Assembly (NCBI RefSeq): GCF_025377685.1
Contig: NZ_JACEHK010000010.1
Location: forward strand, 1 to 64,000
Length of the DNA stretch: 64,000 nucleotides
From: Anaerobacillus sp. CMMVII
Lineage (GTDB): Bacteria > Bacillota > Bacilli > Bacillales > Anaerobacillaceae
Direction: 5' to 3'
Below the pieces are notes generated by a model. That model was not told the origin of the DNA. It worked only from the letters and a program-made list of their open reading frames with translations, and made no database searches. How positions within the stretch are numbered: the first letter of the stretch is position 1; every line of letters starts with the position of its first letter. The position numbers and the translations under genes are program-made. Positions 1 through 64,000 of the stretch are shown here, in pieces.

Positions 1-91
1 TATGTGTGGTAAGTGAAATTGTCGAGTGTGACGATGTAACCAAAACGTGTCAATTATTCATTAATAAAAATGGAGGAAGGAGTGAAAATCG

Positions 92-288
92 ATGATTATC
101 GTTGTTAACGGTGAACAAACTGAACTTGATCTCGATACTGTGGCAGAAGTTGTGATCCATTATCATTTAGATGAAAATTTAGTAGTAACAGAAGTAGATG
201 GCGCCATTATCGGAGTTGAAGATCGTCCCCATACAAACTTTATGAGGGAATGAAACTTGAAATCGTCCAATTTGTTGGTGGTGGGTGA
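92..288 (+). pseudogene. thiS: Sulfur carrier protein ThiS, frameshifted
   Basis: Small ubiquitin-like sulfur carrier for the thiazole half of thiamine. The first ~46 codons read as a ThiS N-terminus (MIIVVNGEQTELD). The in-frame reading then stops at 251-253. In the next frame the expected end YEGMKLEIVQFVGGG appears, with the terminal Gly-Gly that is thiocarboxylated, and stops at 286-288. One inserted or missing base near 231-241 explains this. GGAGGAAGGAG precedes the ATG. thiD follows 40 bp later, with no thiG or thiF between. A sequencing error is at least as likely as a true mutation. Confidence 0.8.
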
Positions 289-327
289 TAATTAAACTTC
301 CCATAAATATAAATGAGGTGAAAAAAC

Positions 328-1125
328 ATGGACAATAGCCAAAGCGTAACAATTGCCGTTCTGATTGTGGTGGTGGTGCTGGCATTCAAGCAGATATAAA
401 AACCTTTCAAGAGCGTATGATATTTGGCATGAGTGTAATAACAGTATTAACAGCCCAGAATACTCTAGGGGTTCTGGTGGATTTCCGCAAACACTTGACG
501 CGATAGAAGGACAATTAAATGCTGTTTTTGAGGATATTGGTGCTAATGCCGTAAAAACAGGAATGCTTTTTTCAGAAGAGATTATTAATCTAGTAGCTGA
601 TAAATTAGAACATTACCAAGCACAGAATGTTGTCGTTGATCCAGTGATGATCGCCAAGGGAGGCGCTCCACTCCTACAAAAGCAAGCAATGGAAGCATTA
701 AAAACAAGGTTACTTCCTTTGGCAACAGTGATAACGCCTAATATTCCTGAAGCCTGTGAAATTCTTGGTTTGCCTTCTATTGAGACGATTGATGAAATGA
801 AAGCAGTAGCTAAGGCTCTCCTCGAACTTGGTCCGAAATATGTTGTATTAAAGGGTGGCCATTAGAAGCTGAACACGCAGCAGTTGATGTATTATATGAT
901 GGTAGTAACTATCATTTTTTTGAATCAAAAAGGATAAAGACGATCCATACGCATGGAACCGGATGTACATTTGCCGCAGCAATAACAGCTGAATTAGCGA
1001 AAGGTCAGGATATTATCGCTGCAGTCAGATTAGCAAAGGATTTTATTCAAGCAGCGATTGAACATTCTCTCTGTATTGGCAAAGGTATTGGGCCAACAAA
1101 CCATAGTGCATATCGAATGAAATAA
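328..1125 (+). pseudogene. thiD: Hydroxymethylpyrimidine kinase / HMP-phosphate kinase ThiD, several frameshifts
   Basis: ThiD phosphorylates hydroxymethylpyrimidine twice in thiamine synthesis. Pieces in different frames together give the whole family: the glycine-rich start [14 protein letters not shown], then TGMLFSEEI, DPVMIAKGGAPLL, TPNIPEA and VVLKGGH, then the C-terminal anion-hole segment THGTGCTFAAAI, ending HSAYRMK at 1125. At least three frame changes (near 350, 475 and 865) are needed. Start ATG at 328 has GAGGTG upstream. A strong terminator follows at 1139. If the errors are technical, this is an intact gene of ~265 residues. Confidence 0.85.
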
Positions 1126-1138
1126 ATATCCGTAAAAA

Positions 1139-1180
1139 GGGGCTGTTAACGGTTTTCGAACCTATAAACAGCCCCCTTTC
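1139..1180 (+). terminator. Terminator after thiD
   Basis: GGGGCTGTT (1139-1147) pairs perfectly with AACAGCCCC (1167-1175), followed by CTTTCC. It closes the thiS-thiD transcript. Confidence 0.75.
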
Positions 1181-1259
1181 CTTACACTTCATAACCAAAA
1201 GGTATTGATTGAGTGAGTTTTATAATACCTTAATAGCGATAATAAAGTATTATGAAATC

Positions 1260-1430
1260 GCTCTTTTCTAAAAGATTGTTGCTATTAGCTTTTAGGTCGT
1301 AACCAAGCGAATGCTTGGTTCTTCACGCTGTGCGTGAAGCTTTTGAGAATAAATAAGCCATTGGGACAAATAAATTTGTCACAAAAATTCTCAAAAGACG
1401 ACCAAAAGCAACAAAGTTTACGAAAAGAGC
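1260..1430. repeat. Multi-hairpin structured element, ~170 bp
   Basis: Outer arms GCTCTTTTC (1260-1268) and GAAAAGAGC (1422-1430) enclose GGTCG/CGACC with flanking GCTTTT/AAAAGC, then three inner hairpins: AACCAAGC/GCTTGGTT (1301-1320), CTTCACGC/GCGTGAAG (1321-1339), and CTTTTGAGAAT/ATTCTCAAAAG (1340-1397), which itself holds GACAAAT/ATTTGTC. It is the main content of the 400-bp gap between thiD and the next gene. It could be a small mobile palindromic repeat or a structured RNA. I recognise no named family. Confidence 0.5.
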
Positions 1431-1527
1431 CTATGAAGTTCATTAAATTATCGTATTTTTACATGTTTGTCATTCCATGCTATGCTAGTAAAGTAACTAC
1501 TACAACTGATGAATTTAGGGAGGAACT

Positions 1528-2112
1528 GTGAATAAAATTGTATTTTTACTACCTGTAAGTGTAATGGTGTTATTATTTTATTTTGGGTACCAATATGTTA
1601 ATAATATGGAGACAGCAACAAATGAGTCGTTACAAAACGATATTACTATTTCCTTAGAAACCACTAGGAATGGAAATGACGTAAGGTTAACAGGGAAATG
1701 GGATTGGACACAAATGCCTGTTGATGGACTCGTTGGTGATGACTATATTATGATCTCTCTAAAAACAGAAGAGGGAACACCGGTCTCGATGGAAGAGTTA
1801 GTAGAGGCGGAGCTATTCCTATTTAATGGCAAGGAGTTACTAGTAACGATTACTGGTGAACTAGAGGATGATGGCGTTGTTTTTACTTTTCCTAATCAAA
1901 TCATTGATCACGTAAGCTATGGCAACAGAGGTGAAATAGAGGTTAGCTATCAGTTAGATGAGGAACAAGAATATATTGCTACTTTTACCTATGTACACAC
2001 GTGGGTCGACCATGAACTTGTGAAATTTGATTTGTTTCACTCTTTAGATGCAGGTCTTCCAGATATCTTAACAAACAAATACTGGTCGATAAATCGTTTT
2101 ATACAGTTTTAG
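1528..2112 (+). CDS. Membrane-anchored hypothetical protein
   Basis: 194 residues with one N-terminal hydrophobic segment (about residues 3-22, VFLLPVSVMVLLFYFGYQYV), then a soluble acidic domain rich in beta-type sequence. GTG start at 1528 with AGGGAGGAACT just upstream. There is no lipobox, so it is probably an uncleaved signal anchor with an extracytoplasmic domain. It lies directly upstream of the DUF1385 gene (16-bp gap) and may share its transcript. I do not recognise the family and propose no function. Confidence 0.6.
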   Translation: MNKIVFLLPVSVMVLLFYFGYQYVNNMETATNESLQNDITISLETTRNGNDVRLTGKWDWTQMPVDGLVGDDYIMISLKTEEGTPVSMEELVEAELFLFNGKELLVTITGELEDDGVVFTFPNQIIDHVSYGNRGEIEVSYQLDEEQEYIATFTYVHTWVDHELVKFDLFHSLDAGLPDILTNKYWSINRFIQF

Positions 2113-2128
2113 GGAGTGTGACGTAACA

Positions 2129-2880
2129 TTGATTAAAGGTATGTCATACCAAAATGGAATCTTCTTTATTGGTAAAAAACATATTTCTTGTGCTTATCAA
2201 CATCAAGGTCAAATTGTCGATTGGGTAAAGCCATTAAACAGTAAGTCACTACTTTTGGCAAGTAGACAAGTTTTACAAACAATGCCGCACTGGTTTAAGC
2301 TTGTAGCATTTATTTTTGTCTCGTTAATTGTCGTTCCTAGGATACTTAGTGTTACAGGAATTGAAGTTGGTTGGCATGGCCTTCCGGTGTATTCTATTTT
2401 TTACTTCTTGTTTGGAACGCATTTTATATTCCTAAAGATTTACGGAAATATCACGGTGCAGAGCATAAAGTTTTTAGTTTTCGTGGTGTGAAAGCAATGT
2501 ATAATGCTCGAAAAATTAAACAAGCAAAAATAACCAATCGGTACTGTTCGACGAATTTGGTCGTTGTTTATTTCAGCAGTATCATACTACTAACATTATT
2601 ATTACTATTCTTTTATTCTTTAGATGAAGCGCTCGCGATAGCGTCATATGGTTCTTTAGTACTTGCACCAATAGTAAATACACAGTTAAACCGTCAGGGG
2701 ATGAAGTTTGTTCGAGAAGTAGTCTTGAAAATCTCCTATTATCTCCAAGAAAAAATAACGACGGCAGAACCAGATGCTTTTCATATTCGTACCGCAATTC
2801 GATCGTATCGAAGGCTTGCCTTAAAGGAATTTCCAAGTGAGCTAAGAGAACAAGAAAAACCAAAAAAGGAGGAGAAAAAG
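2129..2880 (+). pseudogene. DUF1385 (YqhQ-like) membrane protein, frameshifted
   Basis: The family signature YHGAEHKVFSF, containing the conserved His-Gly-Ala-Glu-His, lies in the middle, flanked by hydrophobic segments (WFKLVAFIFVSLIVVPRIL; SSIILLTLLLLFFYSL). DUF1385 proteins are poorly understood, predicted metal-dependent membrane proteins. The N-terminal part (TTG start 2129, AGGGAGTG site) and the signature are in different frames, so one indel lies near 2410-2425. The reading then runs into the next ATG without a stop, which suggests a second indel near 2850. The motif gives good confidence in the family; the ends are less sure. Confidence 0.65.
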
Positions 2881-3191
2881 ATGGCAATTGTTGATATTAC
2901 AATTATTCCAATCGGAACTGATGGGCCAAGTGTAAGTGAATATGTAGCTGAAATCCACAAAGTCTTGGAAACATACGCTGAAAAGTATACTATCAGCTTA
3001 CTCCGATGAGTACAATTATTGAAGGTGAATTACCAGTTTTATTTGAAGTGATTTCAAGCTCTTCATGAAGTACCGTTTGCAAAGGGAGTACATAGAGTTG
3101 CGACAAATATCCGAATTGATGATCGCCGTGATAAGGCACAGACAATGTCTGGAAAGCTCGCAAGTGTGGATGAAAAATTAAAAAAGAATAA
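2881..3191 (+). pseudogene. MTH1187-family thiamine-binding protein (YqgV-like), frameshifted
   Basis: Starts MAIVDITIIPIGTDGPSVSE, the typical opening of the MTH1187/YkoF-like small thiamine-binding family. It continues in other frames as YQLTPMSTIIEGELPVLFEVIS and then ALHEVPFAKGVHRVATNIRI and DDRRDKAQTMSGKL. Two indels (near 2990 and 3060) are needed. A third in the A6 run at 3181-3185 would give KE-stop before the terminator at 3193. AAAGGAGGAG precedes the ATG. Together with DUF2759 and the hydrolase at 4267 it reproduces the B. subtilis yqgV-yqgW-yqgX order. Confidence 0.75.
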
Positions 3192-3192
3192 G

Positions 3193-3229
3193 AAAAAGAG
3201 TGGAATTTCTAAAGAATTCCACTCTTTTT
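3193..3229 (+). terminator. Terminator after thiamine-binding gene
   Basis: AAAAAGAGTGGAATT (3193-3207) and AATTCCACTCTTTTT (3215-3229) form a perfect 15-bp hairpin with a 7-nt loop and flanking A and T tracts, so it can stop transcription in both directions. Confidence 0.85.
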
Positions 3230-3267
3230 GTGTGATGCAAGAAAGTATGTGCGATTTTAATAATAAA

Positions 3268-3390
3268 TGTCTAACTTCAGCACCTAGCCCCTCGAGGTAA
3301 AATAACCTGCCAAAGAAAAAGTAATCCACTTTTTCTTTGACAGGTTATTTGCTTGTCGTCGATAGGCGGGCGCTTTACGCTTTTCTTGTT
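3268..3390. repeat. Bacillaceae intergenic repeat, copy 1
   Basis: The segment with TGTCTAACTTCAGCACCTAG, CCCCTCGAGG, then a 22-bp near-perfect hairpin (AATAACCTGCCAAAGAAAAA / matching arm at 3329-3350), then GCTTGTCGTCGATAGGCGGG, CGCTTTACGCTTTTCTTGTT, matches the general form of a repeat common between genes in Bacillaceae (as I recall it). A shorter copy is at 6899. It lies between the thiamine-binding gene and the DUF2759 gene and may also terminate the latter. Confidence 0.6.
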
Positions 3391-3562
3391 ACGCGCCACT
3401 TCCTGTGAAAGAAGATAAAATTGTCATGACAGAAAACCATCCGAATACAGCAAAAGAAAGAAAAGCAAATGCTGCACCAAAAAGATTTTTACGACGGAAT
3501 TCACGAAGAATGCCAAAGCCGCTAAGAATAGCTACCAATAATGTAATAATACCTAAAACCAT
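3389..3562 (-). CDS. DUF2759 family membrane protein (YqgW-like)
   Basis: 57 residues, MVLGIITLLVAILSGFGILR..., with two hydrophobic stretches split by the basic REFRRKN turn, as in the DUF2759 family. ATG at 3562, with AGGAGG (complement of 3571-3576) upstream. Function unknown. Its place between a thiamine-binding protein and a YqgX-type hydrolase matches yqgW in B. subtilis, though here it is divergent from the next gene. Confidence 0.75.
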   Translation of the reverse strand: MVLGIITLLVAILSGFGILREFRRKNLFGAAFAFLSFAVFGWFSVMTILSSFTGSGA

Positions 3563-3709
3563 TCTGTAAAACCTCCTAAATTAACTATGTAGTGTATAGT
3601 TGAGTTATTATCAATTTACGTAGTATGAGTACACTCTATTATTTTAATTGTTTTCAAAACGTTTGTCGAGTAGTACTTTATAAGAAAGCTAAAGTGAAAA
3701 TAGTATTTA

Positions 3710-4179
3710 TTAATAAAATGTCACGACAACCTTATAAGCATCGGCAATTCCTTCAATTAACTCTTGATGATAACGTTCTACAAAATAAAACGTTTTATTC
3801 GGAGTCATGTCAATCGCTACTAAATGTTCGTCCATTTGCTCTAAGGCCGTACGTACGTCTCTTTCATTATATCCTGAAATTGAAAAATGAATTACCAATT
3901 CTTCATATAAATAAGAATTATTTTTGGTGGATATAAAGCCAAAATCGGTGAATGTTTGTTTAAGCTCCGGATTTTCAAACTGATAAGGGGTAAGGTAGTT
4001 TCAAAAATACCATTCTCTTTTAAAAAACTCTCTAAATGAACCGCTTCTTCGTCACTAGCCACAACCCCAAATTGATAATAGTCTAAGCAATGTTCGTTAA
4101 TATACTGTAGAAATTTATTGTTTTCTAAGAGTATACTTGCAGTTTCATTAGTTAGTTCTAACCCCTTTAATTTCTTCAT
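3710..4179 (-). pseudogene. Hypothetical protein, one frameshift
   Basis: The reading from ATG 4179 (GGAGGG site) gives MKKLKGLELTNETASILLEN... up to FETTLP. With one base changed in the CCCC run near 3990 it continues YQFENPELKQTFTDFGFIST and on to the stop at 3710, about 156 residues in all, ending ...VERYHQELIEGIADAYKVVV TFY. There are no membrane segments or known motifs. I do not recognise the family. It sits between DUF2759 and the YqgX-like hydrolase, convergent with nothing obvious. Confidence 0.55.
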
Positions 4180-4266
4180 ATTACCCTCCATATATTAAGA
4201 TATTTTGTAAGCTTGTTTATTTAAGTGTAAAATAAAAGATAACCATATGCAAAGGAGACGATTTAT

Positions 4267-4905
4267 TTGGAATGGAAACAAATCCCTTTAGGACCTTTAC
4301 AAACAAATGCCTATGTTCTATCAAACGAAAACAAAGAAGCAGTAATCTTTGATCCAGGTGGCGAAGGAGAAAAATTAAATAATTGGCTTAAATCAGAAGG
4401 GTTACAACCAAAGGCGATCTTACTAACTCATGCCCATTTTGATCACATTGGTGCTGTGGATGAGGTTCGTGATCAATGGGAGATCCCGGTTTATATACAT
4501 AAAAAAGAAAAAGACTGGTTAAGTGATCCGAAAAAAAATGGCTCAGCGTTATTTATGGGCACAAATGCTGTAAAGGTAAAAGGCGCTGATTTCTTCATTA
4601 AAGTAGAAGGAACACTTGATATTTCTACTTTTAGCTTCGAAGTATTAGAAACGCCAGGTCATTCGCCAGGAAGTATTTCGTATTATTTCAAGAAACTAGG
4701 GATTGTTTTTTCTGGAGACGCCTTATTTGCTGGGGGGATCGGAAGAACTGATTTACCGGGTGGAAATTATGAAGTATTAATGCAAAGTATAAACCAAAAA
4801 TTAATGGAGTTACCAGAGAATACGATTGTTGCAAGCGGTCATGGCCCACTAACGAGAATTGGTATTGAAATGGATTCAAATCCCTTCTTATCGGGATTAG
4901 CGTAA
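4267..4905 (+). CDS. yqgX: MBL-fold metallo-hydrolase (YqgX-like, glyoxalase II family)
   Basis: 212 residues with the full metallo-beta-lactamase signature: THAHFDH (HxHxDH, residues ~58-64), ETPGHSPGS with the third metal His, SGDALF with the bridging Asp, and a final GHG. The length fits the short hydroxyacylglutathione-hydrolase-like group to which B. subtilis YqgX belongs; the natural substrate is not known. TTG start at 4267 with AAAGGAGACG upstream. It sits in the conserved yqgV-W-X neighbourhood. Confidence 0.85.
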   Translation: MEWKQIPLGPLQTNAYVLSNENKEAVIFDPGGEGEKLNNWLKSEGLQPKAILLTHAHFDHIGAVDEVRDQWEIPVYIHKKEKDWLSDPKKNGSALFMGTNAVKVKGADFFIKVEGTLDISTFSFEVLETPGHSPGSISYYFKKLGIVFSGDALFAGGIGRTDLPGGNYEVLMQSINQKLMELPENTIVASGHGPLTRIGIEMDSNPFLSGLA

Positions 4906-5028
4906 TTAGTTTTTAGAATAGGGTCTTAGCAACATAAAGCAGAGGCTCTTTTCTAAAGCCCCGTATTGAAAGAGTATAATAAAAAAGGAAAAAAGTGGAA
5001 CACTATGAAAAACAAGGAGGTTTTTCGT

Positions 5029-5247
5029 TTGAGTGTTTTTACTTTTCTTCATCAATTTTACTTTCTTCAAAGTCTGTTGGGACTTTCTATGAATGGTTGG
5101 ATATTAATTATTATCATGACAAGCTTATCAGGTGGAGCTTTTTTTATTTATTATGGAGCAAAAAAAACTGGCCAATTTGAGGACGTTGAAGGAATTAAGT
5201 ATCGGATGTTGATCGAGGAAGAAGACGAATGGGAAGTGTTTGACTAG
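5029..5247 (+). CDS. CcoS-like small membrane protein
   Basis: 72 residues from TTG 5029 (AAGGAGG seven bases upstream). One strong membrane helix (WILIIIMTSLSGGAFFIYY) is followed by KKTGQFEDVEGIKYRMLIEE. That tail strongly resembles CcoS, the cbb3-oxidase assembly protein (helix, then SGQFDDLEGPAxRILFDD). A role in copper or haem oxidase assembly is inferred from this resemblance alone; no oxidase genes are nearby. An upstream in-frame ATG at 4966 has no good ribosome site. Confidence 0.55.
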   Translation: MSVFTFLHQFYFLQSLLGLSMNGWILIIIMTSLSGGAFFIYYGAKKTGQFEDVEGIKYRMLIEEEDEWEVFD

Positions 5248-5346
5248 TAATAGTTCTTTTCGAAAATTTTTGCTTTGTGTTAGTGATCTTGAACCTTCCA
5301 AATTATTTAATAAACTATGGGGAAATAATTTTAAAAGCAAAAAAAG

Positions 5347-5373
5347 GAGGCTGACTCTACGAGAGTCAGCCTC
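5347..5373 (-). terminator. Hairpin with T tract on the minus strand
   Basis: GAGGCTGACTCT/AGAGTCAGCCTC, a perfect 12-bp stem with loop ACG. The A run is on its left (5338-5345), so the T tract lies on the minus strand. I see no convincing minus-strand gene ending here. A short minus-strand transcript from ~5450 is possible. The remaining ~290 bp up to 5668 show no gene. Confidence 0.5.
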
Positions 5374-5668
5374 AAATGGGGAGTTAATCTTAGTTATCAT
5401 AAATGAACTTTTGAGGGGAGGGGGAACTCCCGAAGATCATTGCTAACTTACAAATTTATTATATAATGGTATAAACAACGTGTCAATAGTGTTAATTATT
5501 TTTTTTTTTTGTAAATTATATAGGACGAGTGAATATCATAATTACCTAGTTGAGAATAAGGAATTATGAAATTCATTAAAATTATATGTATAATATAGTC
5601 ATGGTACATAACTAAGATACTAAGTGGATAATATGCAAATATAGTAGAGAACACGAAGATACTAGTAA

Positions 5669-6817
5669 TTGATGGGGGAGATTTTTCTGAAGGGCTTGGT
5701 TGTTTCGAAAATAAAAGGTACAGAAAAACATAGGATTACCTATGCTGAGTATATGAATATCGTTCTTTATGATCAAGAAGTAGGGTATTATATGAAAGAT
5801 AAGAAAAAATTAGGTACAGAAGGAGATTTTTATACAAGTAGTGGTGTGCATTCAGTATTTGGTCGAGCATTTGCTCATTTTTTTCTTGATCTAATTGAAA
5901 AAGAACAGCTTCCTGCTTCGATTTGTGAATTTGGTGGTGGAGATGGACGATTCGCTAAAGCTGTATTTGATGAGTGGGAGCTAATTACAAACAATAGACC
6001 TTTACACTATACAATGATTGAAACGAGCCCTTATCATCGTAAAGAGCAAAAAAAACTTTTAAGCGGAAAAGTAGATTTTAGACAATTTGCTAGCTTAGAA
6101 GAGTTACAAGAAAGTGATTCAAATGATTTTGAAGGAATAATTTTTTCAAATGAACTACTCGATGCATTTCCTGTTCATGTTGTTGAAAAACAGCAATCAA
6201 ACTTGTTTGAAGTTTTTGTAACTATTGATGATGTTGGAAATCTAGTAGAAATAAAAGAGATATGTTCAAATGAGCAAATTAATGACTGGCTAAGAGTATA
6301 TGGACCTACGTTAAAAGAAGGGCAAAGAATTGAAGTTCCAATTTATATGAATTCGTGGATTACAAGTGTTGATAACTTCTTGAAACGAGGTCATATTCTC
6401 ACCATTGATTATGGATATACAAAAGAGGATTGGTCGATGCCGCAAAGAAAAGATGGGAGCCTTAGAGGGTATTTCAAGCATCAAATGATTAATAATCCAT
6501 TAGAACATCCCACAGAAATGGATTTAACGACCCATATCCACTTAGACGCCTATGAAATGATGATGGAGGAAATCGGACTAGAAAAACTAGTTGCAATTAA
6601 ACAAAATCGTTTTTTGCTAATGATTGGAATGCTTAAATTCGTTCAAGAAAACTATGATTCGAATCCTTTTTCAGAAAAAAGCAAATTAAATCGAGCAGTA
6701 AAGACATTAATCACTGACACGGGAATGAGTGCGGCATTTCATGTGTTTCTTCATGGTAAAAACGTAACAAACTCAAAAGCATATCGAATTTTCAATGATG
6801 ATCCATATCAGATTTAA
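5669..6817 (+). CDS. SAM-dependent methyltransferase, MidA/NDUFAF7 family (COG1565)
   Basis: About 380 residues. Family hallmarks are YAEYMNIVLYDQEVGYYM and GTEGDFYTSSGVHSVFGRAF near the N-terminus, the SAM-binding ICEFGGGDGRFAKAVFDEW, then SNELLDAFPVHVVE and LTIDYGYT. In mitochondria the homologue NDUFAF7 methylates an arginine of a complex I subunit; the bacterial substrate is unknown. The exact start is unsure: the reading opens at 5669 (TTG, then ATG 5672), and a GGGGGAG at 5674 could serve a start further in. A terminator follows. Confidence 0.8.
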   Translation: MMGEIFLKGLVVSKIKGTEKHRITYAEYMNIVLYDQEVGYYMKDKKKLGTEGDFYTSSGVHSVFGRAFAHFFLDLIEKEQLPASICEFGGGDGRFAKAVFDEWELITNNRPLHYTMIETSPYHRKEQKKLLSGKVDFRQFASLEELQESDSNDFEGIIFSNELLDAFPVHVVEKQQSNLFEVFVTIDDVGNLVEIKEICSNEQINDWLRVYGPTLKEGQRIEVPIYMNSWITSVDNFLKRGHILTIDYGYTKEDWSMPQRKDGSLRGYFKHQMINNPLEHPTEMDLTTHIHLDAYEMMMEEIGLEKLVAIKQNRFLLMIGMLKFVQENYDSNPFSEKSKLNRAVKTLITDTGMSAAFHVFLHGKNVTNSKAYRIFNDDPYQI

Positions 6818-6828
6818 AAGTCCAATAT

Positions 6829-6857
6829 AAAAAGGCGACTCCTAGAGTCGCCTTTTC
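6829..6857 (+). terminator. Terminator after methyltransferase gene
   Basis: AAAAGGCGACTC/GAGTCGCCTTTT, a perfect 12-bp hairpin with a CTA loop. Confidence 0.85.
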
Positions 6858-6898
6858 TAAAGAATGATATGAAGATATATGCGTTTTTAGTAGTTGAT

Positions 6899-7021
6899 GT
6901 CTAGCTCCAGGCGCCATCTGCTCCTGCGGTTACTCGTCGCAAAGGTGCGATGAAGTTGCTTCGAGGATGTTCTTGGCTCGAGGTCAAATAACCTGCCTAG
7001 GAAAAAGGATTTCGCTTTTTC
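6899..7021. repeat. Bacillaceae intergenic repeat, copy 2 (truncated)
   Basis: Contains TGTCTAGCTCCAGGCGCC and then GGCTCGAGGTCAAATAACCT with a GGAAAAAG/CTTTTTC hairpin. The stretch CTCGAGGT-AAATAACCTGCC is shared with the copy at 3268. The right end of that copy (CAGGTTATT...GCTTGTCG) is missing here. Intergenic, between the methyltransferase and DUF2626 genes. Confidence 0.5.
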
Positions 7022-7028
7022 TTAGATA

Positions 7029-7070
7029 TAAAAGTGAAAGCGCACTTTTAATGTGCGCCTTTCGCTTTTA
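7029..7070 (-). terminator. Terminator for DUF2626 gene
   Basis: Imperfect hairpin AAAAGTGAAAGCGCAC / GTGCGCCTTTCGCTTTT just past the stop of the minus-strand DUF2626 gene. Confidence 0.55.
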
Positions 7071-7074
7071 TTAT

Positions 7075-7320
7075 TTAATGACCACCAATTCCAGGTACCA
7101 TTATAAATGTAGCATAATAAGTAAATCCAACAAAGAATAATGTTAGGAAAGCACCAAAAATGTATAAGTACATTCGTTCTGAAAGATTTAAGTAACTTAA
7201 TGCTAGGAATGCTCCAGTAATACCAAAAAATAATATTGCTGTACTATGCATATCGCCAATCATAAACAAAATTGCAAAAATACCTGTCCAGAAACTCATA
7301 ACACGATACATACGCTCCAC
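7075..7320 (-). CDS. yqgY: DUF2626 family membrane protein (YqgY-like)
   Basis: 81 residues from GTG 7320 (AAAAGGGGGGAATAAC upstream): VERMYRVMSFWTGIFAILF..., then SYLNLSERMYLYIFGAFLTL and FVGFTYYATFIM near the end. This closely follows the DUF2626/YqgY pattern of three membrane helices, as I recall it. Function unknown. In B. subtilis yqgY lies between yqgX and the comG operon, as here. Confidence 0.85.
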   Translation of the reverse strand: MERMYRVMSFWTGIFAILFMIGDMHSTAILFFGITGAFLALSYLNLSERMYLYIFGAFLTLFFVGFTYYATFIMVPGIGGH

Positions 7321-7444
7321 GTTATTCCCCCCTTTTATGTATAGGATATACACATTTAAATGATTTTATCATAAGTAAAGAAATTTAAATGTGTATGAGT
7401 TTAATAATCATTATTATATACGATTAGTAAACAACTTGTAAATC

Positions 7445-8161
7445 TTAAGGTAACACTAACGTTTTATAAGAACAAAAGCTATATTCTTTTGTATCTGACA
7501 TATTAGCATTTTTGTCTAAATTAATTTCGCCAAAGAAGAAATCAAAAAAACCATTAATTAACGCTTGATGCATTCTACAAATTGGTATTCGATCAGGAAC
7601 TAGTTCTTTGAACGTACAATTGTAGATTCTAAAGTTTACCTCATGTGTTTCCGGGTCGTAGTGCATTTCAGGATTTAATCCTTGCTGAAGAGCGACTATT
7701 TTGATGTGATTTAGCTTTTCTTCACTTGAAAGCTGATTAAGAGATAAGTCAAGGCCCTGTAAATATGTTCTAGATGTCTCATATCCAAACTTTCGACCTG
7801 TCTTCATTAATGCTTCTTCACCGATATCGCCTAAGCTTAAAAGTGTATCAATAGCAATTTCTGATAACTTTTGATAGTCGCGATATGGAAATTGTAAACT
7901 GACTACTTCATCAGAAAGACGGTAAAATCTACTAGGGCGTCCGCCCTTACCGGTCTTCTTTGTTTCAGAAACTAACATATTTACATCTTCTAATTTGGTT
8001 AAATGAAGTCGTGCAACATTTGCGTGAATTTCAAATGAGTCCGCAATTTCTTGTACTGTAACATCACGATGTTGCTTTGTTACATATTGATATATAGAAA
8101 AACGCGTTGGGTCTGAAAGCACGCCAGTTATTTTTAGAGTTTGATGCTCCATCTTTTTCAC
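7445..8161 (-). CDS. Winged-helix transcriptional regulator with C-terminal Cys domain (COG2345, SufR/ArsR-like)
   Basis: 238 residues. The N-terminal winged helix (GVLSDPTRFSIYQYV, VQEIADSFEIHANVARLHLT, recognition helix, then GKGGRPSRFYRL wing) is typical of COG2345 regulators. The C-terminal domain carries Cys residues in YNCTFKELV and PICRMHQALINGF, positions that hold an iron-sulfur cluster in SufR-type members. I infer an iron- or redox-sensing regulator. It is transcribed away from tRNA-Gln and comGA. ATG at 8161. Confidence 0.75.
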   Translation of the reverse strand: MKKMEHQTLKITGVLSDPTRFSIYQYVTKQHRDVTVQEIADSFEIHANVARLHLTKLEDVNMLVSETKKTGKGGRPSRFYRLSDEVVSLQFPYRDYQKLSEIAIDTLLSLGDIGEEALMKTGRKFGYETSRTYLQGLDLSLNQLSSEEKLNHIKIVALQQGLNPEMHYDPETHEVNFRIYNCTFKELVPDRIPICRMHQALINGFFDFFFGEINLDKNANMSDTKEYSFCSYKTLVLP

Positions 8162-8489
8162 TCCCTATGACAATCTCACCTAATTATAATACAGTATCAA
8201 ATATAAATAAATGTATTTTCAATCTAATTATGTGACTAATAGTGATAATTATATGAACCTTTTTTGAACATTTTCACCGAATTGGTTTCTATTGTAATTT
8301 TCTGAAGATGTTTAATAATAAAGGCTCTTTTCGTAATCATTGGCTTTATGAGCATTAATTCTATAGAATAATCGATATTTTTCCGTTTATATCCTTCGAA
8401 TGTTAGAAAAGATGTCCCTAAGACCTTCATATATCTTATCAATTTCTAGCTAATTTAAAAACAACAATTATTGAGAAAACAGCCTAATA

Positions 8490-8519
8490 AAAAGATGACT
8501 TATTACAAGTCATCTTTTT
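8490..8519 (-). terminator. Terminator of tRNA-Gln transcript
   Basis: AAAAGATGACTT/AAGTCATCTTTT with loop ATTAC, just past the tRNA 3' end on the minus strand. The 330 bp between 8162 and 8490 hold no convincing gene. Confidence 0.8.
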
Positions 8520-8541
8520 AAGAGATATAAATAATTTCAAA

Positions 8542-8616
8542 TGGCTGGGATAGAAGGATTCGAACCTTCGAATGACGGAGTCAAAGTCCGGTGCCTTACC
8601 GCTTGGCTATATCCCA
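8542..8616 (-). tRNA. tRNA-Gln (anticodon TTG)
   Basis: The minus strand folds as a standard cloverleaf. Acceptor arm TGGGATA/TATCCCA, D arm with AGCGGTAAGGC, anticodon loop CTTTGAC giving TTG (Gln), T loop GGTTCGAATCC, discriminator G and an encoded CCA end (8542-8544). It is followed by a terminator and stands alone rather than in an array. Confidence 0.93.
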
Positions 8617-8759
8617 TCGATTTACATTCATTAGTATAAAGAAATTCTCCAAAAATATTCATGAAAAAAGAGGAAATCTAAAAGAAATGGCGAATATCTT
8701 TATCTGTAGTTCCTCCACAAGCATCCCCTGCTTTTATTAAGCCAAGGAAGGTGGTTTTA

Positions 8760-9803
8760 TTGTCTACAATTGAACGGAAAAGCGAAGTGATCATCTCGCG
8801 AGCTGTTCTGGAAAAAGCATCAGATATTCATATCATTCCTGCAACTCCCCACTCACTCATCCAGTTTAGAATCGGACATCAGTTAACTTTATTTCAGAAA
8901 CTAACGAATAGCGATGCCGAAAAACTTATCTCCCATTATAAGTTTCGGTCAAAGATGGATATTGGCGAGCGAAGAAGACCACAAAACGGGTCCTTAACCG
9001 TAACCATTGAAAATGAGCAAATTAATTTACGAATTTCTACCCTACCAACAACCCCTCATGAAAGTTTGGCCATTCGAATTTTACCCCAAACTAAAGTTTC
9101 AAGCCTAAATCAACTGTCACTGTATCCAAAACAAACTCACCAACTACGAAAACTAATAAGAAAAGCCCATGGGTTACTATTAATTTCGGGTCCAACAAGT
9201 TCTGGTAAAACAACGACGATTTACTCGTTATTATTCGACGAATGTTTAAAGGATAAAAGAATTATTACCATTGAAGATCCAATTGAAAAAAAGACAAATG
9301 CCTTTATTCAAGTTGAAATAACGAGAAAGCAGGCCTAACCTATCCCGAGGCACTTAAGGCAGCCCTAAGACATGATCCTGATATTATTATGATTGGCGAA
9401 ATACGTGATGAAAAAACAGCGAAAATTGCAATTCGTGCTTCCATGACAGGCCATCTAGTAGTAAGTACGATTCACGCTAATCATGCAGCAGGGTGCATTT
9501 CTAGGTTAAGGGAATTTGGCTGTAACGAGCTAGACATAAGGGAAACTGTCATTGGTTTAGTCTCACAAAGGCTCGTTAGTTTAATTTGTCCTTCCTGTGG
9601 TACTTCTTGTTCTAATTATTGTGGACTAGGTAAAAATAGGCGTTTAGCCATTTACGAAATATTGGCCGAGCCTTCGTTAGAAGAGGTAATCAAAAATGGT
9701 GCGATAAACTCGAACTATCAAAGCTTAGCCCAGTCAATCAACAAAGGGATTGCCTTAGGTTATATTCAGGAATCCGAATTGAAAGGTGGCTTTGTTAAAA
9801 TGA
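8760..9803 (+). pseudogene. comGA: Competence ATPase ComGA, frameshifted
   Basis: Secretion ATPase that drives assembly of the competence pseudopilus for DNA uptake. Walker A GPTSSGKTTTIYS and an Asp box IITIEDPIE lie in the first frame. After an indel near 9325, EKAGLTYPEALKAALRHDPD, Walker B IMIGEIRDEKTA, the His box TIHANHAAG and zinc-type CPSCG follow. A second indel near 9785 would bring in a TGA overlapping the comGB ATG. TTG 8760 fits AAGGAAGGTGG better than GTG 8751. Both indels could be technical. Confidence 0.85.
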
Positions 9804-10833
9804 AGATAAGACATAAAAAAAGTTACGTAAGAAAGGCAGAGTTTTTAATCAGACTTGGTACTCTCTTAGAACAAGGATACCCGATAGCGGATGCATTTGA
9901 GTTATTTCTAAAGTATGAAAAAGAAACGAATGATCAGGCACTACGAATCATGCTCGAAAAGTTCCGCAAAGGAAGTTCAGTTAGTGAAGCGCTATCGGTG
10001 TTGCAGCTCCCGAAAAATATTATAAATTTTGTTTATTTTTCCGAGTATTATGGTGATTTGGCGCGAGGGCTAATAGATGGTGGGCAATTATTAAGAAAAA
10101 CACAAGAAACCAAAGCGAAGTTCCAAAAGCTAATCAAATATCCTCTACTGTTATTTTGGATTTTAGGTCTATTTTTAATTATTATGTATCGAAATGTTTT
10201 TCCGCAATTTACGCAATTATTCTCAACAATAAACGTCGAGCTCCCCCTCGTTACGAGAATGCTTCTAGCATTTATTGAATATTCTCCATTGGTCATTCCT
10301 CTTTTTTTAGGATCCTCTTTGTTCTTGTATGTTTATTACTACTATTTATTTCGAAAAAAAGACCCCTTACAAAAAGCAAAATTTTATTCGAAAGTTCCTG
10401 TTGCTGGTACCTATTACAAGGTAATGCTAACCTATTTTTTTGCTGCAAATTTGAGTTGTTTAATTAAGAGCGGCCTTGCTATATACGATTCACTGGCAAT
10501 TTTTAAAAACATGGAAGGTTTAGGATATATTAGTAAAGAAGCGGAGCAAATGATTGCTCACTTAGAATCTGGTGAAAAGTTAGACCAAGTAATCATTAAT
10601 AACACCCTCTATTTGCAAGGCTTAGCATATATCGTTGAACATGGTCAAGCGAATGGACGTCTTGATGATGAGTTGAGCTATTACAGTGAGTGGTTGTTAC
10701 TTGATTTAGAAGAAAAACTAAAAAAACTATTTATGATCATTCAACCTATTCTATTTTAGTTATCGGTGTAATTATTTTAATCATGTTTGCTTCAATCTTG
10801 TTACCAGTGTTCTCGATCATTAATGGGTTATAG
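9800..10833 (+). pseudogene. comGB: Competence membrane protein ComGB (PilC/GspF family), frameshifted
   Basis: Polytopic inner-membrane platform protein of the competence pilus. It reads MKIRHKKSYVRKAEFLIRLG TLLEQGYPIADAFELF..., with two GspF-type domains and helices at LLLFWILGLFLIIMY, SPLVIPLFLGSSLFL and near the C-terminus. An early TAG at 10757 is relieved by one more T in the TTTT run, which restores LVIGVIILIMFASILLPVFS and the stop at 10831-10833. comGC does not follow directly. A Fur-type promoter and two other genes come first. Confidence 0.85.
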
Positions 10834-10842
10834 AAGATTAGT

Positions 10843-10872
10843 TTGACATTGATAATCATTATCATTTATAAT
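10843..10872 (+). promoter_or_regulatory. Consensus promoter with an embedded Fur box
   Basis: TTGACA (10843-10848), 18-bp spacer, TATAAT (10867-10872): both hexamers are perfect sigma-A consensus. TGATAATCATTATCA (10850-10864) lies in the spacer and matches the 7-1-7 Fur site exactly. Expression of the next gene should rise when iron is low. Confidence 0.85.
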
Positions 10873-10910
10873 GATTATAACATTAAACCCGAGTAAAGGA
10901 GTGGTGAAAA

Positions 10911-11237
10911 ATGAGTTCTTTATTAATAGTAGGTGCTGATCATCTAGGTTCAATTCCTCAGAAGCTTCAAGAATTAGGATTTTCACAGGTAACACATCTG
11001 TGTGGAAGAAAGGTTCAAATGGTTAAGCGTGATATTCCTGAGAACATTGACTCAATCCTTGTTTTAACGGACTTTATCAATCATAATCTCGCAAAGACGT
11101 TAAAGAAAAAAGCCCAAGATCAATCAGTTCCTATCTATTATGCCAAACGTTCTTGGTGTTCTATTTACCAAGCCTTATCGAAGTGCGAATTATTATGCCC
11201 GTTGCATAATGAATGTAAACAAACTATGAAACATTGA
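10911..11237 (+). CDS. DUF2325 family protein under Fur-type control
   Basis: 108 residues: SSLLIVGADHLGSIPQKL, then HLCGRKVQ, SILVLTDFINHNLAKTLKKK and YYAKRSWCSIYQAL, with three further Cys at the C-terminus. This is the DUF2325 pattern, a small Rossmann-like fold with a conserved glycine-rich start and late Cys/His. Function unknown. AAAGGAGTGGTG precedes the ATG. The Fur box upstream points to a role in iron limitation. It interrupts the usual comGB-comGC order. Confidence 0.75.
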   Translation: MSSLLIVGADHLGSIPQKLQELGFSQVTHLCGRKVQMVKRDIPENIDSILVLTDFINHNLAKTLKKKAQDQSVPIYYAKRSWCSIYQALSKCELLCPLHNECKQTMKH

Positions 11238-11243
11238 AAGTAA

Positions 11244-11281
11244 GGGTTTAGTACATGACTGATGCTGCTAAACTCTTTTTT
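11244..11281 (+). terminator. Terminator after DUF2325 gene
   Basis: GGGTTTAG/CTAAACTC stem (one G-T pair) followed by TTTTTT. The next 235 bp up to 11518 have no gene and must hold the promoter of the GGDEF-EAL gene. Confidence 0.6.
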
Positions 11282-11518
11282 ATGAATGAATTTCAGAATT
11301 CATTATTTTCGCTACTAATTAGTTGCGTAAAAACCATTCGCTTTGGAGAAAAAATAGTCAAAAAGTAACGTTTTTCACGATATTACATAAAAGTTCATAA
11401 TTAGGCAATCTGTCACTTCCATTAAGCAGTTATTATGTAGTTATAAAACTATTATTATCGTAGTTTCTAATTAATACAATAATGATAAACTCTTTGGATT
11501 GAGGATGGTGCATTAAGC

Positions 11519-13138
11519 TTGGCAAACGTTACTTTAACGAAAAAAATAAAGATGATTGGAATTATGACCATTTTGTTAGTAATGAACACAATCATTGTTT
11601 ATATTGGTAACGGAACATCATCCGTGCTGCCATTTTTATTTTTCATCCCGATCACCTTTGCTGCTAGGGGATTTGGTGCAAAAGGGGGATTACTAGTTGG
11701 AATTATTTCTGGATTATTGCTTGGGCCTTTCATGCCTTTAGATGTCTTAGAGCAACAAGTACAGCCTACCTTTAATTGGATCTTACGTAGCATCTTTTTT
11801 TCTATTTATGGGTTTGCGATAGGAACCTTTATCCTTCGACTTAAGCAACAAGCGGAATATGATGGATTGATGGGAATTCCTAACCGAAATCATTTTTATG
11901 ATTATTTAACGACAGAACTGCAAAAACAAAAAATACAAGCTTCGAAATTTTATATTATCCTAGTCAATATCGATGATTTTAAAAATATTAATGATAGTAT
12001 TGGTCATGTTTCTGGAGACTTATTGTTAATATCGATTAAAACACGGATAAAAAATTGTTTAAAGAAAAATGATCTATTAGCCAGATGGTCCGGAGATGAA
12101 TTTTCTATTATCGTATACAGAAATAATTTAGAAGAGCTAACATCCGTTTGTAACTGTATCGTTCGAACATTACAGCATCCACACGACATAAATGGTCAGA
12201 ACTTCTTTATCAAAGCAAGTATTGGAGTTAGTTCAAGTTCTCATGAACATAAGTCTAATGAAGTCTTGGTCAAAGAGGCCGAAACAGCGATGCGATTTGT
12301 TAAAGGGCTCGGAAAAAATGGCTATAAGTTTTATACGGAAGAAATAAAACGAAACTGTCTAGAGGAAAAGGTATTAGAAGCTAGTTTGCACAAAGCACTA
12401 GAAACAGGGCAGCTCGAACTTTACTATCAACCTAAGGTAGAATGTAAAGACGCAAAAATCTATGGTGTAGAAGCATTGGTACGGTGGAGAAGACCTGCGG
12501 AAGGGATTATCGCTCCAGGGGTATTTATCCCAATCGCAGAAAAAACAGGGTTAATCATCCCTATTGGAAATTGGGTTTTAAAGACAGCCTGCCAACAAGT
12601 GAAGAAATGGAACCTCACTGGATTTGCAAATCTCTGTGTTTCCGTAAATGTTTCCGCATTACAAATTAAAGCTGATGATTTTGTGAGTACAGTAGCTTCG
12701 ATCATCAAAGAGGCGGATATTGATCCGGGGTTCATTGAGTTAGAAATAACAGAAAGCAGTATCATGGAGAATTCAATTGATAATATTATGAAGCTAAATG
12801 AACTAAAGAGGATCGGTGTAAGAATTTCCCTCGATGATTTTGGAAAAGGATATTCTTCATTGAATTATCTGAAAATGCTACCGATTGATACGTTAAAAGT
12901 AGATAAATCCTTTATTCAAAATATTGAGTTTGATCCAAAAGAAAAGGTAATCACCGAAGCAATTATCAAAATGTCGAAAGCACTAGGATTAACCGTACTT
13001 GCCGAAGGAATTGAAAACGAAAACCAGTACCTCCTATTAAAAAAATTGAATTGTGATGCCATGCAGGGATTTTACTTTTCAAGACCACTTCCAATAGAAG
13101 AGATGGATAAACGGTTACAATTAACCAAATGTAGTTAA
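11519..13138 (+). CDS. Membrane GGDEF-EAL protein (cyclic-di-GMP phosphodiesterase, probably)
   Basis: 539 residues. The N-terminus (about residues 10-110) has several membrane helices. A GGDEF domain (~115-285) carries SGDEF (~191) in place of GGDEF, so cyclase activity is uncertain. The EAL domain (~295-535) has EALVRW (~318), NVSALQ, EITES, DDFGKGYSSL, LKVDKSFI and LAEGIE, that is, all the metal and catalytic residues I can check. I infer a phosphodiesterase, perhaps tuned by GTP binding to the GGDEF part. TTG start 11519. Intact, and located between comGB and the prepilin gene. Confidence 0.88.
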   Translation: MANVTLTKKIKMIGIMTILLVMNTIIVYIGNGTSSVLPFLFFIPITFAARGFGAKGGLLVGIISGLLLGPFMPLDVLEQQVQPTFNWILRSIFFSIYGFAIGTFILRLKQQAEYDGLMGIPNRNHFYDYLTTELQKQKIQASKFYIILVNIDDFKNINDSIGHVSGDLLLISIKTRIKNCLKKNDLLARWSGDEFSIIVYRNNLEELTSVCNCIVRTLQHPHDINGQNFFIKASIGVSSSSHEHKSNEVLVKEAETAMRFVKGLGKNGYKFYTEEIKRNCLEEKVLEASLHKALETGQLELYYQPKVECKDAKIYGVEALVRWRRPAEGIIAPGVFIPIAEKTGLIIPIGNWVLKTACQQVKKWNLTGFANLCVSVNVSALQIKADDFVSTVASIIKEADIDPGFIELEITESSIMENSIDNIMKLNELKRIGVRISLDDFGKGYSSLNYLKMLPIDTLKVDKSFIQNIEFDPKEKVITEAIIKMSKALGLTVLAEGIENENQYLLLKKLNCDAMQGFYFSRPLPIEEMDKRLQLTKCS

Positions 13139-13141
13139 AAG

Positions 13142-13166
13142 CTGTTCCAGTTGGGACAGTTTTTTT
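13142..13166 (+). terminator. Terminator after GGDEF-EAL gene
   Basis: CTGTTCC/GGGACAG hairpin followed by seven T. Confidence 0.8.
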
Positions 13167-13332
13167 CTGTTTATAGTGGTTTAAATTCTCTTTTCTAAAA
13201 GCGACGAAAAGACTTAAAAAAAATTAAAATGGCTAGAAAAAAAGCAGGAATTTTGGAGGTCGATGTCAAATTATTCCTTTGTGGCTAAGAGTCTAAAACT
13301 CCTTATCCAAATTTTAACAAAAGTAGAAAGAG

Positions 13333-13461
13333 GTGAAATCAAAAACCATTGTTTTAGTTTACCTACCACTTACCTACTTCTTATTCATTCCAGTAATTCC
13401 ACTACCACAACTATGCGTGAAACAGTCTCAATTGAATCTAAAATTGAGAGGTGCGAAATGA
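13333..13461 (+). CDS. Possible small membrane ORF coupled to the prepilin gene
   Basis: 42 codons from GTG 13333, VKSKTIVLVYLPLTYFLFIP..., with AGAAAGAG before it and a TGA that overlaps the next ATG (ATGA). One hydrophobic segment. The overlap suggests translational coupling. No homology is recognised. A longer reading from ATG 13263 (TTTTGGAGG site) runs in the adjacent frame, so an indel could join the two. Confidence 0.3.
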   Translation: MKSKTIVLVYLPLTYFLFIPVIPLPQLCVKQSQLNLKLRGAK

Positions 13462-13525
13462 AAATGTTCAAATTTCTAAACAATAAGCACGGTTTTACCC
13501 TAATCGAGATAATGGGGGGCGATAA
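13458..13525 (+). pseudogene. comGC: Type IV prepilin gene (comGC-like), cut by prophage insertion
   Basis: MKMFKFLNNKHGFTLIEIM has the class-III prepilin signal: basic leader, Gly before the cleavage site, then FTLIE with the conserved Glu+5. The hydrophobic helix that should follow is replaced after EIM by GGDNICN and unrelated sequence. The break coincides with the end of the integrase gene on the other strand. ComGC is the major competence pseudopilin. Its placement in the comG region supports that call, though a minor pilin (ComGD-like) cannot be excluded. The other half is not in the window. Confidence 0.7.
13511..13525. other. Left attachment site of the prophage (attL), approximate
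   Basis: The pilin reading loses homology after the ATAATGG at 13510-13516. The serine recombinase gene ends at 13536 on the other strand. The crossover should lie in this short stretch. The core dinucleotide cannot be fixed without attR. Confidence 0.55.
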
Positions 13526-13535
13526 CATATGTAAT

Positions 13536-15099
13536 TTATTTAATGCTCCCTGCGTATTTATCTTTATACCATTTTTGCTTCGTATGGTGCCAACCATTTA
13601 GATCAGGGTCAATAGGTATTGTTATATCTACAGGTATTTCACCGTTTATTTCTGCTTTCAACACTATCTTATCTTGAAATAAAGTAGCGCCTGGGAATAA
13701 ATCACCGACTAATTTAGTTTGTTCAAGGTGTGTTAGTTCTGTATCAAAGTCTTCAGCAAATTCTAAGTAGTTATAAACCATTTCATAATTCCATTCTTTC
13801 TTTTTCAAAGCTTCGTATTTCGCGACCAATTGTTGTTTTTCTTTTGAGTGAATTTCGTACTCTTTTTCGATATCTTTCTGTTTTTGCTGAAGGACTTCTT
13901 TTTTGAAAGCCCCATCTAAATATAAATCCAGTAACCGGTCTAACTTTTCTTTGCGGTCAGAAGTTATTTTATCTAAGTTACTAATTTGACTTTCTAAGTC
14001 TTTAATATCGTCCCTGCTTACTTCTAATTTAATATAATTTTTTGCCTGTTCTTCACCTGATAAAATATCTTTTATGGCCTGAATTAGGTTGTGTTCAAAT
14101 CGTTTGGTATTAATAGATATGTCGCAAGTAGTCTCATCTTTTAACTTCATTTTTCTTCCGTGTTTAAGATAATATGTTGGTTTATCGGCTTTACCGTTTT
14201 GATGCAAGGACACTTTTCTCCCGCAAATTCCACAAGTAGAAACTGTCCGTCTTAAAATATGAATGTTGTCTTTTCGGCGACTAGTAGCTTTATAAACTAT
14301 ACCTCGTTTATTCCGTTCTTCTTGGATTTTTTCATAGGTTTCTAATGTCCTTAATTGTGGATAAATTCCTTCGATAGTTATTATTTCACCATTTGAAAAA
14401 TTCTTTTCCATCACACCGTGGAAAGCTTTAGAGACTAGTCGTCTATAAACTAGTGTTTCATTCCATAGAGTACCGTTTGGTGTTCGCGAAATTTCGTTTA
14501 GCTTATCAGCAATTAATTTCATCCCTAATTGTTCTTCTAAATAAAGTTTATCGATATACGGTATTACCCAAGACCATTTATCATCAAGTTCGTAACGTTC
14601 TTCAGCTTTGTTGTAAATGTATCCAATTGGAGCTTTTCCCCATGGTTTACCTTCTCTCATACGTTGACGTTTACCTCGCATCATGCGTTTTACTATTGCT
14701 TTTTTCTCACGTTTAGCAATGAGGTTTTTAATATCAGAAATAAACTCCTGATCTTCGTTAGCAAGATCGGTAAGGGATCCTGGCTCAGCAATCCTAACAT
14801 TATTTTCTCGTAAAGTACTTTGAGATATTCCCAAGCAACTGTATCTAAACGGAAAGACGGTCCTGGTCAATAACTAGTACAACGTCAATGGCTCCATCTT
14901 CGACAAGGTCAAGTAGCTGGTTAAGACCTTGTTTATTTAATTTACCGCCTGACTCCACATCTTTATACTGACCAATAATATTCCATCCTTGTTTTACTGC
15001 ATAGGTATTTAATTCAGAACTTTGAGCACCAAGAGAAAAACGGTCTTCTTGTAATTTTGTACTAACGCGAATATATATTGCACAGCGCAATGCATTCAT
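13536..15099 (-). pseudogene. Large serine recombinase (phage integrase), frameshifted
   Basis: The start MNALRCAIYIRVSTKLQEDR carries the catalytic Ser in IRVST. LVIDQDRLS then continues after an indel near 14858 as RLDTVAWEYLKVL and the rest of the resolvase, recombinase and zinc-ribbon regions (CGICGRK...C), with a coiled coil near residues 390-450. About 520 residues when corrected. ATG 15099 with GGAAAGGAG; an upstream in-frame extension is ignored. It catalyses site-specific integration and excision, and its 3' end abuts attL, the normal arrangement. If the indel is real the prophage cannot excise by itself. Confidence 0.85.
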
Positions 15100-15181
15100 C
15101 TCCTTTCCAATTCTTTTATTATAGAGGTAATTTCTCTGCATAGATTGTGGTACATATTGCAAATAAAATGTAAACACAGTA

Positions 15182-15207
15182 AAACCCCCTGATAGCCTTA
15201 TCAGAGG
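15182..15207 (-). terminator. Terminator of the LexA-like/ImmA transcript
   Basis: On the minus strand CCTCTGATA/TATCAGGGG forms a stem followed by GTTTTAC, right at the stop of the LexA-like gene. Confidence 0.55.
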
Positions 15208-15614
15208 TCATTTGTGTCAATAATAACCATATCATCATGAGGCTTTATAAAACCGCACTCTACCCCGATTATGCGGATATTTTCGCTCATTAGTTCCAAT
15301 GGTGGATAGACATTTGCTGGAACTGTAAGAATAGAAGTATCAGGCGTGACGTTTGTTGCTAATCTGATAATATATCGCTCTTCTGAGCGTACAGTTATTA
15401 TCTTTTCTCTTACTGAGTCATAGGAATAGTTTTGAAATAAGAGGTAGTCCCCTTGGGAAATTCCAAGTTCGGAAAATCCATTATCACCTAATTCGATAGC
15501 AAACTGTGCTGAATGGTAATTTTCTAGTTGAAGAAATTTATTCCAAGTCATTTCATCATTAAAATCTACTTCGAAAAAATCCTTTGTAAGTCCAATACCT
15601 ACGATTGGTATCAT
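15201..15614 (-). CDS. S24/LexA-like domain protein without the catalytic serine
   Basis: ~137 residues. ELGDNGFSELGISQGDYLLF matches the S24 (LexA/CI C-terminal) fold motif, in which GDSM is the nucleophile region. Here the Ser is Asn-Gly, so self-cleavage is unlikely. There is no HTH in the N-terminus. Start taken at ATG 15614, though the reading is open to 15656. It follows the ImmA gene, with the ImmA stop at 15622-15624. I infer a dimerisation or sensing partner in the lysis-lysogeny switch. Confidence 0.55.
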   Translation of the reverse strand: MIPIVGIGLTKDFFEVDFNDEMTWNKFLQLENYHSAQFAIELGDNGFSELGISQGDYLLFQNYSYDSVREKIITVRSEERYIIRLATNVTPDTSILTVPANVYPPLELMSENIRIIGVECGFIKPHDDMVIIDTNDL

Positions 15615-15621
15615 TTTGGCA

Positions 15622-16249
15622 TTATTCAGCCCTCCAATTTTCAATAGTTCCAACAAGACCCTTATTATTATTCATAAAGTAGGTTTTCTTTTTATCTTTT
15701 AAAATATAGTCGCAGCCTATATTCTTCTTAAATTGTTTAACAGCCTCGAATTGTGATTTGATATGAAGGGAATATTGTGTACCCAGTAATTGTTGTTCGT
15801 GTTTTTCTAGGCGTTTTTTTGCAAATTCAAAAGTCACATGAAAAGTTTCTGCAATGACTTCAATCGCTTTTGTTCGATATTGTGGGAGATCTATCCTTTC
15901 TAACATGAAAGTTGGAACACAAAAATGCAAAGCAAAATTATCTGCTTTTTCTTCTTGATAAAAGATGTAATCATCAGGCATGCTTAACTGCGATCCGTAC
16001 TGTCTTAACGCATGGCATAGTTCATGACCGAAGTCTTCCCATTGTTCTTGTGGTGTTAATTTAGGATTAATATTAATTTTTGGTCCACCGAATACAAATG
16101 TTATCTGACTACTAGTTGGAAGAAATATGTAGGGATTTCAAGTTTTTCAGATATGGCCATAATATCTAATTGGTATGGGTAGTTGATTCTTAAGTACTTA
16201 TAAGGTTCTCAACATAGTTTTCAAGTGTAGAAGGGGTATATTTAATCAT
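15622..16249 (-). pseudogene. ImmA/IrrE-family metallopeptidase, frameshifted
   Basis: Corrected reading MIKYTPSTLENYVENL, YLRINYPYQLDIMAISEKLE, FGGPKININPKLTPQEQWED, FGHELCHALRQYGSQL, EEKADNFALHFCVPTFML. The HELCH zinc motif and the downstream Glu of EEKADNFA are the classic ImmA/IrrE active site. ImmA cleaves phage repressors (as in ICEBs1) to induce excision. Two indels (near 16140 and 16190) break the N-terminal third. ATG 16249 with GAGGTGATTTG. The promoter at 16285-16313 drives it leftward. Confidence 0.8.
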
Positions 16250-16284
16250 CAAATCACCTCAAAGTTTGACAAGTTTCTACACTA

Positions 16285-16313
16285 ATTATACGAATGTTTG
16301 TTCGCTTTGTAAA
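16285..16313 (-). promoter_or_regulatory. Leftward promoter with SOS-box-like palindrome
   Basis: On the minus strand: TTTACA, 17-bp spacer, TATAAT. The spacer contains CGAACAAACATTCG (16291-16304), 9 of 10 fixed positions of the Gram-positive LexA site CGAACN4GTTCG. It could bind host LexA or a phage repressor and would control immA and the LexA-like gene. Confidence 0.65.
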
Positions 16314-16390
16314 TAAAAAGAAAAAGCTTATATTAAATGATTATGGTAAAATATTTACAAGAGCAATAATAAAAATAGGGGGAATTACTA

Positions 16391-17950
16391 TTGGGGCGCG
16401 ATGAATTATCGGATGTTTTTGAAAAAATTACAAAGTCTTTAAGGTTACCGGTCATATTCGCTGGTTCTGGACTAGCCAAAAGATATACAACCAATAGCTT
16501 TGATTGGAAAGAGTTATTAATTAAATGTATTTCTGAGTATTGTGATGACCCTATCAACAAGTATAAAGAATATAAAGAAGATGTTGAACACAGCATGACC
16601 TTTCAAGAAGTTAACAAGTTTTCAGTTAATGAAAAGATTGGTACATTTGTTGAGAAAGATTTTAATAAAGCATATTACCGCAAAGAAATTAGTTCATTTA
16701 CTGTTGAAGAAAATCAGTCTCCGCTTAAAGTTTATATCTCAAAATTATTAAGTGATTATCAATTAAATAAAGATATGAACTATGAAATAGAACTTTTCAA
16801 ACAGTTAAACCAAAAGATGCTTACAGTCATAACTACAAATTATGATACATTTTTTGAGGATATTATTTTTATTAAACACGAAAAAATAATTGGCCAAAAT
16901 ATTTTTAAAAAGTCTGAACTTGGGACTTTGATGAAAATACACGGATGTGTAACAAGACCTGAAACACTAATTTTAACTGGAAGAGATTATGAGAAGTTTA
17001 AGAAAAGGCGAAAAGTTTTGTCAGCGAAAATAATTAACTTATTCACAGAGAATCCAGTTATTTTCATGGGATATTCTGTTTCTGATGAGAATATAAAATC
17101 AATTCTTATGGATATATTTGAGTGTCTTGAAACAGAGGAAGATTTTAAAAGTTTCCAAGAAAGATTAGTCATTATCATATATGATAATGAGGTTAATGAT
17201 CCAGTAGTGGGTACACATAGCATGCAAATTGATGGAGTTAGTATTTCAATGACCAAAGTAACAATTTCAGACTTTGCACCCCTACTTGAAGAGATGAATA
17301 AGTTACGGAGAATAACCAGGCTAAGAGACATTCAGCACATCAAAGACCTAGTATATGAAATAGTTGAGTCCAGTGAGGGAGAGAAAAGAAAGCTAGTTAA
17401 TCTTATGAGTGAAGATGAAGAATATGATGGTGATGAAGTGGTTGTAATTATTGGTAAAGAAGAGCATGTAGGTGATATAGGGGCTAAAGGAATTGCAGCT
17501 GAGGATATTTACGAAGACATTGTTTTCAATAATTTAACAATTAAAAAAGAAAAAATATTAATGTTATCAATACCTTCCCTCTTAAAAGCTAATAGTTATT
17601 TACCAATAAATAAATATATTAAAGGGTCTGATATTAACTCGATAAGTGATGAAAGAACTTTACTCATTAAAGAGATGACCTCTGAAAAACTATTAACAAA
17701 CACAATAACTAAGGATTTAGACCATTATATTCAAACGGAATATTTGAGTTTAAATGAGATATATGAGGCGGATCTACCCAAAACAAAAAAATTGCACTAT
17801 TTAGTTCTAAGATGTATTTTTGGCGAAGTTGAAACTCATGAACTCCGTCAATTTATAGAAGAACATTATTTCACAATGATGAAAAGTAAACCAGATGATA
17901 CAATTATTAAGAAAATGATTATGATCTTGGATATGCTTGAAAATAAATAG
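16391..17950 (+). CDS. SIR2-domain protein, probable NAD-depleting anti-phage effector
   Basis: 519 residues. A SIR2_2-type domain occupies the N-terminal ~290 residues: FAGSGLAKRY (~23, NAD-binding), TTNYDTFFED (~150), KIHGC (~182, catalytic His) and FMGYSVSDENI (~226). The C-terminal ~200 residues contain an acidic linker (MSEDEEYDGDE) and a domain I do not recognise. Proteins of this type (ThsA, DSR2 and others) destroy NAD on infection. TTG start with AGGGGG. It is monocistronic, oriented against the lysogeny genes, and AT-rich, as for cargo genes. The defence role is inferred from domain and location. Confidence 0.75.
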   Translation: MGRDELSDVFEKITKSLRLPVIFAGSGLAKRYTTNSFDWKELLIKCISEYCDDPINKYKEYKEDVEHSMTFQEVNKFSVNEKIGTFVEKDFNKAYYRKEISSFTVEENQSPLKVYISKLLSDYQLNKDMNYEIELFKQLNQKMLTVITTNYDTFFEDIIFIKHEKIIGQNIFKKSELGTLMKIHGCVTRPETLILTGRDYEKFKKRRKVLSAKIINLFTENPVIFMGYSVSDENIKSILMDIFECLETEEDFKSFQERLVIIIYDNEVNDPVVGTHSMQIDGVSISMTKVTISDFAPLLEEMNKLRRITRLRDIQHIKDLVYEIVESSEGEKRKLVNLMSEDEEYDGDEVVVIIGKEEHVGDIGAKGIAAEDIYEDIVFNNLTIKKEKILMLSIPSLLKANSYLPINKYIKGSDINSISDERTLLIKEMTSEKLLTNTITKDLDHYIQTEYLSLNEIYEADLPKTKKLHYLVLRCIFGEVETHELRQFIEEHYFTMMKSKPDDTIIKKMIMILDMLENK

Positions 17951-17952
17951 AA

Positions 17953-18006
17953 AAGCACCCCGTTAGGATTCGTATTAGTCCGACTAATACTTTCCTAGGA
18001 GTGCTT
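17953..18006 (+). terminator. Long nested hairpin after the SIR2 gene
   Basis: Inner GTATTAGTC/GACTAATAC (9 bp, 1-nt loop), then TAGGA/TCCTA, then outer AAGCAC/GTGCTT. No clear T run, so it may be a weak terminator or stabilise the 3' end. Confidence 0.5.
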
Positions 18007-18067
18007 CATATTATTTATAATATGAGTTTAACATAAATATATTCTTTTTCATATTATTAAATTTATC

Positions 18068-18102
18068 GACACATATCGACAACGATATGTGTCTTGTTTT
18101 TA
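18068..18102 (+). terminator. Intrinsic terminator downstream of the SIR2 gene
   Basis: GACACATATCG/CGATATGTGTC, perfect 11-bp stem, then TTGTTTTTATTT. Confidence 0.75.
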
Positions 18103-18171
18103 TTTCATTCTGAAAACATTTTTGTGATTTCTATTTTACTCTCATCATACTCCTTAAACTCATACAATGTT

Positions 18172-19044
18172 TCATTTGAAAAAATCATAAAGGAAGAAAT
18201 TTTCAATTAGATAATCAGATTTATGATTATCCTCTTTCCTTACGAGTATGACTGTATTTTTACTAATTGAATGATAGGTAATAAGATCTTTTTCATTAAT
18301 ATAATTACTATCATGTTTCTTTATAGAGTATTGGGTTGGTTTGGAATTGTTTTTATTAAAAGTACTTTTAATAAAAAACCTATAGAAAATTGACATTCCA
18401 AAAGGGAGAATAAAGAGTAACAATGTTATATAGAAAATTGAGTTCTCATTAAAAGAAAGGACCTGAATACCATTAATTAAAATTAAACTAATTAATCTAT
18501 TAACATATATTAAATAAATTAAAACTCCACTAATAATATTTAACAGGAAAACTGCAAAGTAGAAAAACTTTAGGTCATCCTTGATTGTAAATTTTAATAA
18601 ATTAATTTGCTTATTTTTAAATTTTAATTTTGAAACGAGAGTAAAAATGTCTTTGATTGTATGGCAACCAATAATAAGCCAAATAAAAGCAAAAGATACA
18701 AAATAAGAAATAGTTAATATTGCTTCGATATTTTGGTTAAATGGTGATTCTGAAAAGTGAAGCATAACTGAAAGAGAAACAATAATGAACATGAATATTA
18801 ACATTTCCAACACAAAACTTGTAGCGTTATGAACTATTAGTTGTGATTTTGAGAAAAATAACTTCTCAAACCTTGAAGTATTAAATACCTTTACTGCAAA
18901 TGAATATATTGTCCAGATTAAAGCCCCAAAACCAATTATCCAAACCACAATTTTAAGCGGTGATGGAAGTTCGATTTGTGATAATAAGATAATAAAATGT
19001 CCATTAATATATCTCCCTAATAAAACTAAGACACGCCTCTCCAT
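18172..19044 (-). CDS. Polytopic membrane protein of unknown function
   Basis: ~290 residues with about six hydrophobic helices (IVVWIIGFGALIWTIYSF; MLIFMFIIVSLSVMLHF; ISYFVSFAFIWLIIG; FAVFLLNIISGVLIYLIYV; FYITLLLFILPFGMSIFYRF) and a charged C-terminal tail of ~70 residues. The start is unsure: the first codons overlap a hairpin (AAGACACGC/GCGTGTCTT, 19024-19056), and a better ribosome site (AGGGAGATATATTA-ATG near 19003) is in another frame, so an indel is likely. It may be a superinfection-exclusion or defence partner, but that is only a guess from position. Confidence 0.5.
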   Translation of the reverse strand: MERRVLVLLGRYINGHFIILLSQIELPSPLKIVVWIIGFGALIWTIYSFAVKVFNTSRFEKLFFSKSQLIVHNATSFVLEMLIFMFIIVSLSVMLHFSESPFNQNIEAILTISYFVSFAFIWLIIGCHTIKDIFTLVSKLKFKNKQINLLKFTIKDDLKFFYFAVFLLNIISGVLIYLIYVNRLISLILINGIQVLSFNENSIFYITLLLFILPFGMSIFYRFFIKSTFNKNNSKPTQYSIKKHDSNYINEKDLITYHSISKNTVILVRKEDNHKSDYLIENFFLYDFFK

Positions 19045-19124
19045 TGCGATAGCGTGTCTTAGTTGGTTTAGAAGTAAATTTTAAAAATAGAGGTCTCGTT
19101 GAGTCGTTTTATATAATTTACTTC

Positions 19125-19350
19125 TTACTTTTTCAATTGCTCTACAGCAGCCGAAACCTCTAACACCCGCTTATTTAATACATCAACTTTGCTCTCAACA
19201 TCTTTCAGCCCCAGCAGCGTAAAAGAAGCCTCTACCTCGTGGATCCGTTGATCCAATTTTGAAATCTGTTGTCGCATTTCTTGTTTAAAAGAAAATGCTT
19301 TTGTTCCATTTCTTCGATCTTTTTAATAATTGTTCAACTGAATATTCCAT
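19125..19350 (-). pseudogene. Small coiled-coil protein, frameshifted
   Basis: ATG 19350 (AGGTGATCTAG) begins MEYSVEQLLK. After an indel near 19310 the frame continues KQEMRQQISKLDQRIHEVEA and LKDVESKVDVLNKRVLEVSA and ends EQLKK. About 75 residues, nearly all coiled coil. It lies downstream of the repressor on the same strand. Function unknown. Confidence 0.5.
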
Positions 19351-19412
19351 CTAGATCACCTTTTCCATTTAAGATTTAGCTCTATTAAAGCGTAATAAAA
19401 TCTTATGTAACT

Positions 19413-19505
19413 GAGTTTCTGACGACGGAAACGAAGAAACGAGTACGGTTTCTGATGGTGAAAGTACACAAAGTAAGTAAAGTAAAAGTAATAGTAAAGT
19501 AAAAT
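19413..19505 (+). repeat. Relic copy of part of the replication gene at 31.5 kb
   Basis: The first 65 bases match 31494-31558 with only two differences. Beyond that both continue as AGTAAAAGTAAAG-type repeats with small shifts. Here the frame is closed by stops and has no start. It is a leftover from recombination with a related phage or an internal duplication. Confidence 0.8.
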
Positions 19506-19551
19506 AAAAAATATAATAATAATAACAGTCCAAAATGTGAACATTTTAAAT

Positions 19552-19947
19552 TTAGTTCTTAATTGTTTTTCTTTTTTCCTCTTCCTCAATCAAAAACTTC
19601 ATGAACCTTCGCATTTCTGCTTTCTTTTCTTCTGGAGCTGACAAGTAGTCTTTAAAAAATACTTGAGTTTCCGGATCTTTTAGGAGCTCGTCTACTTTTT
19701 CGTCTAGTGGGTCTTTTGCCAGGTCAACAGTTTTATTTGTTGGTTTGTCTGTTCTTCCAAGTAGGTAGTCAGTATCCACTTCAAAAAAATCAGCGAGCTT
19801 TTTCGTTATGGCGAAAGAAGGCTCTCTCTCATCACGTTCATACATACTTATAGTACTTTCTCCTAGGGAAAAATAAATCTGCTAACCCTTTTTGGGTCAA
19901 CTTCTTAGATTTCCTTAGATTTTTAATCTATTACCGAAAGTAATCAT
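19552..19947 (-). pseudogene. CI-like XRE-family phage repressor, two compensating homopolymer errors
   Basis: Corrected start MITFGNRLKNLRKSKKLTQK and GLADLFSLGESTISMYERDE give a full HTH (helix 2 LTQKGLADLF, recognition helix SLGESTISMYE). ADFFEVDTDYLLGRTD and a charged C-terminal region follow. An A6 run reads as A5 (near 19930) and a T4 run as T5 (near 19870), opposite errors that shift only the short stretch between them. There is no S24 peptidase domain, so induction may need ImmA. It faces a Cro-like gene across four operators. Confidence 0.8.
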
Positions 19948-19971
19948 TAGTCATCACCTAGCTAAATTTTA

Positions 19972-20078
19972 ACACAAAACGTGTCTCTAAAATATTTTTT
20001 TTAAATTTATTTCACAAAACGTGTTGACTTCACATAACGTGTGTATTATTATGAAAACAAGAACTTCACAAAACGTGT
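19972..20078. promoter_or_regulatory. Four phage operators and the rightward early promoter
   Basis: The motif [AT]CACA[AT]AACGTGT occurs at 19972-19984, 20012-20024, 20030-20042 and 20066-20078. Each has the dyad CAC-N5-GTG. The rightward promoter is TTGACT (20024-20029), 17 bp, TATTAT (20047-20052). Operator 3 fills its spacer and operator 2 touches the -35. Operator 1 sits in front of the repressor gene. This is a classical CI/Cro switch. Confidence 0.85.
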
Positions 20079-20106
20079 TTTATTATGAATAAGGGGGTGT
20101 TTAAAC

Positions 20107-20340
20107 TTGAATAATACTAATAACAAACAGACTATAGCAGATAACTTAAAAAGGCTTCGAGCAGATAGATCTAGAGAAGAAATTGCTGCTTCAGTAGGTA
20201 TAAGTGTAAGTGCGTTACAAATGTATGAGAACGCACAAAGAGTACCTAAAGATGAAATAAAAGTAAAATTAGCAAATTACTTCGGTGTGTCTGTTCAAGA
20301 AATTTTTTTTGATAATAGACTTCACGAATTGTGTAGTTAA
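20107..20340 (+). CDS. Cro-like XRE-family regulator
   Basis: 77 residues with one HTH: NLKRLRADRSREEIAASVGI, SVSALQMYENAQRVPKDEIK, then LANYFGVSVQEIFFDNRLHE. TTG start with AAGGGGGTG. It is the first gene of the rightward early operon, directly behind the operator cluster, so it should antagonise the repressor. The intact, short, single-domain form is typical. Confidence 0.85.
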   Translation: MNNTNNKQTIADNLKRLRADRSREEIAASVGISVSALQMYENAQRVPKDEIKVKLANYFGVSVQEIFFDNRLHELCS

Positions 20341-20405
20341 GCTAACTCTGCCTAGCGCTTCTTAGCTTATGCAAAGTTAGATGAAATGATGAGGGGGGAA
20401 GGAAA

Positions 20406-20684
20406 GTGTCTGTAAAACTAAAGCAAATTGTGGAAGAACTTGAACAATGTAAATTTTCGTGTGAAGCAGGACCGCTAAAAAACAGTCAAGCATTTATAGA
20501 TTTAAAGGAGTTAGCAGAAAAAGAAGATGAAGACAGAAGAGAGTGCCCTAGACAAATAATGACCAAAACATTAGCTGATCTTGCTAATTATATTCAAGAA
20601 ATAATTAAGAATGGCCCCGATAACGAGCGGCAACTCTTACCGGAGCTAGTGAAATCATTAGTGGACTTATACAAAGTGTTATAA
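20406..20684 (+). CDS. Early phage protein, unknown
   Basis: 92 residues, charged and helical (LKQIVEELEQCKFSCEAGPL...). GTG start with AGGGGGGAAGG. Its stop region overlaps the end of the convergent small gene at 20679. No motif recognised. Confidence 0.55.
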   Translation: MSVKLKQIVEELEQCKFSCEAGPLKNSQAFIDLKELAEKEDEDRRECPRQIMTKTLADLANYIQEIIKNGPDNERQLLPELVKSLVDLYKVL

Positions 20685-20858
20685 CTTACCGTTTCTTGCG
20701 TCATCAACAGCTTTATAAATCGATTTAAATAACTTAGACACTTCTGTTGCTATTCTATCATTATGTTCAACATAATCTTTCGATGTAGCCTTATCGAAAT
20801 CCATTTTTTCAATTGCAGCTAGTGTCAATTCTTTTGCGATATCACTTGGAGTAGACAT
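20679..20858 (-). CDS. Small phage protein, unknown
   Basis: 59 residues from ATG 20858 (GGGAGGTGTTACCT site): MSTPSDIAKELTLAAIEKMD... IYKAVDDARNGKL. It resembles small helical proteins found in Bacillus prophage early regions. It is one of the few minus-strand genes in the early operon. Confidence 0.55.
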   Translation of the reverse strand: MSTPSDIAKELTLAAIEKMDFDKATSKDYVEHNDRIATEVSKLFKSIYKAVDDARNGKL

Positions 20859-20934
20859 AGGTAACACCTCCCTTCAATTACCAATATTCGACAGAAGTTG
20901 AAGGAAAACCTTTTTAGAAAGGAGCGGAAAATGT

Positions 20935-21213
20935 ATGAGTGAAAACAAAAAAGATACCTCTGCTGGCACAGAGGTTGAGAAGAAACAGATAAATCTCGAT
21001 GAAAACGATGAAATTCGTCTGAAACTTCCAATTTCACAATTATTAAGCCTTAATAAAACAATTTCACAAACATGCATTTTATTAAGCGATGCTTTAGAGA
21101 TTCGCTTAAGGGAAATTCATAACAATAAAGATGTAGTTGTTGACAAAGACTGTATCGAGCTTGCTACAGTAACCGAAAAATTTATTCGCCTTTACTTAGA
21201 AACAAGCAAATGA
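20935..21213 (+). CDS. Early phage protein, unknown
   Basis: 92 residues, MSENKKDTSAGTEVEKKQIN..., with a hydrophilic N-terminus and a helical C-terminal half. AGAAAGGAGCGG upstream. No recognised domain. Confidence 0.5.
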   Translation: MSENKKDTSAGTEVEKKQINLDENDEIRLKLPISQLLSLNKTISQTCILLSDALEIRLREIHNNKDVVVDKDCIELATVTEKFIRLYLETSK

Positions 21214-21214
21214 C

Positions 21215-22030
21215 TTAATCGATAAACATCACGCATTCACATTTATCAAGTAAGTGATGAGCTTTTGAAATTAAGATCAAAGCAGTTGTAGCATCAAGTT
21301 CGCTCTTCGGATTGTAGATTTTGACTTGGTGTGATGTTGAGTTTCGATAAGAAAAATTAATTGTCAGTAACAGATGCTTTAATGCATTATATTCGTTTTT
21401 TTCACTATCAGATTGAAGTATGTTTCCGTTAATTATTAAAGAAGGGGTTTTAGTACTGAATGTTTTTTCAATAAGTTTAGCCCCATCTGCAGTTGAGTGG
21501 TTCATTTGTCTTATTCTACTAAGGGTGCTCTTACTAGCTTCATGGATTGCATGAAAATAATTTTTTTGAAGTAGTTCAGGCTTACAATATTCGATTACTG
21601 TCGGATGAATATTATAAGGTTCTAATTTTTCAATTAGACTTTGACTTCTTTCTAAAGCCTCTGAAAATGTGTTAGTTTCAGTGGTTGTTACAACTTTACC
21701 GGCATCATTAAGTTCAAACCCATAAAACCTTAATTGGAAATTTACTTTTTGCTTCACTTGTTCCATCCTTCAGGATTATCTCGGAAAAGCATGGGATTTA
21801 ATATGTGTTGAATAACAGTAAGAAAGGTTTTGCAGATTTTAGTTTATTGCATTCCAAAACAATAGCAAGATTTAATCTTTCCATTTAGTACTTAACTTTA
21901 AAATAGAATTTTGTGTGTCGTGATCATAATAATTCAGTTGAGCAAGGATAGTAGTAATTTTAGAACCAGTAGTATATTCAGAAATTGTTTTTGATACTTC
22001 TTCAATTATATCGTTGTTAATTGTTTTCAT
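21215..22030 (-). pseudogene. TIGR02391/AbiJ-like protein, three frameshifts
   Basis: Corrected for three indels (near 21880, 21815 and 21757), one protein of ~270 residues emerges. The N-terminal module is MKTINNDIIEEVSKTISEYT TGSKITTILAQLN, ending STKWKRLNLAIV, like AbiJ-type N-terminal domains. HILNPMLFRDNPEGW, a middle region and a C-terminal TIGR02391 (Ymh-like) block follow: NALKHLLLTINFSYRNSTSH, then DATTALILISKAHHLLDKC. Such proteins are often grouped with abortive-infection genes. ATG 22030. It stands alone on the minus strand within the early region, as cargo. Confidence 0.6.
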
Positions 22031-22112
22031 TTAAACACTTCTTTCTTCCGGAATATTACTATTGTTCGACAGAAAGTGAGTGAATTCCTACAAAATTAAG
22101 GGGGAATATGAA

Positions 22113-22280
22113 TTGCAGATAAAACAAGTAAAGCGTGTCCTTGAAATCTCACAAGAAATTATTAAGTTAGCAGAAATTAACGGCTGGGAAGATAAAGAGT
22201 TACTGGAAGCGCTCAATTTGATTTCTTGCAAATCAAAATTAGATTTCAGTGACGAGGCAGCCGTTAAGACTCTTTTCTGA
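22113..22280 (+). CDS. Small early phage protein
   Basis: 55 residues from TTG 22113 (AAGGGGG eight bases upstream): LQIKQVKRVLEISQEIIKLA... AAVKTLF. Helical. Unknown function. Confidence 0.45.
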   Translation: MQIKQVKRVLEISQEIIKLAEINGWEDKELLEALNLISCKSKLDFSDEAAVKTLF

Positions 22281-22295
22281 AAGGAGGATTAGAGA

Positions 22296-22475
22296 ATGGG
22301 GAACTTACCAATCGATGTAGACATTCTACAAAAGCGCAAGATGATCCCAATTAAGTTGGCGGAGTTATCTTATAGCAAACCTGAAATAGCTTTAAAACTT
22401 CTCCGTGTTTGGGGAGAGAAACAAAAACCAATAACCCCGTTGTTCGAAGAAATTCTATCTCATTTTGATGCTTAG
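22296..22475 (+). CDS. Small early phage protein
   Basis: 59 residues, MGNLPIDVDILQKRKMIPIK LAELSYSKPE...FEEILSHFDA, after AAAGGAGGATTAGAG. The spacing to neighbours (15 bp each side) and a good ribosome site support it. Unknown function. Confidence 0.55.
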   Translation: MGNLPIDVDILQKRKMIPIKLAELSYSKPEIALKLLRVWGEKQKPITPLFEEILSHFDA

Positions 22476-22490
22476 AAAGGGGGCTTAAGT

Positions 22491-22729
22491 ATGGAGAAAA
22501 ATGATTTTAATAACGTAAAAGGATTTTCGAAGCTAACAGTGGAACAACAAAAACTCTTCAGAAGGGTTTATAACAGCCATCTAAAAATGATGGGAACTGA
22601 GTTTCGAAAAAAGTACTTACCTGAACAATTAAAGAAATTAAGTGGATCCCTGACGAAAACTGTCTTCATGTTTTCTGGAAAGGGAAAACTGATTGGTTTC
22701 ATTATGATACAAGGGGGTGCTGGTACTAA
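22491..22729 (+). pseudogene. Small phage protein, frameshifted near the C-terminus
   Basis: MEKNDFNNVKGFSKLTVEQQ KLFRRVYNSHLKMMG... then, after one base shift near 22630, KWIPDENCLHVFWKGKTDWF HYDTRGCWY and a TAA that overlaps the next ATG (TAATG). The aromatic WKxxxxWFHYD tail is common in small Firmicute phage proteins. Function unknown. Confidence 0.55.
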
Positions 22730-23142
22730 TGTGGACAAAAGAAACTCTTATTGAGGCCTTAGAAAAGCATTGTGTGTTAACAGATCAAGAAAAACAAAGT
22801 TTCCGACTTCTATGGAAAGCAAAACTAAAGTGTGTAGAAGTAAAGGGTTGCTACATTACGCCAGTAAACCCTCCTAATATCGAAGTTTCATTTAGATATG
22901 AACCGGAATTTGATTGGGAGAAACGAAATCACTCTCAATCCATAATCAGTGAATTTTCCATGCTGGCAAACGGCATAAGTTATTGGAAAGGTTTGTGTGA
23001 GGAGAAAGGGACTGATCACCAGAAAGATAGATTATTTATGGCGCAAGAAATGTTATTAAGTTTCCTCAAAGGATTAAAATTCGGTGGTATATCTATTATG
23101 GTTGACAACGTTAAAGCAGAGGATATGAGTTTGTTCGAATGA
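22729..23142 (+). CDS. Early phage protein, unknown
   Basis: 137 residues from ATG 22729, which overlaps the previous stop: MWTKETLIEALEKHCVLTDQ... The middle contains SFRYEPEFDWEKRNHSQSII. Ends AEDMSLFE, with the next ATG overlapping its TGA. No domain recognised. Confidence 0.6.
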   Translation: MWTKETLIEALEKHCVLTDQEKQSFRLLWKAKLKCVEVKGCYITPVNPPNIEVSFRYEPEFDWEKRNHSQSIISEFSMLANGISYWKGLCEEKGTDHQKDRLFMAQEMLLSFLKGLKFGGISIMVDNVKAEDMSLFE

Positions 23143-23333
23143 GAAAAACCGTAGCTGATCGTGTCGCATATTACGTTAGAAAAATAGCAGAAAAGGGAGC
23201 TATACACCCAGCTGAAAAACAACCTAGATCGTACAAGTATCGCCAGCAAAGATTAATGGCTTATAAAGAGTCGATGCATAAGCAGATCAATGATCACCAT
23301 AATTGCATAAGTACTGCGCTTAAGGGGAAATAA
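23139..23333 (+). CDS. Small basic phage protein
   Basis: 64 residues, strongly basic (MRKTVADRVAYYVRKIAEKG ...). Starts inside the previous gene (ATGA overlap), so probably co-translated. Function unknown. Confidence 0.5.
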   Translation: MRKTVADRVAYYVRKIAEKGAIHPAEKQPRSYKYRQQRLMAYKESMHKQINDHHNCISTALKGK

Positions 23334-23421
23334 CCCCTATCTTTTTTACCGCTGTTGCGAAAATTGTCTATCACATTAAGTCGAAAAATAAAGAATGGTA
23401 CATAGGGAAGGGGAATTATCA

Positions 23422-23787
23422 ATGAACAGTGCAACAAAAGTCGAAAGTAAAGTCGAAATCGTGTCAGAAAATGAATTAGTAATTAGAATTTCTAACAAGT
23501 TATGTGAGTTTGGAATTCCAAGAAATCTGAAAGGGTATCGATATCTTCGCAAAGCAATCTTAATTACCTATCATAACTTCGAGATGGTAAACAGTGTCAC
23601 AAAAACAATTTACCCGTCAATTGCAAACACATACCAAGATACTCCGAGTAGAGTTGAAAGAGCTATGAGGCACGCTATCGAATGCGGGTACTACAAAAAT
23701 GTAAATCAAGAATTTCCTAAACCAAAAAACAGTGAATTCATTGCAATGGTTGCTGACTCAATGAGGGTAGAAAATGGAATTTATTAA
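23422..23787 (+). CDS. Stand-alone Spo0A C-terminal DNA-binding domain protein
   Basis: 121 residues from ATG 23422 (GGGAAGGGG). The segments CEFGIPRNLKGYRYLRKAI, TKTIYPSIANTY, TPSRVERAMRHAIE and KPKNSEFIAMVAD-MRVE align with the C-terminal domain of Spo0A, the master sporulation regulator, including the SRVERAxRHAIE recognition helix and the NSEFIAMVAD end. There is no receiver domain. Between RHAIE and NSEF only ~16 residues remain, where Spo0A has about 30. The missing part carries the SSLFGYTV loop known to contact sigma-A. I infer a protein that binds Spo0A boxes but cannot activate. Three GTCGAAA cores surround its start. Confidence 0.85.
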   Translation: MNSATKVESKVEIVSENELVIRISNKLCEFGIPRNLKGYRYLRKAILITYHNFEMVNSVTKTIYPSIANTYQDTPSRVERAMRHAIECGYYKNVNQEFPKPKNSEFIAMVADSMRVENGIY

Positions 23788-24031
23788 AAAAGAAGTTTGT
23801 ACACTCGTTAAATTAGAAGATCAGGTATTGCCAGAGGACATTAAAGAGTCTCAATTACTCCACAATTATGCGATAGACTGCTCAGCAAGAGTAACGGCAT
23901 ATACGTACCATCTTGAATTTGAAGAAGCTGAAAAATGGCTAAGGGAGTATCAGAGAGCAGTTAATGAAATTAAATACTTTAAGTTTAAAAAGAAGGAAAG
24001 TGGGAGGAGGAAGGATTATGCCAAGATTTGA
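23774..24031 (+). CDS. Early phage protein, unknown
   Basis: 85 residues, MEFIKKEVCTLVKLEDQVLP... with a helical acidic middle and a basic end (KFKKKESGRRKDYAKI). Overlaps the end of the Spo0A-like gene by 14 bp, suggesting coupled translation. It is therefore a possible functional partner of that gene, but no motif is visible. Confidence 0.5.
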   Translation: MEFIKKEVCTLVKLEDQVLPEDIKESQLLHNYAIDCSARVTAYTYHLEFEEAEKWLREYQRAVNEIKYFKFKKKESGRRKDYAKI

Positions 24032-24254
24032 AAATGCAACGTTGTTGAGATATTTAAGATTATCACGCTATGAAAACTTGTATTCAAAGTTAGCTTTAGA
24101 GTTTCAATTGCAAGGTGATCAGGACAGGTATTTGGAGTATTTAGGACATAAGCGCAGAGTTTACATTGAAAAACAATGTGTACGAGGAGTGCTTAGATTA
24201 GAAAGAGCAAAAAGAAAAGCAGCAACTGCTGGAACAGTTACTGCTACGGCTTAA
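24018..24254 (+). CDS. Small basic phage protein
   Basis: 78 residues from ATG 24018 (GGGAGGAGGAAGG): MPRFENATLLRYLRLSRYEN ... ERAKRKAATAGTVTATA. Basic and helical. Unknown. Confidence 0.5.
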   Translation: MPRFENATLLRYLRLSRYENLYSKLALEFQLQGDQDRYLEYLGHKRRVYIEKQCVRGVLRLERAKRKAATAGTVTATA

Positions 24255-24490
24255 CTTAAGCCAAGTGATGTTCGTATAACCATTATTTTACCACTATTAT
24301 ATGTGGTGGGCAATAGCGTACAGGCTTTTGCCTTTGAACCTATGAAAGCTTTTAGCGTAGGTTGAAAGGTGAGTCGGTATCCGTCACCAAGGAAGGAGGT
24401 GAGTACAAAAATTGATAGGATACATTGAATTTTGCCACCATTCATTGTTTGTTAACTATATCCGGATACCAATTTTACAGTAGGAGTTGA
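24255..24490 (+). other. Intergenic stretch with hairpin and a micro-ORF
   Basis: The 236 bp hold GGTGA...TCACC around GTCGGTATCCG (24368-24388) and a strong AAGGAGGTGAG at 24391. That site precedes TTG 24412 and a 23-codon reading (MIGYIEFCHHSLFVNYIRIP) ending at 24483. Whether the micro-ORF is real is uncertain. It could be a leader for the next gene. Confidence 0.3.
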
Positions 24491-24751
24491 GTGTATTCAA
24501 TGACAGTCGAAGTTAGTGTTGAAGTTGATCAAAGTGGTCGTATGATGTATAACCCTATTTTTCACCCCAACAACGGAAAACGATATTCAGAGTCTGATCT
24601 TGAGTACCTGTGTAAGTATTGGGAAATCGATGATTGGAGAACAATGGGGTTCGCTCTTGGAAGAACTGAAAAAACATTATCTAATACTGTATCAAGGTTA
24701 AGAAAGGAAGGTTTGTATGACTACTACAAAAACCTTAATAAGCACTGGTGA
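24491..24751 (+). CDS. SANT/Myb-like HTH phage protein
   Basis: 86 residues from GTG 24491 (or ATG 24500). YSESDLEYLCKYWEIDDWRT, then ALGRTEKTLSNTVSRLRKEG: a small Myb/GcrA-like helix-turn-helix as seen in phage proteins that scan for site binding; the gene at 32259 has related modules. The next gene starts within its 3' end. A regulatory role is inferred. Confidence 0.5.
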   Translation: MYSMTVEVSVEVDQSGRMMYNPIFHPNNGKRYSESDLEYLCKYWEIDDWRTMGFALGRTEKTLSNTVSRLRKEGLYDYYKNLNKHW

Positions 24752-24929
24752 ATGTTGCCAATGTGAGAAGGAGATTTATGAAGGTCAAGAAATTATTTAT
24801 GACAAAGAAGGTGGCGTTATGTTTTGTGACGATAACTGCCTTGCTGTGTTCATAAGAAAACATCCTAGAGAGTTCATTGATGTATTACTGAATTTTGAGC
24901 TGATTGAAAAAACAAACGCAAGTAAATAA
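24717..24929 (+). CDS. Small zinc-binding phage protein
   Basis: 70 residues, MTTTKTLISTGECCQCEKEI, then MFCDDNCLAVFIRKHP. The CxxC...CxxxC spacing looks like a treble-clef or zinc ribbon. Overlaps the HTH gene by 35 bp. A hairpin follows at 24928. Confidence 0.55.
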   Translation: MTTTKTLISTGECCQCEKEIYEGQEIIYDKEGGVMFCDDNCLAVFIRKHPREFIDVLLNFELIEKTNASK

Positions 24930-24958
24930 GTCACTCACGTTTGCGGCGTGAATGACTT
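24928..24958 (+). terminator. Hairpin at end of the early gene block
   Basis: AAGTCACTCACG/CGTGAATGACTT, 11 of 12 pairs, loop TTTGCGG. No T run, so possibly an attenuating or RNA-stability hairpin. Confidence 0.45.
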
Positions 24959-25035
24959 AACAGGTTGTTGCTAAAAGAAATTGATTATCTCTATTATACG
25001 CAACACTCGGATAATTATCAATTGGAGGGATAAAT

Positions 25036-27024
25036 TTGAAAAGAAGTATGAAGCTGTTAAAGCTAACATTACAAAATTTTAAAGGGATTAAGAATTTCGT
25101 TTTAGATACTAACGGTGAGTCGGTACGAGTTTTCGGTGATAATGCAGTTGGGAAAACAACATTGTTTGATGCATTCATTTGGCTTCTATTTGATAAGGAC
25201 AGCCATAACAAAAAGGACTTTCAAATTAAAACTGTAGATGAAGCTGGGAGTGTAGTTAATGGTTTAGACCATGATGTCGAAGCGGAGTTTTTGCTTAACG
25301 GTAATGTTCTAACACTCAAAAAGTCATATAAAGAAAAGTGGACGAAAAAACGGGGATCTGCATTGAGTGAATTTTCAGGTCATACAACCGACCACTTTGT
25401 AGACAGTGTTCCTGTAAGTCAAAAAATATTTAAAGCTAAAGTAGATGAAATAGTTGATGAGGACATTTTCAAACTTTTAACGTCTCCAAGCTACTTTAAT
25501 GAACAATTAAAAAAGGATGATCGTCGAAATGTTCTTATGAAGATTTGCGGTGATATCACGGATCAGGATGTGATTTCTACTAATCAAGCATTAGCAGATC
25601 TCCCTGGGATTTTGAATGGGAGAAAAATTGAAGATTATCGGTTGATTATCGCTTCAAAGCGCAAAGAAATCAATGATGAACTTGATAAAATCCCAGTTCG
25701 AATTAGTGAGGTTAATCATAATTTACCTGACATTTCTTCATTGAATTTTGAGGATTTAAGAAATTCGATAGCTAACCTAAGAAAAAATATAGATGAAAAA
25801 GAGTTAGAAATAAATCGCATTCGTCATGGTGCTGAGATAGTCGAAAAACAAAAACAACTTCGAGAGATCGAAGGAGAACTCCTTGATATTAAAAATAAAC
25901 ATAGCTCAGCAAATCATGACAAGGTTAATGTCCAGCAACAAGCGTATTACAAGTTAAAGTCAGAGATCGAGTCGCTTAAATATTCTATCAACAACCAAAA
26001 TCAAAAAATTGAAGGTAATCAGGAATTAATCAACCGCTATGAACAAGATACGTCTCGGTTACGTCAGGAATGGTATCAAATTAACGAAAAAAGTTTTGAA
26101 TTTGAACATGATGAAAACTGTCCGACTTGTGGCCAATCGCTACCAGAGGATCAAATTGAAGCGGCTCATGAAAAGGCTAGATCTAATTTTAATCTCAAAA
26201 AGTCTGAGGACCTAGAGAGGATCAATAAAAGTGGTTCTTCCATAAAAGAAAAAATTGAAGAATTAAAGCAACAAAATGAAAGGTTGCGCCTTGAAGTGAC
26301 AGAACTAGAACAAAAAATAGACCACAAGCAATCGCATTTAGATGGTTTATTAACTGAAATCAAAGGCCTTAAAGAAAACGTCCAGGACGTTACATCTTTG
26401 CCTGAGTATCAAGAGAAATCACAACGCATCGAATTACTTAATGCAGATATTCAACAATTAAGAATGAATGCTCAAAGTTCAATTGACTCCATTCAAAACC
26501 AAATTAATCAGTATCGTGAAAAGGTTGCCTTACTGGATATTGACCTTTCAAAGTTTGATGTACATGAGCGCTCTTTAACACGAAATACTGAGTTAAAAGA
26601 ACAAGAACGAAAGCTAGCTTTTCAATTTGAAAAACTTGAGCGTGAATTGCATTTAACAGAAGAGTTTATCCGAACAAAGGTAAATCTTCTTGAGGGAAAA
26701 ATTAATTCGAAGTTCAAATTTGCTCGTTTTAAGCTGTTTAGAACTCAAATCAACGGTGGGTTAGAGGAAATATGTGAGACGACTTACAAGGGAGTCCCTT
26801 ACGGGTCTGGATTAAACAATGCAGCTAAAATCAATGTCGGCTTAGATATTATCCAAACTCTATCAGAGCATTACAATTTTTCAGCACCGATCTTTGTGGA
26901 TAATGCTGAAGCTGTTACTAAGTTGATTGATATTAATACGCAGATTATTTCCCTAATAGTTTCAGAAAAAGATAAAGAGTTACGAATTGAACGTAATGAA
27001 AACAAATTTGAGGAGGCAGTGTAA
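25036..27024 (+). CDS. SbcC/Rad50-like SMC ATPase of the phage recombination module
   Basis: 662 residues. Walker A GDNAVGKTT (~34), long coiled coils, a zinc-hook CPTCGQ at ~362, then GLNNAAKINVGLDIIQTL as a degenerate signature and Walker B PIFVDNAE near the C-terminus. The arrangement is SbcC-like but small. Adjacent to RecT and an MBL protein, it probably prepares DNA ends for single-strand annealing recombination. TTG start with TTGGAGGG. The stop touches the RecT ATG (TAAATG). Confidence 0.85.
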   Translation: MKRSMKLLKLTLQNFKGIKNFVLDTNGESVRVFGDNAVGKTTLFDAFIWLLFDKDSHNKKDFQIKTVDEAGSVVNGLDHDVEAEFLLNGNVLTLKKSYKEKWTKKRGSALSEFSGHTTDHFVDSVPVSQKIFKAKVDEIVDEDIFKLLTSPSYFNEQLKKDDRRNVLMKICGDITDQDVISTNQALADLPGILNGRKIEDYRLIIASKRKEINDELDKIPVRISEVNHNLPDISSLNFEDLRNSIANLRKNIDEKELEINRIRHGAEIVEKQKQLREIEGELLDIKNKHSSANHDKVNVQQQAYYKLKSEIESLKYSINNQNQKIEGNQELINRYEQDTSRLRQEWYQINEKSFEFEHDENCPTCGQSLPEDQIEAAHEKARSNFNLKKSEDLERINKSGSSIKEKIEELKQQNERLRLEVTELEQKIDHKQSHLDGLLTEIKGLKENVQDVTSLPEYQEKSQRIELLNADIQQLRMNAQSSIDSIQNQINQYREKVALLDIDLSKFDVHERSLTRNTELKEQERKLAFQFEKLERELHLTEEFIRTKVNLLEGKINSKFKFARFKLFRTQINGGLEEICETTYKGVPYGSGLNNAAKINVGLDIIQTLSEHYNFSAPIFVDNAEAVTKLIDINTQIISLIVSEKDKELRIERNENKFEEAV

Positions 27025-27909
27025 ATGAGTCAAAACGGTAACCAATTAGCCATTATCAAAAAAGATACGGTGGATGTAGTTGCATCCAAAGTAAAAGAGT
27101 TTCAAGAGAAAGGCGAGCTTCACTTTCCAGCGAACTATAGTCCTGAAAATGCTATGAAGTCAGCATGGTTAATTCTACAAAGTACGGTAGATCGAAACAA
27201 AAGACCAGCGCTAGATGTTTGTACACGCGACAGTGTAGCAAATGCATTACTTGATATGGTTGTTCAAGGTTTAAATCCTTCTAAAAAACAGTGTTATTTC
27301 ATCGTTTATGGAACTCAACTAGTTTGTATGAGGTCGTATTTTGGGACCATGAGTGTCACAAAAAGAGTATCTGGAGCAAAAGAAATTGATGCAGCAGTCA
27401 TTTATGAAGGTGACGAAGTTGATTACGAAATGGTCAACGGTCGTATTAAAAACCTTACTCATAAACAAAAGTTCGCAAACATCAATAAGGAAAATATCAT
27501 AGGTGCATATTGCACGATCACCTTAGATAACGACAACGTTTATACGGAATTAATGACAATTGATGAACTCAGACAAGCATGGAGTAAAGCTCAATTTTGG
27601 GGCAAAGACCAAGACGTTGAGAAAAAAGGAAGTACTCATGAAGAGTTTAAGCAAGAAATGGCTAAGAAATCGGTCATTAATCGTGCCTGCAAAAAGTTCT
27701 TAAACTCAAGTGATGACAGCAGCTTAGTTATGTCGCGTATTAACCGTGCTGACGAAGTGAAAGAGGAAGCATTACTTGAAGAAGAACTTCAACAAAATGC
27801 AAACAAAGAAATTATTGATATTGAATACGATGAAACGCCTATTCAGGAGCAACAAGCACAAACTGAACCAGAAATAAAAGCTACTGGAACAGAAGGACCT
27901 CTTTTCTAA
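27025..27909 (+). CDS. recT: RecT-family single-strand annealing protein
   Basis: 294 residues. NPSKKQCYFIVYGTQLVCMR SYFGTMSVTKRV is the core RecT signature, with MAKKSVINRACKKFLNSSDD further on and an acidic Gln-rich C-terminal tail. It anneals complementary strands during phage recombination and replication. There is no RecE next to it; the MBL gene immediately downstream (1-bp overlap) and the SbcC-like ATPase upstream are the likely nuclease partners. Confidence 0.92.
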   Translation: MSQNGNQLAIIKKDTVDVVASKVKEFQEKGELHFPANYSPENAMKSAWLILQSTVDRNKRPALDVCTRDSVANALLDMVVQGLNPSKKQCYFIVYGTQLVCMRSYFGTMSVTKRVSGAKEIDAAVIYEGDEVDYEMVNGRIKNLTHKQKFANINKENIIGAYCTITLDNDNVYTELMTIDELRQAWSKAQFWGKDQDVEKKGSTHEEFKQEMAKKSVINRACKKFLNSSDDSSLVMSRINRADEVKEEALLEEELQQNANKEIIDIEYDETPIQEQQAQTEPEIKATGTEGPLF

Positions 27910-28610
27910 TGATTAATATTAAAGCACTTGCAAGCGGTAGTAAGGGGAACTGTTATTACATCACAGATGGCCATACTCCCCTGCTACTTGAAGCAGGTAT
28001 ATCATTCAAAAGCATTCAGAAACAACTAAATTTCAAAACGACAAGTATAGCAGGGTGTTTTGTCACCCATGAACACAAGGATCATTCAAAATCAATCGCA
28101 GAGGTATTGAAAAGCGGAATTGACTGTTATATGTCAAAAGGTACTGCAGAAGCTTTAAATATACATCACCATAGAGTTCATAACATTGAAGCTAAAAAAC
28201 AATTCAAGTTAGGTACCTGGACGATTTTACCTTTTGAAGTTGAACACGATGTATCTGAACCTATGGGATTTTTATTTGCTAATGAAGTAGGGGACAAGCT
28301 CCTATTTGCTACGGACACCTATTATATCAAGTACAAATTTAAAGGCTTAAGTCACATCATGATTGAGTGTAATTACAGTTTAGACATTCTAAATCAAAAC
28401 ATTGAAGTTGGTCGAGTACCTAAGATAATGAAAAAACGCTTATTAAGATCACATTTTAGTTTGGAGAACGTTAAGGAATTTTTAAAAGCTAATGATCTTA
28501 GCAAAGTGCAAGAAATCCACTTACTTCACTTGTCGGATAACAACAGCGATGAACAACGTTTCAAACAAGAAATTCAAGCACTTACGGGGAAATTGGTGTA
28601 TGTGCTTTGA
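27909..28610 (+). CDS. MBL-fold nuclease-like protein, RecT partner
   Basis: 233 residues. LASGSKGNCYYI is the YycJ/MBL opening; VTHEHKDHSKS is the HxHxDH metal motif, followed by FEVEHDVSEP, ATDTYYI and a late HLLHLSDNNSD. In phages with RecT but no RecE, this MBL gene is regularly found directly after recT, and exonuclease activity is suspected from that association. Starts within the recT stop; the next gene starts within its own stop (TTGA). Confidence 0.8.
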   Translation: MINIKALASGSKGNCYYITDGHTPLLLEAGISFKSIQKQLNFKTTSIAGCFVTHEHKDHSKSIAEVLKSGIDCYMSKGTAEALNIHHHRVHNIEAKKQFKLGTWTILPFEVEHDVSEPMGFLFANEVGDKLLFATDTYYIKYKFKGLSHIMIECNYSLDILNQNIEVGRVPKIMKKRLLRSHFSLENVKEFLKANDLSKVQEIHLLHLSDNNSDEQRFKQEIQALTGKLVYVL

Positions 28611-28846
28611 AATATGAAATTTGTATTCCAGATTTTTACGTTTGGATGACCGAGGGGTCCAGTAATAGAGGGGTACTTTTCAGAAAGTATGTAGAAGGCT
28701 ATCTAAAAAGGTCATACCCCGACATGCAGCTCCTTCGTATTGAAGGTATGAAAGCTATTTGTGAGAGGAGAGAAGGCTATGAAGAGTGGAAAGAAGCCAA
28801 CCAAAAGACAAAAAATAGCAATAAAAGAAGCAAGGCTAAATCCTGA
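28607..28846 (+). CDS. Small phage protein, unknown
   Basis: 79 residues from TTG 28607 overlapping the MBL stop: KYEICIPDFYVWMTEGSSNR GVLFRKYVEGYLKRSYP..., with a Lys/Ser-rich end. Often seen in phage replication regions, but without function. Confidence 0.5.
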   Translation: MKYEICIPDFYVWMTEGSSNRGVLFRKYVEGYLKRSYPDMQLLRIEGMKAICERREGYEEWKEANQKTKNSNKRSKAKS

Positions 28847-28931
28847 TAACTGGTTAATCGTTAAGAACCTTCCTGATTGCCTACATATCGTTCATCGAGA
28901 GTCGGGAACAATTAAAAGAATAGTATTTTAA
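28779..28931 (+). CDS. DUF6906-like small phage protein
   Basis: 50 residues, MKSGKKPTKRQKIAIKEARL NPDNWLIVKN..., a pattern common in Bacillus phages (KKPTxxQKxxIKxAxLNPxNWLVxKN). Starts inside the previous gene. GAGAGGAGAGAAGG supplies the ribosome site. Function unknown. Confidence 0.65.
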   Translation: MKSGKKPTKRQKIAIKEARLNPDNWLIVKNLPDCLHIVHRESGTIKRIVF

Positions 28932-29021
28932 GAGATTATCTAAGGATTTTTAGTAGGAATGATTATTATGTGTAACGCAAGTTTAAACCAACGACTTTTA
29001 AAATTTGAAAGGGGAAAAAGT

Positions 29022-29405
29022 ATGTCAAACATTTTAGATCTAAATAATTTAGCGGATGGTGCAGTAGCGGAAAGGTTTAACCAAGAATTAAGAAAAATCT
29101 TAGAAAATATTTCAGATCCCAACACAGATGCAAAGAAAGTTAGGAAGTTGACTTTAACCGTTTCTTTCAAAGCGGATGACCAGCGTGATATTGCAGCTGT
29201 AGGAGTACAAGCTAAAACAACATTAGCCCCAGCTAGGGATATTGAAACAAAAATTGTCCTTGATTGGGATAGTAACGGTCAAATTACAGGTGCTGAATTA
29301 AAAAGTGGCATCAAAGGTCAAACATATATGCAAGAAGATGGCGTTTATTCGGATACTGGCGAAAAAGTTTATGATTTTAGAGCAAAGAAAGCGGAGGGTA
29401 AATAG
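29022..29405 (+). CDS. Phage 'replication terminator'-type protein
   Basis: 127 residues from ATG 29022 (GAAAGGGGAAAAAG). Contains DGAVAERFNQELRKILENIS DPNTD, then KTTLAPARDIETKIVLDWD and GAELKSGIKGQTY, the pattern of a family annotated as replication terminator protein in Bacillus phages. That name has little experimental backing. It pairs with the following gene (stop-ATG only 0-1 bp apart). Confidence 0.65.
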   Translation: MSNILDLNNLADGAVAERFNQELRKILENISDPNTDAKKVRKLTLTVSFKADDQRDIAAVGVQAKTTLAPARDIETKIVLDWDSNGQITGAELKSGIKGQTYMQEDGVYSDTGEKVYDFRAKKAEGK

Positions 29406-30113
29406 ATGATAAAAGAGGCTATTCAATACATTGTTGGTTTGGGAAATGTAGAAACAATTGATATTAATGGACAATCTTATGCAACTAGAAATCTAGATTT
29501 AGTCAAAGCACCTACACAAAGTTCATTCCAGGTTCAGAGTTTAACTGGCCTAGTAGACTACGTTAAAAGCAGCTATGACTCAAAAGAAAAGTTATTAATT
29601 CATATCGTTAATCATGAAAAAGTGGTTGTAGTTGACGCTGTTAATCAAGATAAGCGTCGTAATCAATACATCGAAGCTTCTCCAGATCTTCCACATGTTC
29701 GATATGGTGAGTTTTATGGATCAGAAGAATTCAATATTAAACTTCAATCGTGCTTTAAAACCACAGGGGATAAAGAAATCATGCTTAAAGTAGTCGGAAA
29801 CATTAAAGAAGAGTCTGTAAATACAATTGGTGATGATGGGGTTTCACAATCCGTAGTAGCAAAAACAGGTGTAGCTACTGTAGGAAATGTAAAAGTACCA
29901 AATCCGGTTACATTAAAACCTTATCGTACATTCATCGAGGTAGATCAACCTGAAAGTGAATTTATTTTCCGCATGAAAGATGGTCCTAGATGCGCATTGT
30001 TTGAAGCTGATGGTGGAGCTTGGAGGCTAGTAGCCATGCAAAATATTAAGAATTACTTAGAAAAAGAGTTAGCTAGTGAACTAGAGTCTGAGAAAGTGAT
30101 TATCATAGCTTAG
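29406..30113 (+). CDS. Phage conserved protein (DUF2303/YfdQ-like)
   Basis: 235 residues. The layout (AIQYIVGLGNVE at the start, then SLTGLVDYVKSS, VDQPESEFIFRMKDGPRCAL FEADGGAW) resembles the DUF2303 family found in phage replication regions. Biochemistry unknown. A terminator follows, separating it from the antirepressor. Confidence 0.55.
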   Translation: MIKEAIQYIVGLGNVETIDINGQSYATRNLDLVKAPTQSSFQVQSLTGLVDYVKSSYDSKEKLLIHIVNHEKVVVVDAVNQDKRRNQYIEASPDLPHVRYGEFYGSEEFNIKLQSCFKTTGDKEIMLKVVGNIKEESVNTIGDDGVSQSVVAKTGVATVGNVKVPNPVTLKPYRTFIEVDQPESEFIFRMKDGPRCALFEADGGAWRLVAMQNIKNYLEKELASELESEKVIIIA

Positions 30114-30124
30114 TAAATTTAATT

Positions 30125-30154
30125 AAGCCCCTTACTTGTAAGGGTGAGGGGCTT
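30125..30154 (+). terminator. Terminator in the replication region
   Basis: AAGCCCC/GGGGCTT with an inner CTTAC/GTAAG stem. Splits the early operon before the antirepressor. Confidence 0.65.
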
Positions 30155-30174
30155 ATGTAAAAAGGAGTGATTTG

Positions 30175-31023
30175 ATGAAAGACTTGAAAATTATTGAACA
30201 GAACAATCAAAGAGTATTAACAACTGCTCAGTTAGCGGAAGCGTATGGGACTGATACTAAGATTATCAATCGGAATTTTCAAAGAAATACTGATCGATAT
30301 GTTCAAGGAAAACATTTTCTTGCACTATCCGGTGAGGATTTAAGAAATTTTAAAGGGTCACGTCAATTTGACGACAGCCTAAAATTCACTTCAATTCTGT
30401 ATCTATGGACTGAAAAAGGCGCTTGGCTTCATGCGAAATCGTTAAATACAGATGAGGCTTGGGATGCTTACGAAATGTTAGTAGATGATTATTACAAGCA
30501 CAAGCAACAAATAATTGATACGGCGAAGTTAAGCCCAGAACTTCAAATGTTTAAACAGATCTTTGATACAGTCGCTCAAAAACAGCTTGAAGATGCTAAA
30601 CGTGACGAAAAGCTTACTCAGCTTGAAACTGGCATTGAAACAATCAAAGAAACTTTCTTGAAGAAAGATGATGACTGGAGAAAGTCAATTAACACCATGC
30701 TTAATAGTGCAGCTAGGAAAATATATGGTGATTATCGACAACTAAGAGTGGATAGCTATCAATTATTAGAGGATAGAGCGCGGTGTGACCTTAATCGTAG
30801 ACTTCAAAACTACAAGTTTCGTCTTGAAGAAAGTGGAGCTACAAAAACGAAAATCAACCAGGCTACGAAAATGGATGTAATTGAACAAGATCCACGCCTT
30901 AAAGAGATCTATACTACGATCGTTAAAGAGTTTTCAATTAGTTCAATTGCAATAAAAAAGAAGCCTAGCGTCTGGACCACGCTAAGCTTCAACCTCCAAA
31001 GTTACCAAACAATTATAACATAA
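30175..31023 (+). CDS. ORF6N/ORF6C-domain antirepressor
   Basis: ~282 residues. The N-terminal ORF6N domain is VLTTAQLAEAYGTDTKIINR NFQRNTDRYVQGKHFLAL. The C-terminal ORF6C part runs from about residue 150 and ends near EIYTTIVKEFSIS. Such proteins counter the CI repressor in many Gram-positive phages. ATG 30175 with AAAAGGAGTG. The last ~20 codons run through a hairpin (GAAGCCTAGCGT/ACGCTAAGCTTC, 30962-30992), so the true stop may be earlier and an A6-run error is possible. Confidence 0.75.
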   Translation: MKDLKIIEQNNQRVLTTAQLAEAYGTDTKIINRNFQRNTDRYVQGKHFLALSGEDLRNFKGSRQFDDSLKFTSILYLWTEKGAWLHAKSLNTDEAWDAYEMLVDDYYKHKQQIIDTAKLSPELQMFKQIFDTVAQKQLEDAKRDEKLTQLETGIETIKETFLKKDDDWRKSINTMLNSAARKIYGDYRQLRVDSYQLLEDRARCDLNRRLQNYKFRLEESGATKTKINQATKMDVIEQDPRLKEIYTTIVKEFSISSIAIKKKPSVWTTLSFNLQSYQTIIT

Positions 31024-31057
31024 CATCAAGAAATATTAATTTAAGTAGGTGGAGCTA

Positions 31058-31999
31058 ATGGCAAGGCCACAGAAGAATGGATTAGAGTATTTTGCACTAG
31101 ATGTTGTTTTAAGTGATGAGGTTGAGTTGATCGAAGCTGAACACGGATTAGAAGGCTTTGCTATTTTGATCAAAATGTTTCAAAAAATATATTCACAAGG
31201 ATACTACTATGAATGGGATGAGAAACAGAAGATATTGTTCAGTAATAAAGTTTCTTCTGACAGAAACTTAGTTGTATCAGTAATTGAGGACTGCGTAAGG
31301 TGGGGGATATTCAATAAGGATTTATACGAAAAGTACAGTATTCTCACATCTAAAAGGGCGCAAAATCACTATATTACAGCAATTTACAAGAGAGTTAATG
31401 TACAAATGATTGAAGAATATTTATTGGTTGATGTGTCTGATAAGAAAAATATTGAGGTTTATAAAATCAGTGGTGAGAAGGGTGTTTGTAATGGAGTTTC
31501 TGACGACGGAAACGAAGAAACAAGTACGGTTTCTGATGGCGAAAGTACACAAAGTAAAAGTAAAGTAAAAGTAAAAGTAAATAAAGAATCTAATAATACT
31601 AATGCATTTGAATTTTACCAGCAAAATTTCGGAATAATAAACAGCTTTTTGTCCGAAGAAATTAGTTTGTGGATAGACGATCTATCAGAAGAATTAGTCA
31701 TAGAAGCAATGAAACGGGGTCTTGAACAAAATAAACGTAATTGGGGCTATGTAAAAAGTATTCTTAAAAGCTGGCACTCGACTAACGTTAAATCAATACA
31801 AGATGTAAAGGCCGAGGATGTTCAATTTCAGAAAAGACAAGATACTAAAAAACAAAAAAATAGAGTAGACAAACTCCCTAAATGCATGGATAAGCCTGAA
31901 AAATCTATTAATATACCAGAAGTATCGGAGTCTGAAAAACAAAGACTTCAGAAAATGATAGCAGAGCTAAAATCAACCCAAAAACTCAATGAAACTTAA
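31058..31999 (+). CDS. Replisome organiser, Lin1244/Lin1753 N-terminus plus DnaD domain
   Basis: 313 residues from ATG 31058 (AGGTGGAGC). MARPQKNGLEYFALDVVLSD is the start of the Lin1244/Lin1753 (DUF4373) domain. A low-complexity linker STQSKSKVKVKV follows, then a DnaD domain (FEFYQQNFGIINSFLSEEIS... NWGYVKSILKSWHS) and a charged tail. It recruits the host primosome to the phage origin. A 65-bp piece of its linker-coding DNA is duplicated at 19413. Confidence 0.82.
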   Translation: MARPQKNGLEYFALDVVLSDEVELIEAEHGLEGFAILIKMFQKIYSQGYYYEWDEKQKILFSNKVSSDRNLVVSVIEDCVRWGIFNKDLYEKYSILTSKRAQNHYITAIYKRVNVQMIEEYLLVDVSDKKNIEVYKISGEKGVCNGVSDDGNEETSTVSDGESTQSKSKVKVKVNKESNNTNAFEFYQQNFGIINSFLSEEISLWIDDLSEELVIEAMKRGLEQNKRNWGYVKSILKSWHSTNVKSIQDVKAEDVQFQKRQDTKKQKNRVDKLPKCMDKPEKSINIPEVSESEKQRLQKMIAELKSTQKLNET

Positions 32000-32017
32000 G
32001 TGAATGAGGTTTATAAC

Positions 32018-32248
32018 GTGAGTAATAAAACAACTGATCGATTTATTCTAACGGATTGTGATTTAACATTTAGCGAGAAGGAAATCCAAGATTTCAAGTT
32101 CTTGTGGAATGAAGGGCATACGTTAGAAGACATATGGAAATATTTACGTAGGAAAGATTGGCAAAGAACATATGACGAGGTATGCTTATTGCTTTTCGAA
32201 CTTTCAAGAACAGGCGAAGTAGAAAAGCGTAAAAATGGAATTTGGTAG
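32018..32248 (+). CDS. Small phage protein, unknown
   Basis: ~76 residues from GTG 32018 (TGAGG site; an earlier GTG at 32000 is possible): SNKTTDRFILTDCDLTFSEK EI..., then WNEGHTLEDIWKYLRRKDWQ. Looks like a small SANT-type HTH linked to the next gene. Function unknown. Confidence 0.5.
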   Translation: MSNKTTDRFILTDCDLTFSEKEIQDFKFLWNEGHTLEDIWKYLRRKDWQRTYDEVCLLLFELSRTGEVEKRKNGIW

Positions 32249-32258
32249 GTGAAATAAA

Positions 32259-33032
32259 TTGGGAAACGGGCGAACGTGGACTAATGATGAAATTACTTAT
32301 CTAGAAGAAAAATGGGGTTCAATGAGCACTTAAGTAATTGCTGAAAAATTAGGTCGATCTGTAAATGCCGTAAAAATTAAAGCAGTAAGGGCAGGCATGG
32401 GAGATCCAACGCTAAGCTATGATGGAATTACAGTTAATCAACTTTGTACAGCGACGAATATTCCTTATCGAACAATTAAATACTGGATTAAGCACAAGGG
32501 TTTTCCTGTAAAATATAAAGTTTTCGCTGAAGAAATGAAAGTGATGGTTGTTAGCTATCCAACTTGGTGGAAATGGGCAGAAGAAAATAAAAGACTCATA
32601 GATTTTGCGGAGGTTGAGGAAAATATTTTAGGTGCTGAACCTGACTGGGTCAAGATCAAACGTGGAGCTGACAAGATTAGATATCATAAAAAACCACATA
32701 ACGAACCTTGGTCAGAAAAAGATGACAAGCGATTAATTAGCATGGTTAACGCTTTTCGTTACTCTTACCCGGATATTTCAAGAGAATTGAAAAGAACAGA
32801 AGCGGCGATCAAAAGAAGACTGTGGGAACTTGGTGTTAAGGCTAAACCAGTTAGAATGAATAACCACATCAAATGGACAAATGCTCAAACTGAGCAGCTT
32901 ATTGATTTGTTTGAGAAAGGTTATTCTCTGGAAACCATAGCTGAACGTCTAGACAAAAGCGCTAATGGTGTTAGAGGTAAGTTGGAACGAATGGGTTATA
33001 AGTTTAGACAGAAGAAGGTGGATCCTAAATGA
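32259..33032 (+). pseudogene. Multi-HTH (SANT/Myb-like) phage protein with early stop codon
   Basis: Starting TTG 32259 (GGTGAAATAAAT), WTNDEITYLEEKWGSMST meets TAA at 32331-32333 in the same frame, then VIAEKLGRSVNAVKIKAVRA continues. Two further modules follow (WSEKDDKRLISMV...; WTNAQTEQLIDLFEKGYSLE TIAERLDKSANGVRGKLERM). Three Myb-like repeats suggest a DNA-binding regulator. Here the lesion is a nonsense codon rather than an indel. Translation could restart at ATG 32397. Confidence 0.6.
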
Positions 33033-33181
33033 GTTTACTAAGAATGGCTAATTTACTAAGTCGTTTGCATAACGGTCACGGATTAAAGTTTGAGGAATTA
33101 CTGCAATTAGAAGCTGATCTGCAGGAACAATTGCAATGGGTAACGGAGCTCCGGGTGAAGATGGGGAAGGGGAACCGTTGA
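33029..33181 (+). CDS. Small phage protein
   Basis: 50 residues, MSLLRMANLLSRLHNGHGLK FEELLQLEADLQEQLQWVTE ..., overlapping the previous stop (ATGA). Helical. Unknown. Confidence 0.5.
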   Translation: MSLLRMANLLSRLHNGHGLKFEELLQLEADLQEQLQWVTELRVKMGKGNR

Positions 33182-33216
33182 GGAAAACGGTGGCATATCG
33201 AAAGGATGATGAAACA

Positions 33217-33456
33217 ATGGATGAATTTCAAAAATTAGAAAATCCTCAGTTAGTTGAATTAGATGGTGAATATGGGTTTGTGATTGTAACAGAAATAGAT
33301 ATGTCATTAATTAAGAGCGGTGTAATTGTAATGAGAGGCAAATCTTATAATTATGAAAGCGGAGAAATAATTAAAAGTAATGATAAGGAAATTCAATATT
33401 CAATTCACGAAAATGCCTATTACAACTTAGACGATAACGGTAAAGTCATTGATTAA
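33217..33456 (+). CDS. Small phage protein
   Basis: 79 residues from ATG 33217 (AAAGGATGATG): MDEFQKLENPQLVELDGEYG FVIVTEIDMSLIKSGVIVMR... Mostly beta-type sequence. Unknown. Confidence 0.5.
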   Translation: MDEFQKLENPQLVELDGEYGFVIVTEIDMSLIKSGVIVMRGKSYNYESGEIIKSNDKEIQYSIHENAYYNLDDNGKVID

Positions 33457-33500
33457 TATTTCGCAGTTCGTCAAAAAAGTGACAGAAAGGAATTTGTGAA

Positions 33501-33683
33501 ATGAAAATGCAAGTCACATTGTCGCCAAAGGAAGTTGAACAAATCGTTAAAGAGCATTTGTTTACAAAGTTTAAAACAGTAGGAGAAGTTAAGTTAGAGA
33601 TAGGCAAACAGTCAAGAGGTTATGGTTATGCAGAAGAAACTGTAACTGTATTTAAAGGCGCTACATGTGAAGTCGAGATATAG
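33501..33683 (+). CDS. Small phage protein
   Basis: 60 residues, MKMQVTLSPKEVEQIVKEHL ... GATCEVEI, after AGAAAGGAATTTGTGAA. Its stop overlaps the GTG of the methyltransferase gene. Resembles small proteins often placed before phage DNA methylases. Confidence 0.5.
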   Translation: MKMQVTLSPKEVEQIVKEHLFTKFKTVGEVKLEIGKQSRGYGYAEETVTVFKGATCEVEI

Positions 33684-34984
33684 TGTCGGTTCGTCGATTA
33701 AGCGAAGGATTGGAGAGCGAAAACTTGAAGCAATTAGACCTTTTTCGTGAAATTGTTGTCGATAACTTTGCCGGTGGTGGAGGTGCTTCAACTGGAATAG
33801 AGTTTGCAACTGGAATATCAGTAGATATCGCTATCAATCATGATCCAGCCGCAATAGCAATGCATAAAGCTAACCATCCAGATACAGAGCATTATTGTGA
33901 GTCGGTTTGGGATGTAGATCCAGTAAAAGCTGTTAGAGGTAGAAAGGTAGGATTAGCGTGGTTTTCTCCTGATTGTAAACACTTCTCTAAAGCTAAAGGC
34001 GGTAAACCTAAAAGCAATAACATCCGTGGCTTAGCATGGATAGCTGTTAAATGGGCCATAGCAGTAAAACCAAGAGTTATCATGTTAGAAAATGTAGAGG
34101 AGTTTAAAACATGGGGTCCGCTAAATGAAGAGGGGTATCCTGTTGAAAAATCAAAGGGGATTACGTTTCAATCATTTGTAAAATCTCTCGAGTCATTGGG
34201 ATATGAAGTTTCATTCAAAGAATTAAAGGCATGTGATTATGGAGCTCCAACAACTAGAAAAAGATTTTTCATGATTGCTAGATGTGATGGTAAAGAAATA
34301 ATCTGGCCCAAACCAACGCATGCTGATCCGAATAGCTCGGAGGTTAAAGTAGGTAAGTTAAAAGCTTGGAGAACTGCAAGCGAAATAATAGATTGGAATA
34401 TCGGAACACCATCAATATTTTCAAGAGAAAAACCTTTAGCAAATAATACGATGCTAAGAATTACAAGAGGTATTCAAAAGTTTGTAGTTGAAGCAAAAAC
34501 ACCTTATATCATATACAATAAGGCTAGCTTTTTACAACATTACTATACACATCAGGGGAATGAAACAAGAGCAAGTAGCCTTTATGAGCCAATTGCAACT
34601 ATACCAACTGCAAATCGTTTTGGATTAGTGACAGCATTTCTCACAAAATATTATGGATCTGATATAGGCCAATCAATAAATGAACCACTTCATACTATCA
34701 CAACAAAAGACAGATTTGGATTAGTGACAGTAAAAGGTGAGGATTACAAAATCGTCGATGTAGGAATGAGAATGCTTCAACCTAGAGAGTTATTTAACGG
34801 GAATGGATTTCCTAACAACTACATCATTGACCGTGACTTTTTTGGTAAAAGTTATCCTAAAACCTACCAAGTAGCTCGCTGTGGGAATGCAGTTCCACCG
34901 CAATTTTCAGAGGCTTTAGTAAGAGTTAATTTGCCTGAAATGTGTAGTGAAACATCGAGATATATACAAGCAGTAGCTAACTGA
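33683..34984 (+). CDS. DNA (cytosine-5) methyltransferase
   Basis: 433 residues with C5-methyltransferase motifs in order: I FAGGGGASTGIE (~30), IV SPDCKHFSKAKGG with the catalytic Cys (PDC, not the usual PPCQ), VI ENVEEF, VIII GAPTTRKRFFMIA, X GNAVPP near the end. No restriction enzyme is adjacent, so this is an orphan phage methylase, likely protecting phage DNA from host restriction. GTG start overlaps the preceding gene. Confidence 0.9.
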   Translation: MSVRRLSEGLESENLKQLDLFREIVVDNFAGGGGASTGIEFATGISVDIAINHDPAAIAMHKANHPDTEHYCESVWDVDPVKAVRGRKVGLAWFSPDCKHFSKAKGGKPKSNNIRGLAWIAVKWAIAVKPRVIMLENVEEFKTWGPLNEEGYPVEKSKGITFQSFVKSLESLGYEVSFKELKACDYGAPTTRKRFFMIARCDGKEIIWPKPTHADPNSSEVKVGKLKAWRTASEIIDWNIGTPSIFSREKPLANNTMLRITRGIQKFVVEAKTPYIIYNKASFLQHYYTHQGNETRASSLYEPIATIPTANRFGLVTAFLTKYYGSDIGQSINEPLHTITTKDRFGLVTVKGEDYKIVDVGMRMLQPRELFNGNGFPNNYIIDRDFFGKSYPKTYQVARCGNAVPPQFSEALVRVNLPEMCSETSRYIQAVAN

Positions 34985-35000
34985 GATTGGAGATTAAACA

Positions 35001-35369
35001 ATGATTATTGAAGAACTTTCACTTTTTGATTTTAGTCCGGCCTTTAATCCAGAAAAAGCTAACTGGAAAAAAGGTGTAGATAACCATAAATATTGTGAAG
35101 TGTTAGCTATCATTCCAGATGATGCTTTATGTCCACTAGAGCAGGGGTATAGCGGATCAGGAAACCCACTGAAAGAATACCGTCATAAACTCTGGGGAGA
35201 TCACGCAATTGCAATCTGGAATTATCTAGGCATCGATGGCAAGTGGGGAACGGCTACGGATTTACTTTCAAAGCATAGAAAAGCGAAAGAGCCAATCAAA
35301 ATGAGAATTTCAGAAAGAGATATTAAATGTTTCGAAGTTACTCAGATTGTTGAATATTTAGGAGGTTAA
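35001..35369 (+). CDS. Phage protein, unknown
   Basis: 122 residues, [37 protein letters not shown]..., followed by GGTTAATAATG into ssb. A conserved family in phage replication regions as far as its pattern suggests; no function assigned. Confidence 0.5.
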
Positions 35370-35371
35370 TA

Positions 35372-35857
35372 ATGTTAAATCGAGTAGTGTTAGTGGGACG
35401 CCTCACACGTGATCCAGAACTAAAATACACACCTAATGGAATTGCGGTAGGTAAATTTACCCTTGCAGTAAACAGACCATTTTCAAATCAACAGGGAAAT
35501 CGAGAAGCTGATTTTATAAACATTATAGTGTGGAGAAAAGCAGCGGAGAATGTAGCAAATTACTTAAGAAAGGGTAGTTTAGCAGGTGTTGATGGTCGAC
35601 TACAAACTCGTAATTATGAAAATAATGATGGGAAAAAAGTTTTTATAACTGAAGTTGTAGCAGACAGTGTTCAATTTTTAGACTCGAAAAACAGCCAGAA
35701 TAGCGGAAGTGATCAACAGAACCATCAAGGTAATACAAATAATGGGTACAATAGCAATCAAAACGCTAATAGTGGGCAAAACAATCAATTTGGTGACGAT
35801 CCATTTGCTAGCGACGGAAAACCAATTGATATATCTGATGATGAACTCCCATTTTGA
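35372..35857 (+). CDS. ssb: Single-stranded DNA-binding protein
   Basis: 161 residues. OB-fold core [51 protein letters not shown]; then an Asn/Gln-rich linker and the acidic tip DISDDELPF, which docks partner proteins. Length and order match bacterial SSB. It coats ssDNA in phage replication and supports RecT. Confidence 0.95.
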
Positions 35858-35871
35858 GAAAGGGGAACACT

Positions 35872-36401
35872 ATGAATTTAATAAAACTCTTTAAAAAGCA
35901 AAAAGAATTAGATGATCGGATTGTTAAGGAGCATAATCTGGAAGGACAATATTTACTCTCAGATAAAATTTTAGCTTTATTGGTTGAATTAGGAGAGTTA
36001 GCTAATGAAACAAGATGTTTTAAGTTTTGGAGCGACAAACCACCGAGTGCACCTGATATCGTAATTGAGGAATTTGTTGATGGTATTCACTTTTTATAAG
36101 TTTAGCTAATGATTTTAAAATAAATCCTGAGAATTTCATCGTTACATGTGATTATACGAAAGGTACATTAACGGAAACATTAACCGAGGTATTTGCATAC
36201 GTATCTAGTTTGCATGTACTTTTTGATGTTAACATTCCGGCCACCATAACCGGTGAGGATTTACACTCAACGTTACACGAAGCTTTTTCTTGTTATGTAG
36301 GATTAGGAGAAAAATTCTTAGGCTTAACCTGGGCGCAGATCGAAAAAGCATACTTAGAAAAGAATGAAGTAAACCACATTCGGCAGGACAACAGTTATTA
36401 A
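35872..36401 (+). pseudogene. Dimeric dUTPase (MazG-like), frameshifted
   Basis: From ATG 35872 (AAAGGGG): LSDKILALLVELGELANETR CFKFWS, then EEFVDGIHFL, where the frame stops at 36099. After one base change it continues LSLANDFKI... up to IEKAYLEKNEVNHIRQDNSY at 36401. ExxE...ExxD metal-binding helices fit the dUTPase_2 family. It lowers dUTP to keep uracil out of phage DNA. About 176 residues when corrected. Confidence 0.8.
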
Positions 36402-36414
36402 AGGGGGTTAAAGC

Positions 36415-36951
36415 ATGTTTCAAGGTCAAGGAAACAGAGGTATGGCTTTTGAAATGTTATTAAATCTTGTGAATGCTCAATATAATACCAAAGGACTAGC
36501 TCTTATAAACAAAAGGCCCACCCCAGTAAAAGTACTTAAATCAAAAGGAACTCAAGTTATTAAAGGCTACTTCGAAGAAAAATCAACTGTAGATTATGAT
36601 GGAACGTATAACGGGAAATCCATTGCTTTTGAAGCGAAGTCAGTAGGGGAAAAGCGTTTTGACCTCAAGAATATTCATAAGCACCAACTTGAGTATTTGC
36701 AAAAGGCTGAAAAACACGGCGCTATTTCATTTTTCCTCATAGAATTCCGAGCGACCAAAGAAGTATTTCTCGTTTCGTTAAACTTTATCGAGACCTATGT
36801 GATGCAATCTAAGAAAAAGGGCGGTAGAAAAAGTATTCCTTACGATGATTTTACGGTATACGGATACCTAGTTGAACGTGGTCGCGGTGTCCCAGTAGAT
36901 TATTTAAGTATAGTGGACAAGCTTAACGATCAAAAAGTTATGATTTTGTAA
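36415..36951 (+). CDS. recU: Holliday junction resolvase RecU
   Basis: 178 residues. NRGMAFEMLLNLVN at the start, STVDYDGTYNGKSIAFEAKS with the metal-binding Asp/Glu/Lys set, then QLEYLQKAEKHGAISFFLIE and DYLSIVDKLN. Typical RecU layout and length. It resolves four-way junctions in phage recombination. AAAGGGGG upstream. Confidence 0.9.
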   Translation: MFQGQGNRGMAFEMLLNLVNAQYNTKGLALINKRPTPVKVLKSKGTQVIKGYFEEKSTVDYDGTYNGKSIAFEAKSVGEKRFDLKNIHKHQLEYLQKAEKHGAISFFLIEFRATKEVFLVSLNFIETYVMQSKKKGGRKSIPYDDFTVYGYLVERGRGVPVDYLSIVDKLNDQKVMIL

Positions 36952-36971
36952 AGCGTGAAGGGTGATATATT

Positions 36972-37445
36972 GTGGACCATAAAGAGTTAGAAAATGTTAT
37001 AAGCGATTATCAGTGGTTAAAAAGAGAGGTTGCAAGGTTAGAAGAATTACTATGGGGAATTGGTGGTGTTTCTGGAGGGTCTAAAAGTATAGGGGTTGCT
37101 CAGTATGGAATTGAAGCGGCTATGCCAAAAGGTTCCAAGGGAATTAGTAAAGCTGAGTTAGATAAGCTAGACCGCAGAGAAAAAAAGATTTTAACGAGGA
37201 TTGAAAAATACAAAAATATGATTGAATTTGTAGAGTTAGGCGAAGAAAGTCTTGAAGATCCAATTCAACAAACTGTGTATAGTTGTATGATGGCAGGCAT
37301 GAGTTATAGGGCTATTGGTAAGCATGTTGGAGTTTCTAGAGAAAAAGTCAGGCAACTCCGAGATGAGGTTATAAACCAATTATGCCAAAATTGTCACTTC
37401 TGCCATAGTTGGCAATACTTGAAATACAAAAAACAAACCGTGTAA
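36972..37445 (+). CDS. ArpU/RinA-like late transcription regulator
   Basis: 157 residues from GTG 36972. N-terminal helical part with GGVSGGSKSIGV; C-terminal sigma-4-like HTH MAGMSYRAIGKHVGVSREKV RQLRDEV. This class sits immediately before packaging genes in SPP1/A118-like phages and switches on late genes. Ends with a Cys/His cluster (CQNCHFCHSW) that is unusual for the family. Confidence 0.7.
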   Translation: MDHKELENVISDYQWLKREVARLEELLWGIGGVSGGSKSIGVAQYGIEAAMPKGSKGISKAELDKLDRREKKILTRIEKYKNMIEFVELGEESLEDPIQQTVYSCMMAGMSYRAIGKHVGVSREKVRQLRDEVINQLCQNCHFCHSWQYLKYKKQTV

Positions 37446-37517
37446 GATGGAAGGGAGGTCGGAGAGGTTTTAACCACCTCCGGTGCTCTTTATTATTAAA
37501 ATTACAGTATAAAGAGT

Positions 37518-37679
37518 TTATAACTTAGATTTGCTATCTTCATACTGAAACAATAAACCATCTAATTCCTGACTGGATTTAAGCGTTTCCTTCGCCGATA
37601 AGCCATATTTTAAAGATAATCTATACATTTCTTGACGTTTTGTCTCTATTTTTGAAATTAATTCTACAAGACTAGACAT
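37518..37679 (-). CDS. Spo0E-family Spo0A~P phosphatase
   Basis: 53 residues from ATG 37679 (TAGGAGTGAG): MSSLVELISKIETKRQEMYR LSLKYGLSAKETLKSSQELD GLLFQYEDSKSKL. The SQELDxLL motif and helical hairpin of ~50 residues define the Spo0E family, small phosphatases that remove phosphate from Spo0A~P and so delay sporulation. It stands alone on the minus strand between the late regulator and TerS, as a phage cargo gene. A tandem Spo0A-box-like site is 129 bp upstream of its start. Confidence 0.88.
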   Translation of the reverse strand: MSSLVELISKIETKRQEMYRLSLKYGLSAKETLKSSQELDGLLFQYEDSKSKL

Positions 37680-37807
37680 ATGTACTCACTCCTAAAAAAA
37701 AACATGTAGGACTATTATCTTATAAATTCAAAGCATAGAACACTGATAAATATGTCGGAATTGTGAACAAATGGTAGGGTTATCGGACTGTTAATGAAAA
37801 GATATTT

Positions 37808-37824
37808 TGTCGATAATTGACGAA
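37808..37824. promoter_or_regulatory. Tandem Spo0A-box-like sites
   Basis: TGTCGAT (37808-37814) and TGACGAA (37818-37824) are in the same direction and exactly 10 bp apart. The Spo0A box is TGNCGAA; the second matches fully and the first has one mismatch. Spo0A dimers bind head-to-tail boxes with this spacing. The 200-bp gap 37680-37879 holds no gene and separates spo0E-like (minus) from a plus-strand gene. Confidence 0.5.
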
Positions 37825-37879
37825 GGAATACATTTGGAAAATACCTCCTTTTATATTAACTTAACATTAGGAGGTAATT

Positions 37880-38098
37880 ATGGGGAAAAAATTAACTGAA
37901 GATGCAAGAATAGCACTTAAAAATCAATACGGTATTCATTCTGCAAACAACAAAAAAGCATGTTTATCCTGTTATAATTATAATCCTGGTTCAATTTGTT
38001 CAAAGTATCATATTAAGGTGAAAAAAAATGAAACGTGTAAATCTTTCACATCTAAAAGAGTAAAAATATACAGAGGTGGCGGGGTCTCGCCAAGATAA
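37880..38098 (+). CDS. Small Cys-rich phage protein
   Basis: 72 residues, MGKKLTEDARIALKNQYGIH, then KKACLSCYNYNPGSICSKYH IKVKKNETCKSF. Four Cys (CxxC and two more) suggest a small zinc-binding fold. AGGAGG upstream, terminator right after. Found just before terminase genes. Unknown. Confidence 0.55.
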   Translation: MGKKLTEDARIALKNQYGIHSANNKKACLSCYNYNPGSICSKYHIKVKKNETCKSFTSKRVKIYRGGGVSPR

Positions 38099-38111
38099 CT
38101 AATAAGTACTT

Positions 38112-38133
38112 GCACCTGTCTAGGTGCTTTTTT
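38112..38133 (+). terminator. Terminator before the packaging genes
   Basis: GCACCT/AGGTGC with a 4-nt loop, then six T. Confidence 0.85.
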
Positions 38134-38163
38134 ATTTTGGAATCGGAGGTAGGTGCAATATAA

Positions 38164-39031
38164 ATGGATTGGAAGAAGATTAGAGCTGAATATGAGTCAA
38201 CTGACACTACATTAAAGGCACTTGCTGAAAAAAATGATATAAATTAGGAACTTTAAAAAGTAGAAAAAGTCGTGAAAATTGGTCAAAAGATGTATCCAAA
38301 AAAAGTGCAACCAAAACCCAAAAGGATGCAACCAACCGAATAAGGGATGCAACCCAAAATAGTAAGAAAAAAGTGATATTGAAGAGTCTTTGCAAAGTGA
38401 TGACCTCACTGATAAGCAAAGGCTTTTTTGTATGCATTATCTTAAGTATTTTAATGCTACTAAAGCTTATCAAAAGGCATATCAATGTGCATATTCAACA
38501 GCAATGGTCAACAGTAGTCGATTACTAGGAAATACTAAGATTAAGACGGAGATTGACCGATTAAAATCGGAACAAGCTAACGGTATTTTGTTAGATGCTC
38601 AATTCGTTCTTCAAAAATACATTGACATAGCCTTTGCTGATATAACCGACTTTGCAACTTTCGGAAAAAAGGAAGTTCAAGCAATGGGTGCATTTGGACC
38701 TATTGAAGATGATGAAGGCAATCCAGTGATGATCGAAACGAATTATGTTGACTTCAAAGAGTCTTCAGAGATTGACGGGACAATCGTTACGGAAGTGAAA
38801 AAAGGAAAAGAAGGTGTATCCATTAAGCTTGCTGATAAAATGAAAGCACTAGAAAAGCTATGGGATTATTTTGATATGATGCCTGAGAATATTCAAGATC
38901 AGTTAAAGGTTGAAAAATTAAAGGCTGAAACAGAATTGGTCAAAGCTAGAGCAGAAGCAATGAAAGGGAAGAAAAAAGACACATCACTTCTTGAAGCCCT
39001 TATTTCTGCTAAAAAAGGTGGTCAATCATGA
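38164..39031 (+). pseudogene. terS: Terminase small subunit, frameshifted
   Basis: MDWKKIRAEYESTDTTLKAL AEKNDIN hits a stop; the next frame gives KLGTLKSRKSRENWSKDVSK KSATK..., then a third gives LTDKQRLFCMHYLKYFNATK AYQKAYQCAY, the TerS HTH domain, and an acidic helical body. Two indels (near 38243 and 38385). DNA-recognition component of the packaging motor. The stop overlaps terL. Confidence 0.82.
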
Positions 39032-40310
39032 GTATTGTTTTTTCACTTAAGCAGCTACAAATTATTCAAGCTCCATATGATCACACATTAGAAGTAAATG
39101 AAGGCACTCCCCGGTCATCCAAAACGACTGCGGGTGTTTTTCGTTATGCTGATTATTTAACTTTAACTAGAGATCAAAATCACCTAGTCGTTGCTTACAA
39201 CCAAGAACAAGCTTACCGACTGTTTATGGAATGTGATGGTTTTGGCTTAATTCACATTTTTGGAGATTTAGCAGAAATTAAGCACGATGAACACGGAGAT
39301 CACCTGCTATTGGACACACCTAATGGCCAGAAAAAGGTCTATTACAAAGGTGGAGGTAAGGCAGATAGTAAGAAAGCAATCACCGGTATGTCGCTTGGAT
39401 CAGTCGCCTTTTGTGAGATTGATTTACTTCATATGGATATGATTCAAGAATGTTTTCGTCGTACCTTTGCAGCAAAAGACAGATATCATCTCGCGGATTT
39501 AAATCCACCAGCTCCTAATCATCCGGTCATAAAAGAAGTGTTTGAAGTACAAAAGACACGTTGGGTACATTGGACCATCGACGATAATCCAATTATCACT
39601 GAGGAACGAAACAAGAAATCTTCGAAACCTTAAGTAAAAATCCTTATTTACTACAACGTGACTGGTATGGGAATCGTGTTATCCCTTCAGGGGTTATCTA
39701 TAGCATGTTTGACCTTAAGAAAAATGTAAAACAAAAAATTGTTGGTCAAAAAATTGAAATGTTTTTTAGTGGTGATGGTGGTCAAAGTGATGCGACGAGT
39801 GTGAGCTGTAATATTGTAACAAAGCATAAAGGAACAATGCGAGCTTACGATTATAAATTGAACCGAGTAGCTCACTATTATCATAGTGGGTCTGAATCGG
39901 GTGACGTGAAAGCCATGAGCACTTACGCTAAAGAAATTAAAAAATTCATTTTGTGGTGTCAAGAGAAGTTTGTTATGCATCGTTCTGAAGTGTTCATCGA
40001 CCCAGCGTGTAAATCTCTTAGAGAAGAATTACATTTGTTAGGTGTTTCTACTCGACCGGCTAACAATAATTCGAAAGACATCAAAGGGTCGTCAAAAGGA
40101 ATTGAAGTAGGGATCGAACGTCTACAAAGCGCTATGACGAATGAACAGTTTATTCTCATTGAAACTAATGAATATGATCATTACAACTTCATTAAAGAGG
40201 TTGGAATGTATTGTCGTGATGCAAATGGAAATCCGATTGATGATAATAACCACGCAATGGATGAGACACGTTATGCCAATAATTATTTCTATAGACGCTA
40301 TGTTTTATAG
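39028..40310 (+). pseudogene. terL: Terminase large subunit (PBSX/XtmB-type), frameshifted
   Basis: 427 codons when corrected. ATPase part: NEGTPRSSKTTAGVFRYADY (Walker A region) and SLGSVAFCEIDLLH (Walker B). An indel near 39625 separates it from KNPYLLQRDWYGNRVIPSGV and the nuclease domain beginning FFSGDGGQSDATS, with RSEVFIDPACKSL and NNHAMDETRYANN (metal-binding Asp). It pumps and cuts the concatemer during packaging. Confidence 0.85.
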
Positions 40311-40322
40311 CTGGGGGTTCTT

Positions 40323-40445
40323 ATGTTTAAAAATATATTATGTTTGGTTGGGTTTCATAATTTCAAAAATTATAAGTTTGTTTGGCATCCCCACAGAGCA
40401 GAGGGCACATGTACCCGATGTGGTAAAAAGGATGTCTATCTATAA
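40323..40445 (+). CDS. Small zinc-ribbon phage protein
   Basis: 40 residues, MFKNILCLVGFHNFKNYKFV WHPHRAEGTCTRCGKKDVYL. CTRCG knuckle plus His/Cys at the start. Tiny zinc proteins of this form occur between terL and portal in related phages. No clear Shine-Dalgarno is seen upstream. Confidence 0.5.
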   Translation: MFKNILCLVGFHNFKNYKFVWHPHRAEGTCTRCGKKDVYL

Positions 40446-40457
40446 GGCGGTGATTAA

Positions 40458-41942
40458 ATGTTTAACAACCTCATCTCGAGAATAAAGGGGGTGTTGTACC
40501 GTATGGGGTTAATAAAAGGCATTAAGAAAATTACTGATCGTAAAGAAGTCATAACAACTGATGAATTTTATCAGCATCTTAGCAAATGGCTTGCGATTTA
40601 CAAAGGATATTACAAAGACTGGCATGATTTAAAGTACACCACAATTAATGGTGAAAAAAAACGTCGCATGAGATCGATGCGTATGTCAAAAGTCGTTTCT
40701 CAAGAAATGGCTAATCTTGTATTTAATGAAAAATGCTCCATTAGCATCGGTAGCGAAGATAATAAAACTGAAGAGTTTCAAAGTAATGTGTTAAATATAC
40801 TGTCCAACAACGCCTTTAACCAAAACTTCCAGGATTACTTAGAGTATATGTTTGCAATGGGTGGCATGGTCATTAAAGCTTATGTTCTGGATGATAAGGT
40901 CAAACTTTCTTACGTTACAGCTGATTGTTTTATCCCAATTGCTGATGATGGGAAAGAAATTACTGAGGGTATTTTTGTTAATGAAAGTCGTAAAGGTGAT
41001 AAATATTACACTAATTTGGAATGGCATATCTGGGAGCAAGGCGCATATATCGTTCGAAATGAATTATATGAGTCTCATCAAAAAGGGGACATGGGTATCA
41101 AGGTCCCTCTAACCACTTTATATCAGGATATGGAAGAAGAAGTGATAATCACCGGGTTAAAGAGATCTTTATTTGTCTACTTTAAACCGAATATAGCTAA
41201 CAACATAGATTTGAACAGTAAATTAGGTGTCTCTATTTACGCTGAAGCACTAGACACACTATATTCTTTAGATGTAGCCTTTGATAGTTTCAATCGTGAA
41301 TTTCGTTTAGGTAAAAAGAGGATTACTGTACCAGCTTCAGCAGTGAAAACAGTAGTGGATCCTCAATCCGGAGCTCTGCATCGATACTTTGATGCGGACG
41401 ATGAAGTATATGAAGCTTTTAACTTCGAACAAGAAAACAACGATATCAAAGAGCATTCAACCACATTACGAGTTGAGGAACATATCTCGTCAATTAATGC
41501 GTTACTAAATATATTAGCCATGCAAACGGGATTTAGTGCTGGAGCTTTTACATTTGACTCAGAAGGATTGAAAACAGCCACTGAGGTAGTTAGTCAAAAC
41601 AGTAAAACGTATCGTTCTAGAAGTGGTCACATCACGATTATAGAAGAAGGGTTAAAAGACCTAATTGAAGTTATCGGTGATTTAGCAGAACTTTATAGTT
41701 TGTTCAATACTCCAGATAAGTTTGATACAAAGGTCAATTTTGATGATTCCATAGCAGAAGATCGAGATACGAATGCGAAATATTGGATAACCCTTGTACA
41801 AAACCAAGTGGCGTCAAAACTTATGGCCATTCAAAAAGTTCATAAGGTCACCGAAGAGGATGCCAAAGAAATCCTTAAACAAATTCAATCTGAAAATCAA
41901 ACTGTTGGAGCAATGGAAATTGATATGTTTGGTGGTGAATAA
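40458..41942 (+). CDS. Portal protein (A118 type)
   Basis: 494 residues; MFNNLISRIKGVLYRMGLI start, KRRMRSMRMSKVVSQEMANL, DYLEYMFAMGGMVIKAYVLD and FSAGAFTFDSEGLKTATEVV are hallmarks of the A118/TIGR01542 portal family. It forms the dodecameric ring for DNA entry and tail attachment. Intact; followed directly by the minor capsid gene. Confidence 0.9.
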   Translation: MFNNLISRIKGVLYRMGLIKGIKKITDRKEVITTDEFYQHLSKWLAIYKGYYKDWHDLKYTTINGEKKRRMRSMRMSKVVSQEMANLVFNEKCSISIGSEDNKTEEFQSNVLNILSNNAFNQNFQDYLEYMFAMGGMVIKAYVLDDKVKLSYVTADCFIPIADDGKEITEGIFVNESRKGDKYYTNLEWHIWEQGAYIVRNELYESHQKGDMGIKVPLTTLYQDMEEEVIITGLKRSLFVYFKPNIANNIDLNSKLGVSIYAEALDTLYSLDVAFDSFNREFRLGKKRITVPASAVKTVVDPQSGALHRYFDADDEVYEAFNFEQENNDIKEHSTTLRVEEHISSINALLNILAMQTGFSAGAFTFDSEGLKTATEVVSQNSKTYRSRSGHITIIEEGLKDLIEVIGDLAELYSLFNTPDKFDTKVNFDDSIAEDRDTNAKYWITLVQNQVASKLMAIQKVHKVTEEDAKEILKQIQSENQTVGAMEIDMFGGE

Positions 41943-41944
41943 TC

Positions 41945-43054
41945 ATGGGTTTACCACCAGATAAGTTACAACGACTTTCATCTCCAGTTGCAGCTATTTA
42001 TTCCGAAGTAGAAGAACAATTGCTCATCAATATCGCTAAAAAACTAGCAAAAGATCAAGATGTTTTTGAAAGTAATATCAGTGAATGGCAATTTTTAAAG
42101 CTAAGTGAACTAAACGCTTTGAACCGAGAAAACATTCGTACAATTGCTAAAAATGCAGGTAGAGCAGAGAGCGAATTAATTAGTTTACTCTCAAAAGCAG
42201 GGTTTGAAGGATTAGAGGAACAAGAAAAAATCCTTAGAAAAGGCCTTGAACTAGGAGAGTTGACAATTAGACCAGGTACTCCTCAAAAATCTACTGCGTT
42301 ATTAGGTATTTTACAAACCTATACCGATCAGGCCAAAGATAAGTTTAATTTAATTAATTCAACAATTCTATCGCAATCAGATCAAGTGGCAAGAGACATT
42401 ATTAATCGCACCACAGCAAACGTCTTAGCTGGTGTTAGTACACCTCAGGTTGCATTAAGAAGGACATTATCTGAATGGAGCGAGAAAGGTATCCCAGCAC
42501 TCGTTGATGCTAAAGGGAGACAATGGAGCTCAGAGGCATATGTAAGTATGATTACTCGAACTATGACCAATCAAGTGACAAACGAAATGCAGAATAAACG
42601 GATCCAAGAATACGGAGTAGACTTAATTGAAATATCCAGTCACGTAGGAGCTAGACCGAGATGCGCGCTTTATCAGGGGCGTATTTATTCGTTAAGTGGC
42701 TGGCATCCGAAATATCCAGCGTTTTCGACCACAAGCTACGGAGAGCCAGCTGGTTTATTCGGGATCAATTGCGGACATCAACAATACCCGTTCTGGGAAG
42801 GGATGAGTAGACCGACATTTGAGCCTTATGATGAAAAAGAAAATGCTCGTGTTTATGAGTTAAGCCAAAAACAACGTCAATATGAGCGAGACATCCGAAC
42901 TGCAAAACGAAGAGTGAGTGTACTTAGTGCAGCAGGTGATGAGGTAGGTGCTCAACGTGCAAAAAATCTTGTTAGTGATCGTCAAGCACGTATGCGTCTG
43001 TTTATCAATGATACCGATCGCACGAGAAAATATGATCGAGAACTAATTGGATAG
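41945..43054 (+). CDS. Phage minor capsid protein (Phage_min_cap2 / Mu gpF-like)
   Basis: 369 residues. The C-terminal third has ISSHVGARPRCALYQGRIY, SLSGWHPKYPAFSTTSYGEP and NCGHQQYPFWEGM, the conserved His/Cys-containing core of this family. It binds the portal or inside of the capsid and may be ejected with DNA. Starts 2 bp after the portal stop. Confidence 0.87.
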   Translation: MGLPPDKLQRLSSPVAAIYSEVEEQLLINIAKKLAKDQDVFESNISEWQFLKLSELNALNRENIRTIAKNAGRAESELISLLSKAGFEGLEEQEKILRKGLELGELTIRPGTPQKSTALLGILQTYTDQAKDKFNLINSTILSQSDQVARDIINRTTANVLAGVSTPQVALRRTLSEWSEKGIPALVDAKGRQWSSEAYVSMITRTMTNQVTNEMQNKRIQEYGVDLIEISSHVGARPRCALYQGRIYSLSGWHPKYPAFSTTSYGEPAGLFGINCGHQQYPFWEGMSRPTFEPYDEKENARVYELSQKQRQYERDIRTAKRRVSVLSAAGDEVGAQRAKNLVSDRQARMRLFINDTDRTRKYDRELIG

Positions 43055-43066
43055 GAGGTGAAAAAG

Positions 43067-43324
43067 TTGAAATATCGAAAAAAACCAGTCGTCATTGAAG
43101 CGTTACAGTGGTTAGGTCACAATTGGAATGAGATGTGTGATTTTATTCCGGTACCTGACGCAGCTGTAGGTCACTTAGAAGGTGAAGAAATGCTAATTAA
43201 AATTAAAACTTTAGAAGGCGAAATGACTGCAAATATGAATGATTACATCATTAAAGGTGTGAATGGAGAGTTTTACCCTTGTAAACCAGACATATTTGAA
43301 AAAACTTATGAAAAAGTTGATTAA
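43067..43324 (+). CDS. Phage conserved small protein
   Basis: 85 residues from TTG 43067 (TAGGAGG eight bases upstream): KYRKKPVVIEALQWLGHNWN, then MNDYIIKGVNGEFYPCKPDI FEKTYEKVD. The YRKKPVxxEAxxW...GxYIIKGxxGExxPCKPDIFxxTYExV pattern is widespread in phages. Function unknown. A terminator follows. Confidence 0.75.
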   Translation: MKYRKKPVVIEALQWLGHNWNEMCDFIPVPDAAVGHLEGEEMLIKIKTLEGEMTANMNDYIIKGVNGEFYPCKPDIFEKTYEKVD

Positions 43325-43326
43325 TT

Positions 43327-43356
43327 AACACCTAGCATACAATGTTGGGTGTTTTT
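43327..43356 (+). terminator. Terminator before scaffold gene
   Basis: AACACCTAGCAT/ATGTTGGGTGTT imperfect hairpin followed by T run. Confidence 0.6.
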
Positions 43357-43391
43357 CCTATGTCCAAAAAATGAGAGGAGCAATTTTAAAA

Positions 43392-44024
43392 ATGAAACCA
43401 TTAAAAAAGAAGTTTGTTAATCCGTTAATTCCGATAAATTTACAATTTTTCTCTGAGGGAGATGGTGGTGAGGGTGCTACACCACCACAAGACCCACCGG
43501 CTATACAAACACCGCCTGCCGATCCACCAAGTCAAGACCCACCATTAGGAGAAGGAGGTGAAAAAAATGATCAGTTAAACGAAGAGGAAATCAGAAAATT
43601 ACACGAAGCAAAACTACTCAAAGATTTAGGAGTAGATAACTTCGATAACTTAAAAAAATCTTTAAGTGATTACAAAGAGTATCAAGACTCACTAAAAACC
43701 GAGAAACAAAAACAAAACGAACGCATGCAAGAGTTAGAACAAACGCTTCAAAGCAAAGACAGTGAAGTATTTACTCTTAATGCAAAGGTGGCAGCAATGT
43801 CTAACGGTGTACAAGCCGATGCTTTAGAAGATGTCATTACATTAGCTAAAGGTTTAGTGTCTGACGAGGTAGATATTCAAGTGGCAATCGGTAGAGTGGT
43901 GGAAAAGTATCCTCAATTTAAAGAGACAAAACAAGACAAGCCGAAACCAAACTTTGTGGCCAATCCACAACATCAACGAACTGAACAAACAGATTTGGAT
44001 AAGTGGAAAGATGCTTTTAAGTAA
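43392..44024 (+). CDS. Capsid scaffolding protein
   Basis: 210 residues from ATG 43392. N-terminal PINLQFFSEG, a Pro/Asp-rich linker (PPADPPSQDPP), then an acidic coiled coil (about 70-150) and a short basic C-terminal piece. This is the typical scaffold (gp20-like) layout directly ahead of the major capsid gene. It guides procapsid assembly and is then lost. Confidence 0.8.
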   Translation: MKPLKKKFVNPLIPINLQFFSEGDGGEGATPPQDPPAIQTPPADPPSQDPPLGEGGEKNDQLNEEEIRKLHEAKLLKDLGVDNFDNLKKSLSDYKEYQDSLKTEKQKQNERMQELEQTLQSKDSEVFTLNAKVAAMSNGVQADALEDVITLAKGLVSDEVDIQVAIGRVVEKYPQFKETKQDKPKPNFVANPQHQRTEQTDLDKWKDAFK

Positions 44025-44071
44025 GTTGCACTCATTTTTAAATAAAAAATTATCTTTAGGAGGAATTTATA

Positions 44072-44965
44072 ATGCCAGTAAACTATGCTGAATTATATTT
44101 ACAAGCTTTACAACAAAAATTTTCACAAGGATTAATGTTTAACGCTTTATATCAAACACCAAACAACGCTGTAATTCGTTGGGTGAATGCAAAGACAATC
44201 CAAATCCCTAATATCACGACTGGTGGTTTTGTTGATGTCGATCGTGATGTTGTTGGCGGCTATACTCGTCGTTTTGATAACCAATGGATTCCGAAGACGT
44301 TAGAACACGACCGTGAATTCTCGACATTGGTTGATCCAATGGACGTTGATGAAACAAACATGGCTACAACAATTGCAAACATCACTCGTGTCTTTAACGA
44401 TGAGCATAAGCTCCCTGAAATGGATAAGTACATGGCTTCAAAATTGTATGCTGAGTATGCTTCATTTGGTGAAACTGCAAACACTGAAGCTATTACCGTT
44501 GAAACAGCATTAAGTATTTTCGATGATATGATGGAAGAAATGGACGAAGCTGAGGTTCCTCAAGAGGGGCGTATTCTCTATGTAACTCCTGCCGTTAAGA
44601 AAGTACTTAAAAATGCTGAAAAAATTCAGCGGACTTTAGAAGTGAAAGGCGATGCTAGCAACGTCAACCGTAACATTCGATCACTTGATGAAGTTACAAT
44701 CATTTCTGTACCTTCAAGCCGAATGAAAACATTATATGATTTCACTGACGGAGCAGTAGCTGACGAAGCATCAGCTCAAATCAATATGATTTTAATTCAT
44801 CCATTAACAGTAATTGCACCTCAGAAGTATGAGTTTGTATCTCTTGATGAGCCTAGTGCAAAAACGGGTGGTAAAAACCTTTACTACGAGCGTAAATACT
44901 GGGATGTTTTCTTAATTGAACAAAAGGTTAAGGGTGTAAAATTTAACGTAACACCTGCAGTATAG
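44072..44965 (+). CDS. Major capsid protein
   Basis: 297 residues, MPVNYAELYLQALQQKFSQG ... VDRDVVGGYTRRFDNQWIPK ... KYWDVFLIEQKVKGVKFNV. Matches the A118/Cps-like HK97-fold capsid family by layout; no prohead protease gene or long delta domain is present, consistent with a separate scaffold. A strong AGGAGG and balanced codon use fit high expression. Confidence 0.85.
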   Translation: MPVNYAELYLQALQQKFSQGLMFNALYQTPNNAVIRWVNAKTIQIPNITTGGFVDVDRDVVGGYTRRFDNQWIPKTLEHDREFSTLVDPMDVDETNMATTIANITRVFNDEHKLPEMDKYMASKLYAEYASFGETANTEAITVETALSIFDDMMEEMDEAEVPQEGRILYVTPAVKKVLKNAEKIQRTLEVKGDASNVNRNIRSLDEVTIISVPSSRMKTLYDFTDGAVADEASAQINMILIHPLTVIAPQKYEFVSLDEPSAKTGGKNLYYERKYWDVFLIEQKVKGVKFNVTPAV

Positions 44966-45041
44966 TAAATAATTTAGAAGGGGGAGCTCTAGCTTCCTCT
45001 TTTCTATCTATAAAAAATCATTAATTTGAGGAGTGAACACC

Positions 45042-45338
45042 ATGCCAAAAATTAAAAAAGGCAATAGAATTTTAAATGTAGCAGACGGTCGTTTAAAGTC
45101 ATATTTAAAGCAAGGTTATGACCAAATTAACGAAGAGTCTGGAGAAGTGATCCAACATGCTACTGGCGGCAAAGCAGTATCAATTGGAGAATATAACAAG
45201 GCTTTAGCGGAAATTAAAAAACTTAAACAAGCAGCAGATAACGATAAAATGCAACGCGAAGTAGAGGAACTAAAAGCAGAGATTAAAAAGATTAAATCAG
45301 AAAACACAAAGCTTAAAAAGGAATTAGAAGCTAAGTAA
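45042..45338 (+). CDS. Coiled-coil phage protein between capsid and connector
   Basis: 98 residues from ATG 45042. MPKIKKGNRILNVADGRLKS YLKQGYDQINEESGEVIQHA is followed by a continuous coiled coil of Lys and Glu. The N-terminal KGNRILxVxDxxxxxYLxxGYD pattern is common at this position. Perhaps a head decoration or connector helper. Confidence 0.55.
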   Translation: MPKIKKGNRILNVADGRLKSYLKQGYDQINEESGEVIQHATGGKAVSIGEYNKALAEIKKLKQAADNDKMQREVEELKAEIKKIKSENTKLKKELEAK

Positions 45339-45350
45339 GGAGGCTAAACA

Positions 45351-45758
45351 ATGCCTACCTATATCGATAACGAATATTATCGTAGTGAATACATGGGTGT
45401 GGAAATTGATGATAATAACCAATTACTACGTTATATCAAACGAGCTTCAGATATCATTGATCAAGTAACGAATTATAAGATCAAAGATTTCAATGAACTT
45501 CATCCGTTTATTCAAGAGCAAGTGAAAAAAGCGACTGCAGCACAAGTTGAATTTTTTGAATTAGAAGGCGGACCAGAGATGGCGACTATCGGAAACACTC
45601 TTAATAATGTTTCTCTAGGAAAGTTTTCTTACGGGAAAGGTACCGTACCTTCGAACAATCAAAATTCAAATATTATATCAACTACAGTAATTAATTATTT
45701 AAAACCGACAGGATTACTGTATTCAGGTGTAGCAACAGTAGGTGCTTATCATGTCTAG
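45351..45758 (+). CDS. Head-tail connector protein
   Basis: 135 residues, MPTYIDNEYYRSEYMGVEID DNNQLLRYIKRASDIIDQVT ..., helical start with DIIDxxT, the pattern of gp6/gp15-type adaptors. Its position after the capsid supports this. Overlaps the next gene by 8 bp. Confidence 0.7.
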   Translation: MPTYIDNEYYRSEYMGVEIDDNNQLLRYIKRASDIIDQVTNYKIKDFNELHPFIQEQVKKATAAQVEFFELEGGPEMATIGNTLNNVSLGKFSYGKGTVPSNNQNSNIISTTVINYLKPTGLLYSGVATVGAYHV

Positions 45759-46089
45759 ATTAAAACCAATTCCCAAAAAACTGCTTATACACACTGTGAA
45801 ATATGAAGAGTACCTGGGATCAAGTCGAAATGGAGATATCTATGCTGATGAAATCACGGTAAATCATGTGTTAATACATCCGTCATTTCAAGTAAAACGT
45901 ACTATAATGGGTGACGATCGACAAATAAAAGCAGTAATTTTTATTGATCATAAACATTCAAAACCATTTGCTGAAATGAAACCTAAATCGAAAGTGCATT
46001 TCAAAGGGAAAGATTGGATCGTGAATGCATGCGCTCCTATCTACGCATTTTCAACTACGCCTCATCATTACGAAGTGGAGCTGATCTAA
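45751..46089 (+). CDS. Minor capsid protein / head-tail stopper (Minor_capsid_1)
   Basis: 112 residues from ATG 45751. LIHTVKYEEYLGSSRNGDIY and KPKSKVHFKGKDWIVNA are typical. First of three small minor-capsid genes in a row, as in A118-like phages. Likely the stopper between portal and tail. Confidence 0.75.
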   Translation: MSRLKPIPKKLLIHTVKYEEYLGSSRNGDIYADEITVNHVLIHPSFQVKRTIMGDDRQIKAVIFIDHKHSKPFAEMKPKSKVHFKGKDWIVNACAPIYAFSTTPHHYEVELI

Positions 46090-46449
46090 ATGCAGGTAGA
46101 TGTCAAAGAAGATATTGATTGGGGTTTAATTCGAAAAAGGTTAAATGAAGCTTTTGAAGTTACACAAAAGGCGCTTGATAACCAAATTTTAAAGGACAGT
46201 AATTTTCATGCGCCACAAGACAAAGCTAATTTAATTGAAAGTGGTGTCCGTAATACCGATCCAGGTAGTGGCAAAATTATTTGGGATACCGAATATGCTA
46301 AAAGGCTTTATTATAATCCTCAATACAATTTTTCTAAAGATAAAAATCCTAATGCTAGCGGACTATGGTTTGAACGAGCAAAATCGCTTCAATTTAGACA
46401 TTGGCTGACCTTAGCTCAGCATACATTCGGGAATAATTTTAATTCATAG
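46090..46449 (+). CDS. Minor capsid protein (Minor_capsid_2)
   Basis: 119 residues. WDTEYAKRLYYNPQYNFSKD KNPNASGLWFERAKS is the core signature of this family. Corresponds to tail-completion or neck proteins by position. Confidence 0.85.
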   Translation: MQVDVKEDIDWGLIRKRLNEAFEVTQKALDNQILKDSNFHAPQDKANLIESGVRNTDPGSGKIIWDTEYAKRLYYNPQYNFSKDKNPNASGLWFERAKSLQFRHWLTLAQHTFGNNFNS

Positions 46450-46461
46450 GTGGTGATAACA

Positions 46462-46854
46462 TTGGACTTCTTAGATAGGTTGATAGATTGGATTGAGGGA
46501 AATGTAGAATTATTTACATTGATTGAAAAATCTCGCATGAGAAATAAAGGTCCAGCTATCGCGATAAGGCAAACACCAACACCACCAAGCACTCGTTATA
46601 TGGATGGTTCGAAGCTTGATAACTTTGGATTTCAAGTACTTGTTAGGCATAATGATGTTCAAAAAGCGACTGATACTATTTACGCAATTACAAAAGCGGT
46701 AGATGGGTTAAATGGCGATGATATAAAAAGCGAAAATAATTCTTTCGAATTGGTGCAAATTGAAGTTTACACCAATCCAAATCACGTAGAAACCAATGAC
46801 CGTAACGAAGAAATATATACTGCGCTATTTGTAGCGCAACTGTATACAAATTGA
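46462..46854 (+). CDS. Minor capsid / tail terminator protein (Minor_capsid_3)
   Basis: 130 residues from TTG 46462 (AGGTGGTGATAAC). RMRNKGPAIAIRQTPTPPST RYMDGS and the following FQVLVRHNDVQKATDTIYAI fit the third minor capsid family, which resembles tail terminators. Precedes the tail-tube gene. Confidence 0.75.
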   Translation: MDFLDRLIDWIEGNVELFTLIEKSRMRNKGPAIAIRQTPTPPSTRYMDGSKLDNFGFQVLVRHNDVQKATDTIYAITKAVDGLNGDDIKSENNSFELVQIEVYTNPNHVETNDRNEEIYTALFVAQLYTN

Positions 46855-46868
46855 AGGAGGTTTGCTAA

Positions 46869-47330
46869 ATGGAACCACAAAAAGAAGGCTTATTGCTTCA
46901 GTCTAAACATAAATTTTTTCTAAATGTTGCTCCTGCAACTGAAACGGCTGATTACAAAAGATTAGCAAGAGGTTTTTCTGGGTTTGAACCATCTAGAAAT
47001 GAAGAGAGCGATCAAACGGCATATTTAGATGGAGAAGGTGATTTGACAACGACAGTTACTGGCGGTCAAACAACATTATCCTTTTCTGGCCATCGTTTTT
47101 ACGGTGATCCAGTTCAAGATTTCATTTTTTCTAAGCAAAATGAAAACGGATTAGAAAGAGAGACTACTTTTCGCTGGGAGCTCCCTACTGGCGAGACTTT
47201 TGAAGGGCCGGTTACCATGGCAGAAATCACTGGACCAAGTGGCGATGCCAATAACAAAGGTTCAATTACTGTGGCAATTCACTTTAATGGTAAGCCTGAA
47301 TATTCGCCAACTCCGGTACCAGCACCATAA
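46869..47330 (+). CDS. Major tail (tube) protein
   Basis: 153 residues. GDLTTTVTGGQTTLSFSGHR FYGDPVQDFIF and the closing GSITVAIHFNGKPEY are typical of phage tail-tube proteins. A strong AAGGAGG and a terminator just after the stop fit a highly expressed single unit. Confidence 0.82.
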   Translation: MEPQKEGLLLQSKHKFFLNVAPATETADYKRLARGFSGFEPSRNEESDQTAYLDGEGDLTTTVTGGQTTLSFSGHRFYGDPVQDFIFSKQNENGLERETTFRWELPTGETFEGPVTMAEITGPSGDANNKGSITVAIHFNGKPEYSPTPVPAP

Positions 47331-47357
47331 GCAGTAGGCTAACGCTTACTGCTTTTT
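47329..47357 (+). terminator. Terminator after tail-tube gene
   Basis: AAGCAGTA/TACTGCTT hairpin followed by TTTTT. Confidence 0.75.
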
Positions 47358-47382
47358 ATTTGTATTGAAAGGGGAATTGATA

Positions 47383-47775
47383 ATGGCAAGACATGTTTTT
47401 ACTTTTGAAAAACCATATGAAGAGTTTGAAGTTAACGGAAAAGTATATCAAGTTCATTATGATGATGACAGCATGGAGAGCTATCGTAAACAAGCATTAG
47501 TTTACAAAAATGGAGTAGAACAGTTCATTACAGTAGATCTTGATCAAATTTCCGCAGAGGAACAAGAGGAATTAAAAGAAAATGCAGAAAAACTGACAAC
47601 TGATTTAATTGAAATGTTCTTTGGTAAAGGGACGTTTAACGAAATTTATGAAGTGTCTGGAAGATCTTATATTAACGTATCGAATTTACTTCGGTTTATG
47701 TTTGATTGGGTTAACACGAAGATTGGAAATCTTGAACAAATTAAAAAAGACTATTACACAGCGATTAAGAAGTGA
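47383..47775 (+). CDS. Tail assembly chaperone, first
   Basis: 130 residues from ATG 47383 (AAAGGGG). MARHVFTFEKPYEEFEVNGK... Position between tail tube and Gp15/tape measure, and an overlapping next gene, fit the gpG role. The overlap is AAGTGATAA; I see no obvious slippery heptamer for programmed frameshifting. Confidence 0.65.
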   Translation: MARHVFTFEKPYEEFEVNGKVYQVHYDDDSMESYRKQALVYKNGVEQFITVDLDQISAEEQEELKENAEKLTTDLIEMFFGKGTFNEIYEVSGRSYINVSNLLRFMFDWVNTKIGNLEQIKKDYYTAIKK

Positions 47776-48401
47776 TAACGGTGTTTAAATTAACAGATCA
47801 TTTCAATGGTGATGTTTTAACATATAACGGCATTGAATTAAAATTAAATCTTTATTTTGATGTTGTGTTAAGGTCATATGAACTGATGAAAGATGATTTT
47901 TTCAATGAATATGACAAAGCCGATATTTACTTAAGGATGTTCGTATTAAATTACGAAGATATTAAAGGCATAAATATATTTGAAAAAAACAAATTAATTA
48001 CAATCATTTTCGATCAGTTTATAAATCCTAAAGAAACAAACAAAGAAATAAAGTCCGACGAAAAACTATATGATTTTCAAATTGATGCAGAGTTAATTTA
48101 TGCATCTTTTTTTATGGATTATGGTATGGATCTAATTGATCAGCAGGGTCAATTGCATTGGTATAAATTTTTAGCTTTATTTAATGGATTAACAGATAAA
48201 ACCCCATTTAAACAAGTGTTATCAATACGTACAACGGAAATTCCGGCTCCAACTAAGCATAACCAAAAAGAACGAGATCGTATAATCAAACTTAAACAAC
48301 TTTATCGAATCGCAAAAGATGAAACTGTCGAAGGGTTAGATGCGAAGTTAGATAGTTTTGCAGCTACTTTAAGGCCTTTTGGAGGCGATGTAAATGTCTG
48401 A
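47772..48401 (+). CDS. Gp15-family tail assembly protein
   Basis: 209 residues. FNEYDKADIYLRMFVLNYED IK, then YASFFMDYGMDLIDQQGQLH WYKFLALFNGLTDKTPFKQV LSIRTTEIP is the bacteriophage Gp15 pattern. It acts with the preceding chaperone in tail assembly. Overlaps the tape measure gene by 8 bp. Confidence 0.85.
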   Translation: MITVFKLTDHFNGDVLTYNGIELKLNLYFDVVLRSYELMKDDFFNEYDKADIYLRMFVLNYEDIKGINIFEKNKLITIIFDQFINPKETNKEIKSDEKLYDFQIDAELIYASFFMDYGMDLIDQQGQLHWYKFLALFNGLTDKTPFKQVLSIRTTEIPAPTKHNQKERDRIIKLKQLYRIAKDETVEGLDAKLDSFAATLRPFGGDVNV

Positions 48402-50238
48402 TGGCAGAATAATCATTGATACGATACTAAAAAAAGAAAAAACCGATAAGGACATTAAAGATTTTCAGAAATCCATCGGAAATATTAGCTCTAAAGCGAA
48501 AACAGTTGGTAAAGAAATGACCAAATATTTAACTTTACCTTTACTAGCTATAGGTGCCGCAGGATTTGCGGCCGCTAATGATCTGGATAAAGCATATAAA
48601 AATATCCGTGCTGGTACTGGAGCTACTGGTGACGCATTAGAGGAATTAAAAGCTGATTTTAAAGAAGTATTTAAGAATGTTCCTGATGATGCTGATAAAG
48701 TAAGTAATGCATTAGCAGACATTAATACAAGGCTCGGATTGACCGGCAAACCATTACAAGATATGACCGAACAAATGTTAACTTTGAGTAGAGTAGCAAA
48801 AGAAGACGTTGGCGGGATCATTGCTTCAACGACTCGAATGTTTGGCGATTGGGATGTAGCTATTGAAGATACAAGTGGCTCATTAGATATGCTTTGGAAA
48901 GTTTCTCAAAACACTGGGATAGGAGTAAATAAGTTAGCAGACAACTTAGTATCCTACGGTGCTCCTTTACGTGCTTTTGGATATAGCATGGAAGAGTCAG
49001 CAATCATGATGGGGAAATGGGAAAAAGAAGGGGTTAACCTTGAACTGATCATGGGTTCTTTAAAACAAGGACTAGGGCATTTTGCGAGAGAGGGTATTGA
49101 TGCAAAAGAAGGATTAGAAGACATTATTGAAGCGATGAGAAATGCCAAAACAGATACTGAAGCTGTGAGTTTAGCAATGGAAGTGTTTGGTGCTCGAGCT
49201 GGCCCAGATATGGCTATGGCAGTACGCGAAGGACGTTTTGAGATTGATGAATTAATTGATGCTGTATCTGCAAGTGGAGAAACGATTGAAGCCGCGGGAC
49301 AAGATACACTAACATTTGGGGAAAGAATGGCTAATTTGAAAAATCAAGCGACCATAGGGTTGGAGCCTTTAGGTCGTATTTTTTTAGACTTAGCAGAAAA
49401 ATACTTACCACCTGCCATCGATGCGATTACGAGATTAGCTGAGTGGTTTGATAATCTTTCGCCCGAAGGTCAAAAGGTTGTTGTCATCATTGGTGCTATC
49501 GTTGCAGCAGTAGGACCAATGTTATCGTTATTCGCTAAAGTTGTAAGTATTTTTACTACATTAGCACCAATTGCGAAGATAGTAGGTGTGGCGATTGGTG
49601 GTATTTCTATGCCGGTATTAGGTGTTATCGCTGGGATCACTTTATTAATTGCCGCGGGAGTTGCGTTATGGCGTAACTGGGATACGGTAAAAAGTAAATC
49701 TGTTCAATTATGGAACGGCATAAAAAATGCAGTTAGAGGACCAGCTAATGGGTTAATTGGATTTGCAAATGGGATTATCAGTGCTTATGAAAGAATGATT
49801 AACGGTGTAGCTGGAGCCATTAATAGAATTCCTTCAATTGACATCCCATCATGGGTGCCAGGGTTAGGCGGGAAATCGTTTGGAATTCCTAACATCCCAG
49901 AAATAAAATTACCTAAAATCCCATCTTTAGCGACTGGTGGTGTCGCTGAACATCCAATGCTTGCCATGATTGGAGATGCCGGAGTAGGAAACCCAGAGGT
50001 AGTCGCGCCAGAGCGAATGCTGCGCGATATATTTTCTAGTGAATTGTCTCGTCATGGTGGTGGACAAGCCGGATTTGATGTAAATGCACTTATAAATAAA
50101 GTATTAGACAAAATTGTTTTGGATAATCGGATTGAAATTGACGGTCATGAAATAATTCAAGCAACTGGAAAACCAATGATGAGATATATTGACGAGCAAT
50201 CGAATGGTGCAGGACGTAGGAAGGGGCATGTAAGATGA
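48394..50238 (+). CDS. Tail tape measure protein
   Basis: 614 residues. TP901-type core GLTGKPLQDMTEQMLTLSRV, AYGA-like VSYGAPLRAFGYSMEESAIM, then hydrophobic stretches (KVVVIIGAIVAAVGPMLSLF; GVIAGITLLIAAGVALW) and a C-terminal GGVAEHPMLAMIGDAGVGNP EVVAPERML. About 0.15 nm per residue would give a tail near 90 nm. Short for the family but complete. Confidence 0.92.
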   Translation: MSDGRIIIDTILKKEKTDKDIKDFQKSIGNISSKAKTVGKEMTKYLTLPLLAIGAAGFAAANDLDKAYKNIRAGTGATGDALEELKADFKEVFKNVPDDADKVSNALADINTRLGLTGKPLQDMTEQMLTLSRVAKEDVGGIIASTTRMFGDWDVAIEDTSGSLDMLWKVSQNTGIGVNKLADNLVSYGAPLRAFGYSMEESAIMMGKWEKEGVNLELIMGSLKQGLGHFAREGIDAKEGLEDIIEAMRNAKTDTEAVSLAMEVFGARAGPDMAMAVREGRFEIDELIDAVSASGETIEAAGQDTLTFGERMANLKNQATIGLEPLGRIFLDLAEKYLPPAIDAITRLAEWFDNLSPEGQKVVVIIGAIVAAVGPMLSLFAKVVSIFTTLAPIAKIVGVAIGGISMPVLGVIAGITLLIAAGVALWRNWDTVKSKSVQLWNGIKNAVRGPANGLIGFANGIISAYERMINGVAGAINRIPSIDIPSWVPGLGGKSFGIPNIPEIKLPKIPSLATGGVAEHPMLAMIGDAGVGNPEVVAPERMLRDIFSSELSRHGGGQAGFDVNALINKVLDKIVLDNRIEIDGHEIIQATGKPMMRYIDEQSNGAGRRKGHVR

Positions 50239-51035
50239 CATATGTAGCAATTAATGATTTTAAAATGAATGATTTATTAGATGTCAGACTGAATGTCGAT
50301 GCCCCTGGACTATCCTCTACTCGTGATCGTATAGTCGTTATACCTGGCAGACATGGAGCAATAGATTTCGGAGCTGACCTTAGTGAAGGATATCATCCTA
50401 TTCCTTGTGATATTCGAAAAAGAAACATGACGGAAGTGCAAAATGTTGTAAGGGAATTAAATCAACTACTTTTAGATCCATACGGAAACCCTAAAACAGT
50501 AAAATTAAGATATGGTTTTGAACCAGATAAATTTTATTTTGTTAGGTATTCTGGCGAATTGCCAATCTCTAGATTAGCAGTAAAAGGATCATTCACTTTG
50601 CCGTTTGTGGCGTACGATCCAAACGCTAAATTCGTAGTAAGCACTGAAGAGATTACATGGGATAGCGACGTTCCGTTCATGTCAGATGTAACTCTAGGTT
50701 CCGATTATGAGTTCGATATAAATAGTAACCAAACAATCGTAATCCATAACTTCGGTACAATGGTTGTAAAACCGACGGTTGTGATCGAAGGGTCAGCAAC
50801 CTCTCTCGCTCTTTCCTTAAATGGGGAGAGTTTTTCTTTTGGTTCATTTAGCAATTCGACGATAGAAATCGTATCAGAAAAATTCAACGTTTATAAAGAT
50901 GGAGATTATCAATTCTCTTTGATGGAAGGGAACATCGATAAATTAATTTTAATGCCAGGAACAAACGACGTCATTGTTTCTGGATCGAATTTAAATATAA
51001 AAATTACATTCAAGTTTCATGCGAAATATTTATAG
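50235..51035 (+). CDS. Distal tail protein (Dit)
   Basis: 266 residues. VVIPGRHGAIDFGADLSEGY HPI in the N-terminal domain, then LPFVAYDPNAKFV and a galectin-like C-terminal half. It forms the hub at the tail tip. Overlaps the tape measure gene by 4 bp. Confidence 0.82.
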   Translation: MTYVAINDFKMNDLLDVRLNVDAPGLSSTRDRIVVIPGRHGAIDFGADLSEGYHPIPCDIRKRNMTEVQNVVRELNQLLLDPYGNPKTVKLRYGFEPDKFYFVRYSGELPISRLAVKGSFTLPFVAYDPNAKFVVSTEEITWDSDVPFMSDVTLGSDYEFDINSNQTIVIHNFGTMVVKPTVVIEGSATSLALSLNGESFSFGSFSNSTIEIVSEKFNVYKDGDYQFSLMEGNIDKLILMPGTNDVIVSGSNLNIKITFKFHAKYL

Positions 51036-51047
51036 GGTGGTGAAGAT

Positions 51048-52595
51048 GTGAAAAACGTACCAAAATTACTACCTAAGGATACCCTGAAACAAGGATATCC
51101 AAAGATTAATATGGTTATTGATGAAGTAAATTATTTTCAAAAACAGATAGATCAAATTGTCGTTGAAGGGGATTCGAGTGTTGAAGCAGCACAAGCAAGG
51201 GTCAATGAAAGTGGTCAAACATTCCCAACTTTAAAGTCTAGACTAGATGCCAGTGATACATCGTTGGCACAAACAGCACAACAAACCGAACTAGAACAGA
51301 GGACTACGTTTTTAAGACCTAAAAGTGTCGAGTTCAATCATCAGATTATCAAACGACCTTTAGTGAGCTTTATTGACGATGACGGAAGATCGCCTGCTTA
51401 TACTAGTCTGAAACCGTTATTTGATAGTAAAGGGGTTGTAGGTTCTGTTGCTATTGTCACCAAGTACATGAATGGAACTAGTTCGACATATATGCGAAAA
51501 AGCGAAGTACAACAATTAGCGAACGCAGGATGGGAAATTTTATCACATTCAGTTACTCATACACATCTTGATACAATGACAGAAGAGGATATAAAATTCG
51601 AAATAGAAGAATCAGCAAGAATATTGAGAGAAGATTTTGATGTTAAGGGATTTGTTTATCCATATGGTTCTATGACCAAGCCAATCATACACAAATATAC
51701 AAAAGAAAATTACGATCATGCTTATGGTGGTTTTGGCAGGGCTAATGTTCCTGTAAGAAGTACAGCGATAGTACGGATTGTTCTTGGTGATAATAGAGAC
51801 TTGACATTCGACTATTTTAAAAATCACATAGACCAATCTCAAAAAGATAACGCTTGGTTGGTTATATGCACACATTGTGGAACATGGACGGAAGCAGAGT
51901 ATCAAATGGCATCGAATGTTATTGATTATATTAAATCCAAAGGAATAGAGATTGTTACACCGTCTGAAGGTTACAAGGTTTTTGGAAATGCTATAGAGAA
52001 TTATAATGATGAAACAGGTCAATTCTATGTTGTGCCAAAAGTCGGAGGGGTTTACTCTGATAATATAAAAAATTCAATATCAATAGATTACTCGACAGGT
52101 TATACGGTGAATACTCCTATCTCTGAGTTTCCTAAAGATAAACTGACTGTCACAACTATATACAATTCGGACTCTGCTGCATTTCCAACTTCGTCTGGCG
52201 TACTGGAAACATTTAGAGGGCAAGATGACCAATTTTCCTATCAAATTTGGAGGGATATAAACCAACGTGATTTTTATATAAGAAGGTTTAGTGGTAGTTC
52301 GTGGAGTACATTTAACCGTTTTAGAAGAAGAGATTTAGTAACATTAACACACACAGTAACAGCGAGGAATATTAATGCACAAAGCACATCAGATGTTTTG
52401 ATTACTGTACCGCAATTAGGTCATGGGTATGAGATTAGCGCTTACCCGCATGGTTCACTACAATCAGGTATTGTTTACAATGTAATGTATGCAAATTCCA
52501 CCACAGTTAGGTTGAGACTTACTAACATCACATCTAATCCGATAGAAATGCCAGATAGGGATTGGACTGTTTTGGTCGGCAATACCCCTGTTTAA
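51048..52595 (+). CDS. Tail protein with NodB polysaccharide deacetylase domain
   Basis: 515 residues. A helical N-terminus for tail attachment is followed by a NodB domain at ~100-310: SFIDDDG (~106, catalytic/metal Asp pair), SHSVTHTHL (HxxxH metal site), YPYGS, and CTHCGTWT. A C-terminal beta-rich region ends HGYEISAYPHGSLQSGI... Similar proteins deacetylate host wall or capsule sugars and aid binding. It sits right after Dit, an unusual place for this domain. Intact. Confidence 0.83.
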   Translation: MKNVPKLLPKDTLKQGYPKINMVIDEVNYFQKQIDQIVVEGDSSVEAAQARVNESGQTFPTLKSRLDASDTSLAQTAQQTELEQRTTFLRPKSVEFNHQIIKRPLVSFIDDDGRSPAYTSLKPLFDSKGVVGSVAIVTKYMNGTSSTYMRKSEVQQLANAGWEILSHSVTHTHLDTMTEEDIKFEIEESARILREDFDVKGFVYPYGSMTKPIIHKYTKENYDHAYGGFGRANVPVRSTAIVRIVLGDNRDLTFDYFKNHIDQSQKDNAWLVICTHCGTWTEAEYQMASNVIDYIKSKGIEIVTPSEGYKVFGNAIENYNDETGQFYVVPKVGGVYSDNIKNSISIDYSTGYTVNTPISEFPKDKLTVTTIYNSDSAAFPTSSGVLETFRGQDDQFSYQIWRDINQRDFYIRRFSGSSWSTFNRFRRRDLVTLTHTVTARNINAQSTSDVLITVPQLGHGYEISAYPHGSLQSGIVYNVMYANSTTVRLRLTNITSNPIEMPDRDWTVLVGNTPV

Positions 52596-52631
52596 TAAAC
52601 AGTAGGAGGATACAGTTCATTAATTGAAAAT

Positions 52632-52657
52632 AAAAAAAGAGGGTAAGTTTTACCCTC
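52632..52657 (-). terminator. Terminator of the minus-strand gene in the cargo island
   Basis: GAGGGTAA/TTACCCTC stem with an A run on its left, so the T tract is on the minus strand. Confidence 0.65.
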
Positions 52658-53378
52658 AAAGTAGTTTTTCAATATCATTTATTACAGTGGGTGCACTTCG
52701 ATAAATACGTTTTAAAGTTTTAAGAACAGGCTGGTCTATTTCTTTAAAATAAAAATCCTTTTCAACACTACCTTTAAATACAGTACCTTCTGGTATAGTA
52801 TTAGGGTTTTGGAAATCTATTGGTTGATCTCCATATGCTATTGGAACGGAATCACCTTCCGTAACTATAGTTAAATTACGAAATTGTGCACCTCCAGGCA
52901 TGATCAAGTTATCAAAATGAGTATGAGTTTGACATGAATGAACACTCAAATAACGGTGCTTGTTATTATTTACTAATTCTTTTAAGTATTTTAACCATTT
53001 AGACCTTAGAGGAAATGGCTGATATTTTGCGAGAATATCAATTATTTCTTCTTTTTCTGCACTTAAATACTTAAAGCGATCGTTAATGTAGTTATCAAAT
53101 TTGCTCTTTTCCTCTAAACAAGGAAAATATACACGTCCTTCTCTAAATGAATATTTGTCGGGTTCTCTTTCCTTTATTGCGTTGGCACAATATTCTAAGA
53201 AAATTTTATAAGCTGTATAATCAAGAGCTGAATTAATATTTTCGAGATACAGTTTAATTTTAACCCTGAGCAAAGGAGAGTCTACTCCTATCCTAATGTC
53301 CTGTTCATAAATGTGTTCAATTTCATGAAGTAATTGTTTTGATTGGTCAATTAATATTTTTGAATCTTCTAGTACCAT
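52656..53378 (-). CDS. Cargo-island protein, possibly HEPN-like
   Basis: 240 residues from ATG 53378 (GGAGGTGAGA). A helical N-terminus with LYLENINSALDYTAYKIFLE, then ELVNNNKHRYLSV. An (x)ALDY...N-KH-R arrangement recalls HEPN-like families, but the RX4-6H motif is not exact. The C-terminal part is beta-rich. It breaks the plus-strand tail operon and marks the left part of an inserted island. Function not proven. Confidence 0.5.
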   Translation of the reverse strand: MVLEDSKILIDQSKQLLHEIEHIYEQDIRIGVDSPLLRVKIKLYLENINSALDYTAYKIFLEYCANAIKEREPDKYSFREGRVYFPCLEEKSKFDNYINDRFKYLSAEKEEIIDILAKYQPFPLRSKWLKYLKELVNNNKHRYLSVHSCQTHTHFDNLIMPGGAQFRNLTIVTEGDSVPIAYGDQPIDFQNPNTIPEGTVFKGSVEKDFYFKEIDQPVLKTLKRIYRSAPTVINDIEKLL

Positions 53379-53434
53379 TCTTCTCACCTCCATTCTAAAA
53401 TGATATAATTATCATAACGGAAAAGAGGTGTAGA

Positions 53435-53599
53435 ATGATGAATAAAATAGAAATAACTCAAATTTTCAATGAATTGTTAGAAGAATATCGTTTAAGCACT
53501 GAAACAGTTATCGATAATATGGGTAATTTAGATCATTCTTACCTAGAGGAAGAAATAAAGAACTTTAGAAGAAGATTTGAAGAAGCACTTAATGACTAG
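53435..53599 (+). CDS. Small acidic cargo-island protein
   Basis: 54 residues, MMNKIEITQIFNELLEEYRL STETVIDNMGNLDHSYLEEE IKNF... after AAAGAGGTG. Divergent from the gene at 52656, with TGATATAAT upstream as a possible extended -10. Terminator follows. Unknown. Confidence 0.5.
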   Translation: MMNKIEITQIFNELLEEYRLSTETVIDNMGNLDHSYLEEEIKNFRRRFEEALND

Positions 53600-53631
53600 C
53601 GTCTATAACGCGAGCAACATAAAATTATGTA

Positions 53632-53655
53632 AGAGTCCTTCGGGGCTCTTTTATT
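53632..53655 (+). terminator. Terminator in cargo island
   Basis: AGAGTCC-TTCG-GGGCTCT hairpin followed by TTTATTTT. Confidence 0.8.
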
Positions 53656-53673
53656 TTGAAAGAAGGTGATAGT

Positions 53674-53793
53674 TTGTTAATCCTTCACACGATGAACGGT
53701 GTAACAAGGATTAATTTAGAAAGAGGATTTTTGATACAAATGTTGAATATAAAATTTATGAGGAATGAGGTGATTAAATGGAAAATTTTTTAG
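53674..53793 (+). CDS. Possible small ORF
   Basis: 39 codons from TTG 53674 behind AAGAAGGTGATAG. MLILHTMNGVTRINLERGFL..., running 16 bp into the next gene. Plausible only because of the ribosome site and overlap. Confidence 0.25.
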   Translation: MLILHTMNGVTRINLERGFLIQMLNIKFMRNEVIKWKIF

Positions 53794-54481
53794 CCACAGT
53801 AGTTTTCTTACTGCCTGGGTTTTTAATGTATTTTTGGATTCAATCATTTGGTGTTAATCCAGTCGTAAAACATTCTTCCATAGAGTTGACAGCAATTTCA
53901 GCGTTGTTATGGTTACCAGTAACAGTTGCAACACTAACTTTATTAAACCTATCAATTTTGGTTATTAATAATATTCCAGTTTTAGAATTAATATGGACTT
54001 TAGAGGATTTACAAAGATTATCAGGCAATCTGATTTTTCTTTTGATTTTTCTATCACTAAGTGTACTTGTGAGTTTTGTTGTAAGTGTTTTTTATACTAA
54101 GTATATTTTTAAGTTTCAATTAAAGGTAATAAATAAAGTGAGAAATTGGAGAGGCGTTGCTGATCTCTCAAATACGTCTTCTGTATGGGAAGAAATCTTT
54201 TTGAAAAATGATACTATGGTCGTTGAAATTGGGAAAATAGACTCGGAAGATAAAAGTCAAATTGGATGCATTATGAAAGCGTCCAGACCATTTGAACCTG
54301 AACGCCATTTAGTTTTAGAAGATGTTGATTTTTTACTGATTTAGTTAAAAGACACGAAATACCTATTAAAAGGTCTTTTATTGATATAAAAACAAATATC
54401 TTTGTAAATGTGTTTGATCCAGAAGAAATAAAGCTTGCTCAACTAAAGGATATTGAAAATACTACTTCTTCTTTGGAGTAA
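53778..54481 (+). pseudogene. DUF6338-like membrane protein, frameshifted
   Basis: From ATG 53778 (GAGGTGATTAA). Two or three N-terminal helices (FLATVVFLLPGFLMYFWI; ELTAISALLWLPVTVATLTL L; LIFLLIFLSLSVLVSFVVSV), then VWEEIFLKNDTMVVEIGKID ...QIGCIMKASRPF. One more T in the T6 run near 54330 restores FTDLVKRHEIPIKRSFIDIK and the stop at 54481. Layout matches DUF6338, unknown function. Confidence 0.6.
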
Positions 54482-54578
54482 TAATTCGAGCTGAATTTTT
54501 ATTAACTGAAGCCTGAGTTCTACGTGCAGTGTCAGATTTTACATTGTTTGAATTTCCTTGATTATTTACTTTTGACAT
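54462..54578 (-). CDS. Small basic disordered protein
   Basis: 38 residues, MSKVNNQGNSNNVKSDTARR TQASVNKNSARIITPKKK, from ATG 54578 (AAAGGATGA). Overlaps the 3' end of the DUF6338-like gene. Shares the VNKxSARI-TP motif with its upstream neighbour. Confidence 0.5.
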   Translation of the reverse strand: MSKVNNQGNSNNVKSDTARRTQASVNKNSARIITPKKK

Positions 54579-54583
54579 AACGT

Positions 54584-54729
54584 TCATCCTTTCTTTGCTG
54601 GTGTCGTAGTACTCGGCGTTATTCTAGCGCTTTGTTTATTAATAGATCTAGTTTCTCTTGGTAAATCAACTCTAGCTGAAAACTTGTTAACCGATTCAGT
54701 TAAAGGTATAGTTTTTCTTTTTCACCCAT
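54584..54729 (-). pseudogene. Small basic protein, paralogue of the above, frameshifted
   Basis: ATG 54729 (AAAGGAG). MGEKEK, then after one A indel TIPLTESVNKFSARVDLPRE TRSINKQSARITPSTTTP and a stop whose codon overlaps the ribosome site of the next gene. Both genes carry repeated NKxSAR motifs. Confidence 0.45.
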
Positions 54730-54829
54730 GTTAATTTCTCCTTTCATGAAAAATAGTGTGGACAAACTATCATTCGACAAAAGGAGTTATTTTCCTTTTT
54801 TATAAGCAATATTTTGGAGGACTGTATTA

Positions 54830-55041
54830 ATGACAACAATCAAAGACGTAGAAGCGGTACTTACTGAAATGAACAACAACAAAATAGCTCATTTATGGCT
54901 TAAAAACGACATTGTTAAAATGCAATTGGCCATCAGTTACGATGAATGTTTGAAGATGTGAACGGCGATTATATTTCTCTTTATGACCATATCGAGTATC
55001 ATATCGACAACGCAAAAGAACTTAATATGCCTGTCGAATAA
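54830..55041 (+). pseudogene. Small acidic protein, frameshifted
   Basis: MTTIKDVEAVLTEMNNNKIA HLWLKNDIVKMQLAISYDE, then a missing base near 54948, then WFEDVNGDYISLYDHIEYHI DNAKELNMPVE. About 70 residues when corrected; TTTTGGAGG upstream. Unknown. Confidence 0.5.
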
Positions 55042-55098
55042 TTTTACAAACATTTGTTCTTATTGATTATCACTTGTAGTAAATGTTATGTTAACATT

Positions 55099-55158
55099 GA
55101 AGTAGGTTAGTTGGGGTAGCTCCCCGACTTAAACGCACCTGAGATGCGTACCTACTTC
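55099..55158 (+). ncRNA. Three-way-junction RNA-like element
   Basis: GAAGTAGGT (55099-55107) pairs with ACCTACTTC (55150-55158) and encloses GTTGGGG/CCCCGAC and ACGCA/TGCGT, followed by TTTTGTTG. Compact, 60 nt, intergenic, upstream of the recombinase gene. May be a small RNA, a leader or a structured terminator. Confidence 0.4.
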
Positions 55159-55212
55159 TTTTGTTGTAGGTGTGACTCTCGAAGCGATTAACCTTCTCAG
55201 GGGGAATGAAAA

Positions 55213-56208
55213 ATGAATAACAAAACTGCTGGAGAGCTACTCATTTCAGAAATCACTGGTTACATTTCGGAGCTGGTACCAATCTATGTCGATGAAGTAA
55301 AAAGTAATCTCTCGAAGATCATCACGAAGTATCACGTATTGTTGCCAGAAACAGATGAAATCCATCCAGATTTAACTGATAATATTAAACTATTCTTAGC
55401 GTCAAAGAAGTTGGAGGGCCATAGCCCACGAACTCTAGAAGGCTATCAAATGGAGTTAAAAAAATTTGCTGAATGTGTGAAAAAGCGTACTAGTGAGATT
55501 TCTGCAGCTGACATTCGCGTGTTTCTATCGCAATTTGAACACCTGAAAATGAGCACTGTTGGGAAAAAGTTATCAGTGTTAAAAAGTTTCTTTTCTTGGT
55601 TAGCAGGTGAGGAAATCATCCAACGTGATCCAACAGCCAAATTGAAGCCGCCAAAGACACCCAAACGTGCGCCTAAAGCATTGAGTGTAGAGGAATTAGA
55701 AATGTTAAGAGAAGCGTGTAAGACTCTTAGACAACGAGCGTTTATTGAAGTGATGTATGCTACTGGTTGTCGATTGAGCGAGGTTTCAGCATTAAATATT
55801 TCTGACGTTAACTTTCAATCAATGTCGTTTAAGGTTGTCGGCAAAGGCAATAAAGAACGCGAAGTGTTTCTATCATTTAAAGCAAAGCATCATCTTGAGA
55901 AATATTTGAAGCTAAGAAACGATGAAGATCCAGCTTTATTCGTGACAGAAAGAAAACCTCATAGACGATTATCAAACCGGGGAATACAGCGTGAAATTCG
56001 TGTTATAGCGGACCAATCAGATGTGAAAAAGAGAGTAAGTCCACATGTTATGAGGCACACTTTTGCCACTTTAACGTTAAATAATGGTGCTGATATAGTA
56101 GCAGTACAACACTTACTAGGCCATACGAGTCCAGAGACTACAATGACCTATGCGGTGTTATCGGAAGAAAAGAAACGTGAGCAGCACAAAAAATATTTAG
56201 TAATGTAA
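55213..56208 (+). CDS. XerC/D-like tyrosine recombinase
   Basis: 331 residues. An N-terminal SAM-like core-binding domain (FLASKKLEGHSPRTLEGYQM, about 60-150) is followed by the catalytic domain: Arg in YATGCRLSEV, Lys in GKGNKEREV, HVMRHTFA, LLGHTSPETT and the nucleophile Tyr in MTYAVLS. All five or six catalytic residues are present. The phage already has a serine integrase, so a role in dimer resolution or DNA inversion is more likely than integration. Ends with a terminator. Confidence 0.87.
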   Translation: MNNKTAGELLISEITGYISELVPIYVDEVKSNLSKIITKYHVLLPETDEIHPDLTDNIKLFLASKKLEGHSPRTLEGYQMELKKFAECVKKRTSEISAADIRVFLSQFEHLKMSTVGKKLSVLKSFFSWLAGEEIIQRDPTAKLKPPKTPKRAPKALSVEELEMLREACKTLRQRAFIEVMYATGCRLSEVSALNISDVNFQSMSFKVVGKGNKEREVFLSFKAKHHLEKYLKLRNDEDPALFVTERKPHRRLSNRGIQREIRVIADQSDVKKRVSPHVMRHTFATLTLNNGADIVAVQHLLGHTSPETTMTYAVLSEEKKREQHKKYLVM

Positions 56209-56217
56209 TAAATTTAG

Positions 56218-56242
56218 AGAGTCCCTTTTGGGACTCTTTTTT
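56218..56242 (+). terminator. Terminator closing the cargo island
   Basis: AGAGTCCC/GGGACTCT with a TTTT loop and a TTTTTT tail. Confidence 0.85.
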
Positions 56243-56254
56243 GGTGGTGATAAT

Positions 56255-58198
56255 TTGATTAAAGTATTTTCGAAAGGATTGGAACCCATAGGCATACTCG
56301 AAAACGCCTATAGTGTTTCAGTAGATAAATACGTAAACGAGGTATGGGAAGCATCGTTTACTTTACCTGCTAGTGATTTTAAAAATACATTATGCCAACA
56401 TTTTAACTTTATAGAAATCACATCAAAACAAACAGGTCGTTATCATGGTTTATACCGTATTATGCCGACAAAAACAAAGAAGAACGAAACAACAAATTCA
56501 ATAACTTATATGTGTGAACATGTACTATCGACACTTTTAGATGACGTAATTGAAGGATATATGCAATTAACTAATCAGACGACGGAAACGGTACTTCAAG
56601 CAATTTTAGATATACAAGAAATAAAACATTGGAAGTTAGGTACCGTTTCATTCACACGATATTTTCATTATAAATTTGAGAACGAAAACGGACTATTAGT
56701 ACCAATACTAAGCGTTCCAAAACCTTTTAATGAACCCTATGAGTTTACGTTTGATACAAAAAATTATCCGTGGACAATTAACTTAGTTAGGCCATCAAAT
56801 GAAGTACAATCAGAAATCAGATGGGGAAAAGACATGATCAACTTTGAAGATGTTTCTGATCCCAGTAAGATAGTAAATTTTATTATTCCAAAAGGTGCTG
56901 GTGAGGGAGTAAATCAATTAACTATCGAAAGTGTAAATAATGGGATTAGATATCTTAAGGATGATGAGTCAATATCGAAATGGGGGAAACGTCCGTATGT
57001 TTGGATTGATCGACGCTTTGAAGATGCAGAGTCACTAAAAGCGAGTGGTCAAAGTTTAATTAATCAATGGAAAGACCCTAAGTTTTCTTTTGAATGTGAA
57101 GCGGCTGACCTTTCAGTTTTACCTGGATACGAGGGTCGAAGGAAACTAGGCACAGTTACAAAAGTGATTGTTGGTGATGAAAAACAGTACGAAGGACGTA
57201 TATTGGTTGAACATATCCCTGACCTATCAAAAGAATACGATGCTAAATATGAGATCAATAATGGCATAGATGATATTGCAACCACTCAAGCCGATCTGGA
57301 ACGAAAGCAACGAGTGAATGAAGCATATAGTCAGGGTGCAACAAACATTCTTAACTATGACTATCAAGACAATTGTGATCAAAATAATCCCGCAACAATC
57401 AAGTTCTTTATTGATAATGATGTTGTTAACATTAACACTTGTGAACTAACCTTTGATACAGAGGAGTTTAGAGCGTATTCTCAAGCTACTGAAGGTGGTG
57501 GAGCAACTGTTCAGTCAACAGGTAGTGGTGGCGGGGTAGTGAAATCAACATCAAGTGGTGGTGGAACTACGCAAACTAGTTCTAGTGGTGGTGGAACTAG
57601 TACATCCACATCAAGTGGTGGCGGTACTAGTCAAACATCTTCAAGTGGTGGTAATCATAGACATGTAATGTTCCAAACTACCGGGACCGTTGCAAGAGAT
57701 CCTTCAGAAGCAACTGCGGCAACTGTATACAATGGTACTATTTACTTGGACGGTAATACGCCTACAATGTCACAAATAGAAACATTATATGCATCTGGAG
57801 ACCACAGTCATACAATTAGTGTTCCTAATCATTCTCACGATTTTAGCATACCTAATCACTCTCACAGTGTAACAATTCCAAACCATACACACGAGATCGA
57901 CGTACCTAACCATTCCCATAATATTACGTTACCTAACCATACACATAACATTAAGCATGGGATTTTCAAACTAGCTCAAGTTCCTACACAAGTCACAATC
58001 CGGGTAGATGGTAATTTAGTTTCGCATACAGCTATTATCGGAAATAGAGTGAATATAGAACCTTATTTACAAAAAGAAAATGGGAAAATAGTAAGGGGTA
58101 GGCACCAAATAACAATAACTCCAAATGGCTTAGGGCGAATTAATGCAAATTTAATTTTACGGGTATTTATTCAATCGCATATAGGAGGAAACTTTTAA
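56255..58198 (+). CDS. Tail-associated (Tal-like) protein with HxH repeat tip
   Basis: 647 residues from TTG 56255 (GGTGGTGATAA). The N-terminal ~370 residues are the Prophage_tail (Tal/gp18-like) hub domain (LPASDFKNTLCQHFNFIEIT; TFDTKNYPWTINLVRPSNEV; VLPGYEGRRKLGTVTKVIVG). A Ser/Gly/Thr low-complexity stretch (SSGGGTSTSTSSGGGTSQT) follows, then six 9-residue repeats of form H[ST]HxxxxPN (about 525-575), and a C-terminal beta domain. HxH repeats bind iron in T4 gp37-type tips. Probable adsorption protein. Confidence 0.82.
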   Translation: MIKVFSKGLEPIGILENAYSVSVDKYVNEVWEASFTLPASDFKNTLCQHFNFIEITSKQTGRYHGLYRIMPTKTKKNETTNSITYMCEHVLSTLLDDVIEGYMQLTNQTTETVLQAILDIQEIKHWKLGTVSFTRYFHYKFENENGLLVPILSVPKPFNEPYEFTFDTKNYPWTINLVRPSNEVQSEIRWGKDMINFEDVSDPSKIVNFIIPKGAGEGVNQLTIESVNNGIRYLKDDESISKWGKRPYVWIDRRFEDAESLKASGQSLINQWKDPKFSFECEAADLSVLPGYEGRRKLGTVTKVIVGDEKQYEGRILVEHIPDLSKEYDAKYEINNGIDDIATTQADLERKQRVNEAYSQGATNILNYDYQDNCDQNNPATIKFFIDNDVVNINTCELTFDTEEFRAYSQATEGGGATVQSTGSGGGVVKSTSSGGGTTQTSSSGGGTSTSTSSGGGTSQTSSSGGNHRHVMFQTTGTVARDPSEATAATVYNGTIYLDGNTPTMSQIETLYASGDHSHTISVPNHSHDFSIPNHSHSVTIPNHTHEIDVPNHSHNITLPNHTHNIKHGIFKLAQVPTQVTIRVDGNLVSHTAIIGNRVNIEPYLQKENGKIVRGRHQITITPNGLGRINANLILRVFIQSHIGGNF

Positions 58199-58199
58199 A

Positions 58200-58337
58200 A
58201 TGAGAGAATGGTTAATTAAGAAATTGATAGGTAACAAACCAGTTATTGCTAATGTAACGCTAAGTATCGTAGAAATTAAAGCATCAGAACCAAAAGTTTT
58301 GCTTTACAAATCATTGGTGAAAGGGGTGAGACAATGA
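58200..58337 (+). CDS. Small tail-region protein
   Basis: 45 residues, MREWLIKKLIGNKPVIANVT LSIVEIKASEPKVLLYKSLV KGVRQ, after ATAGGAGGAA. Its stop overlaps the next ATG (ATGA). Unknown. Confidence 0.5.
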   Translation: MREWLIKKLIGNKPVIANVTLSIVEIKASEPKVLLYKSLVKGVRQ

Positions 58338-58501
58338 TATTAGAGATTATTACACACAGTGGTTCAAGTCTAGAATTTGAAGTAGACAGTTACGATGCAC
58401 CAAGTTTGAATGAACAATTGAACAACAATGAAATCAACACAGTTTGCATAGGTAATCGGATTTTTTCAAAAATTGATATTAAATATATTGGACCTAAATA
58501 G
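58334..58501 (+). CDS. Small tail-region protein
   Basis: 55 residues, MILEIITHSGSSLEFEVDSY DAPSLNEQLNNNEINTVCIG NRIFSKIDIKYIGPK; AAGGGGTG upstream. Similar short beta proteins occur downstream of tail fibre genes in Bacillus phages. Unknown. Confidence 0.55.
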   Translation: MILEIITHSGSSLEFEVDSYDAPSLNEQLNNNEINTVCIGNRIFSKIDIKYIGPK

Positions 58502-58565
58502 TAATATTACTCGGAATTTATAACAATTATGGTATATAATGGATGCTGGAGGGAGGGTGTTCATT

Positions 58566-58850
58566 GTGAAAATTATTTTTATTGTTAGTTCATTAATATT
58601 ACTCCTTGGTTGTTCGAAATCTGTAAATTACGATTTTTATTTAGATGATGCCATTGATTTTTATGTATTAATGTTACAAAATGGCGAACAGACTGAAGAG
58701 CTTGATAAAGTTTATGAAGATTTTCAAAAATATAATAGGTTAGATGATCCACTATTTATAAACGTGCTTAAAATGTATGAAGCATTTAGTAACGACGCTG
58801 AAGATGTAGAGATTTATAGATATGAGGTCACAAGATTAATAAATGAGTAA
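58566..58850 (+). CDS. Prophage lipoprotein
   Basis: 94 residues from GTG 58566 (GGAGGGAGGG). Signal VKIIFIVSSLILLLGC with the lipobox LLGC at ~16 residues, then an acidic helical domain rich in Tyr and Asp. Anchored outside the membrane once processed. Prophage lipoproteins next to lysis genes often block superinfection; that is inferred here. Own terminator follows. Confidence 0.65.
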   Translation: MKIIFIVSSLILLLGCSKSVNYDFYLDDAIDFYVLMLQNGEQTEELDKVYEDFQKYNRLDDPLFINVLKMYEAFSNDAEDVEIYRYEVTRLINE

Positions 58851-58880
58851 AAGTCCTCAAGTATAATGTGGACTTTTTTA
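58849..58880 (+). terminator. Terminator after lipoprotein gene
   Basis: AAAAGTCC/GGACTTTT hairpin with a T run. Confidence 0.65.
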
Positions 58881-58902
58881 TTTTGGGCAAGGGGGTTAAT
58901 CG

Positions 58903-59184
58903 GTGGAATACAACGTAGCAAATGAACTAGCACAAAGTCAAGCAGTGTGGGCAATTCTTTGTATCATGCTCGCAGCCTATTTTATCAGAGAAACCAGAAA
59001 AGAAAATCAAGTACACCGTGAAGACTCGAGGCAGCGCGAAAGGGAATTAATGAACCACCTAACGCGCTCAAATGATAGCCACGAAAGAACCGTTGAAGCT
59101 TTGCAACAAATACAAGGGGCGTTAACGTCATTAGAAAATCGAATGGATAAAGTTGAAAAGAAAATTAATTACGAAAGGTCGTAG
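58903..59184 (+). CDS. BhlA/UviB-like holin
   Basis: 93 residues from GTG 58903 (AAGGGGG). One N-terminal helix (AVWAILCIMLAAYFIRETRK) and then a strongly charged coiled coil. Length and layout fit the BhlA/UviB family of holin-like proteins. It permeabilises the membrane for the endolysin downstream. Confidence 0.8.
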   Translation: MEYNVANELAQSQAVWAILCIMLAAYFIRETRKENQVHREDSRQRERELMNHLTRSNDSHERTVEALQQIQGALTSLENRMDKVEKKINYERS

Positions 59185-59203
59185 CTAAGTGCTACGGCTT
59201 TTT
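59180..59203 (+). terminator. Hairpin between the holin genes
   Basis: CGTAGC/GCTACG, then GGCTTTTTA. Weak terminator or attenuator. Confidence 0.55.
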
Positions 59204-59227
59204 ATGTATAAGAAAGGTGGAGTAAAC

Positions 59228-59464
59228 ATGAGAATTAGTAAAGTAGTATGGACTAGGATTGTAATATTCTTATTAGCTTGGCTGAATGCATTGTTATCAA
59301 ACTGGGGTTATGAGTTTCCTTATATTGGTGAGGAGTTTATAGCTATTGCAATTGCAGCTGTTGTATCTGTTTGGACAGCTTGGAAAGACAACGATATCAC
59401 AAAAAATGCAATTGAAAGAAAAGAACTAATCGAAAAAATAGAATTAAAGGGAGATGAGAAATAA
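59228..59464 (+). CDS. SPP1-family holin
   Basis: 78 residues from ATG 59228 (AGAAAGGTGGAG). RIVIFLLAWLNALLSNWGYE and FIAIAIAAVVSVWTAWKDND give two helices in the SPP1 holin pattern, followed by a charged tail. Its stop overlaps the endolysin start. Confidence 0.8.
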   Translation: MRISKVVWTRIVIFLLAWLNALLSNWGYEFPYIGEEFIAIAIAAVVSVWTAWKDNDITKNAIERKELIEKIELKGDEK

Positions 59465-60612
59465 TGACCTATTCATTTCAAAAATTACCCCAATTGATAG
59501 ATCAAAGAGGTTTATTACCATCTAGAGGTAGCTACACAAGACGAAATACTAGTTTAAAAAATTGTGTGAGGGCATGGCATCACAGTTTAACCAGAAAACA
59601 CTTACCAGGTTCAAATGCGCTTGGGTTTGCAAACTATCACGTTAACACACTAGGTTGGCCAGGTCCTGCTTATGCATTAATCATCGAACCTCAAAATATT
59701 GTGAATACACCACAAGGTAAGCGCGCTCGTATTGTATACGCTAATGATATTTCTTTACGAACCTACCATGTAGGAAATTCTAATGATTTTGCCATTGGTA
59801 TATGTGTAGCTGGAGATTACCGAACTGATGAATTGGACGAGGCAACAAAAGTGACAATTGCCGAATTACAAGCAGCACTTGTTAAGGATGGAATTGGTAA
59901 TGAGGATAAATCGCACCATGAGTTTTCCGGTTATAGTTGGAAACAATGTTGTGTTTTTGATTACAACAAAACATTTACGTTTTTGGCTCATACACCAGTT
60001 ACAGATATTCCGGATGTTTATACAGTCCAACAAGGCGATACATTATGGGGCATTGCTAACGGTGATGAGCGATTTACTGTTGAGGATCTGATAAAGTGGA
60101 ACGACATCAAGGATCCTAGTAGATTACAAGTCGGGCAAAAACTACATTTTAAAGTGCCAGCCGAAACAGCATCTAAGAAAGCATCTCCAAAAGTCCTATG
60201 GGTGGGTACAGTGAAAGTTGCCGCCATAAATGTACGCAAAGGTCCATCTGTTGCTCATCCAGCAGCATCACAGCTTAAAAAGGGAGACGAAGTAACTGTG
60301 TATAAAGAGCACCAAAATGGATGGCTAGATATAGGCAACGGTCAATTTGTATCCAATGTCAAAGGTGCATACGTAGATAAAAAGCAAAGTAAACATCCAT
60401 TAGCGGGGCGTAGAGTCGAAGCCATTGCAGTAGCGGTTAACTTTTATGATACTCCTCGATGGGATCGACCAAGCGGACAGTTTACTCGCGGACAGGGGTG
60501 GATTGTAATTGAGCAGGTAACAACAAATGGCTCTCCTCAATACAAAGTAAAAAATAGCCGTGGTAACATTTACTACATTACATCGCGGAAAGATTTGGTT
60601 AGATTATTATAG
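59464..60612 (+). CDS. Endolysin: N-acetylmuramoyl-L-alanine amidase with LysM and SH3 domains
   Basis: 382 residues. Amidase_2 domain at ~1-180: first zinc His in RAWHHS (~38), then GFANYHVNTLGWPG and HHEFSGYSWKQCC with the second site. LysM at ~188-232 (YTVQQGDTLWGIA... LQVGQKLHF). SH3_3 at ~250-320 (INVRKGPSVAHPA...GWLDIG). A final ~60-residue domain of unknown type follows. It cleaves the peptidoglycan amide bond at lysis. Intact. Confidence 0.92.
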   Translation: MTYSFQKLPQLIDQRGLLPSRGSYTRRNTSLKNCVRAWHHSLTRKHLPGSNALGFANYHVNTLGWPGPAYALIIEPQNIVNTPQGKRARIVYANDISLRTYHVGNSNDFAIGICVAGDYRTDELDEATKVTIAELQAALVKDGIGNEDKSHHEFSGYSWKQCCVFDYNKTFTFLAHTPVTDIPDVYTVQQGDTLWGIANGDERFTVEDLIKWNDIKDPSRLQVGQKLHFKVPAETASKKASPKVLWVGTVKVAAINVRKGPSVAHPAASQLKKGDEVTVYKEHQNGWLDIGNGQFVSNVKGAYVDKKQSKHPLAGRRVEAIAVAVNFYDTPRWDRPSGQFTRGQGWIVIEQVTTNGSPQYKVKNSRGNIYYITSRKDLVRLL

Positions 60613-60618
60613 TAAATA

Positions 60619-60651
60619 AAATCCCTCACGTTTTATTAACGTGAGGGATTT
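60619..60651. terminator. Bidirectional terminator between lysis and post-lysis genes
   Basis: AAATCCCTCACG/CGTGAGGGATTT, perfect 12-bp stem with a 9-nt loop, between the convergent endolysin and replication-relaxation genes. Confidence 0.85.
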
Positions 60652-60656
60652 CTAAA

Positions 60657-61732
60657 TCAATTAAAACAAGCCAAAAAACTTACTTTTCCTCTTTTTTCGT
60701 CTTCAAGTCGTTGTTCTTCTTCAATACGTTTTAGTTCCTCTTGCTTTTCGCGTATACGAGCGCTTTCTTCATCCCTACGTTTATTTTCTTCTAATTCTTT
60801 TTTAAAACGCAACTCCTCTTTACGCTTTTTTTCTTCAACTTTCTTCTTTAGAATAGGATTTATTTTTGTTGGCAATTCGATACCTAAATCACGTAAGATG
60901 TGAGGTTCTTCTTTCATCATTTTTATAAGTGAAGGTCTTTGAAACCCAAAACATGGATATTCCAACAATAATATGATAACCCATCCACTGCAGCTTTTAA
61001 AATGGTCTGCCAACGCTGGTCATCCTTGATGTTTAAGATCTCATTTCCACGCTGAGTTTGGAACAAAATACCTACCCACGGTATTTTTATGTCGTTCTGT
61101 AGACAATAGTCTAAATATCGTCTGTAGTTTGAAAATTTTTGAATAAGTTTTTCTGTCCTCTCCGTACCGGTATCGATCTCAACAGCTAATATTAGTCCTT
61201 TTATAGTTTTCAACTCCGCATCTGGTTTAACTTTCGCCTTTTTTTTATACCCGTAACTGCGATCTAACAAGTCGTATTGTTTGACACAATAAAGGTTGTT
61301 TCGAAAACGACCAAAGTGCGAATAATCAACAATCGTATCAATCAGCATATGATGATGTTCAATATATCGAGTCGGTGGTTTCAATATTTCATATTCAAAG
61401 GATCTGAGTGGCCCTTCTAGAAACCCTACAACGTCATCGTTGCCTTCATGCTCTATAATGCAATTTTTATGAATATATTCAATGCCTTTTCTAGTTAAGA
61501 AATTGAGCTCTTCTTTGCTGTGCGGATGACAAGAAACCGATGAAATTAATTTCAATTCTTTTAATACAGAAACATTGCGTGAGATGTTTGCTAGTTGTCC
61601 TCGCACGTTAGATTGAAGATGTGGGTTGAAATATCTACGCAATTGTTCATTGGTAATCCCACGCAATAAATAAAGTACTAATAAAATTTCGTGCATTTTT
61701 TTTCTGATTAATGTTCCGTTCCAAGTATTCAT
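60657..61732 (-). pseudogene. Replication-relaxation family protein, frameshifted
   Basis: From ATG 61732 (TTAGGGGG): winged-helix start KMHEILLVLYLLRGITNEQL RRYF, RKGIEYIHKN, and KPDAELKTIKGLILAVEIDT GTERTEKLIQKFSNYRRYL, the family core, followed after an indel near 60945 by FGFQRPSLIKMMKEEPHIL and a long basic/acidic coiled coil to 60657. Members occur on Bacillus plasmids and prophages; the role is not well known (named for relaxation/replication). About 357 residues when corrected. Confidence 0.7.
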
Positions 61733-61764
61733 AACAAAACCCCCTAAGATTAGTGTACATAATT

Positions 61765-61787
61765 GCTATACAACTGCTATGTATAGC
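61765..61787. promoter_or_regulatory. Operator-like inverted repeat upstream of the replication-relaxation gene
   Basis: GCTATACA and TGTATAGC, perfect 8-bp arms with 7 bp between, 33 bp before the gene start. Likely a binding site for that winged-helix protein. Confidence 0.5.
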
Positions 61788-62164
61788 GGAAAAACTAGTA
61801 AAAACCTTAAACAACAAATTATGATAGGGACAAACTTTCGTGTGACAATATAGCTGGGAGTCACGGTGAAGAAAACATAAAAAAGCAACCTACTAGTAAA
61901 ATACTGTAGCTTGCTAATCTCCTATTTTGAGTGTCTATAAAAACAGACACTTGTCTCATAAATTGTTGTATTGAACAGACCTCACCTAGGTAACTTAGTA
62001 TTAAAATCACTTTCGAACCAACGGTCCGGCATTTGGTTAAAAATCATCAATCAGCTCACGCTGTTTTAGTAAAATATCTATCAATCTGTAAACTCCATCT
62101 TGATAATTTCATAATAGCAAAATGCCTCTTATTGGGCAAGACGGTTTTTTTATCTTTTATCTTT
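61788..62164. other. Non-coding stretch with two hairpins
   Basis: No credible gene. Contains AGCAACCTAC/GTAGCTTGCT (61884-61915) and GTGTCT/AGACAC (61931-61952). It could hold regulatory sites, a small RNA or part of a replication origin. Confidence 0.4.
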
Positions 62165-62305
62165 TTATCCAAACCGAATATTTTCAACATGCGACTTCCA
62201 GATACTTCTCATATAACCTTTTAACTCTTCATCAGCCTCATCTGTTTTTAAAAACTTCAAATCAAAATGCCTTAATCTCCCGTTATTAAAATCCATAACT
62301 ATCAT
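62165..62305 (-). CDS. Possible small protein
   Basis: 46 residues from ATG 62305 (GTGGAGAAAAGATC): MIVMDFNNGRLRHFDLKFLK TDEADEELKGYMRSIWKSHV ENIRFG. A ribosome site is present, but there is no recognised family. Confidence 0.4.
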   Translation of the reverse strand: MIVMDFNNGRLRHFDLKFLKTDEADEELKGYMRSIWKSHVENIRFG

Positions 62306-62462
62306 GATCTTTTCTCCACGAATGTATCGATAGTACATAAAATAATAGTTGCCCATGAAATCGTCTCGAAATTATTTGTTTTACATAGAAGGATTTTATC
62401 AAAAAATGTAGAAAATTAACAATTATCCTCAACCACTTTAATCCTCGAAGGGAGCTCCAATT

Positions 62463-62810
62463 ATGAATGACCTCGAAAAAATGAAAGAAGCCTATGGTAT
62501 GTTCTTTGTTATTGAAAGTAAATTGAGGCAAATCATCTTGACTAACTTGATTAACAACTATGGTTATACTCATCTTGTTAAGCGCTATTTAGCGGAAAAT
62601 CAGCTCTATAGGAACTTGATCGAATACTTCCAAGCTTTGCCCCATGTGCTACCCCACTTCGATGCCAAACAGTTAAGTCTCCTATCAAAATTAACTCCAA
62701 TTAGAAACAAAATAGCCCACTCACATATGCTCACTGATAATGAATTTAATCATTTAACCAAATGCTATCGACTAGTAAAAAGGCAGCCGATAACTAAGAG
62801 GAAAAATTAA
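62463..62810 (+). CDS. HEPN-domain protein (predicted RNase)
   Basis: 115 residues from ATG 62463 (GAAGGGAGC). Two helical halves. LTPIRNKIAHSHMLTDNEFN contains RNKIAH, the RX4H motif that forms the active site of HEPN ribonucleases, preceded by an N-terminal FFVIESKLRQIILTNLINNY helix. Many such proteins are toxins or defence effectors; here no nucleotidyltransferase-type antitoxin is adjacent. It lies 138 bp before the segregation operon. Confidence 0.6.
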   Translation: MNDLEKMKEAYGMFFVIESKLRQIILTNLINNYGYTHLVKRYLAENQLYRNLIEYFQALPHVLPHFDAKQLSLLSKLTPIRNKIAHSHMLTDNEFNHLTKCYRLVKRQPITKRKN

Positions 62811-62872
62811 AAATAACTGCCCTTTAGATTGTCATATTGGACAACCATACTCTCATATTCATTATCATCAAG

Positions 62873-62933
62873 GTTAAAACCTGCATCAAACCAATAGGGT
62901 AAATTTCACGATAAGGTTTGATGTAGGTTTAAC
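62873..62933. promoter_or_regulatory. Inverted repeat upstream of the actin-like gene
   Basis: GTTAAAACCTGCATCAAACC (62873-62892) and GGTTTGATGTAGGTTTAAC (62915-62933) are inverted repeats with one mismatch and one extra A. It ends 16 bp before the segregation gene, so it is a candidate centromere/operator bound by the small partner, or an attenuator. Confidence 0.5.
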
Positions 62934-62948
62934 ATAAAAGGAGAGTGG

Positions 62949-63748
62949 ATGTTAATGGATATTGTAGGAGGAGATTTTGGTAGAAGAAATGTAAAAATTT
63001 TCACGGGGCAAAAAATGTTTCATTTTGCTTCATTTGTTGGTGAAGCGAGGGAAAGGAATTTAAAAAATCGCCATTCGAATAACGATCTGGAAGTCGAGTT
63101 TGAGGGGGAAAAATATTATGTAGGAGATTTAGCTGAGAGAGAAAGTGAATTCTATAGGTCAATGATGACTGAACAGAAGGACCATGAAGATACTAGGATC
63201 TTAGCTTTAACAGCACTACACCAAGCTAACGTTAAAGAGATTAGACTTATCACAGGCCTACCAATAGTAAATCACAATGAAGAAAATAAAAGAGACTTAA
63301 GCAGTTACTCCAGGGAAGATGGGAAATTACAGTAAATGGGGAACGCAAGGAAGTTGTTATTAGATCGGTAGATGTTGCAGCTGAAGGTGGGGCCGCTTTT
63401 TGGTCAAAACCAATAGATGGAGTTGTCAGGGTTATTGATGGTGGTAGTAAAACAATTAATTACGTAACGCTAAAAGATCGTCGATATGTGGATCGCGAAA
63501 GTGGAACATTACCTTTCGGTTTTGAAACGAATAAATCAATAAACGATAAGCAACTTGTCGCAAGGATAGCAGGGGAGTTAGGCAAAAAATGGGGCTCAGA
63601 TGATATGATTTGGACTGCTGGTGGGAAAGCTTCAGTAATTGCTGACTATTTACAGCCATATTTCAAGTGTGTCGCGCCTATGCCAAATGCGCTTTATGCT
63701 AATGCTATGGGGTTTCATGCTATAGGGAGGATTATTCATGGTGTTTAA
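62949..63748 (+). pseudogene. Actin-like plasmid segregation ATPase (AlfA/ParM-type), frameshifted
   Basis: ~266 residues when corrected. VGGDFGRRNVKIFTG is phosphate-1; ITGLPI and, after one missing base near 63304, LLQGRWEITVNGE; VIDGGSKTINYVTL is phosphate-2; WTAGGKASVIADYL is the adenosine region. Short like AlfA rather than ParM (~320). Such filaments push or pull plasmid copies apart. AAAAGGAGAG before ATG 62949. Overlaps the next gene. Confidence 0.75.
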
Positions 63749-63965
63749 ACGTAAGGCCATTAGCTTTAATTTAGATTGTCCTAATCAAAAAGAACTATAT
63801 GAACATTGTGCAAATCATCCAAATTTCTCTGGGTATGTAAAGTCGGTTTTATTTCATTATTTACATTCTCAAAATAATAATTTTTCACAAATACCAGAAC
63901 AGCCCATAATAGTCGAAGAGATACACACCAATAACGATATGAGTTTAGTAGCTGACTTACTTTAG
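63738..63965 (+). CDS. Small DNA-binding partner of the actin-like protein (AlfB/ParR position)
   Basis: 75 residues, MVFKRKAISFNLDCPNQKEL YEHCANHPNFSGYVKSVLFH YLHSQNNNFSQ... with an acidic tail. The ISFNLD...FSGYVKSVL layout suggests a ribbon-helix-helix fold, as in ParR/AlfB, which bind the centromere and the filament tip. Starts within the last codons of the actin-like gene (GGGAGG site). Confidence 0.6.
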   Translation: MVFKRKAISFNLDCPNQKELYEHCANHPNFSGYVKSVLFHYLHSQNNNFSQIPEQPIIVEEIHTNNDMSLVADLL

Positions 63966-64000
63966 CCTCTTCTACCCTATTGGAAAAAGTCAAAATGTGA
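63966..64000. other. Window end, no feature
   Basis: 35 bp after the partner gene; no terminator or gene can be judged. Confidence 0.4.

Follow-up and report, generated by a model that had tools for sequence, protein, structure and literature searches.

A receiver-less Spo0A effector domain with an in-frame 12-residue gap, encoded in the early region of an Anaerobacillus prophage

Phage homologues of Spo0A that lack a receiver have been published: 29 virome sequences were described by Schwartz et al. 2023 (PMC10294663), whose authors propose that input from host signals may be dispensable. The protein studied here resembles them, being phage-encoded and made of the effector domain only, with no receiver, and the first five rows in BFVD were likewise Spo0A-named phage proteins of 98-163 aa. 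The accessible text of PMC10294663 makes no mention of a loss of the sigma-A activator segment, and its Fig. 2b alignment may show gaps. A literature search, whose scope left out most subscription papers and preprints, named no phage Spo0A without the sigma-A segment and, judged by titles and the openings of abstracts, yielded PMC10294663 only on phage Spo0A homologues. The preliminary description of this locus knew of no described phage protein with exactly this design; phage Spo0A without a receiver is already known, and what is newer is the loss of the segment.

The Spo0A effector domain has a sigma-A activator region, and in B. subtilis mutations there weaken or abolish Spo0A action at sigma-A promoters and leave the cells asporogenous (PMC4690370, where the region is named without residue numbers); a review names both sigma-A and sigma-H activator regions, also without residue numbers (PMC8102284). 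An in-frame loss of 8 residues in the sigma-A activator region is carried by the non-sporulating C. pasteurianum strain M150B alongside 66 other substitutions (PMC4690370); unlike the phage protein with its 12 missing residues, this Spo0A comes from a chromosomal gene that mutated during laboratory evolution. As the M150B deletion and the removal of most of spo0A give one and the same phenotype in C. pasteurianum (PMC8102284), and because of the 66 other substitutions, M150B gives no proof that DNA binding survives such a loss. Among mobile elements, DevI of ICEBs1 is a comparable case in that it lowers sporulation, likely through Spo0A; however, it is 86 aa long, motif and structure searches told little about it, and the accessible text reports no Spo0A domain (PMC8032392). 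In phi29, too, Spo0A is tied to phage transcription, the host Spo0A being used to suspend lysis (PMC9437464, citing Meijer 2005), although that phage carries sites for the host Spo0A and a Spo0A of its own is not mentioned in the accessible part of the same paper.

We analyzed the first 64,000 nucleotides of contig NZ_JACEHK010000010.1 of Anaerobacillus sp. CMMVII (hereafter the window). Pfam and PHROGs comparisons identified in its prophage a large serine integrase, a repressor, a Cro-like protein, SbcC-like, RecT and hydrolase proteins, a DnaD-like initiator, terminase, portal, capsid and tail proteins and an endolysin. The left flank ends in GFTLIEIM, a prepilin leader, and the right flank takes up with FIEMMIVLMIISILLLVAIPN at contig position ~65.1 kb; the right-hand ORFs beyond the prophage match ComGD and, at 74.3 bits against a cut-off of 75, ComGC. 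The 9-bp AACATATGT is present at both prophage junctions, while other 9-bp matches also occurred, elsewhere than at both junctions. Judged from these flanks the prophage is inserted in comGC, which, together with the integrase, repressor, terminase, portal, capsid, tail and lysis genes, agrees with the earlier view that the gene is prophage-encoded. The features of this setting are as follows.

13524..13532, no strand: probable left attachment core AACATATGT, inside comGC; second copy at contig position 65084, past the window end
13536..15177, minus strand: large serine integrase, two overlapping ORFs (phrog_95 positions 175-560 and 71-169)
19552..19845, minus strand: phage repressor-like regulator (phrog_8, E 2.3e-9)
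20107..20340, plus strand: Cro-like regulator heading the rightward early region, role by position (phrog_8, E 7.3e-11; phrog_4, E 1.1e-10)
23323..23338, plus strand: terminator-like hairpin followed by ATCTTTTTTA, separating the upstream ORF from the Spo0A_C gene (1 found against a mean of 0.3 in shuffles; -8.2 kcal/mol, z -1.6)
23422..23787, plus strand: receiver-less Spo0A effector-domain gene, 121 aa (Pfam Spo0A_C match)
25036..27024, plus strand: SbcC-like protein of the early recombination module (phrog_77, E 8.8e-87)
27025..27909, plus strand: RecT-like annealing protein (PF03837, E 1.2e-41)
27909..28610, plus strand: metal-dependent hydrolase of the same module as the SbcC-like and RecT-like proteins (phrog_392, E 1.3e-85)

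Within the rightward early region the Spo0A_C gene thus follows the Cro-like gene and precedes the SbcC-like one. A plus-strand scan from the hairpin to its start codon gave no promoter-like sites at the scan threshold. Other genes of the prophage include a SIR2-like protein (16391-17950, plus strand; PADLOC PDC-S25, E 7e-115), a candidate anti-phage defence gene; a protein of the early region near the Spo0A_C gene (21215-21766, minus strand) with a match to the C-terminal region of PD-Lambda-3_B (E 1.5e-35) and a weak one to Aga_HEPN; and a tyrosine integrase (PF00589; 55213-56208, plus strand) within the tail gene block, the prophage's own integrase being of the serine type. Three genes appear split over frames, namely comGA (8751-10759, its end running into comGB), the serine integrase (13536-15177) and the host spoIIGA (C16, 1163-2051), which suggests either indel errors of the assembly or real decay.

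The reading frame extends back to an ATG at 23395, which would give 130 aa; we preferred the ATG at 23422 because a Shine-Dalgarno-like AAGGGGA lies just upstream of it. The resulting 121-aa protein matches Pfam PF08769 (Spo0A_C) over profile positions 1-103 of 104 (E 6.1e-28, 97.3 bits against a gathering threshold of 25), and by sequence it matches both solved Spo0A-C structures, PDB 1fc3 (E 9e-26) and 1lq1 (E 4.8e-24); it also matches PHROGs 37855 and 24603, both annotated as unknown function. In common with the host Spo0A (TIGR02875, the full-length equivalog of NCBIfam) it has the effector domain, the recognition helix and the C-terminal helix, whereas it has no receiver, lacks 12 residues and scores only 111.1 bits against the cut-off of 200. 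Amino acid identity to the host C domain is 44-48%, reaching 11/12 in the recognition helix SRVERAMRHAIE and 10/10 in NSEFIAMVAD; TKTIYPSIA is identical at 6/9 positions. The match had been called residue for residue, which holds for the register but overstates TKTIYPSIA, only two thirds identical. Structure prediction, which the preliminary description had proposed as a check, returned the Spo0A-C fold at high confidence, with the recognition helix in place in the model and not displaced. The relevant parts of the protein are the following.

23644..23700, plus strand: modelled helix of residues 75-93, which includes the recognition helix SRVERAMRHAIE (model secondary structure and host alignment)
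23695..23700, plus strand: site of the 12-residue deletion, between Lys92 and Asn93 by pairwise alignment; host GNIESISSLFGY absent
23728..23772, plus strand: C-terminal helix of residues 103-117 (NSEFIAMVADSMRVE), retained (model and host alignment; region named in PMC8102284, its placement here tentative)

A Pfam scan of the 121-aa ORF found no receiver domain, and the upstream ORF of 141 aa had no Pfam match. A receiver in another frame upstream of the gene was considered and rejected, since tblastn of the 64-kb window with the host receiver gave nothing better than E 1.1; this, with the PF08769 match, substantiates the earlier claim of a Spo0A DNA-binding domain without a receiver. We also rejected an assembly error that had left a fragment of the host spo0A, a case that the preliminary description had itself raised, since amino acid identity to the host domain is 44% and the best DNA match is only 29 bp.

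Between RHAIE and NSEF the phage protein has 15 residues and the host Spo0A 27 (56%), so that "about half the usual length" was a fair statement. The difference is an in-frame gap of exactly 12 residues opposite host GNIESISSLFGY, seen alike in alignment A1 and on pairwise comparison with the host protein. These 12 residues presumably correspond to about residues 227-238 of B. subtilis Spo0A, and the sigma-A activator residues reportedly lie at about 227-240 (a placement ascribed to Hatt and Youngman, 1998); on that numbering, the missing residues would be the sigma-A activator residues themselves. The sigma-H activator region, which we provisionally equate with the C-terminal helix, would be retained.

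The protein belongs to a wider family. The search of phage genomes for receiver-less Spo0A-C domains, also proposed beforehand, yielded 57 loci in IMG/VR (phage status as assigned by that collection), among which standalone Spo0A_C genes, some 100-230 aa long, are numerous. In alignment A2 the segment is shortened in 9 of the 24 standalone sequences, window included, with 13 canonical and 2 longer (L080 by one, L086 by four); against 26 columns in the canonical form, the shortened ones have 14 (window), 11 (L057), 13 (L067), 20 (L069), 23 (L073), 22 (L078), 6 (L089), 19 (L092) and 19 (L093). Seven standalone ORFs outside A2 were measured separately (the near-duplicate loci L064 and L070, as well as L077, L084, L087, L088 and L095), six of them reading 27 and L095 22. 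Overall, 10/31 standalone sequences are shortened and 21/31 keep the segment, near duplicates included and contig-end fragments and receiver-bearing loci excluded. By contrast, the segment is exactly 27 residues long in 81/81 distinct receiver-bearing Spo0A proteins, a count covering only proteins that match the counting motifs (the receiver-bearing L066 and L076 fell outside it and are canonical in A2). The shortening in 9/24 standalone sequences versus these 81 gave a Fisher P of 4e-7, a value that ignores relatedness; Fisher tests were computed on 9/24 and on 6/23. A DNA-pattern search for further short-segment genes gave L057 as the only true case, the 11 other loci read being chance matches.

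In a tree built without the segment columns the window protein paired with L057 (93/86, short of the star mark); L067 joined this pair weakly (82/19), and L089 fell in another part of the tree. Several branches are long. The minimum number of changes on this tree is 6 across the nine shortened rows and 4 when only the seven with larger losses are counted. For groups named after the tree had been seen, the AU test rejected a single clade of all nine shortened rows (p 0.011); it did not reject one of the seven larger-loss rows (p 0.095) or one of the four most shortened, window, L057, L067 and L089 (p 0.108). From these comparisons the segment was likely lost repeatedly.

Other arrangements of Spo0A_C sequences were also seen. 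The 3' end of spo0A forms a perfect direct repeat at the ends of viral contigs, of 127 bp in contig 3300036816_000007 (L083 6093-6219 and L100 1-127), where it adjoins a tyrosine integrase (PF00589), and of 117 bp in contig 3300028454_000545 (L108 and L103); in other loci among L098-L114 the match is confined to the final part of Spo0A and lies close to the end of a contig or locus. Some prophages thus seem to use the 3' end of the host spo0A as attachment site, supplying a substitute end. Moreover, a receiver-less Spo0A_C protein of 175-177 aa occurs in three species of one genus (L187 6987-7514, L188 6854-7384 and L180; genomes G041, G111 and G235), and the ORFs adjoining L187 and L188 resemble, by eye, ordinary chromosomal genes. 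In a further genome (G386, L189 7140-7712) a 190-aa protein with no receiver has Spo0A_C after an N-terminal CPKC...CHIC, zinc-ribbon-like by eye.

A full-length spo0A of the host lies at 112.8 kb on the contig that carries the prophage, with TGTCGAA boxes upstream, and the host is probably a spore-former; its spoIIGA is present but broken in this assembly. Upstream of spoIIGA there is one GTCGAA and no TGTCGAA 0A box, which says little because the assembly is broken there. Six further genomes of the genus, 62-100% complete, lack the short Spo0A_C copy, and the phage collection contained no DNA relatives of window positions 22001-46000. That collection gave 13 matches, of which 8, in putative phage records, were examined: 7 are frames of 255-292 aa whose N terminus resembles a receiver, and the eighth, L017, has 175 aa; 2 of the 4 matches in the plasmid collection were examined, both annotated as full-length spo0A. 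In the genome searches at order and class level nearly all frames among the matches listed were of full-length size, and two Spo0A_C places were present in 10/397 order genomes, again among the matches listed; 9 of these 10 and five class genomes were reread. The single match in the genome contigs (L126, a Hydrogenedentes MAG) was rejected as a relative (tblastn E 0.88).

On this basis we propose that the prophage encodes a phosphorylation-independent Spo0A effector domain without the sigma-A contact segment, which competes with host Spo0A~P and holds the cell out of sporulation; this is the reading we favor, at somewhat below an even chance. The protein would be made from the prophage early region and, to judge from its conserved helix and modelled fold, would probably bind host 0A boxes independently of phosphorylation, phosphate being dispensable for target binding by isolated Spo0A DNA-binding domains (PMC3485338); with more than half of its residues unlike those of the host domain, it may have changed in site preference or dimerisation. 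Because the domain would read 0A boxes and yet lacks the sigma-A contact, it should repress or block and not activate: repressor and blocking activity would be retained, and sigma-A RNA polymerase would be neither recruited nor activated. It would then compete with the host's full-length Spo0A~P at spoIIG, spoIIE and similar promoters, and the cell would be kept from sporulating while the phage makes use of it. The effect in an infected or induced cell would be a selective block of sigma-A sporulation promoters, with abrB-type repression, and possibly sigma-H promoters, mimicked; the inhibition of "sporulation and other Spo0A output" put forward earlier was therefore too broad. Since 21/31 standalone proteins keep the segment, its loss is not needed for the role of the family.

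It is rather unlikely, in our estimate, that the protein controls the phage's own early genes by binding 0A-like phage sites and repressing its own gene and neighbors, in the manner of a second Cro or of a phi29-type control built into the phage itself, in which host Spo0A sites serve to suspend lysis (PMC9437464). The sites concerned are the following.

23379..23386, plus strand: 0A-box-like AGTCGAAA, core GTCGAA, upstream of the Spo0A_C gene (site scan)
23439..23446, plus strand: 0A-box-like AGTCGAAA, within the first codons, in the coding repeat KVESKVEI (site scan)
23451..23458, plus strand: 0A-box-like AGTCGAAA, within the first codons, in the same coding repeat (site scan)

These three copies of AGTCGAAA, of 5 in 64 kb, lie within 80 bp at the gene start (simulated P 0.011 for such a three-GTCGAA cluster among the 26 window sites), 9 of the 26 GTCGAA sites fall in 20887-25840 (simulated P 0.0076), and the hairpin sets the gene apart from the upstream ORF. 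However, the regional windows were picked after inspection, and without the two sites of the coding repeat the regional excess is not significant, with P 0.10 over 5 kb and 0.30 over 3 kb. Neither a window-wide enrichment of TGTCGAA (9 observed, 7.9 expected) nor a family-wide autoregulation through 0A boxes was supported, 2 GTCGAA sites being observed near the gene start against 3.0 expected in 29 other standalone loci; with no excess there and no significant one outside the coding repeat, autoregulation stays a rival and not a finding. It is likewise unlikely, a shade more so, that the protein is a replication or recombination helper, working with the SbcC-RecT-hydrolase module or repressing initiation on the host chromosome through 0A boxes coinciding in part with the DnaA boxes of oriC, where Spo0A~P binds in B. 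subtilis (PMC5295017). BLAST of the fetched DNA with the window proteins found SbcC-, RecT- or hydrolase-like genes at 11/29 standalone loci versus 0/33 other IMG/VR loci, and at L071 the sbcC match stops where the Spo0A_C gene begins; but the 33 loci (17 end fragments, 5 full-size spo0A and 11 chance pattern matches) are not matched early regions, so that any early gene might show such neighbors, L070 and L071 are near duplicates, and the phage protein itself has no sequence link to replication proteins. A PHROGs scan of ten neighbor proteins gave SbcC-like proteins at L059 and L062, a Sak4-like one at L085, an Erf-like one at L060 and a ParB-like one at L057; at L067 a DNA methyltransferase, a terminase small subunit and one further unmatched protein; an unknown-function match at L089 and an unmatched neighbor at L074. 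At L092, tandem Spo0A_C matches (5622-5861 and 6001-6339) lie directly upstream of sbcC, recT and hydrolase genes. The gene neighborhood suggests early lytic expression without indicating the protein's role.

That the gene is a decaying, functionless fragment of an acquired spo0A we consider improbable: close relatives were found neither in IMG/VR nor in the genome contig collection and several ORFs of the assembly look broken, but here the frame is intact, the ribosome site is good, the loss is in-frame, the DNA-reading helix is conserved in a high-confidence fold, and distantly related short-segment genes exist in other viral contigs. Sporulation requires sigma-A promoters such as spoIIG and spoIIE. 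The phage protein should not activate these, which argues against its being a sigma-H-selective activator or partial Spo0A mimic that drives the host to the transition state or to spores, so that phage DNA enters the spores; nor was a partition gene recognised among the scanned window proteins. In its favor, receiver-less Spo0A-C binds without phosphate (PMC3485338); we regard this reading as very improbable.

Returning to the competing effector domain, a broader and more doubtful possibility is that phages have made a natural dominant negative of Spo0A, perhaps more than once, by dropping the receiver and then excising the sigma-A contact segment, leaving a protein that would bind and repress but could not commit the cell to sporulation. 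Segment length, 27 in 81/81 of the receiver-bearing proteins counted, offers a simple marker for such proteins in phage genomes. If the proposal is true, one small phage protein would stop the escape into dormancy by parting Spo0A binding from Spo0A activation, and it would be a ready tool to sort the in vivo effects of Spo0A into repression and sigma-A activation.
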